A stretch of 45,172 nucleotides of DNA. It comes from Myxococcales bacterium (GTDB lineage: Bacteria; Myxococcota_A; Polyangia; Haliangiales; Haliangiaceae). Every line of letters starts with the position of its first letter. The first letter of the stretch is position 1. A model generated the notes under the pieces. The model was not told where the DNA came from, did no database searches, and saw nothing but the letters and a program-made list of their open reading frames with translations. The stretch covers positions 1-45,172 of the forward strand of contig JAEUJX010000473.1 in NCBI GenBank assembly GCA_016794545.1. Direction: 5' to 3'. This document shows, piece after piece, positions 1-45,172 of this stretch. The position numbers and the translations under genes are program-made.

Positions 1-1150
1 CACGCGCGAGCAGCTCCGCGGCGTCCTCGAAGGCGAGCCGGCTCGACGCATCGCGCGCGGCCCGCTCGGCCGCCTCGACCGCGGCTCCGGTCGCGAGGTG
101 TCCCGCGGCGAGCAGGTGATGTGCGATCGCGCTGGCATCTCCGCCGTGCGCCTGCAGAGCCTGCGCCGCCGCGAGGTGCTGGCGCGAGCGCTCCGACGGA
201 TCGAGCTCGTCGACGATCGCCTCGGCGACCAGCGCGTGCGAGAACCGGAACCGGTCCGGCGCGTGCTCCGCGATCATGCCGAGGCGCAGCGCCGGAGCGA
301 GCCGCGCACCGACCTCCGCGCCGCCGAGCATCGCCGCGAGCGCGCGGCCCGGAACATCGCGCCCGAGCACGGCCGCAGCGACGAGCGCCGCCCCCGTCTC
401 CGCGGGCAGCCGCGCGACACGATCGCGGATCACGGCACGCACGCTCGACAGCGCCGGGAGTGTGCCCGTACCGGCCGCGACCAGCTCCTCGACGAACAGC
501 GGATTGCCCTCCGACTGCGCGAACACCCGCTCGGCATCCGCGCGTCCGGCGACCAGCGCCTCGACCTCGGCGCGCGTCAGCCGTGCGAGCGGGAGCCGCC
601 GCGCGTGGCGCAACAGCCGGCCGAGCGCCGCGGCGTTCTCGGGCGTCGCGTCGCTGTCGCGCGCCGCGATCGCGACGAGGAGCTTCGTGCCACCGATCAG
701 TGGCAGCACGTGCTCGAGCAACTGCATCGACGACGGATCCGCCGCGTGCAGGTCGTCGAACAGGAGCGCGATCGGGCCCGTCGCCGCGCGCCGCGCGAGG
801 AACGCCGCGACGTCGGCGAACCGCGCGAGCCGCGTCGAGGCTACCGCGCGATCGTCGACGTCGCCGAGGCTCGGCGCCCGATCGTCGGCGGTCTCGAGCG
901 CGCCGAGGATCTGCAGCCACGGCCAGAAGGCCGGCGTCATGCCGACCTCCGTCGTGCGCCCCCAGGCGACGCGCCCGCCGAGCGTCTGCACGCGGCGCGC
1001 GAGCGCGTCGAGCAGCCGCGACTTGCCGATGCCCGGCTCGCCGGTGATCACGGCGATCGGCCGGTCGGCGAGCTCTGCACGCCGCAGCAGCTCGTCGAGC
1101 GTGCTCAGCTCCCGATCCCGTCCCACCAGCATCGCTTCATTGTGCCTCAT
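1..1150 (-). CDS. AAA ATPase-containing regulator (LAL/AAA_16 type), C-terminus outside window
   Basis: About 383 residues of the N-terminal part are visible; the gene continues beyond base 1. It begins almost at once with a nucleotide-binding domain: LVGRDREL, a Walker A motif GEPGIGKS around residues 34-41, then TEVGMTPAFWPWLQIL, and a Walker B-like LLFDDLHAADPSS. This is the arrangement of AAA_16/STAND ATPases in large LuxR-type (LAL) or adenylate-cyclase-like regulators, where the ATPase reports on a ligand or partner. The output domain, probably a TPR-like region and perhaps an HTH, is not visible. The ATG shares one base with the stop codon of the upstream SnoaL-like gene (TGATG), so translation is probably coupled. 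Which regulator subfamily this is cannot be decided from the fragment. Confidence 0.72.
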   Translation of the reverse strand, partial: MRHNEAMLVGRDRELSTLDELLRRAELADRPIAVITGEPGIGKSRLLDALARRVQTLGGRVAWGRTTEVGMTPAFWPWLQILGALETADDRAPSLGDVDDRAVASTRLARFADVAAFLARRAATGPIALLFDDLHAADPSSMQLLEHVLPLIGGTKLLVAIAARDSDATPENAAALGRLLRHARRLPLARLTRAEVEALVAGRADAERVFAQSEGNPLFVEELVAAGTGTLPALSSVRAVIRDRVARLPAETGAALVAAAVLGRDVPGRALAAMLGGAEVGARLAPALRLGMIAEHAPDRFRFSHALVAEAIVDELDPSERSRQHLAAAQALQAHGGDASAIAHHLLAAGHLATGAAVEAAERAARDASSRLAFEDAAELLAR

Positions 1151-1554
1151 CACGGCCGCAGCAAACGGACCTCGCGCGCGTGCTGCGCGCAACGCTCCGC
1201 CGACCAGTCGCCCGTGCAGTACACGCTGAGCGCGGTGATGCGATCGCCCTCGAGGTCGGCGCGCAGGAGCTCGCGCGCGTACAACGGCCGCCCATCGGCG
1301 ACCCAACGCTCCTCGAACTCGAGCACGAACCCGCGCGCCGTCGCGTCGCACCGCCACGCCGACACCTCGCCGCGGCCCGGATGCCCCGCGAGCCGCACGC
1401 GCGTCACATCGTCGATCCCCTGCGCCTGGATCCTCCAGAGCGGCGGGGTGAAGTCGAGGAACACGTCGGGCGCGAACAGCCCCGCCGGTGCCTGGCCGGT
1501 CTCGAGGAACTCGATCAGCCGCCGCGCGACTGCTTCTGCGCGTTCCTCGCTCAT
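1150..1554 (-). CDS. SnoaL/NTF2-like small protein
   Basis: A 134-residue protein beginning MSEERAEAVARRLIEF. The layout suits an NTF2/SnoaL cone fold: an N-terminal helix, then FLDFTPPLWRIQAQGIDDV, then beta-rich stretches (FVLEFEERWVADG, LYARELLRADLEGDRITALSVYCTGDWS). Such proteins are small cyclase-like enzymes or ligand-binding modules, but no substrate can be inferred. The start was chosen because its ATG overlaps the upstream stop by one base (TGATG), and its own stop overlaps the next start the same way. It lies between a secreted DUF1579-like protein and an AAA regulator, so it may be part of a small sensing operon. There is no signal peptide, so it should be cytoplasmic. Confidence 0.7.
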   Translation of the reverse strand: MSEERAEAVARRLIEFLETGQAPAGLFAPDVFLDFTPPLWRIQAQGIDDVTRVRLAGHPGRGEVSAWRCDATARGFVLEFEERWVADGRPLYARELLRADLEGDRITALSVYCTGDWSAERCAQHAREVRLLRP

Positions 1555-2081
1555 CACTTCTTCGCCTTCATGTCGAACACGCTGGTCGACGCACCGGCGA
1601 CGAACGTCTCCGCGCGCAGCGCCATCGCCTTGTTGCCGGGCTCGAACGTGAGGTCGATGACCTCCTTGAACGGCTTGCCTTCCTGCGTGCCGGTGTAGAC
1701 GAACTGGAGCTTCGGCTCGTCGATGCCGGCGACCTTCGCGACATGGTCGTGGGTCTCGCCCGCGTTCGTGACGGCGAACCAGTGGTAGGTGTTCGAGTGT
1801 GGCTCGTAGCCGAACAGGTCGGTCTCGCCGTAGACCGGCAGGCCCGGAACGCCCTTGAGCTCGAGCGTGCAGCCGACGCCCGCCTTCGCGGAGACGCGCT
1901 TGCATGCCCAGGTGGCCGACACCTTCACGGTGTCCTTGCCCATGGTCAGCGTGCCGCTCGCCTTCCAGGTGCCGACGAACCGCTCGAGGTCGGCGATCGG
2001 CTTGGGGGCGTCCTCGGCGCTGGCCAGCGAGGAGAGCGACGTGAGTGCGAGGAGGGTGGTCGCGATCGTCAGGGTCTTCAT
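1554..2081 (-). CDS. Secreted DUF1579-like protein
   Basis: A 175-residue protein with a clear signal peptide (MKTLTIATTLLALTSLSSLASA, probable cleavage before EDAPKP). The mature part starts ADLERFVGTWKASGTL, then shows a Cys pair region (TWACKRVS...GVGCTLEL), GYEPHSNTYHWFAVTNAGE and FEPGNKAMALRAETF. This pattern of a GTW motif followed by alternating beta strands is typical of DUF1579/lipocalin-like periplasmic proteins of unknown ligand. A start 18 bases further upstream (2099) is possible, but it would put charged residues (MERRRG) before the signal peptide. The gene follows the Ser/Thr kinase by 40 bases and may be co-transcribed with it. Confidence 0.72.
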   Translation of the reverse strand: MKTLTIATTLLALTSLSSLASAEDAPKPIADLERFVGTWKASGTLTMGKDTVKVSATWACKRVSAKAGVGCTLELKGVPGLPVYGETDLFGYEPHSNTYHWFAVTNAGETHDHVAKVAGIDEPKLQFVYTGTQEGKPFKEVIDLTFEPGNKAMALRAETFVAGASTSVFDMKAKK

Positions 2082-2121
2082 GCCCCGACGGCGTTCCATC
2101 CCGAGGAACGATGTTCCGCGC

Positions 2122-3225
2122 CTAACCGCGCTTCCTGCCGAAGAACGGCAGGTAGTGCCGAAGTCCGCGCGGCTTCTCGGTTTTCTTCTCCACCGGCACC
2201 TCGATCCTCGGCGTCTCCTCCGCGATGATCTCCGCGATCGGGGTCGCCTCCGAGGCCTCCTGGGTCCGCGCCCCGAGCCCGAGCTGCTGGCGCGCGTCCA
2301 TCACGCTGCGCGCGAGCACGCTGTGGAGGTCCTTGCGCAGCTGCACCTTCTTGAGCGCGGTGCCGATCTGCCGCGCCATCTCGCGCGCCGACGGGAACCG
2401 GTTGTCGATGCCCGCGGTCAGCGCGCGGTTGATGATCTGCGCGAACCCCGCCGGCACGTCGGGCCGCAGCGGCCGCAGCGGCTGCACCATGCACTCTCGC
2501 AGGCGCGTGTAGACCTCGTAGTCGGTCGCACCGTCGAACAGCTTCCGGCCGACCAGCGCCTCCCACAGCACCGAGCCGCACGCGAACTGATCCGACGGTG
2601 GCACCGGGCGTCCGCCCGCGACGATCTCCGGCGCGAGGTAGCTCATCTTGCCCTTCACGATGCCCGGCTCGGTCAGCTCCTGCTTGCGATCCGGCGCGAG
2701 CGCCAGGCCGAAGTCGATCAGCTTCACCATGCCGCGCGTCGTCAGCAGCACGTTGTGCGGCGACACGTCACGGTGGACGATCGGCGCGGGACGCCCGTCG
2801 GGGCCGACGCGCTCGTGCGCGGCCGCGAGCCCGCGCAGGATGCCCACGCCGACGGCGGCGACCAGCTCCCAGCGGGTCTGCTCCCCCTTGTTGACGTGCC
2901 ACTTGACCCAGCTGCCGAGGTCGACACCCTCGATCCACTCGAGGATCATGTAGTAGTTGCCGCGGTCGTGAACGAAGTCGTGGACCTCGGCGACGTTCGG
3001 CGAGTGCAGCGAGCTGCCGACGCGCGCCTCCTCGACGAACATCGCGACGTACTGGGGCTGCACCGCGAGGTTCTGGTGCATCTGCTTGATCGCGACGTCG
3101 CGCACGAACCCCGAGTCACCGCGCACCCGGCCGCGCCACACATCCGCCATGCCGCCCTTGCCGGCGACGTCGATGAGCTCGTAGCGCCCACCAACGATCA
3201 TCCCTGGACGAGGCTCCTCTGCCAT
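2122..3225 (-). CDS. Myxobacterial-type serine/threonine protein kinase
   Basis: A 367-residue Hanks-type kinase. Visible motifs are the glycine loop GKGGMADV (residues 22-29), lysine AIK (K47), catalytic loop HRDVSPHN (151-158), DFG (171-173) and APE (198-200). The aspartate of HRD, the metal-binding N158 and the DFG aspartate are all intact, so the kinase should be active. HRDVSPHN in place of HRDLKPxN is typical of the many kinases in myxobacteria. After about residue 285 the chain becomes a charged, low-complexity tail (EETPRIEVPVEKKTEK) ending FFGRKRG, with no transmembrane segment, so it should be cytosolic. The start at 3225 (MAEEPRPG) was preferred; a GTG at 3246 is in frame. A GATGAT -10-like box lies 9 bases before 3225. 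It is divergent from the hydrolase at 3269. Confidence 0.9.
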   Translation of the reverse strand: MAEEPRPGMIVGGRYELIDVAGKGGMADVWRGRVRGDSGFVRDVAIKQMHQNLAVQPQYVAMFVEEARVGSSLHSPNVAEVHDFVHDRGNYYMILEWIEGVDLGSWVKWHVNKGEQTRWELVAAVGVGILRGLAAAHERVGPDGRPAPIVHRDVSPHNVLLTTRGMVKLIDFGLALAPDRKQELTEPGIVKGKMSYLAPEIVAGGRPVPPSDQFACGSVLWEALVGRKLFDGATDYEVYTRLRECMVQPLRPLRPDVPAGFAQIINRALTAGIDNRFPSAREMARQIGTALKKVQLRKDLHSVLARSVMDARQQLGLGARTQEASEATPIAEIIAEETPRIEVPVEKKTEKPRGLRHYLPFFGRKRG

Positions 3226-3256
3226 GGACAGGTGATCATCGCACACAACGTTTCGC

Positions 3257-3262
3257 TATAGT
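3257..3262 (+). promoter_or_regulatory. -10-like box TATAGT before the lipoprotein hydrolase
   Basis: TATAGT ends 6 bases before the GTG start at 3269, with no Shine-Dalgarno between them. If used as a -10, transcription would start at or next to the start codon. No clear -35 is visible. Confidence 0.55.
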
Positions 3263-3268
3263 GGGCCC

Positions 3269-4327
3269 GTGATCCATCGCGTTTGGCTCGGGTTCCTGAT
3301 CGCGTCCTGCGGATCTCCGACGGAGCCGGACCGCTCCGTCGAGCAGCAGGGCGCCCACGCCGTCGCCACGCGACGAATCGACGTCACGAGCGGGTCACAG
3401 GTGTTCACGGTGCAGGCGTTCTACCCGACCGACGCCGCGACCGCGCCGGTCGCGATCGAGTCGCTCGAGGCCGAGCCGCGCCGCGCGCGCTACGCGGGGC
3501 TGCTCGCCGGCGTCGGCACGTGCCCGACGCGCACGCTCGAGGTCGCGGTCGACGCCGCGCCCGCGGCCGGCGCGTTCCCGCTGATCGTCGCGTCGCACTG
3601 CCACTCGTGCACGCGGCTGTCGAACGCGTCGACCGCGATCCGGCTCGCGAGCCACGGCTTCGTCGTGCTCGCTCCCGATCACACGGCCGACACGCTGTGG
3701 GACATGCTCGATGGCAACGAGGCGTCGCTCGACGCGGCGCAGCTCGCTGTCCGCGTCGCGGACGTCCAGCGCGCGCTCGATCTCGCGGATCCCGCCCTGG
3801 CCTCCGCCGACCGCACGCGCGTCGGGGTGTTCGGCCACTCGTTCGGCGCCGTGACGGCCGGGCGGGTCGCCCAGCTCGACGACCGGATCGCCGCCGCGGC
3901 CGCGCTCGCCGCGCCCATGGAGAATCCCCTGATCCCGGGCGTCCAGCTCGCCGAGATCGGCGAGCCGCTGATGTTCCTGGTCGCCGTCGAGGACAACTCG
4001 ATCACCGAGTTCGGCAACAAGTTCATCCGCGACAACTTCGCCGCGGCGACGAACCGGGCGTGGAAGCTCGAGGTCGCGGACGCCGGTCACTGGTCGGTGT
4101 CCGATCTCGACGGCCTCGTCCCGGCGTTCCGCCGCGGGTGCGGTGATGACCTCCGGCAGACCGACGGCGAGCCGTTCACCTATCTCGATCCAGTGCTCGG
4201 CCGCGACATCGCCGCCGCCAACGTGACCGCGTTTTTCCGAGCGACGCTCGACGACGACGCGGGTGCCGCCGCCTATCTCGATGCGGGTTTCCCCGACGAG
4301 ATCGTGAGCGCGGCGCATCACGACTGA
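3269..4327 (+). CDS. Lipoprotein alpha/beta hydrolase (PAF-acetylhydrolase/dienelactone-hydrolase-like)
   Basis: A 352-residue protein with a lipoprotein signal (MIHRVWLGFLIASC, lipobox ending at Cys14). Next come an oxyanion-side motif FPLIVASHCHSC, the nucleophile elbow GHSFG (Ser191, residues 189-193), a candidate acid in LVAVEDN and a candidate histidine in DAGHWS. This is the alpha/beta-hydrolase triad in its usual order, most like PAF-acetylhydrolase or dienelactone-hydrolase-type esterases. Three cysteines near SHCHSCTR may form a disulphide in the periplasm. The substrate is unknown. It starts with GTG directly after a -10-like box and stands alone; the next gene has its own promoter box beginning 3 bases after this stop codon. 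Confidence 0.82.
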   Translation: MIHRVWLGFLIASCGSPTEPDRSVEQQGAHAVATRRIDVTSGSQVFTVQAFYPTDAATAPVAIESLEAEPRRARYAGLLAGVGTCPTRTLEVAVDAAPAAGAFPLIVASHCHSCTRLSNASTAIRLASHGFVVLAPDHTADTLWDMLDGNEASLDAAQLAVRVADVQRALDLADPALASADRTRVGVFGHSFGAVTAGRVAQLDDRIAAAAALAAPMENPLIPGVQLAEIGEPLMFLVAVEDNSITEFGNKFIRDNFAAATNRAWKLEVADAGHWSVSDLDGLVPAFRRGCGDDLRQTDGEPFTYLDPVLGRDIAAANVTAFFRATLDDDAGAAAYLDAGFPDEIVSAAHHD

Positions 4328-4330
4328 TGT

Positions 4331-4336
4331 TACTAT
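4331..4336 (+). promoter_or_regulatory. -10-like box TACTAT before the SirB1-type gene
   Basis: TACTAT lies 8 bases before the ATG at 4345 and 3 bases after the stop of the preceding gene. It argues for the start at 4345 over the in-frame ATG at 4327, which lies upstream of the box. Confidence 0.5.
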
Positions 4337-4344
4337 CCAGAGCC

Positions 4345-5064
4345 ATGGAGCCGACCTACGGCCTCGGTGTGTTCACCGATGTGGTCACGAGGGAGGACTT
4401 CCCGCTCGATCAAGCGGCCCTGCTGATCGGCGCGTGGGAGTACCCGCAGCGAGACCTCGCGCAGTATCGCGCGCGGCTCGACTCGATCGCGGAGCGCGTC
4501 GCGCCCGAGGTCGAGCGCGCGACGAGCGGCATCGGCCGCGCACGCGCGATCAGCGACTGGCTGTTCGATCACCTCGGCTTCTCGGGCAACCACGACGACT
4601 ACTACGACCCGCGCAACTCGTTCCTGTGCGACGTGCTCGACCGCCGCACCGGCATCCCGATCTCGCTGTCGGTCGTCTACCTCGAGGTCGCGCGCCGCGT
4701 CGGCGTGCTCGCGCAGGGCGTGAACTTCCCCGGCCACTTCCTCGTGCGCGTCGCGATCGAGGACGCCTGGCTGTTCCTCGATCCGTTCTCGGCCGGCCGT
4801 ACGCTGACGCCCGCCGATCTCGAGGCGCTGCTCCGCAAGACCACGAACCCCGACGCCGTGCTCGAGCCGAGCGTGATCGCCGCGGCGAGCAAGCGCCAGA
4901 TCCTGTCGCGCATGCTCGTCAACCTCGCCGGCATCTACGGCCGTCAGGGTGACCTGCCGCGCTCGCTCGACGTGCTCGAGCGACTCGCCGTGCTCGAGCC
5001 CGCGAATCCGCGCATCGCGCGCGACCTCTCGCAGCTCCGCGAGCGCGTCGACGGCCTGAACTGA
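4345..5064 (+). CDS. SirB1/transglutaminase-like (Transglut_core2) protein with TPR tail
   Basis: A 239-residue protein of the SirB1 family. The core has FDHLGFSGNHDDYYDPRNSFLCDVLDRR, then GIPISLSVVYLEVARRVG, then the histidine motif GVNFPGHFLVR, with the acid in LFLDPFS. The Cys of SFLCDVL and the His of FPGHF match the transglutaminase-like catalytic residues. The C-terminal part (ILSRMLVNLAGIYGRQGDLPRSLDVLERLAVLEPANPRIARDL) is a TPR-type pair of helices, which is standard for this family. The biochemical role of SirB1 proteins is unsettled, and despite the name they are not siroheme enzymes. The start is placed after the TACTAT box. Confidence 0.85.
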   Translation: MEPTYGLGVFTDVVTREDFPLDQAALLIGAWEYPQRDLAQYRARLDSIAERVAPEVERATSGIGRARAISDWLFDHLGFSGNHDDYYDPRNSFLCDVLDRRTGIPISLSVVYLEVARRVGVLAQGVNFPGHFLVRVAIEDAWLFLDPFSAGRTLTPADLEALLRKTTNPDAVLEPSVIAAASKRQILSRMLVNLAGIYGRQGDLPRSLDVLERLAVLEPANPRIARDLSQLRERVDGLN

Positions 5065-5074
5065 CCTTATCGGT

Positions 5075-5080
5075 TATGAT
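5075..5080 (+). promoter_or_regulatory. -10-like box TATGAT before the Fe-S protein
   Basis: TATGAT ends 10 bases before the ATG at 5091 and overlaps an earlier in-frame ATG (5076), which is therefore unlikely to be the real start. Confidence 0.5.
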
Positions 5081-5090
5081 GCCCGGACCG

Positions 5091-6248
5091 ATGTCCGAGG
5101 ATCAGGCGAAGGACCCGTTCTCGGCCGGCGCGGTCGCGAGGCAGCTCGACTACTGCACGTACTGCCCGAAGATGTGCCGGCACGCGTGCCCGGTCTCGAC
5201 GTCGAGCGGGCGCGAGACGTTCATCCCGCAGGTCAAGATGGACCGCGCGAACCAGCTCCGGCTCGGGCGCGCGCCGTGGACGGCCGAGGCCAGCGATCCG
5301 CTGTGGGCCTGCACGGGGTGCCGCCACTGCACGATGTACTGCGATCACGGCAACGAGCCGGGCCTCGTGCTGCTCTCGGCGCGCGCGGCCGCCGTCCAGC
5401 ACGGCGTGCCCCACCCGGCGCTGACCGGCTACAGCGAGCGGTTCCGCGCCCGCGAGCAGCGGCTCTCGGCGCAGGTCCACACGATGTTCGCGGGCCAGCT
5501 CGCCACCGAGGGCGAGCTCGGGTTCTGGCCGGGGTGCGACGCGATCGACAAGGGCGCCGCCGACATCGCCGCCGCGCTCGCGCTGCTCGAGCGGGTCGGC
5601 CTCGAGGGCGTGAAGATCGTCGACGCACCGCAGGCGTGCGCCGGCTACCCGCTGCTCGCGGCGGGCCACAAGGATCTGTTCCGCTGGCACGCCGGCCGCG
5701 TCGCCGCCTCGCTGCGCGGCTTCAAGAAGGTCGCGATGGGCTGCTCCGCGTGCCTCTATGCGATGCGCTCGCAGTACGCCGCCGAGGGCGTGAACCTCCG
5801 CGCCGAGATCGTTTCGCTCGCCGACGTGCTCGCTCCCGCGGCGCAGAACCTCGCCTGCCCGCTCACGCGCAAGAGCGTCTACTACCACGACCCCTGCTAC
5901 CACGCGCGCTACAACGCGGTCGTCGAGTCGCCGCGCCGCGCGCTGTCGCAGCTCGCGGAGCTCCGGGAGTTCTCGTGGGCGAAGTCCGACACCGAGTGCT
6001 GCGGCGGCGGCGGCCTGCTCCCGAAGACGATGCCGATGATCGCCGATCAGATGGCGAAGCGCCGGCTCGCCGAGGTCCGCGAGGCCGGCGGCGGCATGGT
6101 CGTCACCTCGTGCGCGACCTGCACGTTCATGCTCCAGCGCAACGCGCCGCCGTCGGTCGAGGTCGCGAACCTCGCCACCGCGATGGCGAAGCTCTCGGAA
6201 ACGCCGTTCACGGCGCCGACGAGCATCCCCGACGCCGACGAGGCCTGA
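5091..6248 (+). CDS. (Fe-S)-binding CCG-domain oxidoreductase subunit (GlcF/LutA/HdrD-like)
   Basis: A 385-residue protein with two ferredoxin-type cysteine clusters near the N-terminus: CTYCPKMCRHACP (C22, C25, C29, C33) and CTGCRHCTMYCDHGN (C74, C77, C80, C84). Two CCG-type modules follow. The first is degenerate (QACAGYPLLAAG...GCSAC); the second is classical (YYHDPCYHARYN...ECCGGGG...SCATC). This is the plan of glycolate/lactate oxidase Fe-S subunits and heterodisulfide-reductase D-like proteins, which pass electrons between a dehydrogenase and the membrane. The second ferredoxin motif is followed by His rather than the usual Pro. No flavin or membrane partner is adjacent, so the electron donor is unknown. 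The stop overlaps the next start (TGATG). Confidence 0.87.
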   Translation: MSEDQAKDPFSAGAVARQLDYCTYCPKMCRHACPVSTSSGRETFIPQVKMDRANQLRLGRAPWTAEASDPLWACTGCRHCTMYCDHGNEPGLVLLSARAAAVQHGVPHPALTGYSERFRAREQRLSAQVHTMFAGQLATEGELGFWPGCDAIDKGAADIAAALALLERVGLEGVKIVDAPQACAGYPLLAAGHKDLFRWHAGRVAASLRGFKKVAMGCSACLYAMRSQYAAEGVNLRAEIVSLADVLAPAAQNLACPLTRKSVYYHDPCYHARYNAVVESPRRALSQLAELREFSWAKSDTECCGGGGLLPKTMPMIADQMAKRRLAEVREAGGGMVVTSCATCTFMLQRNAPPSVEVANLATAMAKLSETPFTAPTSIPDADEA

Positions 6249-7131
6249 TGAGCTCCGAGGAGCTCGGTCCCCGCGACGGTTACGCGGTCGCCGAGTCATC
6301 GCGAAAGGCGAGGCCGGGCGAGATCGTGATGGTCGATGCGGGTGGACGCGAGCTCGGCAAGCTCGGCACGCGCCGACTGGAACGAACGGTCGCCGCGATG
6401 TTCGCGACGGTGGGCGCGATCATCGGGCTGGCGCTCTACGGTCCACTCGGGGCCGTGGTCGGCGGCGTCGCCGGTCTGATCGCGATCCGATCCGGAAAGC
6501 GGAGCGTTCAGCCGTACCTCGCGGCGCACTCGCAACTGCTCCGCGGCGATCTCGACGGAGCCGAGGCCGCGATCCACGCGCTGTCGCCGCCCACACGCGG
6601 ACCGCGCGCCATCCTCGCGGCCTCCACGCTGGGCTGGGTCGCGTTCGGCCGCGGCGACCTGCCCCGCGCCGAACAGCTGTTCGAGCGCGTGATCGAACTG
6701 TCGGGTCGGAACCACGTGCTCCGCCTTCAAGTCCAGAGCGGGCTCGCGGATGGGGGCGCGCGGGGTGGGGACCTCGGACGAGCGCGCGCGGTGCGGGATG
6801 CGATGGTCGTCCCGGAGGGCAGCTCGCCGATCTTCGAGATCTCGCGGCTCGCGCTCGATCTGACGTTCGCCATTCTCGAGCACACGAGGCCGCTCTCGAC
6901 GAGGACGTCCTCGATCGCTGCGAGCGTCTCGCCCTGGAGCTCGAGCACACGTCCGCGCTCCTCGCGAAGCTCGCGCGCGTTCGTGCAGCGCGCGGCGACG
7001 ACGACCTCGCCGATCACCTCGCGCGCGAGGCGCGGGAGCGGTTCGCGTGGTGCCCGATGTCGTACTGGCCAGAGCTCGACGCGTGGTTGACCGATCGGCT
7101 GGCGCGGCCCCGTCCCGCGGCCGACGTCTGA
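6248..7131 (+). pseudogene. TPR-like membrane protein interrupted by a 2-base frameshift
   Basis: The reading frame from ATG 6248 encodes MSSEELGPRDG, two hydrophobic segments (about residues 50-80, AAMFATVGAIIGLALYGPLG and VVGGVAGLIAI), then TPR-like helices (LRGDLDGAEAAIHAL, GRGDLPRAEQLFERVIELSG). At the CACAC run at 6881-6885 this frame turns into Ser/Thr/Arg-rich shadow sequence ending at 7090. The frame shifted by two bases, from GAG at 6886, reads EAALDEDVLDRCERLALELEH...FAWCPMSYWPELDAWLTDRL and stops at 7129-7131, which is clearly coding. Removing one CA unit would restore a single protein of about 293 residues. It may be a real mutation, a polymorphic repeat or an assembly error. The start overlaps the Fe-S gene stop (TGATG). 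Confidence 0.7.
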
Positions 7132-7203
7132 CCGAGTCCTGGCAGAACACACCTCACACGTCCGGCTCGCGGTTCTGGTTCACGCTTCCTGCGGCGCGCG
7201 CGC

Positions 7204-7209
7204 TAGAGT
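7204..7209 (+). promoter_or_regulatory. -10-like box TAGAGT before the GST gene
   Basis: TAGAGT ends 10 bases before ATG 7220. It follows the intergenic stretch 7132-7203, in which nothing else stands out. Confidence 0.5.
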
Positions 7210-7219
7210 CGCGCGCAGC

Positions 7220-7867
7220 ATGACGCTCACGACGCCAACGCTCTACGTCGGCAGCAAGCGGTACTCGTCGTGGTCGCTGCGGCCGTACCTCGCGCTCGCG
7301 CACACCGGCCAGCCGTTCGAGACCAAGGTCATCATCCTCGATCAGCCGGAGACCCGGGCGCAGATCCTCGCGGTCAACCCCACGGGCCGCGTCCCGGTGC
7401 TGCACCACGACGGCCTCGTGATCTGGGACTCGCTCGCGATCTGCGAGTACGTCCACGAGCTCTACCCCGCCGCGAAGCTGTGGCCCGACGACCGCGCCCA
7501 GCGCGCCCGCGCGCGCTCGATCAGCGCCGAGATGCACTCGAGCTTCGCGGCGATGCGCAGCGCGATGGGCATGGACCTGCACGGCCACTACCCCGGCAAG
7601 GGCCACACGCCCGAGGCGCTGGCCGACGTGCGCCGCATCCAGACGATCTGGCGCGAGCAGCTCGCGCAGAGCGGCGGCCCGTTCTTGTTCGGCGCGTTCA
7701 CGATCGCGGACGCGATGTTCGCGCCGGTCACCACCCGCTTCACGACCTACGGCGTCGACATGGACGCGACGCTCCGCGCGTACGTCGATGCCGTCCAGGC
7801 CCTGCCCGCGTTCGTCGCGTGGAAGGCCGACGGCAAGCACGAGCCCGTGCTACCCGATCACCTCTGA
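7220..7867 (+). CDS. Glutathione S-transferase family protein
   Basis: A 215-residue protein with a thioredoxin-fold N-terminus, TLYVGSKRYSSWSLRPYLAL, in which the Ser/Tyr run at residues 12-18 is where the catalytic residue is expected. The cis-proline loop NPTGRVPVLHHDGLVIWDSLAICEYV (the glutathione gamma-Glu site) follows, then an all-helical C-terminal domain with FLFGAFTIADAMFAPVTTR, the conserved N-capping region. The family conjugates or isomerises substrates with glutathione in the cytoplasm; the particular substrate is unknown. It is followed after 4 bases by a MOSC-domain gene, so the two may act in detoxification together. A glutathione-forming ligase gene (15811-17157) is nearby. 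Confidence 0.9.
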   Translation: MTLTTPTLYVGSKRYSSWSLRPYLALAHTGQPFETKVIILDQPETRAQILAVNPTGRVPVLHHDGLVIWDSLAICEYVHELYPAAKLWPDDRAQRARARSISAEMHSSFAAMRSAMGMDLHGHYPGKGHTPEALADVRRIQTIWREQLAQSGGPFLFGAFTIADAMFAPVTTRFTTYGVDMDATLRAYVDAVQALPAFVAWKADGKHEPVLPDHL

Positions 7868-7871
7868 GACG

Positions 7872-8327
7872 ATGCGCATCTTCCAGCTCGCCATCTCGCC
7901 GGGCGGTGTCCCGAAGCTGCCACTGCGCGAGGCGCACTGCGGCGAGCTCGGCCTCGCCGGCGACGGCCACGCGCACCCGAAGATCCACGGCGGCCCCGAG
8001 CGCGCGCTGTGCCTCTACTCGCTCGAGGTCATCTCGGCGCTCCAGGCCGAGGGCCACCCGATCTGGCCCGGCGGCGCGGGCGAGAACGTGACGATCAGCG
8101 GGGCCGACTGGGCCTCGCTCGCCGTCGGCCAGCGCTTCGCCCTCGGCGAGCACGTGATCATCGAGCTCACGCGGCCGACCGAGCCGTGCAAGCAGATCGC
8201 GGCCAACTTCGTCGACCAGCAGTTCCGGCGCATCGATCACGCGAAGCACCCCGGCTGGTCACGCTGGTACGCGAAGGTCGAGCGCGAGGGCGCGCTCCGC
8301 GTCGGCGATCCGATCCGCCGCGTGTAG
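7872..8327 (+). CDS. MOSC-domain protein (YiiM-like)
   Basis: A 151-residue single-domain MOSC protein. Characteristic elements are GLAGDGHAHPKIHGGPERAL, the GGAGENVTISG segment, and the RPTEPCKQI motif holding the conserved cysteine (Cys106). MOSC domains bind sulphur or molybdenum-cofactor ligands, and YiiM-type stand-alone proteins act on N-hydroxylated bases together with reductases. It starts 4 bases after the GST stop and is almost certainly co-transcribed with it. There is no signal peptide or membrane segment. Partner proteins are not visible here. Confidence 0.88.
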   Translation: MRIFQLAISPGGVPKLPLREAHCGELGLAGDGHAHPKIHGGPERALCLYSLEVISALQAEGHPIWPGGAGENVTISGADWASLAVGQRFALGEHVIIELTRPTEPCKQIAANFVDQQFRRIDHAKHPGWSRWYAKVEREGALRVGDPIRRV

Positions 8328-8369
8328 ACGCGATTGGCCGGCGCGGCCGTGCGTGGCACGCTCGGTCGC

Positions 8370-8927
8370 ATGCGATGCGCGATCTCGATGCTCGTGGTCG
8401 CTGCGTGCCGAGGGGCAGCTCCGGGGGGAGCGCCGATCGCCAACACGTCGGCGTCGACGACGCCGACGGGCTGCTCCCGGAAGGCGATCGCGCCCTCGCC
8501 CGGACCGCTCCAGCCCCCGCAGGCGATCGTCGATGTCGACGATCGCTGCCCGGCCCTGCCCGTCGAGTGCATGGCTGGCTTCGACTACCAGGACCTCGAC
8601 GGTTGTCCGGATCCGCCGCACCCCGAGATCGTCTTCGCGATGGACTCGGCGGTCGTCCCCCGGGCTGCCGACGCGGTGCTCGATCAGGTCGCGAACGATG
8701 CGCGGCAGCTCGCGACGGGGGTGAGACTGATCGTGATCGGCGATGCCTGGCCGCGCGAACCGGCGGGCCTCGCGCGAGCGCGAGCCGACGCGGTCGTCGA
8801 GGCGCTGGTCGATCGATGCGTCGCCCCGGCGATCGTCGGCGCGAGCGACCACGACGTGCCCGGGAGCTACGAGGGCCGAGATCCGCCGCCGAACCGGGCC
8901 GTGATCGTGGCGCGAGGGTGCAAGTAG
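8370..8927 (+). CDS. Lipoprotein with degenerate OmpA-like C-terminal domain
   Basis: A 185-residue protein. MRCAISMLVVAAC is a lipoprotein signal with the lipid-bearing Cys13. A Ser/Pro-rich spacer follows, then DVDDRCPALPVECMAGFDYQDLDGCPDPP, the calcium-binding thrombospondin-type-3-like segment that precedes OmpA domains in myxobacteria. After it comes EIVFAMDSAVVPRAADAVLDQVAND, an OmpA-like first strand and helix, and then AGLARARADAVVEALV. The motif that contacts peptidoglycan in canonical OmpA domains is poorly conserved, so binding is uncertain. A weak CACGCT box lies 7 bases before the ATG. It is downstream of the MOSC gene on the same strand. Confidence 0.68.
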   Translation: MRCAISMLVVAACRGAAPGGAPIANTSASTTPTGCSRKAIAPSPGPLQPPQAIVDVDDRCPALPVECMAGFDYQDLDGCPDPPHPEIVFAMDSAVVPRAADAVLDQVANDARQLATGVRLIVIGDAWPREPAGLARARADAVVEALVDRCVAPAIVGASDHDVPGSYEGRDPPPNRAVIVARGCK

Positions 8928-8955
8928 GCGCGCGGACGGGGCCGGCGCCTCGACG

Positions 8956-9843
8956 TCACGGCTGCGTGACGGTCGACCACTCGCCTTCGAACGTCGAGGG
9001 CTCCGCGCGCGCTTCGCTGACGCGGCCGCGGGCGCGCAAGGTGCCGAGCGGGATCGCTCCCGGGAACCCCGCGGCGAGCTGGCTCGCGAGGTCCGACCCC
9101 GCGGCGGCGAGCGGCACCCCGATCTGCTCGCGCTGATCGCACAGGGCACCGTTCGCGTCGCGGACCCGATAGCGCAGCCTGATCACGAACCCGGCGCTCG
9201 TCGTCGCCGCCGCACCGGGCACGAGCACGCGGGCGGCACGGCAGGCGGATCCCGGAGGCGCGAAGCACGTCGACTCCGCGTTGTCGACCAACCGCTCTGC
9301 GGCGATCACCCCATCGGGGTCAACGGTGCCGCCGCCGATGCGGAACGCCTCGACGAGCCGGTCGCGCTCGGCCGGGTTCAAGATCGCGGCGCGCGCCGCC
9401 GTGCCGACCTCCCGGAGCGAGAGGCCCTTGGGCGGCTGAAAGGTCGTCCCGGTCAGCTGCTCGTACGCCTCCCCGAACCCGATCTCGCCGGACCGGCTCT
9501 TCCAGCCATCCGCACGAAGCGCGACGCCGTCGATCCCGATCTCCGCCACCGGCGAGCCCACCGGATGGACGAGCTCGACGACGAAGACGTGCCAGCCCTC
9601 GCCGTGCGGGGCGGGGGACGTGCCGACGCCGGCCTCGCGATACGTGTCGGCGGGCGACCACAGCGCCACCGTCACCGTCGCCTGCGATCGATCGGCGAGC
9701 CGGTCGGCCAGCACCCGCGAGTAGGTGTAGTCGGTGGCGCTGCAGGCCTCGGCGTACTGCCCGCGCTCGACCAGCTGACTCACGGACGGACCGCACGACA
9801 TCACGGTCAGCAGCGCGAGGCGCGGGATCAGTCGAGCCGCCAC
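8956..9843 (-). CDS. Putative lipoprotein of unknown function
   Basis: A 295-residue protein starting at GTG: MAARLIPRLALLTVMSCGPS, where the hydrophobic stretch ends in a plausible though imperfect lipobox (VMSC). The remainder has no recognisable family. It is rich in beta-prone segments (WHVFVVELVHPVGSPVAEIGIDGVAL, GFVIRLRYRVRD) and contains three further cysteines (CFAPPGSAC, CDQ) that could form disulphides in the periplasm. A good Shine-Dalgarno (GAGGGG) lies 6 bases before the start. The gene begins 10 bases after the stop of the sigma54 activator, so it is probably co-transcribed with it. No function is assigned. Confidence 0.7.
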   Translation of the reverse strand: MAARLIPRLALLTVMSCGPSVSQLVERGQYAEACSATDYTYSRVLADRLADRSQATVTVALWSPADTYREAGVGTSPAPHGEGWHVFVVELVHPVGSPVAEIGIDGVALRADGWKSRSGEIGFGEAYEQLTGTTFQPPKGLSLREVGTAARAAILNPAERDRLVEAFRIGGGTVDPDGVIAAERLVDNAESTCFAPPGSACRAARVLVPGAAATTSAGFVIRLRYRVRDANGALCDQREQIGVPLAAAGSDLASQLAAGFPGAIPLGTLRARGRVSEARAEPSTFEGEWSTVTQP

Positions 9844-9853
9844 GGCGCGCCCC

Positions 9854-11794
9854 TCACACCCCGAACTTCGCCAGCTTCTTGTGCAGACCCTCGCGCGTGA
9901 TCCCGAGGGTGACCGCGGTCTTCGTCTTGTTCCCGCCGTGGTCCCGCAGCGCCTCGGTGATGAGCCAGCGCTCGACCTGCTCCATCATCTCCTTCAGCGT
10001 CCCCTGCTTCGGAGCGATGCGCGTGACGGTGCCCTCGATCTTGCGGAGACGAGGCGACAGATCCGTGATCTCGATCCAGTGGCCGGGCTCGGCCTGGATC
10101 ACGAGGCGCTGGATCTCGTTCTCGAGCTCGCGGATGTTGCCGGGCCAGTTGTACGACTGGAGCGCGTCGAGCGCGTCCTGCGTGAAGCCGGGCAGCTCCA
10201 TGCGGTACTCCTCGGCGTAGCGCTTGAGGAAGTGCGCGGCGAGCAGCGGGATGTCCTCGCGGCGCTCGCGGAGCGGCGGTAGCTTGATCGGGAACACCAT
10301 CAGCCGGTAGTAGAGGTCCTGGCGGAACCGGCCCTTCTCGACCTCGGCCGCGAGATCGCGGTTGGTGGCGCAGATGATGCGGACGTCGACCTGCTTCTCG
10401 CTGGTCGCGCCGACCGGGCGGATCGTGCCCTCCTGGAGGACGCGCAGGAGCTTGGCCTGCAGGGTGAGCGGCATCTCGCCCATCTCGTCGAGGAACAGCG
10501 TGCCGCCGTCGGCGATCTCGAACAGGCCCTTCTTGTCGCTGTCGGCGCTCGTGAACGCGCCGCGCTTGTGGCCGAACAGCTCGCTCTCGAGCAGGTTCTC
10601 GGGCAGCGCCGCGCAGTTCTGCGCGACGAACATCTTGTCGGCGCGCCCCGACTGGTGGTGCACGGCCGCGGCGATCAGCTCCTTGCCGGTGCCGGTCTCG
10701 CCCTCGATGCAGACCGTCGCGCGCGTGTCGATCACCTTCTCGAGCTGCGCGAGCACCGCCTTCATCGCCGGCGACTCGCCGATGATGTTGTCGAACTTGA
10801 TCTTCTGCTCCTTGCGCTTGAGGTACACGTTCTCGCCGCGCGCCCGCTCCTCGGCGATGCGCAGGCGCTGCACGAGCGTCGCGTTGTCGATCGCGAGCGA
10901 GGCCTGGGCGGCGAGCAACAGGGCGACCTCGAGATCGCCCTCCTGGAACATGCCGGCCGAGGCGCGGTTGTCGGCCTGGATCAGGCCGATGATGTCGTCG
11001 CCGCGCCACAGCGGCACGGCGAGGATCGACAGGATCTGGCCGCCGAGGATCGACTCGGAGGACAGCGCCTCCTGCGCGTTCGCGGTCAGCACGGCAGCGC
11101 GGTCGGCGAGCACGCGGCGCAGCACGGCGCGGCTCGCGCGCACGGTGTCGACCGGTGCCTCCTGGCCGGCGGCCTTCGCGGCGGAGCGCGACACCGCGAG
11201 CGCGAACCGGTCCTTGTCGGCGTCGGAGCGCAGCAGGATCGCGACGTGTGTGGCGCGCGGGAGCAGCTCGAACGTCGCCGCGACCGAGGCCTCGATGACC
11301 TCGCTCGGCTCGAGCCGCGCACCGAGGGGCTGCAACGCCTTGTAGACGCGGAGTGCCGTGTCGGGGTGGCCCGCGAGCGAGTCCGCCACCGCGGGCAGAT
11401 CCATGATCGAGCGCGAGGCGATCAGCCGGTCGCCGAGGTCCTCGTCGATCTCGTCGCCGATGCGGACCGCGATCCGCACCGGGTCGCTCGGGTTGCCGAG
11501 CAGCAGCACGTCGCCGTCGGCGAGCGCGACCTCCCAGCGGGCCGCGGCGTCGACGAGCATGCGCCGCCCCGCCCGCTCGATCGCCGAGCCGTTGGTCGAG
11601 CGCAGGTCGCGGAACACGTAGTGGTCGCCGATCTGGGTGATCTGCGCGTGGTCGCCCGACAGGTGGAAGTCGGTGAACGTGATCGTCGACTGCGGAGAGC
11701 GTCCGATCGTGACCGTGCCGTCGGCCGCTCCGGAGGCGAACAGCCGATGCACCCGCTGCGACGTGGAACCGTGGAGGATTTCGAGAACGATCAC
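9854..11794 (-). CDS. FHA-GAF-sigma54 AAA+ transcriptional activator with Fis-type HTH
   Basis: A 646-residue enhancer-binding protein. Residues 1-110 are an FHA domain ([12 protein letters not shown]...HLSGDHAQI...RSTNGSA), which binds phosphothreonine. About 160-310 is a GAF domain. The AAA+ sigma54-interaction domain has Walker A GETGTGKE (about 363-370), the loop GAFTSA (412-417) in place of GAFTGA, Walker B GTLFLDE, the arginine-bearing segment FRQDLYYRL and [10 protein letters not shown]. The C-terminal HTH is [23 protein letters not shown]-headed activators in myxobacteria are typically switched by Ser/Thr kinases. The GTG start is divergent from the DUF4388 gene across 70 bases. The substituted loop contacts sigma54, so activity with sigma54 needs checking. 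Confidence 0.93.
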
Positions 11795-11839
11795 TGGGAC
11801 GTGGGCGCTTGTGTACTAGGCCGCCCCCACGCCGAGCGT

Positions 11840-11845
11840 TATACT
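11840..11845 (+). promoter_or_regulatory. -10-like box TATACT before the DUF4388 gene
   Basis: TATACT lies 19 bases before ATG 11865, giving a predicted leader of about 12 bases. It sits in the 70-base divergent region shared with the sigma54 activator. Confidence 0.5.
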
Positions 11846-11864
11846 GCTAAGTCCGTTCGGCCGC

Positions 11865-14552
11865 ATGTCGGGACCCTCGAAAGTCATCGTGCTGGACCCG
11901 GATGACCGGGCGGCCCGCCAGGTCCAGCTCGGCTTCACCCGGGAAGGCGTCCCCGTCGCGGTCGCCGCGGTGACCGACGCTCGGCCGGAGCTCCCAGGGG
12001 ACACGACCGGGCTGGTCGTCGTCGGTGGCGCCGATGGCCGCGCGCTGGAGCTCCTCCGCGCGACCAGGCGGGTGCTGGAGGAGAACCAGCTCGACGTCCC
12101 GATCGTGTTCTCGGGAAAGGGCGTACGGCGGACCGATGCCGAGGCCGCCGGCGCCGACGAGGTCGTGCTCCACCCCGCGTTCCTCCGGGATCTGGTGACG
12201 ATCGGCCGCCTCCTGAAGGGCGTGCCCACCGAGCGTCGCGCGCACCTCGTCGGGTCGCTGGCCGAGACCACGGGGGTGTTCACCCTCGTGCGCGCGCTGT
12301 CCGCGCTCGGACGGAGCGCCGTGCTGACGCTGATCCGCGGCCTGCGGCGCGGCGAGATCCGGTTCTTCCACGGCGAGGTCACGTCGGCGCAGGTCGGCCT
12401 GATCCACGGTCAGGCCGCGTTCCACCAGCTCCTCCTGTGGACCGAGGCGCGGTTCGAGTTCCACCACGAGGACGTCGTCCGCCGCCAGCAGATCCCGCTG
12501 TCGCCCGAGGAGCTGTTCTCCGACGCCGAGCGGTTCCTCGAGGGCGTGCGCGCCGCCAGCGGCCAGCTCTCGCCGGGCATGGTCCTCGAGCAGGACGTCG
12601 CGCGGATCTCGTCGCTCGGCAAGCAGGTCCCGACCGAGGTCCACGGGGTGCTCCGGCTGTTCGACGGCCACCGCGTCCTGGCCGATGTCCTCGAGGACTC
12701 GCCGTATCGCGTGTTCGAGACGCTGCGCGTCGCCCAGCGAGCGTGCGACGTCGGCCTGTTGCGCATCCGCGACGCGAAGCGCCCGAAGGCGACCTGGCGC
12801 GCCGTGCTCGGGATCGAGGAGTGGCTGACCGGCGCGGATCGCGATCCGGTGGTCGAGAACGCGCACTCCGCGCTCGAGAGCGGGCCGACCCGCGACAGCA
12901 CCTCGCCGAAGCTCAAGCAGAAGAAGCGCTCCAAGAAGAAGCGCCGCGCCCAGACGCCCGCGCCGATCGCGCCGCCGGCCGCCGCGAAGGCCGACATCGA
13001 CTGGGGCGCGCTCGTCCCGCGCACCGTCGGCGCGGAGGTCGGCTCCCTCGCCGGCGTCGTGCCCGCCACACACACCTCGGGCGAGATCCAGCTGCCCACC
13101 ACGTCCCGCTCCGCGGACCGCGAGCGCCTCGAGGCGCTGATGGACACCGAGAAGCGCGATCGCATCTTCGCGAAGGACATCGGCCTCGAGCCGAAGGTCG
13201 TGCTCGCCGCCGACGACGCGCCCGCGCCCGCGACCGCGACGGGGCCGGAGCCCGCGATCGCGCGCACGAAGTCACCGTCGAAGAAGGCCGCCGCGACCCG
13301 CACGAAGCCACCGAGCGATCCGCCCGCGAGCACGCCGTCGATGGATCCGGCGCCGGTCGTCGCGCGCGCGAAGACGCCGTCGAAGGATCCGGCGCCGGTC
13401 GTCGCGCGCGCGAAGACACCGTCGGTCCCGCCGGTGATCCCGGCCCCCCCGAAGAAGACGGAGTCCAGCGGCGAGATCGCGATCCCGCGCACGAAGACGG
13501 CGTCGAAGCCTCCCGCCGTGGCGCGGGCCAGGACCGCGTCCGTCCCGCCGGTGCTGCCGGCGATCCCGCGCCCGGCCTCGAAGCCGGACCTCGTGCCGCC
13601 GAACGTCGACGACGCCGAGCTGCGCGCCGCCGCCGAGGATGCGCGCCTGCGCGCCGAGGCGTCCGAGCTCAAGACCAAGCTCGCCGCGAAGCGCGCGGCG
13701 GAGGCCGAGCAGCAGGAGCGCGAGACCGCCGACGTCGCGAAGAAGCTCGCCGACGCGAAGGCGAAGGCCGACGCCGAGACGACGCGGGATCCGGAGCCGG
13801 AGGACGAGTCGTGGACGGGGCTGCGCGAGAAGGCGCTCGCCGCGGATGTCGAGGCCGCGGCCGAGGCCGTCGCCGCCGTCTCGACGCCCGAGCGCGGCCG
13901 CGATCTGGTGAAGCAGCTGGTGCGCGGCGAGGGCATCGTCACCTCCGAGGACACGCACCAGAAGGTCGTCGTGCACGAGCACATGACGATCGACACGACC
14001 ACGAACACCGCGCGCGTGACCTCGCAGGCGGTCTCGACGATCACCTCGAGCGCCCCGCAGGCGCTCGACGACGAGCCGTCCGACGGCATCGTGCGGCAGG
14101 TCACCACCGTCGAGACCGCGCCGGTGCGCCGTCCCCCGCCGGGCGAGGTGCCCCCCGACGACCGCCCGGGCGCGCGCAACGGCGAGATCGCCTCGCGCCC
14201 GAAGCTCCCGACCGCGCCGCCGATCGGCGCGGAGCCGTCGATCCTGATCGCCGACATGGCCGCGGCGCACAACGCCGTCGCCGCGGTCGCGACCGCGCCG
14301 GCCGCGGCGCCGCCGACGCCGGACATCGCGAAGCCGTCCGCGGAGCTCGCGGTCGCCGAGGTCCGCAAGGACGCGGTGCACGCGTTCTCGGATGCCGAGG
14401 AGGAGTTCTTCCGCGCGGGCCACGGCAACACCGGGAAGGTGCCGACGTTCACGCCGCAGGAGACGTTCGACGATCTCGACGAGGGCTATCAGCCCGTCGG
14501 GTTCTGGGACCGCCTGCGGGGCAAGAAGCCCAAGCCGGATCGCAAGAAGTAG
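11865..14552 (+). CDS. Pseudo-receiver + DUF4388 (PATAN) protein with long disordered tail
   Basis: An 895-residue protein. Residues 5-118 look like a receiver fold (KVIVLDPDD...TTGLVVVGGADG...DVPIVFSGK...ADEVVLHPAF), but the acceptor Asp is replaced (LVVVGG) and the conserved Lys is His (VVLHP), so phosphorylation is unlikely. Residues about 126-225 are a DUF4388/PATAN domain (SLAETTGVFTLVRALSALGRS, FHGEVTSAQVG, TEARFEFHHED), common in myxobacterial motility and signalling proteins. The rest is a basic stretch (KLKQKKRSKKKRR), a Pro/Ala/Lys region with internal repeats, a charged coiled coil (about 590-640), and a conserved-looking end FSDAEEEFFRAG...GFWDRLRGKK. It ends 5 bases from the convergent gene. 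It is probably a scaffold. Confidence 0.85.
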   Translation: MSGPSKVIVLDPDDRAARQVQLGFTREGVPVAVAAVTDARPELPGDTTGLVVVGGADGRALELLRATRRVLEENQLDVPIVFSGKGVRRTDAEAAGADEVVLHPAFLRDLVTIGRLLKGVPTERRAHLVGSLAETTGVFTLVRALSALGRSAVLTLIRGLRRGEIRFFHGEVTSAQVGLIHGQAAFHQLLLWTEARFEFHHEDVVRRQQIPLSPEELFSDAERFLEGVRAASGQLSPGMVLEQDVARISSLGKQVPTEVHGVLRLFDGHRVLADVLEDSPYRVFETLRVAQRACDVGLLRIRDAKRPKATWRAVLGIEEWLTGADRDPVVENAHSALESGPTRDSTSPKLKQKKRSKKKRRAQTPAPIAPPAAAKADIDWGALVPRTVGAEVGSLAGVVPATHTSGEIQLPTTSRSADRERLEALMDTEKRDRIFAKDIGLEPKVVLAADDAPAPATATGPEPAIARTKSPSKKAAATRTKPPSDPPASTPSMDPAPVVARAKTPSKDPAPVVARAKTPSVPPVIPAPPKKTESSGEIAIPRTKTASKPPAVARARTASVPPVLPAIPRPASKPDLVPPNVDDAELRAAAEDARLRAEASELKTKLAAKRAAEAEQQERETADVAKKLADAKAKADAETTRDPEPEDESWTGLREKALAADVEAAAEAVAAVSTPERGRDLVKQLVRGEGIVTSEDTHQKVVVHEHMTIDTTTNTARVTSQAVSTITSSAPQALDDEPSDGIVRQVTTVETAPVRRPPPGEVPPDDRPGARNGEIASRPKLPTAPPIGAEPSILIADMAAAHNAVAAVATAPAAAPPTPDIAKPSAELAVAEVRKDAVHAFSDAEEEFFRAGHGNTGKVPTFTPQETFDDLDEGYQPVGFWDRLRGKKPKPDRKK
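13343..13426 (+). repeat. Two tandem 42-bp repeats inside the DUF4388 gene
   Basis: Each unit begins GGATCCGGCGCCGGTCGTCG and runs to the next copy with period 42 (13343-13384 and 13385-13426). They encode two copies of a DPAPVVARAKTPS-type segment. The first copies are almost identical at base level, suggesting recent slippage or duplication. Confidence 0.8.
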
Positions 14553-14557
14553 CTCCG

Positions 14558-15169
14558 TTACGGCGCGTCCCAGCGGACCTCGAGTCCGCCGCGCGCGCCG
14601 CTGATCCGCAGGCGCACCTGCCGCACGCCCGGCCCGAGCACGTTCGCCTCGCGCGGGAACCGCACGATGTAGGGCACCGCGAAGTCGCCGAGCGCGGGGA
14701 ACTCGGCGCGCACGACGAACGCGGGCCGCTTGTCCTTGATGATCTCGAGCGGCTCGATCTCCTTGCCGTCGGGGCCCAGCAGCACCACGCGCCACACGCT
14801 CCGCTTGCCCTTGTCGAGGTCGTTCTCGCGGCGATCCCACGTGGTGACCATCAGCATCAGCTCGAACGGGCCCGCGGACTCCGCCTGCGCCTGCGCGATG
14901 CGCTGCGCCTTCGCCTCGCCCTCGAGGCCACGGTTCTTCGCGTCCCGCTCGGCGTGCGCGAGGTGCCACTCCGGCGACTTCAGCGTCGCCGCGAGCTCCA
15001 TCACCTCCTGGTAGGAACCACGCAGGACGGCGGAGCGCGTCCACTCCTCGGTCACGGTCTTGTAGTCGCCGGCGCGCGGCGGCCACTCCCCGGTGAGGCG
15101 CACGCGCGGATCGGCCGCGCCGCAGGCGGCGAGCGCGAGAGCGAGGAGGAGGACGACGACCTTGCTCAT
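14558..15169 (-). CDS. Putative lipoprotein, coupled to pyrE
   Basis: A 203-residue protein with a lipoprotein signal, MSKVVVLLLALALAACGAADPR (Cys16). The mature part includes LTGEWPPRAGDYKTVTEEWTRSAVLR, a helical charged segment (LAHAERDAKNRGLEGEAKAQRIAQAQAES) and a beta-rich C-terminal half with VWRVVLLGPDGKEIEPLEIIKDKRPAFVV, which looks like an immunoglobulin-like or carboxypeptidase-regulatory-like sandwich. No family is recognised. Its ATG overlaps the pyrE stop by four bases (ATGA), so translation is coupled to pyrE, although no functional link is evident. It ends 5 bases from the convergent DUF4388 gene, leaving no room for a separate terminator. Confidence 0.75.
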   Translation of the reverse strand: MSKVVVLLLALALAACGAADPRVRLTGEWPPRAGDYKTVTEEWTRSAVLRGSYQEVMELAATLKSPEWHLAHAERDAKNRGLEGEAKAQRIAQAQAESAGPFELMLMVTTWDRRENDLDKGKRSVWRVVLLGPDGKEIEPLEIIKDKRPAFVVRAEFPALGDFAVPYIVRFPREANVLGPGVRQVRLRISGARGGLEVRWDAP

Positions 15170-15747
15170 TTGTCGGGCAGGAAGTCGCGGCGCGTGAACA
15201 GCGTGGTCAGCGGGGTCAGCGCCTCCACGGCCTCGCGCCCACCCTCGAGCCGGTCGACGAGCGCGACCGCATGCAGCACGTTCAGGCCGGCGAGGCGTGC
15301 GCGCTCGATCGCCTTGATCGTGGAGCCGCCGGTGGTGATCACGTCCTCGAGGATCACGACGGCCGCGCCGGGCTCGAGCTTCGGGCTCTCGACCCACTGG
15401 TTCGTGCCGTGGCCCTTCGGCTCCTTGCGGACGAGGAACGCCGCCCGCGGCTTGCCGACCTGAAAGGACAGGATCGAGGTCGCGGTCGCGAGTGGATCCG
15501 CGCCCATCGTCAGACCTCCGACCGCGACCGCCTTCGGTGCGACCTCGTCGATCACCTGGTGGAACAGGTCGCCGATCAGCGCGGCGCCCTCGGCGTCCAG
15601 GCTGACTTGCTTGCAGTCGATGTAGAAATTTGATTTGAGCCCCGACGAAAGCGTGACCTCGCGTTCCTGGAACGCTCTGTTCCTGAGCAGCTCGAGCAGG
15701 CGCCCGCGCTTGCTCGCGAACCCCGGACGATCGAGGAGTGTCTGCAT
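15166..15747 (-). CDS. pyrE: Orotate phosphoribosyltransferase
   Basis: A 193-residue type I phosphoribosyltransferase that makes orotidine monophosphate from orotate and PRPP in pyrimidine synthesis. Visible are the N-terminal substrate segment LSSGLKSNFYIDCKQVSL (about 33-50), GGLTMGADPLA (78-87), the flexible-loop segment FLVRKEPKGHGTNQWVE, and the PRPP-binding motif VVILEDVITTGGST (130-143). The usual family length is about 200-215 residues. The start at 15747 (MQTLLDRPGF) is preferred over 15765 because a TAGCGT box ends 8 bases before it, within the longer frame. It is divergent from gshA. Confidence 0.92.
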   Translation of the reverse strand: MQTLLDRPGFASKRGRLLELLRNRAFQEREVTLSSGLKSNFYIDCKQVSLDAEGAALIGDLFHQVIDEVAPKAVAVGGLTMGADPLATATSILSFQVGKPRAAFLVRKEPKGHGTNQWVESPKLEPGAAVVILEDVITTGGSTIKAIERARLAGLNVLHAVALVDRLEGGREAVEALTPLTTLFTRRDFLPDK

Positions 15748-15755
15748 GTGCGGCG

Positions 15756-15761
15756 ACGCTA
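15756..15761 (-). promoter_or_regulatory. -10-like box TAGCGT before pyrE
   Basis: Read on the minus strand, TAGCGT ends 8 bases before the ATG at 15747 with no Shine-Dalgarno. This favours the shorter pyrE frame. Confidence 0.45.
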
Positions 15762-15778
15762 CCATGCATTGACGCCCC

Positions 15779-15797
15779 TCTGATCAGACCCTAGAGT
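15779..15797 (+). promoter_or_regulatory. Palindrome TCTGATCAGA and -10-like box TAGAGT before gshA
   Basis: A perfect 10-bp palindrome (15779-15788) sits 3 bases upstream of TAGAGT (15792-15797), which ends 13 bases before the GTG at 15811. The palindrome is placed where a repressor would occlude the promoter; this role is inferred. Confidence 0.4.
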
Positions 15798-15810
15798 GCC
15801 GGGACCCTGC

Positions 15811-17157
15811 GTGCACCTGGTCGACGAAGCCGATGATATCCCGGTCCGCTCGACGCCCGAGCTGATCGAGTACTTCTCGACGGCAGGGAAGCCGGCGGCG
15901 CAGTGGCGCGTGGGCACCGAGCACGAGCTGATCGGTGTGATCGCGGAGACCGGAGAGCCCCCGCCGTACGACGGGCCCCACGGGATCGGCGCGCTGTTCG
16001 ACTGGTTCGCGAAGCGCGGCGGCACGCCGGTGCTCGAGCGCGGCCACATGATCGCGCTGTCGCGCGCGGACGCCCAGATCACGATCGAGCCGGGTGGCCA
16101 GTTCGAGCTGGCCGGGCGCCCGGTGGCCGACGATCGCGACTTCGTCACCGACCTGAGCTCGTACATCGCCGAGCTCGGCGCGGCCTCGAAGGAGCTCGGG
16201 CTCGCGTGGCTGTGCGCCGGGCTCCGGCCGTTCGGCACGCGCGACGACATCCCGTGGATGCCGAAGCAGCGCTACGACGTGATGCGCGCGTACATGCCGA
16301 CCGTCGGCACGCGCGGCCTCGACATGATGGTGCGCACCGCCACGGTCCAGGCGAACCTCGACTTCGCCGACGAGGCCGATGCCGCCGCGAAGATGCGGTG
16401 CCTGTACTCGATCACGTCCCTGCTCACCGCGCTGTGGGCGTGCTCGCCGATCGTCGACGAGAAGGTGTCGGGCTTCCAGAGCTACCGCGCGTGGATCTGG
16501 CGCGACACCGACAACGCGCGCGCCGGCCTCGTGCCGTTCGTCTTCGATCGCGACGACATCTTCACGGCGTACACCGAGTGGGCGCTCGACGTGCCGATGT
16601 ACTTCGTCTATCGCGACGGCTACGTCCCGGTGCCCGCCGGCATGACGTTCCGGACGTACCTGAAGAACGGCTGGGGCGGCCACCAGGCGACGCGCAGCGA
16701 CTGGGCGATGCACCTCTCCACGCTGTTCCCCGAGGGCCGGCTCAAGAAGTTCATCGAGGTCCGCGGCTGCGACTGCGGCTCGCTCGGCATGATCGCCGCG
16801 CTGTCGCCGCTGATGCGTGGCCTGCTCTACGATCGCACGGCGCTCGCCGCCGCGACCGCGCTGACCGCAACGCTGTCGTTCGCGGAGCGCCAGCAGCTCG
16901 CCGACGACGTCCCGCGCCAGGGCCTCGCGGCGCGCGCCGGGGATCACGCGGTCGGCGACCTCGCGGCCGAGCTGGTGGCGATCGCGACGGATGGCCTGTC
17001 CCGCGTCGCCCCGGCCAGCGTCCCGCTGCTCGCGCCGGTTCAGGAGATCGCCGAGACGCGGCGCACGCAGGCCGACCGGATGATCGAGATCTGGCAGGCG
17101 AACGCGGGCGATCGGCGTGCCCTCGTCGCCGCGCTGGCGCAGCCCGGCCTCGGCTGA
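15811..17157 (+). CDS. gshA: Glutamate-cysteine ligase, plant/EgtA type
   Basis: A 448-residue enzyme of the GCS2 class (plant-type glutamate-cysteine ligase/EgtA), which joins glutamate and cysteine using ATP. Motifs include QWRVGTEHELIGV (metal-binding EHE), ITIEPGGQFELAG, PWMPKQRYDVM, GMTFRTYLKNGWGG and the signature FIEVRGCDCGS. The length fits the family. GST-type proteins elsewhere in the window favour a glutathione role over ergothioneine synthesis (EgtA), but no gshB is visible here. The start was set at GTG 15811; an in-frame GTG at 15796 lies inside the -10-like box. It is divergent from pyrE, and alaS follows with its own promoter box. Confidence 0.88.
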   Translation: MHLVDEADDIPVRSTPELIEYFSTAGKPAAQWRVGTEHELIGVIAETGEPPPYDGPHGIGALFDWFAKRGGTPVLERGHMIALSRADAQITIEPGGQFELAGRPVADDRDFVTDLSSYIAELGAASKELGLAWLCAGLRPFGTRDDIPWMPKQRYDVMRAYMPTVGTRGLDMMVRTATVQANLDFADEADAAAKMRCLYSITSLLTALWACSPIVDEKVSGFQSYRAWIWRDTDNARAGLVPFVFDRDDIFTAYTEWALDVPMYFVYRDGYVPVPAGMTFRTYLKNGWGGHQATRSDWAMHLSTLFPEGRLKKFIEVRGCDCGSLGMIAALSPLMRGLLYDRTALAAATALTATLSFAERQQLADDVPRQGLAARAGDHAVGDLAAELVAIATDGLSRVAPASVPLLAPVQEIAETRRTQADRMIEIWQANAGDRRALVAALAQPGLG

Positions 17158-17163
17158 TTCCCC

Positions 17164-17179
17164 GCAGATCTGCTAGGTT
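17164..17179 (+). promoter_or_regulatory. Palindrome GCAGATCTGC abutting -10-like box TAGGTT of alaS
   Basis: A perfect 10-bp palindrome (17164-17173) directly abuts TAGGTT (17174-17179), which ends 6 bases before the GTG at 17186. Escherichia coli AlaRS is known to repress its own gene through a palindrome at the promoter, so an autoregulatory operator is conceivable; this is inference. Confidence 0.4.
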
Positions 17180-17185
17180 GTGCCG

Positions 17186-19858
<2,673 letters not shown>

Positions 19859-19991
19859 GTTTGCCGCTCCGCCGATCTGATCCCGGCCGGGAGCGACCGC
19901 TAACCGGCTGGAATCCTCGGCGCAACACTCGTTCACGGTTTGCCTACATCTCGCCCGGGTTAGGCTCGTCCTCAGCGTCCGTGGAGGAATC
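19859..19991. other. Intergenic region after alaS, with a 12-bp palindrome
   Basis: A perfect 12-bp palindrome TCCCGGCCGGGA (19881-19892) begins 22 bases after the alaS stop. It has no loop and no T-run, so it is a poor intrinsic terminator; its role is unknown. The rest of the region is the promoter of the next gene. Confidence 0.5.
19940..19988 (+). promoter_or_regulatory. Promoter and strong RBS of the WxxGxxW gene
   Basis: A -35-like TTGCCT (19940-19945), a 15-base spacer and TAGGCT (19961-19966) are followed by Shine-Dalgarno GGAGGA (19983-19988), 3 bases before ATG 19992. This is one of the few first genes here with a conventional leader. Confidence 0.5.
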
Positions 19992-20651
19992 ATGAGGAGA
20001 ACGAATCTGATCGCGATCGTGCTCGGTGCACTCACGCTCGGGAGCCTGGTCCCCGACGCGTCGGCCGATCGGCGCACCTGGGGTGGCGACCGCCGTGACC
20101 GCGAGGAGCGCCGCGAGGATCGTCGCGACCGCCGCGAGGAGCGCCGCGAGGATCGCCGCGAGCGCCGGGAGGATCGCCGCGAGTGGCGCGAGGATCGGCG
20201 CGAGCGCCGGCGTGCGTTCCGCGCTCCGCCCGCGCTGCGCGTCGAGCGCTATGCCCCGCGCCGTGGCTATACCTGGGTCTCTGGCCGCTGGGACTGGAAC
20301 GGGTACGACTGGGTCTGGGTCGGTGGCCGCTACGAGCGCGAACGCGCCGGCTATCGCTGGCGCCCGCCGACCTACGAGCTGCGCGGCGACGAGTACATCA
20401 TGGTCGGCGGCGACTGGGTCGTCGTCGACGTCGGTCCCACGATGGCGCCGCCCGCGATCCGCGAGGAGCGCTGGGAGCGCCGCAACGGCTACTTCTGGGT
20501 GAAGGGCCACTACGAGTGGCGCGGCAACCAGTGGGCGTGGATCCCCGGTCACTACGAGCGCGAGCGCTCCGGCTATCGCTACGTCGAGCCGCGCTACGAA
20601 CAGCGCAACGGCGCCTGGGTGACCGTCCAGGGCAGCTGGGTCATCAACTGA
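19992..20651 (+). CDS. Secreted WxxGxxW-repeat protein with Arg/Glu/Asp-rich region
   Basis: A 219-residue protein. The signal peptide is [25 protein letters not shown]. Residues about 27-73 are almost only Arg, Glu and Asp in repeated REDRR/REERR units, encoded by repeated CGCCGCGAGGAT-type codons. The C-terminal half carries YXWxxGxW repeats: [20 protein letters not shown], then YEREREAGYRW-like spacing, YIMVGGDW and [10 protein letters not shown]...[17 protein letters not shown], ending [10 protein letters not shown]. Such WxxGxxW/BcpO-type proteins are exported and of unknown function, possibly cell-surface binding. Nothing in the neighbouring genes explains it. It ends 9 bases from the convergent PilZ gene. 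Confidence 0.8.
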
Positions 20652-20660
20652 CCCGCGGCG

Positions 20661-22982
20661 TCAGTCGTCGTCGTCGAAGTCGATGAGGACGCCGTCGTCG
20701 GTGGTCGCGCGCGTCGGCACCTTGGTCGGAACGCGCGGCTTCGGCGAGAGCCGCGCCGCCGGTGGCTGCGTGCCCGGCACCGAGAGATCGTCGAGATCGA
20801 CGTCGAGCGCCTCGAGCGCGGTCTCGAGGTCGTAGCCCTCGTCCCCGGGCACCGGACCGGGCGGCGCCGTCGCGAGCGGAACCTTGCCTGTCGTCGGCTT
20901 CCGCGCGGGCGCGCGCGTCGCGATCACATCGCTCTTGTCGAAGCCCGGGATCGACTCCGCGCGCGGAAACGCGCCGCGTGGATCGTCGAGGTCGAGCTCG
21001 GGCGGAGGCGTGCGCTCGGCGACCGTGTACTGCGAGTCGCGATCGAGATCGTCGGGCTCCGGCTCGTCGAACGCCGCGAGCGCGTGGCCGGCGCTGACCT
21101 CGCGGGGATCGAGCGTCGCGCCCGGCGGCACGGCCTCGAACTCGTCGCTGAGATCGAGACGGGAGACGAAGTCGGCCTGCGACGGGCGCGGCGCGGGCGT
21201 ATCGAGACGCACGGACGGGCGCCGCGGCCGGCGATGGATCGGGCGCTCCTCGAGCTCGGCCTCGGGGTCGTCGTCGTCGAGGTGCATCGGCGCCGCAGGC
21301 GGCGGCGCGTAGTACGGCTCCGGCGCGGGCGCCGCGTACGCGGGCTCCTGGGCGACCGCGAGATCGTCGGGCGCATCCTGCTCGGCATGCGCGCGCAGGA
21401 GATCCTCGTCGTCGGCGTCGGCCTCGGCGAGGATCTCGAAGTCGTCGACCTCCTCGAGCTCCTCCTCGGCCTCGCCGTCCTCGGGGACGTCGTCGGCCGG
21501 CGCCTCGGCCTCGGCGAGCTGGGCCTGCGGCAGCGCGTACGCGCCGCTGATCCCGAGGTCGTCCTGCTCGGCCTCGGCCTCGGCCTCGGCGAGCTGGGCG
21601 TCGAGGCTCGCGGCGAGCTCGGCGGCCACCGCCGGCTCCGTCGGATAGGCGTGCTGCGCGAACGCGTCGTCCTCGGGCTCCGGCTCGTCCTCGGGCGCGG
21701 CCTCGCCGTCGGTGGCCGGGCTCACGCCGATCGCGGTGTGCTCGACCTCCTCGAGATCGCCGTCGCCGAGCGTGTGGATCTCGTCGGCGATCTGCTCGGG
21801 CGCGACCTCCTCGTCGTCGGGCGGCGGCTCCGTGAACGCGCGTGGATCCGCGTCGTCGTGGATCATGCCCGGCGGGGCGTGCACCGGTGCGGACTCCTCG
21901 TCCTCGGCGTCGAACAGCACCGGGACCGCGCCCGGGACGGCCGCCTGCGGCAGCGGAGCCTCGTCCACGGCGGTGATCACGGCCGGCTCGTCGGCGACCG
22001 GAGGCACGTCGAGGACGATCGCGGGCTCGCTGACGATCTGGGCCTGCGGCTTCGCGACCTTCTCCGGCTCCGCCGGAGGCGCGGGCTCGGGCGCCGGCGC
22101 CGGCGCGGACTCGACCCTCGGCGGCGGCTCCCAGCGCTGGCTGCGGTCCCGGCGCGCGACGGGGGTGCCGCCGAGCTGGCGCGCGAGCTCGGCGCTCGCG
22201 GCCTCGATCGAGATCTCGAGCGGAGCGGCGGCGACCTCGCGCAGCGCCTCGAGCTCGGCGTCGAGCGACCCGCCGGCCAGCGCGCGCGCGCGCGCGAGCA
22301 CCGCCGGGACGTCGACCTCGGCGTCGAGCCCCGGCACGCTGACCACGCTGACGATCGGGCCCGACGCGCTCTCGATCACCTCGTGGATCGCGGGGCGCTT
22401 CCGGCGAGGCGGCTCGGGCGCGAGCGCCTCGACGACGTTCAGCTTCGCGACCGCGAGCGGACCACTCGGCCGGCGCGGCGCCGTCAGCAGCGACTCGGCC
22501 GGGCCGCTGTCGAGCGAGGGGACCGGCGTGGGAACCGGTGCGCTCGCGGTGTCCTTGACCTGCGTGTCGACGACCTCGCTGCGGCGCGCGGCGTCGATGT
22601 CGCCGGGCATCGGGATGCCGAGCTCGGGCAGCCCGAGCTGGCGGCGGCGCTCGAGCATGCGCAGGATCACCTCGCGGCTCTCGCGGGTGACGCGCATCAG
22701 CTCGATCGCCATCCCGAACGCCGCGCGCGGCAGCGCCGGGTCGGGCGCACGCGCGGCCTTCACGCGGCCGAGCCCGACCAGCACCGGCGTGTCGTCGGCG
22801 ATCCGCAACTCGAACTTCAGCTCGGCGCCGACCGGCTGCAGCGACTTGGTCGGCAGGAACAAGCCGCTCTTGCCGACGTTCGGCGCGAACCGGGCGACCA
22901 TCGTGTCGACGTCGTCGTAGCGCAGCTTGATGCGCAGCACGACCGGCGCGGGCTTGGACCCGCTGGCATCGTCGGTGGCCAC
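20661..22982 (-). CDS. PilZ-domain protein with long acidic disordered tail
   Basis: A 773-residue protein. Residues about 12-115 form a PilZ-like domain of the myxobacterial type (VLRIKLRYDDVDTMVARFAP, NVGKSGLFLPTK, VGLGRVKAAR, FGMAIELMRV). The usual c-di-GMP motif (D/N)xSxxG appears as NVGKSG, so nucleotide binding is uncertain. The remaining 650 residues are Ala/Glu/Asp/Pro-rich and apparently disordered, with short recurrent pieces (QLAEAEA twice, EDEPEPEDD) and a more structured-looking end LETALEALDVDLDDLSVPGTQPP. The start is GTG 22982, 7 bases after a near-consensus promoter. It probably acts as a cytosolic adaptor or scaffold near the pilus system, since pilT lies upstream. Confidence 0.82.
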   Translation of the reverse strand: MATDDASGSKPAPVVLRIKLRYDDVDTMVARFAPNVGKSGLFLPTKSLQPVGAELKFELRIADDTPVLVGLGRVKAARAPDPALPRAAFGMAIELMRVTRESREVILRMLERRRQLGLPELGIPMPGDIDAARRSEVVDTQVKDTASAPVPTPVPSLDSGPAESLLTAPRRPSGPLAVAKLNVVEALAPEPPRRKRPAIHEVIESASGPIVSVVSVPGLDAEVDVPAVLARARALAGGSLDAELEALREVAAAPLEISIEAASAELARQLGGTPVARRDRSQRWEPPPRVESAPAPAPEPAPPAEPEKVAKPQAQIVSEPAIVLDVPPVADEPAVITAVDEAPLPQAAVPGAVPVLFDAEDEESAPVHAPPGMIHDDADPRAFTEPPPDDEEVAPEQIADEIHTLGDGDLEEVEHTAIGVSPATDGEAAPEDEPEPEDDAFAQHAYPTEPAVAAELAASLDAQLAEAEAEAEQDDLGISGAYALPQAQLAEAEAPADDVPEDGEAEEELEEVDDFEILAEADADDEDLLRAHAEQDAPDDLAVAQEPAYAAPAPEPYYAPPPAAPMHLDDDDPEAELEERPIHRRPRRPSVRLDTPAPRPSQADFVSRLDLSDEFEAVPPGATLDPREVSAGHALAAFDEPEPDDLDRDSQYTVAERTPPPELDLDDPRGAFPRAESIPGFDKSDVIATRAPARKPTTGKVPLATAPPGPVPGDEGYDLETALEALDVDLDDLSVPGTQPPAARLSPKPRVPTKVPTRATTDDGVLIDFDDDD

Positions 22983-22989
22983 CGAGCGA

Positions 22990-23019
22990 ATTATCCCGCT
23001 CGGTTACCCGCCGGGTCAA
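22990..23019 (-). promoter_or_regulatory. Near-consensus promoter of the PilZ gene
   Basis: On the minus strand, TTGACC (23019-23014), an 18-base spacer and GATAAT (22995-22990) end 7 bases before the GTG at 22982. This is the best sigma70-type promoter in the window and predicts a leaderless message. Confidence 0.65.
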
Positions 23020-23025
23020 ACCGCG

Positions 23026-23050
23026 GGGCGCCCGAGGTTCTCGGGTGTCC
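23026..23050 (-). terminator. Stem-loop between the barrel gene and the PilZ gene
   Basis: An 11-pair stem (two G-T pairs) with a 3-base loop; the core is CCCGAG-GTT-CTCGGG at 23031-23045. It lies about 170 bases after the barrel gene stop and just upstream of the PilZ promoter. There is only a short T-run after it on the minus strand, so terminator function is tentative. Confidence 0.35.
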
Positions 23051-23218
23051 GGTTCTGGGATTGCCGGTCCCGCGCGCGAACCGTGCGCCGGGCGAGACAC
23101 CACGTGATCTCGCACGCTTGCCCTGGCATGGATGGTACCCGACGGCCGTCGTTCCGGGCGGCGTCGTGATCGAAGCGTGAACCGGCTGTTCGAGCGCCAG
23201 CTCGCGGGTCGAGTCGCG

Positions 23219-24814
23219 TCAGTACAGGTAGCCGGCCGTGACCGCGCCGCCGAGATAGTTGTCGCGCGCGCCGAACACGTCCTGCTCCATGTCGGTGTCG
23301 CGCATCGTCGACATCGTTCCGGTGCCCTTGAACTTGAAGCCGATGGTCTGGAACCGGAACGCCGCGCGGACGAAGATGTTCTTGGTCAACGAGTAGTCGC
23401 CGCCGAGCTCGCCCTCGAAGCCGGTGACTGTCGCGGCGCCGTACGCGTCGTTCTTCTGGATCGCGCCGGTGCCGAGGAAGGCCATGTAGCCGAGATTCGC
23501 GTTGAGCGTGATCTTCGGGGTGACCTCGTAGCGGAGGAAGAGACCCGGATCGAGGATGGTGTAGTTGACGTTCGGCATCTCGGAGATGACGTTGCCGTTC
23601 GACCCGATCGTGAACGCCTGGCGGCCGTAGCGCAGTGACGCGCCGACGGTGGCCTTGCCGAGCGGGTAGCGGAACACCGCGCCGAACGCCCAGTGCGACT
23701 GCGAGGTCGGCAGCACGACGTCGCCCTGCTTCGAGTTGATCTTGATGACCTTGTCGTACATGACGGTCACGCCGAGGTTCTTCAGCATGTCCTTGCGCTT
23801 GTGGCCGATCGCGAGCGGATAGATCGTCGCGTCGAGCAGCACGCCGGCGACCGGCACGCCCTTGTACGGCTTCGGCGTGTTGCCGAGGTCAGAGCTGTAC
23901 GTGAAGGACATCCGGCGCGCGTTGAACGACAGGCCGAGCGTCGCGTCGACCGCGCGCTCGCCGGGGCGCAGCGCCTCGGAGGGCTCCATGCCGTCCTCGT
24001 CGGACGACTCCTCGATGCCGTCCTCGTCCTCCTCGCCGTCGTCGCGCTTCGCGACCTTCTTCTTCTTCTTCGGCTTCTCCTCGTCCTCGCTGTCCTCGTC
24101 GTCGGCCTTCGCCGCCTTCTTGGGCTTCGGGAGCGGGCTCTCCTCCTCCTCGTCCTCGTCCTTCTTCGGGTTCTTCTTGAACGCCGCCTCGTCCTCGTCG
24201 CCGTCCTTCTTGCGCGAGAAGCCCTTCTTCGCCGGCTTCTCCTCCTCGGCCTCCTCCTCGTCGGCATCCTTCTTCTTCGAAGAGCCCTTCTTCGCGGGCT
24301 TCTCCTCCTCCTCGGCCTCGTCGTCCCCGCCGCTGTCGCGGATCGAGCCGACGCCGTCGATCGCGGGGATCAGCTCGTCCTTGAGGTCACTCGAGGCGGT
24401 GCCGTCGAGCCGCGCCTCCTCGGACTTCACCTCGATGGAGTTGCCGACGGGGGCGCCCGACTTTCCGGAGCGCAGCCGGAGCTGGAGGATGTACTCGTCG
24501 CGGCGCTTCTGGACCTTCCCGGAGACGATCGCGTCGATCTTCAGCTTCTTCGCGACCTTCTTGATGTTCTGCGCGCTCGACGAGACGGCATCGAGCTCCT
24601 CGGCGGTGCCGTTCCACTTGTCGACCGGGATGACCGTGTGGCTCTTCTTCAGGAGCTTCACGAGGTCGGCGTGAAACTTCTCCGCCTTGGGACCCTCGAG
24701 CTCGAGGACGACGATGCGCTTCTTGCCACCGGCGTGGGCGACGGTCGCGGGCAGGACCAGCCCGACCACCACCGCGACCAGGATGAACCAGCTATTCGAT
24801 CTCGAACTCGTCAT
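23219..24814 (-). CDS. Periplasmic domain + charged linker + outer-membrane beta-barrel fusion, coupled to pilT
   Basis: A 531-residue protein with three parts. A signal peptide (to about residue 28, ending ATVAHA) leads into an alpha/beta domain, RIVVLELEGPKAEKFHADLVKLLKKSH...KKLKIDAIVSGKVQKRRDEY, similar in pattern to TolB/FlgO/CsgG-like N-terminal domains. Residues about 155-285 are a Lys/Glu/Asp-rich linker with repeated EEEKPAKKG units. The last 240 residues are a predicted outer-membrane barrel (LGLSFNARRMSFTY, TVGASLRYGRQAF, GLFLRYEVTPKITLNANLGY) ending GAVTAGYLY with the terminal aromatic expected for BAM recognition. The start is supported by GGAGGA 7 bases upstream and lies 23 bases inside pilT, so the two are coupled. 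Confidence 0.78.
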   Translation of the reverse strand: MTSSRSNSWFILVAVVVGLVLPATVAHAGGKKRIVVLELEGPKAEKFHADLVKLLKKSHTVIPVDKWNGTAEELDAVSSSAQNIKKVAKKLKIDAIVSGKVQKRRDEYILQLRLRSGKSGAPVGNSIEVKSEEARLDGTASSDLKDELIPAIDGVGSIRDSGGDDEAEEEEKPAKKGSSKKKDADEEEAEEEKPAKKGFSRKKDGDEDEAAFKKNPKKDEDEEEESPLPKPKKAAKADDEDSEDEEKPKKKKKVAKRDDGEEDEDGIEESSDEDGMEPSEALRPGERAVDATLGLSFNARRMSFTYSSDLGNTPKPYKGVPVAGVLLDATIYPLAIGHKRKDMLKNLGVTVMYDKVIKINSKQGDVVLPTSQSHWAFGAVFRYPLGKATVGASLRYGRQAFTIGSNGNVISEMPNVNYTILDPGLFLRYEVTPKITLNANLGYMAFLGTGAIQKNDAYGAATVTGFEGELGGDYSLTKNIFVRAAFRFQTIGFKFKGTGTMSTMRDTDMEQDVFGARDNYLGGAVTAGYLY

Positions 24815-25961
24815 TGCCGAGTCCTCCAGGTTTACCCAGCGAGCCCGATGGCCCACCGGTGGGGTCCTTCCACGAGCCGGAGCTCTGGGAGACGCCCCGG
24901 AACAGGAGCGCGAAGTCCGACGGGCTCGTCGAATGCTTCACGGCCTCCTCGTAGGTGACGAGCTTCTGCTTCACGAGATTGGACAGGCTCTGATCGAACG
25001 ACACCATGCCGTACGGGTGCAGACCCTCGATGATCGCGCTCTTGATCTCGCGCGTGCGGTTCGGATCCTCGATCATCTCGCGGACGCGCTCGGTGTTGAC
25101 CATGATCTCGAGCGCCGGGACCATGCCCTTGCCGTCGGCGCGCGGCAGCAGGCGCTGCGAGATCACCCCGCGCAGCACGCTCGCGAGCGTGAGGCGCGCT
25201 TGCTGCTGCTGGTGCGTCGGGAACATCGAGATGATGCGGTTGATCGTCTCCGTCGCGTCGACGGTGTGCAGCGTCGACAGCACGAGGTGGCCGGTCTCGG
25301 CCGCGGTCATCGCGATCCCGGCGGTCTCGAAGTCGCGCATCTCGCCGACGAGGATCACGTCGGGGTCCTGGCGCAGCGCCGCGCGCAGCGCGCGGGAGAA
25401 CGTCATGGTGTCGAACCCGATCTCGCGCTGGTTCAGCACCGAGCGCTTGTCGCGGAACGTGTACTCGATCGGGTCCTCGATCGTGACGATGTGATAGGCG
25501 TGCTGCGTGTTGACGTAGTCGAGCATCGCGGCGAGCGTGGTCGACTTGCCGGAGCCGGTCGCACCCGTCACCAGCACGATGCCGCGCGGGGTCTCCGCGA
25601 GGTCGAGCACGGTCTGCGGCAGGTTGAGGCGTTCGAAGGGCGGCACCTCGGGAGGGATCAAACGCAGGACCATCCCGACCGATCCACGCTGCTGGAACAA
25701 GTTCACGCGGTAACGCACCCCGTCGGGCGTGCCGTACGCGAGGTCGATGTCGAGGTTCTGCTCGAACTCCTCGCGCTGCCGATCGTTCATCATGTGAACG
25801 GCGAACTGCGCGATGGACTCTCGCGTCAAGGCGGGGACATCGCGCACGGTGCGCAGGTCGCCCTTGATGCGAAAGATCGGCGGAAGCCCTGCCTTCAGGT
25901 GGACGTCGGACGCACCTAGCTGGCGGGCGGCGGCGAGGACGCGATCGAGGATCTGACTCAT
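24792..25961 (-). CDS. pilT: Type IV pilus retraction ATPase PilT
   Basis: A 389-residue hexameric secretion-family ATPase that depolymerises pili during twitching or social motility, acting at the inner membrane base of the pilus. Motifs are Walker A GATGSGKS (133-140), the Asp box VTIEDPIEY (159-167), Walker B DVILVGEMRD (201-210) and the His box HLVLSTLHT (225-233). The N-terminus (ILDRVLAAARQLGASDVHLKAG) is the PilT PAS-like domain, and there is no tetracysteine zinc motif, which argues against PilB. The C-terminus has a Gly/Ser/Pro-rich extension after residue 350. The start is ATG 25961 (MSQILDR), 17 bases after TACCCT. The downstream barrel gene overlaps its end. Confidence 0.93.
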   Translation of the reverse strand: MSQILDRVLAAARQLGASDVHLKAGLPPIFRIKGDLRTVRDVPALTRESIAQFAVHMMNDRQREEFEQNLDIDLAYGTPDGVRYRVNLFQQRGSVGMVLRLIPPEVPPFERLNLPQTVLDLAETPRGIVLVTGATGSGKSTTLAAMLDYVNTQHAYHIVTIEDPIEYTFRDKRSVLNQREIGFDTMTFSRALRAALRQDPDVILVGEMRDFETAGIAMTAAETGHLVLSTLHTVDATETINRIISMFPTHQQQQARLTLASVLRGVISQRLLPRADGKGMVPALEIMVNTERVREMIEDPNRTREIKSAIIEGLHPYGMVSFDQSLSNLVKQKLVTYEEAVKHSTSPSDFALLFRGVSQSSGSWKDPTGGPSGSLGKPGGLGNDEFEIE

Positions 25962-25978
25962 CTCGAAGCCGGACGTCG

Positions 25979-25984
25979 AGGGTA
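25979..25984 (-). promoter_or_regulatory. -10-like box TACCCT before pilT
   Basis: Read on the minus strand, TACCCT ends 17 bases before ATG 25961. The same hexamer precedes the gene at 39620. No convincing -35 is seen. Confidence 0.35.
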
Positions 25985-26049
25985 CCACACGCCCCCCGAG
26001 GATCCCGCGAACAGATTGGTTCGCCGAGCGTGCGAGGCGGCAAGTGGGT

Positions 26050-26055
26050 TACGCT
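26050..26055 (+). promoter_or_regulatory. -10-like box TACGCT before the zinc-ribbon gene
   Basis: TACGCT ends 8 bases before ATG 26064. It supports this start over the in-frame GTG at 26016. Confidence 0.5.
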
Positions 26056-26063
26056 GTGCAGGG

Positions 26064-26774
26064 ATGCGATGCGCCACGTGTGGCACCGAGAACGCACCGG
26101 ATAGCCGGTTCTGCGGAGGGTGCGGAGCGCGCACAGCGCCATCGAATGTCGCGCCGACGCAGAAGATCTCCGACGACGCACCGATTGCACCGCCGACCTA
26201 CCCCTCGTACGCGGGGGCGCAGCAACCGTATGCCGCCCCACCGGGAAATCACGGCCCTCCGTCGATGCCGCCGCCGAGCATCCCGCCGACGAACAACCCG
26301 GCTCCCTACACGTCGAACGTGGGCGCGCCCCAGTATCAGAGCGTCCCGCCACAGCCGAGCCCGTACGCGGCGACCGCGGCGAATCCGAGCGTGCCTCCGA
26401 ACCAGGTGTTCGCGGCGCCGCCGGGCACCGGATCGATCCCGCCGACGAAGAGCCCGTACGCCGCGGCCCCGGCGAGCCCGGCGAGCGTGCCACCGAACAC
26501 GTACCAGGCGCCGCCGGGCACCGGATCGATCCCACCGAATTCCTACCAGGCGCCACCCGGCGGCTCCCTCGGCCGCGCCGCGACCCCCGTCGTGGAGGGA
26601 AACCCTCCGACCGTGCAGCGCCGCGCGAGCGGACCGCAGCGCGCCTCCACGCCGGAGCCCTCGCTGTCGCTGCCGAAGAAGCGCGGGACGCGCTGGGGCA
26701 TCGCGCTGGTCATCCTCGCCATCGATCTCGGCCTCGCCGCCACCGGCGCCTACCTCCTCCAGGCCGGACTGTGA
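26064..26774 (+). CDS. Zinc-ribbon, Pro-rich, C-terminally membrane-anchored protein
   Basis: A 236-residue protein. The N-terminus is a zinc ribbon MRCATCGTENAPDSRFCGGCG with ligands C3, C6, C17 and C20. The middle (about 25-200) is disordered and Pro/Ala/Gly/Tyr-rich with repeats of the APPGTGSIPP type; a 26-bp direct repeat occurs at 26415-26440 and 26508-26533. The C-terminus has a basic stretch (LPKKRGTRW) followed by a single transmembrane helix GIALVILAIDLGLAATGAYL and only a few residues after it. The topology suggests a tail-anchored inner-membrane protein with a cytosolic zinc ribbon. It starts just after a -10-like box. The tandem-receiver gene begins 4 bases after its stop, so the two probably work together. 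Confidence 0.78.
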   Translation: MRCATCGTENAPDSRFCGGCGARTAPSNVAPTQKISDDAPIAPPTYPSYAGAQQPYAAPPGNHGPPSMPPPSIPPTNNPAPYTSNVGAPQYQSVPPQPSPYAATAANPSVPPNQVFAAPPGTGSIPPTKSPYAAAPASPASVPPNTYQAPPGTGSIPPNSYQAPPGGSLGRAATPVVEGNPPTVQRRASGPQRASTPEPSLSLPKKRGTRWGIALVILAIDLGLAATGAYLLQAGL

Positions 26775-26778
26775 ACCC

Positions 26779-27828
26779 ATGACGGAAACCTCCACTTCGT
26801 ATCGCTCGCAGCTCGCGGCCTCCCTGCTCGTCGGCATCGAGGTGCTCGTGCTCGACGCTGACACGCGCGTCCACGCCGGCATCGAGCAGCTGCTGTCGGA
26901 GGCCCAGCTCCACGTCACGTGCGTCGCGACCGCCGACGAGGCGCTCTCCGAGGTCGCGCGGCAGTTCTTCAGCGTCGTGCTGGTCGACATCGACACGCCC
27001 GTGCCGGCGAACGGCATCAACACGATCCGCGCGATCCACCAGGCGTCGCCGACCTCGATGATCATCGCGATGACGCCGCGCCGCTCGTACGACGACGCCG
27101 TCGACGCCGTGCGCGCCGGTGCGATCGACCTGATCCTCAAGGCGCCCGAGTCGGTCGCGTACCTGAAGGAGCGCGTGCTCGACGCCGCCGGCCGCTCGGT
27201 CGGCAAGCGCGAGGTCGACAGCGTGCTGACCGACGTGCGCGGCGTGCACGAGGAGTTCCTGCAGCGCTTCATGGAGACCGAGCGCCGCGCGATCGATCTC
27301 GCCGACAAGGCGGCCGGCAAGGACCCCGCGCGCGCGGTGCAGCTCGACGAGCTGCGCGTGCTCGTGATCGACGAGGTCGACGAGATGTTCAACGGCCTCA
27401 CCGAGGCGGCGCCCAAGGGCTATGCGTTCGTCCACGCGACCTCCGGCGGCGAAGGGCTCGACCGGATCTCGTCGGGCACGTTCCACTACGCGATGGTCGC
27501 CGAGGACGTGAGTGACCTCCCCGCGAAGACGGTCGCGCGCACGATCAGAAACCAGCACCCCGACACCGTCGTCCTGACCTTCCTCGGCCCCGCCGACAAC
27601 GGCCGGGTCGAGCTGGTCGAGATGGCGGGCACGCGATCGCTGATCAGCCCGTTCAACGACGTGACGCTGATGGTCGACCGGCTCGATCAGCTCGCCGAGG
27701 CCTGGCGCGTGAAGGCGCGCGAGCGCCGCTACACGCAGGCGTTCCGCGAGCGCCACTACGACTTCCTCCGGCGCTACGTCGAGCTGAAGACCAAGATCGA
27801 GCGCGCGATCAACGAAGGCCCCGGCTGA
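26779..27828 (+). CDS. Tandem receiver protein: one canonical, one degenerate receiver
   Basis: A 349-residue protein with two receiver-like domains and no output domain. The first (about 20-140) has acidic D26 and D28, phospho-acceptor D70 (SVVLVD), T99 and K121 (LILKAPE), so it should be phosphorylatable. The second (about 192-310) keeps VLVIDEVD at its first strand, but the acceptor position is Ala241 (YAMVAEDV) and the lysine position is Ser290 (SLISPF), so it is a pseudo-receiver. A helical linker (140-190) joins them and a helical tail follows (ERRYTQAFRERHYDFLRRYVELKTKIER). It is probably a cytosolic signalling adaptor. It lies 4 bases after the zinc-ribbon membrane gene. Confidence 0.85.
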   Translation: MTETSTSYRSQLAASLLVGIEVLVLDADTRVHAGIEQLLSEAQLHVTCVATADEALSEVARQFFSVVLVDIDTPVPANGINTIRAIHQASPTSMIIAMTPRRSYDDAVDAVRAGAIDLILKAPESVAYLKERVLDAAGRSVGKREVDSVLTDVRGVHEEFLQRFMETERRAIDLADKAAGKDPARAVQLDELRVLVIDEVDEMFNGLTEAAPKGYAFVHATSGGEGLDRISSGTFHYAMVAEDVSDLPAKTVARTIRNQHPDTVVLTFLGPADNGRVELVEMAGTRSLISPFNDVTLMVDRLDQLAEAWRVKARERRYTQAFRERHYDFLRRYVELKTKIERAINEGPG

Positions 27829-27902
27829 TCGGCCAACGCACCGCCGGGAAGGTAGATCTCGCGGATTCCGCGCACTTGCCGTCGGAGATCGCACCCCGCG
27901 CG

Positions 27903-27908
27903 TATACT
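27903..27908 (+). promoter_or_regulatory. -10-like box TATACT before the lipid kinase-recCBD operon
   Basis: TATACT ends 10 bases before ATG 27919. The 90-base gap before the gene contains nothing else recognisable. It is probably the promoter for the kinase and the rec genes. Confidence 0.55.
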
Positions 27909-27918
27909 GCCGATCGTC

Positions 27919-28860
27919 ATGGTCGCGCCTCGCACCGTCGTCATCGTCAACCCGAAGTCCCAGGGCGGGAAGCTCGGCAAGCGGTGGCCCGAGGTCGCCG
28001 AGACGCTCCAGCGCGCGTTCCCGTTCGACGAGCTGATGACCGAGGGCATGGGCGACGCGACGCGGCTCGCGCGCGAGGCGCTGAAGCGCGGCGCGGAGCG
28101 CATCGTCGCGATCGGCGGCGACGGCACGGTCAACGAGGTGGTCAACGGGTTCTTCGAGGACGGGAGGTCGATCGCACCCGACGCGACGTTCGGCCTGATC
28201 CCGTTCGGCACCGGCGGTGACTTCCGGCGCACGGTCGGCCTGCCCAAGGAGACCGCGGACGCGGCGGCGGTGATCGCGGCGGGCCACCGCCGCAAGATCG
28301 ACGTCGGCACGCTCGCCTTCACCGCCACGGATGGATCGCCCGCCACGAGGATGTTCGCGAACATCGCGTCGTTCGGCGTATCGGGCGTCGTCGATCGCCT
28401 GGTCAACGAGAGCGGCAAGAAGCTCGGCGGCAAGCTGTCGTTCATGTTCGCGAGCGTGCGCGCGACGTGGTCGTACAAGAACCAGCGCGTGCAGCTCACG
28501 CTCGATGGCAACGAGCGCATCGACCTCAGCATCAACACGGTCGCGGTCTCGAACGGCAAGTACTTCGGCGGCGGCATGATGGTCGCGCCAGACGCCGAGC
28601 TCGACGACGCCACGTTCGACGTCGTCGCGATCGGCGACGTCGGCATGGGCGAGGTGCTGAAGCTGTCGCGCAAGATCTACAAGGGCGAGCACCTGTCCAT
28701 GGACAAGGTGAGCGTGCGCCGCGCGAAGGTCGTCGACGCGGAGCCGATCGAGCCGGGCGCGATCGTCGAGCTGGACGTCGACGGAGAGAACCCGGGCCGG
28801 CTGCCCGCGCGGTTCGAGATCGTCCCCGCGGCGCTCTGGGTGGCGGCTCCCGCCACATAG
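27919..28860 (+). CDS. Diacylglycerol/sphingosine-type lipid kinase (YegS/DagK family)
   Basis: A 313-residue DAGK_cat family protein. Key motifs are the N-terminal NPKSQGGK (11-18), the nucleotide-binding GGDGTVNEVVNG (66-77) and GTGGDFRRT (97-105). A C-terminal beta-sandwich with GKYFGGGMMVAPDAELDDATFDVV follows. The family transfers phosphate from ATP to a diacylglycerol or related lipid at the inner face of the membrane; the specific lipid is not evident. It heads the recC-recB-recD cluster: recC begins 2 bases after its stop, so co-transcription is very likely although a functional link is not obvious. The start is supported by the TATACT box. Confidence 0.9.
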   Translation: MVAPRTVVIVNPKSQGGKLGKRWPEVAETLQRAFPFDELMTEGMGDATRLAREALKRGAERIVAIGGDGTVNEVVNGFFEDGRSIAPDATFGLIPFGTGGDFRRTVGLPKETADAAAVIAAGHRRKIDVGTLAFTATDGSPATRMFANIASFGVSGVVDRLVNESGKKLGGKLSFMFASVRATWSYKNQRVQLTLDGNERIDLSINTVAVSNGKYFGGGMMVAPDAELDDATFDVVAIGDVGMGEVLKLSRKIYKGEHLSMDKVSVRRAKVVDAEPIEPGAIVELDVDGENPGRLPARFEIVPAALWVAAPAT

Positions 28861-28862
28861 CC

Positions 28863-31800
28863 ATGCTGCGTGCGGTCCACAGTAACCGCGCCGAGGCCCT
28901 CCTCGCCGCGCTGCTCGAGGCATTGCCGCCTGCGGATCCGTTCGCGCCCGCGACGATCGTCGTCGGCGGCCACCTCGCGAAGCGCTGGCTGTTGCGCGAG
29001 ATCGCGTTCGCTCGCGGGATCGCCGCCGGACTGGAGCTGGTCACGTTCGATTCGTTCGTCGAGCACGCGTGGGCGGACCCGGAGCTCGGGCTGTCGCCGG
29101 TCGATCGCGCACAGCTCGTGTCGCTGTTCGCGAGCGTGCTCGCGGATCCGTCGGTGGTCCGCGCGCTGCCGCAGGTCGCGGCGTACCTCGACGAGGCGCC
29201 CCACGACGGCGACCGTGCCGGCCCGCGCCGCGTCCAGCTCGCGCACCACCTCGCGCGACTGACCTGGGGCTATGCGTCGACGCGGCCGGACTGGATGCCG
29301 GCGCTGATCGGCGGGCACGTGCCCGCGGAGCTCGAGGGCGATCCGACGGCACGCTGGCAGTCGAAGCTGATCGCCGCCGCGTTCGCGCGCGCCTCGCGCA
29401 CCGCCGAGGAGAGCGGCCAGCGCGCGCTCGTGCCGATGCTGCCGTGGGCGCGGCGGCGCCTGCACCTGCCGACGCCGCAGCTCGCCGGCCCGGTCGCGGT
29501 GTTCGGCATGCCGTACCTGTCGCGCGCGCAGCTCGAGGCGCTGACGGATCTCGCGCAGACCACGGACGTGACGGTCTACGTGCTCGATCCGTGCCGCGAG
29601 CTGTGGGACGACGTCGGCGGCCGCAAGACCGCGCAGGACGGCACGGTCACCGACCCGCTGCCGCTCGTCCTGTGGGGCAAGCCGGTGCGCGACACGCTCG
29701 CCGCGCTCGTCGAGCGGACCGGCGGCGACCTCGAGGATCGGTTCGTCGAGTCCGCCGGGGACTCGGCGCGCGAGCGCCTGCTCGCCGACGTGCAGGTCCG
29801 TGCCGCACCGGCGTCGACGGCGAGCGGCGAACCCGGCATCACGGTGCTCGCGTGCCCGAACGTGCGCCGCGAGATCGAGGCCATCGCGGCGGAGTCGCGC
29901 CGCCTGCTCGATGCCGATCCGGCGCTGCACGCGAACGAGATCTGCGTGTGGATCGCGGGCGATGCCGCGCGCTACCTCGCACAGGCGCCGTCGGCGTTCG
30001 AGGCGGTCGGCGTGCCCTGTCACCTGGTCGACGCGCCGATCGACGACCGCGGCCGGATCGCGGAGGCGATGCTCGCGCTGCTCGAGCTGCCGACCTCCGG
30101 CATGGCGCGCCGCGATCTGTTGCGCGTCATGACCCACCCGGCCGTGCTCGCCGGTCACCCGCACGTCGATGCGGCCGACTGGGTGCGCTGGACGGAGCGG
30201 CTCGGTGTCGCGCACGGCGCCGACGCGGCCGCGCACCAGGGTACGTACCTCGAGGCGTTCCCGGGCCAGTTCCACTGGGATCAGGGCGTGCGGCGGCTCG
30301 CGCTCGGCGCGTTCATGGTCGGCGAGCGCAGCGAGCGCGGACCGGTCCGGATCGCGCGGCTCGAGCTCGCGCCCGAGGAGGTGCGTCCCGACGAACAGGC
30401 GAGCGCCGCCACGTACGCGCTGCTCGTACGCTCGCTGTGCGACGACGCCGCGTGGCTCGCGCGCCGCGAGGCGACGCTGACCGAGTGGGCGGAGCTGTTC
30501 GCGAGCCTCGTCGACATCTACCTCGCATCGCGCGACACCGATGGGACGCGCGACCTCGAACGGGTGCGCGCGATGATGGCCGGCCTCGCGCACCTCGACA
30601 TCGACGGGCGCGCGATCGGGTTCCGCGAGGCGCGCGAGCACGCGATCAGGAAGCTGGCGTCGTCCACGTCGAACCGGGGCGAGCCGCTCGCGGCCGGCGT
30701 GATGGTCGCGCCGATCTCGTCGATGCACGCGCTGCCGTTCCAGGTCGGCTTCGTCGCCGGTCTCGACGAAGGCGCGTTCCCCGCCGGCGAGCAGCCGAGC
30801 CCGCTGGATCTGCGGCGCGAGGCGCGGCCCGGCGATGTCTCGCCGCGCGACCGCGACCGCGCCTCGTTCCTCGAGGTCCTGCTCGGCGCGCGTCGCGCGC
30901 TGTACCTGTCGTATGTCGCGGTCGAGGCCAAGAGCGGCCAGGCGCTGGGCCCGTCGTCGGTGGTGCTCGAGCTCGCCGACGCGCTCGCGCCGTACCTCGG
31001 TGCGCCGTCGAGCCGGGAGGCGCTCGAGCGGATCAAGCGGCGCGAGCCGCTGCACCGGTTCGGCGGCGACACGCCCGGCGTCGTGCCGGCGATCGCGCGC
31101 GAGCGCTGGGCGTGCGGGATCCGCGATCATGTGCGGGGCCACCTGCGCGCGAACAACCACAACATCCCGGACGAGAACGGCCTCTACGCGCTGCTCTCGC
31201 ACGCCTCGCAGACGCCGCTCCGCGCCGCGCTCGGCATCGTCGAGCCGCCGGCGCAGACCGCGATCGTCGCGACCTCGCGCGGGCTGTCGATCTCGAACCT
31301 GCGGACGTTCCTCGAGTACCCCGTGCAGGCGTGGGCGCAGGCCGTGCTGGGCCTCGACGAGCTGCCGGACGACGACCTCACGGAGCACAGCGACGAGCCG
31401 TTCCACCTCGATCGGCCATCGCGCGCCACGCTGCTCCGGAACGTGTTCGCCGCGCACCTCGCGGATCCGCGCACTCCGTTCGCGGCGCTGTACGACCGCG
31501 CCGTCGCGGACGAGCAGCTGAAGGGGCAGTTCCCCGTCGGCGTCTTCGCCGAGGCGGCGCGCGCGGTGGATCTCGCGGCCCTCGACATGTGGCGCCACCG
31601 GCTCGGCCCGATCCTCGAGGGCAGCGTCGTGCGCTACGGCTTCGGCCGCGCGTACTCCGCTGGCGCGGAGCTGATGCCGCCGCTCGCGATCCAGCTCCTC
31701 GACGGCCGGACTGTCCGCCTCGCGGGGCAGACCGAGCTCCTGATCAAGCGAGGTGACCGCCACACGTCGGTCGTCGTGCTGCTCGGCGAAGCCGAGGAGA

Positions 31801-32213
31801 AGTCGCGCTATCACCTGCGCGGAGCGTTCGATCACGTCGTGCTCGCCGCGGCGGGGCTCGCGCCCCAGGGCCACCAGCACGTCCTCCTCGACCCGAAGGG
31901 CAACGCGCTCCACGTCGACCACACGCCATGGACGCGCGAGGGTGCGCAGGCCCACCTCGCCACGCTGATCAACGAGCTGCTCGACGTCCCCCACGGCTAC
32001 CTGTTGCCGTTCGATGCCCTGGTCCGGGCGCACGCCGGCGGCCGCGCGTCGTTCCGCGACGACGAGCGCGCCATCGGCTTCGGGCCGATCGACCGCGCCG
32101 ACGGGCTCCACGCACCCGACGATCCCAAGGCGATCGCGAAGCGGAGGTTCGCGCCGTTCGTCGACCGGATGCGGGGCGACCACGGCTTCCGCGAGAAGGA
32201 GGCCAAGCCGTGA
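28863..32213 (+). CDS. recC: Exodeoxyribonuclease V gamma subunit RecC
   Basis: A 1116-residue protein, close to the 1122 of Escherichia coli RecC. It begins with the typical MLRAVHSNRAEALLAALLEAL and has FDSFVEHAW, VFGMPYLSRAQLEAL, ICVWIAGDAARYLAQAPSAFEAVGVPCHLVD, the region APISSMHALPFQVGFVAGLDEGAFP that matches the inactivated-helicase core, and RRALYLSYVA. RecC is the scaffold of RecBCD; it has lost helicase activity and recognises the Chi sequence in the 3' strand. Its gene order recC-recB-recD with 4-base overlaps implies stoichiometric translation. The start is 2 bases after the lipid kinase stop. Which Chi sequence it reads cannot be told from here. Confidence 0.9.
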   Translation: MLRAVHSNRAEALLAALLEALPPADPFAPATIVVGGHLAKRWLLREIAFARGIAAGLELVTFDSFVEHAWADPELGLSPVDRAQLVSLFASVLADPSVVRALPQVAAYLDEAPHDGDRAGPRRVQLAHHLARLTWGYASTRPDWMPALIGGHVPAELEGDPTARWQSKLIAAAFARASRTAEESGQRALVPMLPWARRRLHLPTPQLAGPVAVFGMPYLSRAQLEALTDLAQTTDVTVYVLDPCRELWDDVGGRKTAQDGTVTDPLPLVLWGKPVRDTLAALVERTGGDLEDRFVESAGDSARERLLADVQVRAAPASTASGEPGITVLACPNVRREIEAIAAESRRLLDADPALHANEICVWIAGDAARYLAQAPSAFEAVGVPCHLVDAPIDDRGRIAEAMLALLELPTSGMARRDLLRVMTHPAVLAGHPHVDAADWVRWTERLGVAHGADAAAHQGTYLEAFPGQFHWDQGVRRLALGAFMVGERSERGPVRIARLELAPEEVRPDEQASAATYALLVRSLCDDAAWLARREATLTEWAELFASLVDIYLASRDTDGTRDLERVRAMMAGLAHLDIDGRAIGFREAREHAIRKLASSTSNRGEPLAAGVMVAPISSMHALPFQVGFVAGLDEGAFPAGEQPSPLDLRREARPGDVSPRDRDRASFLEVLLGARRALYLSYVAVEAKSGQALGPSSVVLELADALAPYLGAPSSREALERIKRREPLHRFGGDTPGVVPAIARERWACGIRDHVRGHLRANNHNIPDENGLYALLSHASQTPLRAALGIVEPPAQTAIVATSRGLSISNLRTFLEYPVQAWAQAVLGLDELPDDDLTEHSDEPFHLDRPSRATLLRNVFAAHLADPRTPFAALYDRAVADEQLKGQFPVGVFAEAARAVDLAALDMWRHRLGPILEGSVVRYGFGRAYSAGAELMPPLAIQLLDGRTVRLAGQTELLIKRGDRHTSVVVLLGEAEEKSRYHLRGAFDHVVLAAAGLAPQGHQHVLLDPKGNALHVDHTPWTREGAQAHLATLINELLDVPHGYLLPFDALVRAHAGGRASFRDDERAIGFGPIDRADGLHAPDDPKAIAKRRFAPFVDRMRGDHGFREKEAKP
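32196..32202 (+). promoter_or_regulatory. Strong Shine-Dalgarno AAGGAGG for recB
   Basis: AAGGAGG lies inside the end of recC, 7 bases before the GTG at 32210, and decides the recB start. It contrasts with the absence of such sites before operon-first genes. Confidence 0.8.
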
Positions 32214-35200
32214 CCCGCGTCGCGCGCCCGAGCTCGCTGCCGCCGGCCGCCGATCGGTTCGTCGTGGTCGAGGCGTCCGCCGGTACGGGCAAGACGTTCT
32301 TCCTCGAGCACCGCGTCGTCGACCTGATCCTCGCGGGTGCCGAGCTCGGCCAGATCCTGCTCGTCACGTTCACCGAGAAGGCGGTCGCCGAGCTGCGGAT
32401 GAGGATCCGCGACCTGCTCGACCGGCTGTCGCGCGCGTCGGTGGACACCGCGGCCGAGGGCGATCCGGCCTGGGTGCTCGACGACGACGCTCGGAGTCGG
32501 CTGCGCGCCGCGGTGACCGCGTTCGATCACGCGCCGATCTTCACGATCCACGGGTTCTGCCACCGCATCCTCGTGGAGGATGCCTTCGCGGCGCGCCGGC
32601 TGTTCGAGCAGACCCAGATCGCCGACGAGGTCGCCTTCGACGCCGCGTTCGGCGTGGTGCTGCGCGAGCAGTTCGCGCGCGTGCCCGAGGACCGCGAGCT
32701 GCTCTCCGCCTTCCTCCAGAGCAACCGGACGATCGAACAGCTGCGCGACATGCTGCTCGCGTGCGCGCGCGCCGATGCGCCGCTGCGGCGCCAGCTCGAT
32801 CCCGCCGCCGCGCGCGCGGCCGTGGGCAAGGTGTACGCCGGGCTGCGCACGGAGGCGCAGCGAGATGCGGTGGTCGCGAGCATCTCGAACAAGACCGATC
32901 AGAAGTTCGTCGCGAGCCGCCTGCAGACGCTCGGCGTCGCGCTCGCGCTCCGCACGCCCGAGTCGCCGACCTCCGAGCTGCTCGCGATGATCGAGAGCGT
33001 GTACCGGCCGATGCTCGAGCTCCGCGGCAAGCTCGAGCACCTCGCGCGCGGCGCGCCGCTGATCCAGCGCGCCCTCGAGTGCGTGTCGGCGCTGCTCGAC
33101 ACGGCCGGCTCGCTCGACGAGTCCGTGGCCGCGGCGTTCCTGCCGAAAATCCTCGAGCGGATCGTCGCCGACAAGGCGGAGCACGGCCTGTTCGACTACG
33201 ACGACATGCTCGACCTCGTGTGGGACGCGTTGCGCGACGACCGCCGCGGCCCCGAGCTGGCGACGCGCCTGCGCACGCGGATGCCGTGGGCGATGATCGA
33301 CGAGTTCCAGGACACCGACCCGGTGCAGTGGGGCATCTTCCGCACGGTCTGGGTCAACCAGGCCGCGAAAGGCCTCACGATCGTCGGCGATCCGAAGCAG
33401 GCGATCTACGGGTTCCGCGGCGCCGACGTGAACACGTACCTCGCCGCGCGCGACGAGATGCTGCGCGCCGGCGCGACGCGCGTGGCACTGACCACGAACC
33501 GCCGGTCGACGGATCAGCTGGTCGCCGCGGTGAATCACCTGCTCGTCGGCAACGTCGGCCGTCCGCTGCTCGACCCGGTGCACGGCATCGCCTACGACGA
33601 GCCGGTGTCGGCGAGCGGCGACATCGTGGCGGATCCCGGCGTCACGCCACTGAAGCTGTTCGCGCTGCAGACGAAGGGCTCCTCGGACTCGCGCAAGGTC
33701 GCGCTCGGCACCGCGATCGGGCTCGCGATCGAGGACCTGCGGCGCGCCGCGCCCGCCTGGACGCTGCGGGGAGTCCCCCAGCCGTTCTCGCTCGGGCAGG
33801 TGATGGTGCTGACGCGCACGAACGGCGAGTCCGGCGAGGTCGCGGCGGCGCTGCGGGAGCGCGGGCTCGCGTGCGCGCTCGTCGAGCCGGAGCGGCTGTT
33901 CCAGACGCGCGAGGCCGCGGAGATCGCGAACGTGCTCGCGGCGATCGCGGCACCGCGCGACCGCTCGGCCCGGCTGCGCGCGCTGCGGACGCGGTTCTTC
34001 GACGTGCCGTGGAGCGATCTGGTGCGCGTCGTCGACGGGCCGGACCATCACCCGCAGGTCGCGCAGCTGTTCGACTGGGCGCAGCTCGCGGCGCGGCGTC
34101 AGTACGAGAGCCTGTTCCGCCACATCGTCGAGGACAGCCGGTTCGCCGAGCGGGCGCTCGTCCTCGGCGGCGGCGAGCGCGCGATCACGAACACGTGGCA
34201 CCTGGTCGAGCTGTTGCTCGCGGAGGTCGCGACGTCGCGCAGCGACCTGCACGAGCTCGTCGCGCGGCTGCGGCGGTGGATCGCCGACGACGCCGCGATG
34301 TCGGACGAGCGCGACGTGCAGCGCGCCGAGACCGACGTCGACTCGATCCGCGTGCTGACCACGCACAAGGCAAAGGGGCTCGAGGCGCCGTACGTGTTCC
34401 TCTACGGCGGCACGTGGGCGGTCGCGAACAAGCGCGTGCAGACGCTGCGCGATGCGGCCGGCCGCGCGCTCGTGATCGGCACCCCCGACCAGGCCACGCG
34501 GGCGGCGCTCGACGCGAACAACGACGCGGAGAACCAGCGCCTCGCGTACGTCGCGTTGACGCGCGCGCAGGTCCGGCTGTACCTCCCGCTGTACACGCAC
34601 GACACCGTGACGAAGGGTGGCGCGTACAAGCCGATCCAGGACGTCGTGCGGATCATGGACACGTCGAACGTCGCGCACGTGAAGGCGATGTTCGAGCGCC
34701 AGGTGATCGCGGTCGGTGCGGACGCGCTTCCGGAGCCACCGGCGGACGCGCTCGCGAGCTTCGTCGCGCCGCCGCCGCCGCCGATCGCGGAGCTGGCCGC
34801 GCTGCCGCTCGCGCGCACGGGTCTGACGATGCTGTCGTACACGCGCATCGCGCACGACCTCGACGCCGCGGCGATCGCACCGCCGCCGGGCGACATCCTC
34901 GCGTTCGACGACGCTGCCGAGTTCGACGTCGACGACACCGCCGGCGAGGTCGGGCCGCGCGAGCTGCCGCCCGGCGCGAGCGCCGGCCTCATGCTCCACG
35001 ACGTGCTCGAGATCGCGGACCTCGATCGGATCCGCGCGGCGCCCGACGCGGAGACGTGGGCGCGCGATCCGCAGGTGCAGGCCCAGCTCGTCGAGGCCGC
35101 GCGCAACCGCGGCATCGAGCGCGACAAGCTCGAACACGCCGCGAGCGTCATCCACGCCACGCTCGCGGCTCCGCTCGTGCTGACCGACGGCACCACGCTG

Positions 35201-35629
35201 CCCTCGCTGGCCGACGCCCCGCGGTTCGCGCGCGAGGTCGAGTTCAGCTACCCGCTCCCCGCCGGCGCCGCCGTCGCTCCGGGCCGCGGCCTGGTGAAGG
35301 GCTTCATCGACGCGCTCGTCTCGTGGAGCGATGACGAGCTGTGGGTGCTCGACTACAAGAGCGACCTCCTCATCGGCGACGATCTCGCGCGCGCCGGCAC
35401 GCAGCGCGTGAAGGAGCACTACGCCGTGCAGGCGCGCCTCTACGCGCTCGCGGCCGATCGGATGCGCGGCTCGCGGCGCCTCGCGGGTCTCCTGTTCCAG
35501 TTCGTGCGCCACGGGGTCGTGGTGCCGGTGCGCATCGGCGGCGACACGCTCGGCCTGTGGGCCTCCTGGCTCGCGAACCTGCCGGCGCCGGGGCTCGTCA
35601 CGAGCATCACCTCCGGAGAGCACCGATGA
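32210..35629 (+). CDS. recB: Exodeoxyribonuclease V beta subunit RecB
   Basis: A 1139-residue helicase-nuclease (Escherichia coli RecB has 1180). UvrD-type motifs in order: Walker A EASAGTGKT (21-29), TFTEKAVAELRMRIRDL (Ia), AMIDEFQDTDPVQW (II), GDPKQAIYGFRGAD (III), LTTHKAKGLEAPYVF (V) and RLAYVALTRAQVRLYL (VI). The C-terminal nuclease has KGFIDAL (D1034) and LDYKSD (D1048, K1050), followed by YAVQARLYALAADRM, so both the helicase and nuclease centres look intact. It unwinds 3'-5' and degrades DNA at double-strand breaks with RecC and RecD. It starts at GTG, overlapping the recC stop by four bases (GTGA). Confidence 0.95.
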   Translation: MTRVARPSSLPPAADRFVVVEASAGTGKTFFLEHRVVDLILAGAELGQILLVTFTEKAVAELRMRIRDLLDRLSRASVDTAAEGDPAWVLDDDARSRLRAAVTAFDHAPIFTIHGFCHRILVEDAFAARRLFEQTQIADEVAFDAAFGVVLREQFARVPEDRELLSAFLQSNRTIEQLRDMLLACARADAPLRRQLDPAAARAAVGKVYAGLRTEAQRDAVVASISNKTDQKFVASRLQTLGVALALRTPESPTSELLAMIESVYRPMLELRGKLEHLARGAPLIQRALECVSALLDTAGSLDESVAAAFLPKILERIVADKAEHGLFDYDDMLDLVWDALRDDRRGPELATRLRTRMPWAMIDEFQDTDPVQWGIFRTVWVNQAAKGLTIVGDPKQAIYGFRGADVNTYLAARDEMLRAGATRVALTTNRRSTDQLVAAVNHLLVGNVGRPLLDPVHGIAYDEPVSASGDIVADPGVTPLKLFALQTKGSSDSRKVALGTAIGLAIEDLRRAAPAWTLRGVPQPFSLGQVMVLTRTNGESGEVAAALRERGLACALVEPERLFQTREAAEIANVLAAIAAPRDRSARLRALRTRFFDVPWSDLVRVVDGPDHHPQVAQLFDWAQLAARRQYESLFRHIVEDSRFAERALVLGGGERAITNTWHLVELLLAEVATSRSDLHELVARLRRWIADDAAMSDERDVQRAETDVDSIRVLTTHKAKGLEAPYVFLYGGTWAVANKRVQTLRDAAGRALVIGTPDQATRAALDANNDAENQRLAYVALTRAQVRLYLPLYTHDTVTKGGAYKPIQDVVRIMDTSNVAHVKAMFERQVIAVGADALPEPPADALASFVAPPPPPIAELAALPLARTGLTMLSYTRIAHDLDAAAIAPPPGDILAFDDAAEFDVDDTAGEVGPRELPPGASAGLMLHDVLEIADLDRIRAAPDAETWARDPQVQAQLVEAARNRGIERDKLEHAASVIHATLAAPLVLTDGTTLPSLADAPRFAREVEFSYPLPAGAAVAPGRGLVKGFIDALVSWSDDELWVLDYKSDLLIGDDLARAGTQRVKEHYAVQARLYALAADRMRGSRRLAGLLFQFVRHGVVVPVRIGGDTLGLWASWLANLPAPGLVTSITSGEHR

Positions 35630-37572
35630 GCCAGCCGCTTCACCCGCAGGGCACGCTGCGCGCGCGGATCGAGCGCGTCGGCACCGGAGAGCTGTTCCGG
35701 AGGCTCGGCGTCGGCGCGCGCAGCTGCGACCTCGGCGACCAGGGCCTCTACCTCGCGGAGGAGCTGGTGGCCGCCGACGTCGGCTGGCTCGGCGCGAGCG
35801 ATCAGCCGGAGGCGCTCGCGATCCTCGTGCTCGCGCTGATGATCGCGCAGCGCCAGGGCTCGACATGCCTGCCGCTCGACGGCGGCAGGAAGGGGCCGCT
35901 GCGCGACCTGATCGCGGACATCGGCCGCGTCGCCAAGCTCGAGCTCGACGCCGCGCGGGTGATGAAGACGATCACGAACCTGACCGGCGCGCCGCGGTTC
36001 AACTCGGTGATCGGCGCCGGCGAGGCGCGCGTCCCGCTGATCGTCGATCTCGATGCGGTCTACACCGAGCGCGCGCGGTGGCTCGAGCAGCGCGTCGCAC
36101 ACCGCCTCGCCGAGCGCCTCGCCCGCCCCGCGCGCGACGAGTCCGCCGCGCTCGCGGACCTCGTCGCGCGCCCGGGCTCGCGCGCGCTGTCGGACGAGCA
36201 GCAGAAGGCCGTCGCGCTCGCGCTCGGCGGAGGCTTCACCGTGATCACCGGCGGCCCCGGCACGGGCAAGACGCTCGTCGCCGCGGCGATCGTGCGCGGC
36301 CTCGCGCGCCTCGGCGTGACGGAGATCGCGCTCGCCGCGCACACCGGCAAGGCGGCCAATCGTCTGACCGAGGTGATCGCGGAGCAGCTCGGCGCCATCG
36401 CGGATCCCTCGGAGTCCGATCGCGCGCTCGCCGCAGCGCCGCCCGCCGCGCAGACACTGCACCGCCTGCTCGGCTTCGGAGGCCACCGGTTCGCGCACCA
36501 CGCGCAGTCGCCGCTTCCCGCGGGAGCGGTCCTGGTCGACGAGGCCTCGATGGTCGACCTCGAGATGATGGACGCGCTGCTCGACGCGCTGCCCGCGAGC
36601 TCGCCGCTGATCCTCGTGGGCGACGCGCACCAGCTCCCGGCGATCGACGCCGGCCAGATCCTCGCGGACCTCGCCGAGCCCGGCGTCGCGCCGCGGGTCG
36701 CGGTCCTCGCCACGAGCTACCGGATGAACCTCGACGACGCCGCGGGCCGCGCCGTCTACGACCTCGCTCAGGCCATCCACGACGACGACCTCGGCAAGCT
36801 CGCCTCGCGCGCCGTGCCGCGCACGCCGAGCTCGCTCGCGTTCACGGGAGCCGAGTGGGTCGATCCGAGCACCGCGAAGAAGCCGCACGACGTCACGCTC
36901 GCCGTCGCCGAGACCACCTGGCACCACTTCGGCGGCCCCGCCGCGCTGCGCGCCTCCGAGACGGTGTTCCGGTTCGTCGACGGCACGATCGATCCGCGCG
37001 ACGCCGCGGCGCTCGAGGCCCTGTGGACGCAGCTCCAACGCGGCCGCATCCTCACCGTCACGCGCGCGCTCCCCACCGGCTCCGTCGCGATCAACGCGCA
37101 CCTCCACGAGCTCGCGCTCGAGCGCCTCACCGTCACGGGCCGCCCCGACTTCGTCCCCGGCGAGCCCGTGATGGTCACCGCGAACGACTACCACCGCGGC
37201 CTGTTCAACGGCGACCAGGGCCTCATCGTCCGCGCCGACGAGGGCCTCGACCGTCACCACTTCCGCGCCGTGTTCCGCTGCGGCGGCCAGCTCCGCCCGT
37301 TCGCCATCGAGGCCCTCCGCGATCGCCTCGAGCTCTCGTGGGCCCTCACCGTCCACAAGTCGCAGGGCTCCGAGCTCGACGGCATCGCCCTCCTCCTCCC
37401 CCACGACGACCTCCCGCTCGTCACGCGCGAGCTGCTCTACACCGGCATCACGCGCGCCCGCCGCGGCGTCGTGCTCTGCGGCTCGAAGGCGATCCTCACC
37501 AGCGGTGCCAGGCGCGGTGCCCTCCGTCACTCGCGGCTCGGCGCGCGACTTCGTGCCAAGCTGACCTCGTGA
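35626..37572 (+). CDS. recD: Exodeoxyribonuclease V alpha subunit RecD
   Basis: A 648-residue superfamily 1B 5'-3' helicase (Escherichia coli RecD has 608). Motifs: Walker A GGPGTGKT (209-216), LAAHTGKAANRLTE, QTLHRLLGF, motif II VLVDEASMVDLEMMD, GDAHQLPAIDAGQILADL (III), TSYRMN, GEPVMVTANDY, LTVHKSQGSELDGIALLLP (V) and LLYTGITRARRGVVLCG (VI). The N-terminal 190 residues include the RecBC-binding domain (YLAEELVAADVGWL). The ATG overlaps the recB stop (ATGA), with GGAGAG upstream. Its own stop overlaps the next small gene (GTGA), so the operon extends one gene further. All helicase residues look intact. Confidence 0.95.
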   Translation: MSQPLHPQGTLRARIERVGTGELFRRLGVGARSCDLGDQGLYLAEELVAADVGWLGASDQPEALAILVLALMIAQRQGSTCLPLDGGRKGPLRDLIADIGRVAKLELDAARVMKTITNLTGAPRFNSVIGAGEARVPLIVDLDAVYTERARWLEQRVAHRLAERLARPARDESAALADLVARPGSRALSDEQQKAVALALGGGFTVITGGPGTGKTLVAAAIVRGLARLGVTEIALAAHTGKAANRLTEVIAEQLGAIADPSESDRALAAAPPAAQTLHRLLGFGGHRFAHHAQSPLPAGAVLVDEASMVDLEMMDALLDALPASSPLILVGDAHQLPAIDAGQILADLAEPGVAPRVAVLATSYRMNLDDAAGRAVYDLAQAIHDDDLGKLASRAVPRTPSSLAFTGAEWVDPSTAKKPHDVTLAVAETTWHHFGGPAALRASETVFRFVDGTIDPRDAAALEALWTQLQRGRILTVTRALPTGSVAINAHLHELALERLTVTGRPDFVPGEPVMVTANDYHRGLFNGDQGLIVRADEGLDRHHFRAVFRCGGQLRPFAIEALRDRLELSWALTVHKSQGSELDGIALLLPHDDLPLVTRELLYTGITRARRGVVLCGSKAILTSGARRGALRHSRLGARLRAKLTS

Positions 37573-37751
37573 CCGAGTGCACCCACGAGACGCGCACGAA
37601 CGGCGTGTGCGCCACGTGCGGCCACTGCGAGCACGACGTGATCCTGAACGGCGCCTGCTACTACTGCGGCTCGACGGAGATCGACGGCGTCGCGATCTCG
37701 CCGAAGAAACCCACGGTCATCCCGGCCGACGCGCTCGTGCGCAAGAAATAG
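37569..37751 (+). CDS. 60-residue double zinc-knuckle protein coupled to recD
   Basis: A 60-residue protein starting at GTG within the recD stop (GTGA overlap). It contains two tandem 16-residue units of pattern C-x-H-x7-C-x2-C-G: CTHETRTNGVCATCGH (C4, H6, C14, C17) and CEHDVILNGACYYCGS (C20, H22, C30, C33). Each unit could hold one zinc ion with three Cys and one His. A flexible tail ending DALVRKK follows. No known family was recognised. Codon use matches the neighbouring rec genes and the spacing argues for translation with recD, so a role with RecBCD or DNA ends is an attractive guess only. Its TAG stop is formed by the first bases of the adjacent transposon end. Confidence 0.75.
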   Translation: MTECTHETRTNGVCATCGHCEHDVILNGACYYCGSTEIDGVAISPKKPTVIPADALVRKK

Positions 37752-37773
37752 GGACGGTCTCAACTTGCTCAAC
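37748..37773 (+). repeat. Left terminal inverted repeat of the RAYT cassette
   Basis: Starts ATAGGGACGGTCTCAACTTG; it is the exact reverse complement of 38888-38913. It contains the stop codon of the zinc-knuckle gene. Confidence 0.9.
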
Positions 37774-37810
37774 GTGGGGCGTGGAACCACTGGAAATCGC
37801 TAGCTCCGGA

Positions 37811-37833
37811 GGGACGGTCTCAACCTGCGCAAC
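37811..37833 (+). repeat. Second, imperfect REP-like copy
   Basis: Starts GGGACGGTCTCAACCTGC; two mismatches over 23 bases compared with the left terminal repeat, same orientation. The 37 bases between the two copies hold a GTGG-AA-CCAC hairpin. Confidence 0.85.
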
Positions 37834-37862
37834 TTCGCAACGAGGTGGCCGATATCGGCCGC

Positions 37863-38864
37863 ATGCGCACGGCCCGCTTCTGCACCCCCGGTCTCGCCTA
37901 TCACTGCATCTGGCGCTTCGTCGACCGAGACTGGTTCTTCGAATCTCACGACGAACGCGCGAACTACCTGCGGTTGCTCGGTCACGCGTTCGGTCGCACG
38001 GACTGGCGCTGCCTCGCCTACGCGCTCATGAGCAATCACATCCACGTCGCCGCGATCGCTGGTCGCAAGCCGATGGCCAGCTGGACGCGGGCAGTGAACT
38101 CGCCGTTCGCGAACTGGATGAACCGAAAACGGGGACGTCTCGGACCGCTGTTCGCGGATCGCTCCAAGGACTTCCAGATCCGCTCCGGCGGCGTGGGCGA
38201 GGTGATCGCGTACATCCACAACAATCCCGTGAGGGCAGGCGTCGTCGCACGCGCACGCCATTCCGACTGGACATCGCATCGCGCATACGCGGGACTTGTC
38301 GAAGGTCCCGCGTGGCTCGCCGTCGACGAAGGGCTCGCGCGCTCGGGATTTGACCGACCGCGCGAGTTCGATGCATGGGTGGACATCACCCCGGGCGAGT
38401 CGGCGGAGGTCTCGATCGAGCGCTTCAAGAAGCAGTTGAGGCGGCGCGGGTCGCTCGAGCCTGCCACCCCCACCAAGCACGGCGACCAGGTTGCGTTCCC
38501 GTTGATGGCCCGGCGTCACTTCTTCCTCCGCCCGAGTCCTGCACGAGTGATCGAGCTCGTTGCCGAGCTCTGTGACGAGCAACCCGAATTGATCTGCTCG
38601 CGGCGGCGGCTTCCGCGTCTCTCAGCGATTCGCGTCGTTGTCGCTCACTGCGCGAGCTCCCTCGGTATCACACCGACCGAGACCGCCTCTGCGCTCGGCA
38701 TCAGCTGCCAGGCCGTGAGCTCGATGCTTCGCCGCGAGGTCGAGCCCCAGCTGCGCGGAGTGCTGTCGGCGTGTCTTCACACGTTGCGCGTGGAGTTCTG
38801 GAATCGCGACCCCAGCCGTCCCCCACTTGACGGCTCGTTGAGTTCGTCCCTCGCGAGCCAGTGA
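37863..38864 (+). CDS. REP-associated tyrosine transposase (Y1/HUH) with C-terminal HTH
   Basis: A 333-residue protein (339 if the GTG at 37845 is used). The Y1 transposase core has FCTPGLAYHCIWRFVDRDWFF at the start, the metal-binding HUH motif SNHIHVAA (H59, H61) and the catalytic tyrosine in EVIAYIHNNPVRAGVV (Y117). The family cuts and joins single-stranded DNA at REP hairpins. Beyond residue 200 there is a second region ending in a helix-turn-helix, LGITPTETASALGISCQAVSSML, similar to the DnaA-like HTH in longer RAYTs. The frame is intact, so the enzyme may be functional. It is a single-copy domesticated or recently moved element; only one copy is visible here. Confidence 0.88.
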   Translation: MRTARFCTPGLAYHCIWRFVDRDWFFESHDERANYLRLLGHAFGRTDWRCLAYALMSNHIHVAAIAGRKPMASWTRAVNSPFANWMNRKRGRLGPLFADRSKDFQIRSGGVGEVIAYIHNNPVRAGVVARARHSDWTSHRAYAGLVEGPAWLAVDEGLARSGFDRPREFDAWVDITPGESAEVSIERFKKQLRRRGSLEPATPTKHGDQVAFPLMARRHFFLRPSPARVIELVAELCDEQPELICSRRRLPRLSAIRVVVAHCASSLGITPTETASALGISCQAVSSMLRREVEPQLRGVLSACLHTLRVEFWNRDPSRPPLDGSLSSSLASQ

Positions 38865-38887
38865 TGTCGCGTACTTGCGCGACTCAA

Positions 38888-38913
38888 GTTGAGCAAGTTG
38901 AGACCGTCCCTAT
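38888..38913 (-). repeat. Right terminal inverted repeat of the RAYT cassette
   Basis: Exact reverse complement of 37748-37773. It overlaps the TAG stop (38910-38912) of the minus-strand membrane gene. Just inside it, CTCAA-G-TTGAG can form a small hairpin. Confidence 0.9.
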
Positions 38914-39620
38914 CTCCGAGCACGCAGCTCCTCGGGCGCGATCGGACGATCCGTCTCCTTGAACAGGTCCGCGTCGCTCGACGCGACGAGCGGGAACGTC
39001 GACGTCGCGCGCATCACGAGCGCGTGCGCGCCATCGCGGTAGTCGGTGGCGGCGAGCTCGCGCACCGCGACGCCGCACACGAGGACCAGCGAGCCGGGGA
39101 GGAGCAGGCCCTCCTCGACGGTGACCGCGAAGTAGTGGTAGCCGGGCACGAGCGCGGAGACGTGCGGCGGGAGGGGCGGGTCCCAGTGGCCGATCGGACC
39201 ATCGGTGACCGCGAGCTCGAGGCCCTCGGCACTCACGATCAGGCTCCCCGTGGGGTCGACGACCTCGAAGGAGACACAGCGCGCCTCCTCGCGCAGCTGC
39301 GGCAGGTGAAAGCCGTACTCGAGCCGCGCGGAGCGGATGTCGAGGTGGTAGCCGATGCACTCGGTGCCGGTGAACGGAGCGCGCAGGAGCGGCACGCCGG
39401 GGAGCGCGCGGACCGTGCCCATGACGACGGCGGCGGTCCCGTCGCCGAGCTCGGCGATGGTCTTGCGCTGGAGGTGCTTGAGCACGCGGCGCACCGCCTC
39501 GCCGCGGTCGCGCGGCGGCTCGCCGGCCGGGGGCAGCGCCTTGGTCCTCCGCCCGAGGCGGGCGCCGATCGCGATCGCGCCGACGACACCTCCGGCGAAG
39601 CCGAGGAACAGGAGCCACAT
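38910..39620 (-). CDS. Membrane protein resembling the BAM/GIDE (MULAN-like) domain
   Basis: A 236-residue protein with one N-terminal membrane helix (LLFLGFAGGVVGAIAIGARLG, residues 3-23) followed by a basic charged stretch. The soluble part has VVMGTVRALPGVPLLRAPFTGTECIGYHLDIR, LREEARCVSFEVVDPTGSLIVSAEG and YHYFAVTVEEGLLLPGSLVLVCGVA. The pattern GxV-GxPLxAPxTGxxCxxY resembles the BAM/GIDE domain found in mitochondrial MULAN-type ubiquitin ligases and in bacterial membrane proteins of unknown function. There is no RING domain. The ATG is 8 bases after TACCCT. Its stop lies in the RAYT terminal repeat. Confidence 0.6.
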   Translation of the reverse strand: MWLLFLGFAGGVVGAIAIGARLGRRTKALPPAGEPPRDRGEAVRRVLKHLQRKTIAELGDGTAAVVMGTVRALPGVPLLRAPFTGTECIGYHLDIRSARLEYGFHLPQLREEARCVSFEVVDPTGSLIVSAEGLELAVTDGPIGHWDPPLPPHVSALVPGYHYFAVTVEEGLLLPGSLVLVCGVAVRELAATDYRDGAHALVMRATSTFPLVASSDADLFKETDRPIAPEELRARR

Positions 39621-39628
39621 CCCGCCCG

Positions 39629-39634
39629 AGGGTA
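39629..39634 (-). promoter_or_regulatory. -10-like box TACCCT before the BAM/GIDE-like gene
   Basis: On the minus strand, TACCCT ends 8 bases before ATG 39620. It overlaps the end of the upstream M1 peptidase gene region (stop at 39637). Confidence 0.45.
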
Positions 39635-39636
39635 TG

Positions 39637-40899
39637 TCAGAACCGCTTGCGAAGACGCGCGTCGACGATCGGCTTCGGATCGAACCCAGTCTCGCGCTCG
39701 ATCGCGTCGACCATGTCCTGCATCGAGGCGGGCTTGTTCTTGTACTTCTTGTAGAACCGGCCGATCACGCCGTCGAGGACCTCGGCGCCGACGGCGGCCG
39801 CGACGTCCTTGTAGAAGAACGCGCCCTGCATGTACGGCAGGTTCGTGAACAGCTTGTCGCGGATGATGTCGATCTGGTTGCAGCCGGCCGGCCACGCCGG
39901 CGCACCGCCCTCGGCGATCGCGGCGTCGAGCTCCTCCTGATAGTCCGCCCAGATCTTCGCCTCGAGCGCTGGGTTCGCGATCGATAGGGCACGCGCGGAG
40001 AGGTAGCTCGTCGTGCCCTCGCTGAGCACGAAGTCCTCCCAGCACCGCAGCCGCACGCCGTCGCCGAACCAGCCGTGCGCGGCCTCGTGCGCCTGCGTGA
40101 CCTCGTCGGACATCGCGTCCTTCGCGACGTGGAAGAACGGGTGGTGCTCCATGCCACCGTAGAGGCCCTCGCCCCAGATCACGGCGACGGTCGCCATCTC
40201 GCGGCCGAACGAGTACGGGCCGAGCGTCTTCTCGTACCAGTCGACGACCTTGACGAGGTTCTTCGTGCCGGCCCTCGCCGCGAGCTCGCCGCCCGGCAGC
40301 CAGTACGCGGAGAGCTTCGTGCCCGCCGCCGTCGTGCCGAGGCTGGTCTTGCCATACGTACCGACCGCCCACGCGAGCATGTACGGGGGAGCCTCGGCAT
40401 CGATCGACGCCGGATAGACCGCGGTCTTCCCCGCGGGCACGCCGTCGATCGCGAGCGTGAACGTCGTGCCGTCGGCCGGCTGGCTGTGGCACGGAAACAG
40501 GTTGCCGCAGAAGTAGGGCCAGATCACCGTCGAGCCGCCGGGCAGGAGGCCGTCGGCCTTGTCCTGCTGCTCGAACGCATACGTCACGACGAGCGGGCCT
40601 CGCACGTTCGACACGCGCAGCTTGCCGCCGGTGGTGGTGTAGCGGCGGTGGCCGCGATTGTCGGTGACGTCCTCGATGGTCAGGCCACCGACCTCGAGCG
40701 AGACGTGCCCGTACTTCTCGAGCTCGATCGTCGCGACCGCCGTCAGCTCCGCGAGGTCGACGTCGAGGTGCGTCGCCTTGATGTTCACCGTGCTCGCGCC
40801 GTCGGCCTTGCCGTCGAGGAAGTCCTCGTCGTCGAGCTCGTCGCCCGGCTCGGTCGAACACGCGCCGAGCAGCAACAGGATCAGCCAGCGCGCGCGCAT
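39637..40899 (-). CDS. M1-family (aminopeptidase N-like) metallopeptidase lipoprotein
   Basis: A 420-residue protein. MRARWLILLLLGAC is a lipoprotein signal (Cys14), followed by an acidic tether STEPGDELDDEDFLDGKADG. The N-terminal beta domain is followed by a gluzincin catalytic domain: GGMEHHPFFHV (in place of the GAMEN exopeptidase motif), then the zinc motif HEAAHGWFGDG (271-275) with the third ligand in FVLSEGTTSY (E294), giving HExxH-x18-E. This is the M1 arrangement with all three zinc ligands intact. It is shorter than typical M1 enzymes because the large C-terminal helical domain is reduced. It should be anchored to a membrane and cleave peptides outside the cytoplasm. The start is ATG 40899; an in-frame GTG at 40953 is less likely. 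Confidence 0.85.
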   Translation of the reverse strand: MRARWLILLLLGACSTEPGDELDDEDFLDGKADGASTVNIKATHLDVDLAELTAVATIELEKYGHVSLEVGGLTIEDVTDNRGHRRYTTTGGKLRVSNVRGPLVVTYAFEQQDKADGLLPGGSTVIWPYFCGNLFPCHSQPADGTTFTLAIDGVPAGKTAVYPASIDAEAPPYMLAWAVGTYGKTSLGTTAAGTKLSAYWLPGGELAARAGTKNLVKVVDWYEKTLGPYSFGREMATVAVIWGEGLYGGMEHHPFFHVAKDAMSDEVTQAHEAAHGWFGDGVRLRCWEDFVLSEGTTSYLSARALSIANPALEAKIWADYQEELDAAIAEGGAPAWPAGCNQIDIIRDKLFTNLPYMQGAFFYKDVAAAVGAEVLDGVIGRFYKKYKNKPASMQDMVDAIERETGFDPKPIVDARLRKRF

Positions 40900-40986
40900 G
40901 CGCGAGGGTGCAGCAAGCCCCCTGCCAGCTGGCCGCCGAGTCCTCCCGCGCACCTACCGGACGGTGGCAACTCGAGTCGCCGGCGC

Positions 40987-41634
40987 TCAGTCTCTCGGGT
41001 AGACCGCCAGCTCCCGCGACAGCAGCGCGGCGAGCCGCGGATCCGCCTCGACCCGCGTCGCGATCGCGTGCAGCCGCGGCGCGTTCGCGAGGAACCACGC
41101 GCGGCGCGGGCGCCAGCACGTCGCGACGCAGATGTAGAGGTCGAGCGCGCTCGTGTGCTCGCCGAGGAAGTACGGGCCGGTCGGCGCCGCGGCCGCGTCG
41201 AGTTGCATCCAGAGCTTCTCGCGGTGCTCGTTGGTCGATGCCCGCAGCGCCTCTCCGCCCCCGGCGCCGGCCCACTTCGCCGGATCGTCGCCGTACGTGA
41301 ACGTCGGGTAGATCGCGGCCACGAAGAACACCAGCCAGCGCAGCGCATCGCGCCGCCGCGGATCGCCGGGCCGCGGCAGGAGGCCCGCGTCGGGGTGCAG
41401 CTCGTCGACGTGCAGCACGATCGCCGCCGTCTCGGTCATCACCGCGCCGTCGGGCATCACGAGCGTCGGCACCTGGCCGAGCGGGTTCAGCGCGAGCAGG
41501 CGATCACGCGCCGGCCCCGCTTCCTCGTAGTTGATCTCCTCGCGGTCGTACTCGATCCCGGCCAGCACGAGCACGGCCTCGGCGATCGTCGAGCCGCAGC
41601 CCCGACAGCCGAGCAGCCGCCAGCGCGCGCTCAC
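40987..41634 (-). CDS. Glutathione S-transferase family protein with CxxC active-site region
   Basis: A 215-residue GST-like protein. The first strand and helix read RWRLLGCRGCGSTIAEAVLVLAGIEYDREEI, with a CRGC pair where the catalytic Ser/Tyr/Cys sits. The cis-Pro loop is NPLGQVPTLVMPDGAVMTETAAIVLHVDEL. The helical C-terminal domain has TGPYFLGEHTSALDLYICVATCWRP. The paired cysteines suggest a Cys-GST (beta/omega-like) with thiol-transfer activity rather than conjugation, but this is an inference. The GTG start overlaps the fabI stop by four bases (GTGA), so it is translated with fabI, an unusual pairing of lipid synthesis and thiol chemistry. Confidence 0.85.
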   Translation of the reverse strand: MSARWRLLGCRGCGSTIAEAVLVLAGIEYDREEINYEEAGPARDRLLALNPLGQVPTLVMPDGAVMTETAAIVLHVDELHPDAGLLPRPGDPRRRDALRWLVFFVAAIYPTFTYGDDPAKWAGAGGGEALRASTNEHREKLWMQLDAAAAPTGPYFLGEHTSALDLYICVATCWRPRRAWFLANAPRLHAIATRVEADPRLAALLSRELAVYPRD

Positions 41635-42530
41635 GCCGGCGCCGCCCCTTCCTTGTCGACCGCGATGCCCATCGCCGCGAAGCCCTTGTCGACGTAGACG
41701 ACCGTGCCGGTGATGCCGCTCGCGAGCGGGCTCGACAGGAACGCCGCGGTCGCGCCGACCTCCTCGGCGGTGATCGACTCGGTCAGCGGCGAGTTGCGCC
41801 GCGTGTAGTCGATCATCTGGTCGATGAAGCCGATCGCGCTCGCCGCGCGCGACGCGTACGGCCCCGCGCTGATCACGTTCACGCGGTGGCCCCACTTGCG
41901 GCCCGCCTCGAACGCGAGCACGCGCGCGTCGCTCTCCAGCGCGGCCTTCGCCGACGACATGCCGCCGCCGTAGCCCGGCACCACGCGCTCGGCCGCCATG
42001 TACGAGAGCGAGATGAACGAGCCGCCCTTCCTGACGTGCGGGCCGAGCTGCTGCACCAGCGAGACGTTGGAGTACGCGCTCGCGGAGAGCGCCGACAGGT
42101 AGCCCTTGCGCGAGGTCTCGAGCAGCGGCTTCTTCACCTCGCTGCCGTTCGCGAGCGAGTGGATCACGATGTCCGCGCCGCCATCGGCGGCGACCGCGGC
42201 CGCCAGCCCGGCGATCGAGAAGTCGCCGAGGTCCTTGTAGCGCCGGCTCTCGCGGAGCTCGGCGGGCGCGTCCTCGAGCCGGTCGAACTCGGCGTCGAGC
42301 GGGTAGATCTTCGAGAACGTCAGCTTCGAACCGTCCTTCATCGCGAGCGACGCATCGAACTTGCCGCGCTCGAGCATCGTCTTGAAGATGCCGAGGGCGG
42401 GCGGCCAGGTCGCGACCGCCACCGTGGCCCCGGCCTCGGCGAGCGCCTTCGCGATCGCGAAGCCAAAACCGCCGTCGTCGGCTACGCCCGCGACCACCGC
42501 GTGCTTCCCTGTGAGATCGATCGTCAACAT
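41631..42530 (-). CDS. fabI: Enoyl-acyl carrier protein reductase, plant-type FabI
   Basis: A 299-residue NADH-dependent reductase for the last step of fatty-acid elongation. MLTIDLTGKHAVVAGVADDGGFGFAIAKAL is the Rossmann start, then ATWPPALGIFKTML. The active-site region is FISLSYMAAERVVPGYGGGMSSAKAALESD, with the tyrosine and lysine of the family and the GYGGG insertion. NVISAGPYASRAASAIG follows. The longer substrate-loop region and GYGGGMSSAKAALESD are typical of the plastid/Chlamydia-type FabI rather than the short Escherichia coli form. There is no Shine-Dalgarno, and no clear -10 was found. A hairpin (42531-42546) abuts the start codon. It is translationally coupled to a GST. Confidence 0.93.
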   Translation of the reverse strand: MLTIDLTGKHAVVAGVADDGGFGFAIAKALAEAGATVAVATWPPALGIFKTMLERGKFDASLAMKDGSKLTFSKIYPLDAEFDRLEDAPAELRESRRYKDLGDFSIAGLAAAVAADGGADIVIHSLANGSEVKKPLLETSRKGYLSALSASAYSNVSLVQQLGPHVRKGGSFISLSYMAAERVVPGYGGGMSSAKAALESDARVLAFEAGRKWGHRVNVISAGPYASRAASAIGFIDQMIDYTRRNSPLTESITAEEVGATAAFLSSPLASGITGTVVYVDKGFAAMGIAVDKEGAAPA

Positions 42531-42546
42531 GGGCGGGTGATCGCCC
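42531..42546 (-). promoter_or_regulatory. Small hairpin directly before the fabI start
   Basis: GGGCG-GGTGAT-CGCCC, a perfect 5-bp stem with a 6-base loop, touching the fabI ATG. It could affect start-codon access; this is only a structural observation. The rest of the divergent region to 42658 shows only a CAGCA...TGCTG inverted repeat at 42566-42580. Confidence 0.3.
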
Positions 42547-42658
42547 GAATCCCCTTTGGAATCAACAGCACAGGCTGCTGATGCAACCCCGCTTCGCCCG
42601 CAAGCCGATGCCAGGGCGGCCCGTGATTTCGGTTCTCGCCTCCGGGGGGGTCGTCCCC

Positions 42659-42664
42659 TACCAT
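42659..42664 (+). promoter_or_regulatory. -10-like box TACCAT before the metalloprotease-like gene
   Basis: TACCAT ends 11 bases before ATG 42676. Confidence 0.4.
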
Positions 42665-42675
42665 GATGCTCACAG

Positions 42676-44055
42676 ATGCGAGCGTGGATTCCCCTCGTCA
42701 TGGCCCTGGGTGCGCCCTCGATCGTCGCAGCCGAGACGACGCAGCCACTTGCCCCTCGACCGCCCCCGCCCATCGTCTGGCAGAACACCGTGCTGAAGGC
42801 GCCCGAGGGCACGCTCGCCCTCGCGCCGATCTCGCACACGCTGTTCCTCAACAAGTGCACCGGCGGGTGCACGGTGTCGCCCGGTCAGAACGACGCGCGC
42901 ACCAACCGCAGCTCGATCCCGAGCTCGACCGTCACGCTGTCGAGCTGGAACACGCTCTACACCGACGCGAAGTGGGACCAGCTGGTCGACTGCGTGAAGC
43001 AGACGTTCATCCCGTTCGACGTCAATGTGGTCACCACCGACCCGGGCTCCACGGTCAGCCACCACGAGGTGATGATCACCGGTGGCAACTCGCAGCAGCT
43101 CCGCGCGGGGCTCAACGCCGGCGGCGTCGCGCCGTTCATCGGCTGCAACGCGCAGTACAACAACGGCCTGTCGTTCGTGTTCGGCGCGACGACGTCCGAC
43201 CTCGAGTACCTGTGCGGCGCGGTCGCGCAGGAAGCGGCGCACGTCTGGGGGCTCGATCACGAGCTCAACAAGGACGATCCGATGACGTACCTCGACCTCG
43301 GTACGCTCAAGCGGTTCCAGAACGCGTCGGCGCAGTGCCACGACCCGGACCTGAACCCGTCGCAGTGCGAGTGCGGCGGCAGCACGCAGAACAGCTACCA
43401 GTATCTGCTCCAGACGTTCGGCGCCTCGAACCTGCCGCCCGCGACGCTGACGATCGCGACGCCGATCGAAGGCCAGTGGGTGAAGCCCGGCTTCCCCGTG
43501 CGCGCGCAGCTCACGTCGCTGATCGAGGGCTCGAGCGGCGGCTCGCTCTCGATCGACGGCATGCAGGTGATGACGTCGTCGCCGACCGCGCCACTCGCGT
43601 TCAACGCACCGACCACGCTCACCGGCGGCGAGCACACGGTCACGGTGCAGGGCTCCGACGGCTCGGGCCGCACCGCCATGGCGAGCGTGAAGGTCAAGGT
43701 CACCGCCGCGTGCAGCGACTCGATGCCGTGCACGAACGGCACGCACTGCATCGGCGGTTACTGCGTGCCGGGCGCGGAGGTCGACGGCGGCCTCGGCGCG
43801 ACGTGCACGAGCAACGACAACTGCATCTCCGGCCAGTGCGGCTCCGCCGATGGCCAGCAGCTGTGCACCGGCGGCTGCACCGCCGCGAGCGCGTGCCCGT
43901 CGGGCTACGCGTGCATCGGCGGCGAGGGCACCGCGGGCGTGTGCTGGCCGGCCTCCGACGACGGCGGCTGCTCGACGAGCGGCGGCGCCGGTGGTCCGGC
44001 GATGCTGCTCGCCGGTCTGGGGCTCGGCGCCATGCTGGTGCGCCGCCGGCGCTGA
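42676..44055 (+). CDS. Metalloprotease-like secreted protein with MYXO-CTERM tail and altered zinc motif
   Basis: A 459-residue protein with a signal peptide (MRAWIPLVMALGAPSIVAA). The putative protease centre reads QEAAHVWGLDH (185-195), then DDPMTYL. This is the metzincin-like HExxHxxGxxH with the first His replaced by Gln185; Glu186, His189 and His195 are kept. A probable immunoglobulin-like domain follows (about 255-345), then a Cys-rich section (CSDSMPCTNGTHCIGGYC..., CTSNDNCISGQC, CTGGCTAASACPSGYACIGG). The C-terminus is a MYXO-CTERM signal: GGCSTSGGAGG, hydrophobic helix AMLLAGLGLGAML and RRRR. It is probably exported and processed at the surface. Enzyme activity is uncertain. Confidence 0.82.
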   Translation: MRAWIPLVMALGAPSIVAAETTQPLAPRPPPPIVWQNTVLKAPEGTLALAPISHTLFLNKCTGGCTVSPGQNDARTNRSSIPSSTVTLSSWNTLYTDAKWDQLVDCVKQTFIPFDVNVVTTDPGSTVSHHEVMITGGNSQQLRAGLNAGGVAPFIGCNAQYNNGLSFVFGATTSDLEYLCGAVAQEAAHVWGLDHELNKDDPMTYLDLGTLKRFQNASAQCHDPDLNPSQCECGGSTQNSYQYLLQTFGASNLPPATLTIATPIEGQWVKPGFPVRAQLTSLIEGSSGGSLSIDGMQVMTSSPTAPLAFNAPTTLTGGEHTVTVQGSDGSGRTAMASVKVKVTAACSDSMPCTNGTHCIGGYCVPGAEVDGGLGATCTSNDNCISGQCGSADGQQLCTGGCTAASACPSGYACIGGEGTAGVCWPASDDGGCSTSGGAGGPAMLLAGLGLGAMLVRRRR

Positions 44056-44123
44056 TCCCACCCGGCACGTGCGGCGCTCGCGCGGCGCGCATGTGCCGCG
44101 GCGCTCGTGCGGCGGGCAAGTGC

Positions 44124-44129
44124 TACGTT
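44124..44129 (+). promoter_or_regulatory. -10-like box TACGTT before the esterase gene
   Basis: TACGTT ends 6 bases before GTG 44136, with no Shine-Dalgarno between them. Confidence 0.5.
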
Positions 44130-44135
44130 CGGCGC

Positions 44136-45172
44136 GTGAAAGACACGCTGTTGCGCGCGGCCGCGAAGGCCGCGCTCTCTGGTCCGCTCGTGCGGGTCCT
44201 CGGCCGCGGGGCGCACGAGGCACTCGATCCGCAGATCGCGGCGGTGCTCGCGCTGCAGAAGCTGATGCGGCTGCCCGCGCTCGAGACGATGGATCCGCCC
44301 CGCGCGCGCAGGTTCGCCGAGGCCGGGCTGACACCGCTCGACGTCCCGATCGCGCCGATGGAGCGCGTGATCGACACCTCCGTCGCACGGGCCGGCCTGG
44401 CCCCGCGCGGCACGGCCGCAGGCAGTGCGGAGCTCGATGCCGGTGCCGCGGGATCGATCCCGGTGCGGATCTACGTGCCGTTCCGCGCCGGACCGCACTG
44501 GATCGTCTACCTCCACGGCGGTGGCGGCGTGATCGGCTCGATCGGCGCGTCGGAGCGCTTCACGCGGCTGCTCGCGGCGACCACCGGCATGACCGTCGCG
44601 TCGGTCGGCTACCGGCTCGGCCCCGAGGACAAGCACCCGGCGGCGATCGAGGACGCGTGCGCGGCGTGGGACGCTCTGGTCGCGCGCGTGCCCCGCAGCG
44701 GCAAGGCCGTGGTCGCGGGTGACAGCTTCGGCGGCTTCCTCGCGGCGCACGTCGACCGGTACGCGATGATCCGCGGCACCCGGCAGCCGGATCTCCAGCT
44801 GCTGATCTATCCGATCGTGGACCTGACCCTGACCTCGCCGACGATCGAGCAGTTCGGCGACGGCTACCTGCTGACGCGCTCGATGATGCAGTGGTTCCGC
44901 AGCCAGTACCTGCGCGACACCGACGACCGCAAGGTCCCCTCGCCCGCCTACTGGGACGACCTGACCGGCGCCGCGCCCGCCGTGGTCGCGACCGCCGGAT
45001 TCGACCCGCTGGTCGCCGAGGGCGACCACCACGCGGACCGCCTCCGCCGGGCCGGCACGCTGGTCCGCCACCGGCGCTATCCCGGGTTGATCCATGGCTT
45101 TATCAGCCTCGCGGGCGGGGTCTCGGCCGCGCGCGCGGCCGTGGACGAGCTGTGCGCGGACGTCATCGAGCT
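44136..45172 (+). CDS. HSL-family alpha/beta-hydrolase (carboxylesterase/lipase), 3' end outside window
   Basis: About 345 residues are visible and the gene is probably almost complete. The hormone-sensitive-lipase pattern is clear: oxyanion hole YLHGGGGVIGS (H127-G130), nucleophile elbow GDSFGG (Ser197), acid in AGFDPLVAEG (Asp290) and base in GLIHGF (His320). The N-terminal cap region is helical (AAAKAALSGPLVRVLGRGAHEALDPQIAAVLALQ). It should hydrolyse short-to-medium acyl esters in the cytoplasm. There is no signal peptide. The start is GTG 44136, 6 bases after a -10-like box. The preceding gene ends about 80 bases upstream, and the intervening sequence shows nothing else. Confidence 0.9.
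   Translation, partial: MKDTLLRAAAKAALSGPLVRVLGRGAHEALDPQIAAVLALQKLMRLPALETMDPPRARRFAEAGLTPLDVPIAPMERVIDTSVARAGLAPRGTAAGSAELDAGAAGSIPVRIYVPFRAGPHWIVYLHGGGGVIGSIGASERFTRLLAATTGMTVASVGYRLGPEDKHPAAIEDACAAWDALVARVPRSGKAVVAGDSFGGFLAAHVDRYAMIRGTRQPDLQLLIYPIVDLTLTSPTIEQFGDGYLLTRSMMQWFRSQYLRDTDDRKVPSPAYWDDLTGAAPAVVATAGFDPLVAEGDHHADRLRRAGTLVRHRRYPGLIHGFISLAGGVSAARAAVDELCADVIE

Follow-up and report, generated by a model that had tools for sequence, protein, structure and literature searches.

Does the short open reading frame that follows recD in this stretch of DNA (45,172 nucleotides, hereafter the window) encode a protein, and if it does, is that protein likely to work with the DNA-break-repair enzyme RecBCD? 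The frame, which we call zk, had been presented in a preliminary description as an undescribed double zinc-knuckle gene closing the recC-recB-recD operon. Pfam confirms recC, recB and recD upstream of it (Table 1), and its product, translated from 37569-37751 of the forward strand, is VTECTHETRTNGVCATCGHCEHDVILNGACYYCGSTEIDGVAISPKKPTVIPADALVRKK. The described GTGA overlap is present, with zk starting as GTG at 37569 and recD stopping as TGA at 37570-37572; the recC/recB junction is GTGA as had also been claimed, but the recB/recD junction, given as GTGA too, is in fact ATGA at 35626.

Table 1. Features of the recC-recB-recD-zk locus, in positions of the window, with the basis for each
Feature	Position	Strand	Basis or remark
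recC, Exonuc_V_gamma and RecC_C (PF04257, PF17946)	28467..32213	+	Pfam; exact start uncertain
recB, UvrD helicase and PD-(D/E)XK nuclease	32210..35629	+	GTGA overlap with recC
recD	35626..37572	+	Start taken at ATGA overlap with recB; longer ORF 35341-37572 is mechanical
GTGA overlap of zk start and recD stop	37569..37572	+	Suggests translational coupling; overlap in 15/18 recD-linked relatives
zk, 60-aa double C-x-H-x7-C-x2-C protein, last gene of the operon	37569..37751	+	ORF and translation; homologues; ps>pn; GC3
zk unit 1, C4-x-H6-x7-C14-x2-C17	37578..37619	+	Absent from the G292 fusion and G299
zk unit 2, C20-x-H22-D-V-I-L-N27-G-A-C30-x2-C33	37626..37667	+	C20, H22, N27, C30, C33 invariant in 29/29
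zk C-terminal tail, consensus STDLDPxAxSPKxxPxLIPxxxLxRKx	37671..37748	+	Conserved; kept in RecD fusion

The DNA beyond the operon has features of its own. The segment 37751-38910, which begins right at the zk stop codon, resembles a REP/RAYT element. In it, an ORF for a transposase of the Y1/IS200-like (RAYT-type) kind at 37845-38864 (PF01797, E 0.0009, below the cut-off) is flanked by the repeat GGGACGGTCTCAAC, with two direct copies before it (37751 and 37811) and inverted copies after it at 38837 (2 mismatches) and 38897, giving four matches where 0.5 are expected.

Composition and conservation of zk

The open reading frame, its 60-residue length and its two C-x-H-x7-C-x2-C units, as first described, are all found in the translation. 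The ligand sets read from it are C4/H6/C14/C17 and C20/H22/C30/C33; each unit has the form C-x-H-x7-C-x2-C-G, the two being offset by 16 residues with identical spacing, and two such units appeared in only 1 of 1,000,000 shuffles of the zk residues. The repeats had been called exact, which is true of their spacing but not of their sequence, as units 1 and 2 are identical at only 7 of 16 positions. The tail, reported as flexible and basic, proved to be only mildly basic in a protein that is approximately neutral overall. The tail is conserved as well, so there is more to the protein than its two metal sites.

This DNA has many long shadow ORFs and the zk frame stays open far upstream (it is open for 779 codons), as would suit a frame left open by chance in GC-rich DNA rather than a gene. 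This reading is opposed by homologues in 29 of the 30 genomes of the window's GTDB family (Kofleriaceae-type Myxococcota), the sole genome without one being only 59% complete, by an excess of synonymous over replacement difference proportions (ps>pn) in 399 of 406 pairs of homologues, by the invariant ligands and by homology that begins at the recD stop. The GC3 of zk is 0.97. In an alignment of the 29 members C20, H22, N27, C30 and C33 are invariant and C4, H6, C14, C17, L26, G34 and L56 nearly so, with unit 1 missing in two genomes (G292 and G299). Given this comparative evidence, the chance-ORF reading is in effect already refuted, and zk is, as judged from sequence comparison, a real, conserved and previously unnamed gene family.

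An AlphaFold2 model of zk (13 sequences) is of low confidence, with a pLDDT of 66; in it both units contain a short strand-turn-strand that turns at the conserved N-G. Each unit is most likely a minimal β-hairpin closed by one presumed Zn2+, probably opening with CxH, turning at N-G or D/E-G and ending with C-x2-C-G. Because G292 and G299 keep unit 2 without unit 1, a unit is more likely to be a self-contained putative metal site than one half of a crossed pair.

Relation to known zinc proteins and taxonomic spread

The CCHC zinc knuckle (retroviral nucleocapsid, zf-CCHC) resembles zk in having four ligands within approximately 14 residues, often as a tandem pair, but its ligand order and spacing are C-x2-C-x4-H-x4-C as against C-x-H-x7-C-x2-C. 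With this difference, and with zf-CCHC matching none of the 29 members, the zinc-knuckle label had to be abandoned. Double zinc ribbons (Zn_ribbon_6/YfgJ PF07191, DZR PF12773) are likewise small proteins with two Cys-rich metal sites, but zk has CxH where they have their first CxxC, some zk members have a single unit, and no profile from the double zinc ribbon families matches the tail. Matches to these profiles were weak (E 0.004-0.014) and confined to a few members; the window protein was rejected as a double zinc ribbon (PF07191/PF12773/PF18912), its best score being 15.8 bits to Zn_ribbon_6 against a cut-off of 25, and the resemblance is only a loose one. FCP1-type phosphatases have an N-terminal CxHx~7CxxCG motif with apparently similar ligand spacing to zk; unlike zk, they are eukaryotic and the motif is part of a large enzyme, and we regard the similarity as a lead only. 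The window's own genome also encodes a multi-ribbon protein of unknown function (L126, C328:12153) that carries CxHx7CxxCG and several CxxC pairs.

The preliminary description was right to call zk undescribed, in that no Pfam or NCBIfam family fits: across zk and all 29 members no model reached its cut-off, and only sub-threshold zinc-ribbon noise was seen. PADLOC-DB (anti-phage defence) gave no match to zk, the best PHROGs match (E 0.0014) was to a small family of unknown function and is not convincing, and PDB searches by zk sequence profile or by Foldseek on the low-confidence model returned nothing below E 0.08. When 379 Myxococcota genomes were searched with a zk profile, strong matches were confined to the window's family and the remainder were at chance level (E 0.0015 or worse), while a DNA pattern of unit 2 matched 7 of the 379 genomes, all in that family, and a reversed control pattern matched none. 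Two peptide patterns run against GTDB species genomes recovered 13 loci, every one of them carrying the label Myxococcales, Kofleriaceae or deltaproteobacteria (Kofleriaceae and Myxococcales bacterium are among the names in homologue records); no homologues were detected elsewhere in GTDB at high stringency, and no relatives were found in the viral contigs of IMG/VR. Within the coverage of these libraries, the family is new.

Position of zk relative to recD

The zk gene follows recD in 18 of the 29 homologue-bearing genomes, these being all 15 such genomes of the window's genus together with G311, G299 and G300. Relatives therefore do carry homologues with conserved Cys/His next to recD, an absence of which the preliminary description had named as counting against the gene, and in the window's clade their loci bear out its placement of zk as the last gene of the operon. 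The junction is a GTGA or ATGA overlap in 15 of the 18, a gap in two (about 12 and 34 bases, in G311 and G291) and a fusion in one. For G300 the link is a presumed one across a contig break, the recD contig ending inside recD and the zk contig starting 27 bases before an ATGA overlap with an upstream frame. The fusion, known from one MAG only (G292, L051 positions 2700-2879), joins RecD in frame to a one-unit version of zk, running from the RecD C-terminus ...ALRFSGLPLRI through AAAAARAN to ACEHDVIINGVCDACG and a tail ending ...NVVPIGRLTKPR, so that unit 1 is gone and unit 2 and the tail are kept. G299 encodes a 50-residue one-unit version that starts in an ATGA overlap with recD, and its RecD is only ~31% identical to that of the window.

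Within 1.5 kb downstream of zk, only 2 of 153 pairs of linked loci share any ORF similarity. Since zk is kept at the end of the operon while everything downstream has been replaced between species, its placement at the end of recCBD looks selected. In a RecD tree 17 linked genomes form one group and G299 lies far off, at a place made unsure by its long branch; this topology calls for either two origins of the linkage or an ancestral link followed by losses. With the linked genomes outside G299 falling in one RecD group, the linkage may have arisen only twice.

In the other 11 genomes (genera g2, g192 and g193) zk lies away from recBCD, near argininosuccinate synthase, aldehyde dehydrogenase, a divergent methyltransferase and kinase, or a response regulator and NhaA, and the proposition that zk always travels with recBCD was accordingly rejected. 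Using PF04257 and a RecD C-terminal piece as queries to locate recC and recD in the family, we found recC in most of the unlinked genomes, and no zk-like gene after recD in those loci where the recD end is readable. A conserved partner gene for zk was looked for among the unlinked genomes and not found. Sister families of the order possess recD itself, and where the sequence is readable no zk follows it; the RecBCD operons of these other Myxococcota thus resemble that of the window in recC, recB and recD, and differ in having no small zinc-site gene after recD. To our knowledge, the E. coli operon for the RecB, RecC and RecD subunits is also without a fourth gene of this kind after recD.

Two observations on these genomes stand apart. 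In the genus g2 loci L041, L042 and L045, the neighbours of the unlinked zk are a methyltransferase read divergently and a protein kinase that has a cyclic-nucleotide-binding domain. In G302 (genus g192; L067 / L125), RecD is extended by ~200 low-complexity residues that end in a separate Cys/His cluster, CCGHKSAALLRCPRCAHIWVECCTC, and the same genome has zk elsewhere.

A possible accessory protein of RecBCD

The presence of zk in 29 of 30 family genomes whether linked or not, the varied and unrelated neighbourhoods in 11 of 29, and the recD genes without zk in sister families would all fit a family-wide small zinc protein of other function (e.g. one that partners the transcription or translation machinery or some other enzyme of DNA metabolism), for which the recCBD-end site in one clade gives steady low-level expression only, with no RecBCD contact. 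We consider this main rival to an accessory role quite possible, at somewhat less than even odds, as it has to contend with recD linkage in the very divergent G299, with the RecD fusion in G292, and with retention of zk at the operon end while downstream synteny was lost.

The reading that we prefer, at a probability of roughly 0.5, is that zk is a lineage-specific zinc-hairpin accessory protein of RecD/RecBCD, the binding, metal and effect each being presumed. Translation is coupled across short gene overlaps, and such overlaps are over-represented where genes encode the subunits of a heteromeric complex (PMC10666635). In combination with the RecD fusion, this favours as the best explanation an accessory protein of RecD/RecBCD that is assembled co-translationally, and the natural fusion strengthens the link to RecBCD. 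Linkage to recD in 18 of 29 genomes (15 by a 4-base overlap), the overlap in G299, the fusion in G292, the near absence of shared downstream ORFs, the invariant ligands and the low-confidence strand-turn-strand of each unit count in favour of an accessory role; the origin of the fusion in a single MAG, a linkage that may have arisen only twice and the low confidence of the model count against it. The RecBCD cofactor that had been suggested from the window alone therefore retains its link to recD, through neighbouring homologues directly 3' of it and fusion to a subunit in one MAG, but loses its strictness, since 11 of the 29 homologues are found apart from recBCD. Those unrelated neighbourhoods, and sister-family recD genes without zk, weaken the case for a dedicated RecBCD subunit; we find it rather unlikely, though worth stating, that zk is a fourth, cellular subunit, a zinc β-hairpin protein co-translationally assembled on RecD that changes motor, end-binding or Chi behaviour in the window's family.

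As an accessory protein, zk might act as follows. Ribosomes finishing recD would re-initiate at the GTGA/ATGA overlap, and the zk peptide would then be made where and when RecD emerges. It could dock on the C-terminal region of RecD, probably via unit 2 and the xLIPxxxLxRK tail, and once docked might stabilise or tune the RecD motor, or the contact of RecD with DNA or RecC.

There is precedent for small proteins that inhibit RecBCD or ride on it in gp5.9 and Abc2, phage proteins of which Abc2 binds without inhibiting; gp5.9 forms an acidic coiled-coil, Abc2 is helical and extended, and zinc is not mentioned in the text (PMC9836394). Both are phage-encoded and unrelated to zk, whereas zk is chromosomal and sits in the recD operon. 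Its small size and coupling to the enzyme would be compatible with dosage-matched inhibition, in which case zk would restrain RecBCD or compete with it for DNA ends as a chromosomally encoded equivalent of phage inhibitors such as gp5.9 or Gam. We think this improbable, given that zk is without the acidic DNA-mimic character of gp5.9 (pI 4.0), that no phage homologue was found in IMG/VR, and that an inhibitor would not usually be coupled constitutively to the enzyme it targets.

A repair operon that includes a small zinc protein is a variation on known themes. Descriptions of RecBCD usually present a heterotrimer that needs no further partner, the small RecBCD-acting proteins that we found in the literature are phage-encoded, and a literature search for RecBCD accessory or zinc proteins returned nothing relevant. 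If the accessory reading is true, a chromosomal, translationally coupled and conserved partner of RecD would provide a new handle on RecBCD regulation outside E. coli, and the natural fusion in G292 offers a direct test of contact between zk and RecD. The family also illustrates that a gene of 60 residues can be fixed across a bacterial family and yet be without a Pfam or NCBIfam entry.
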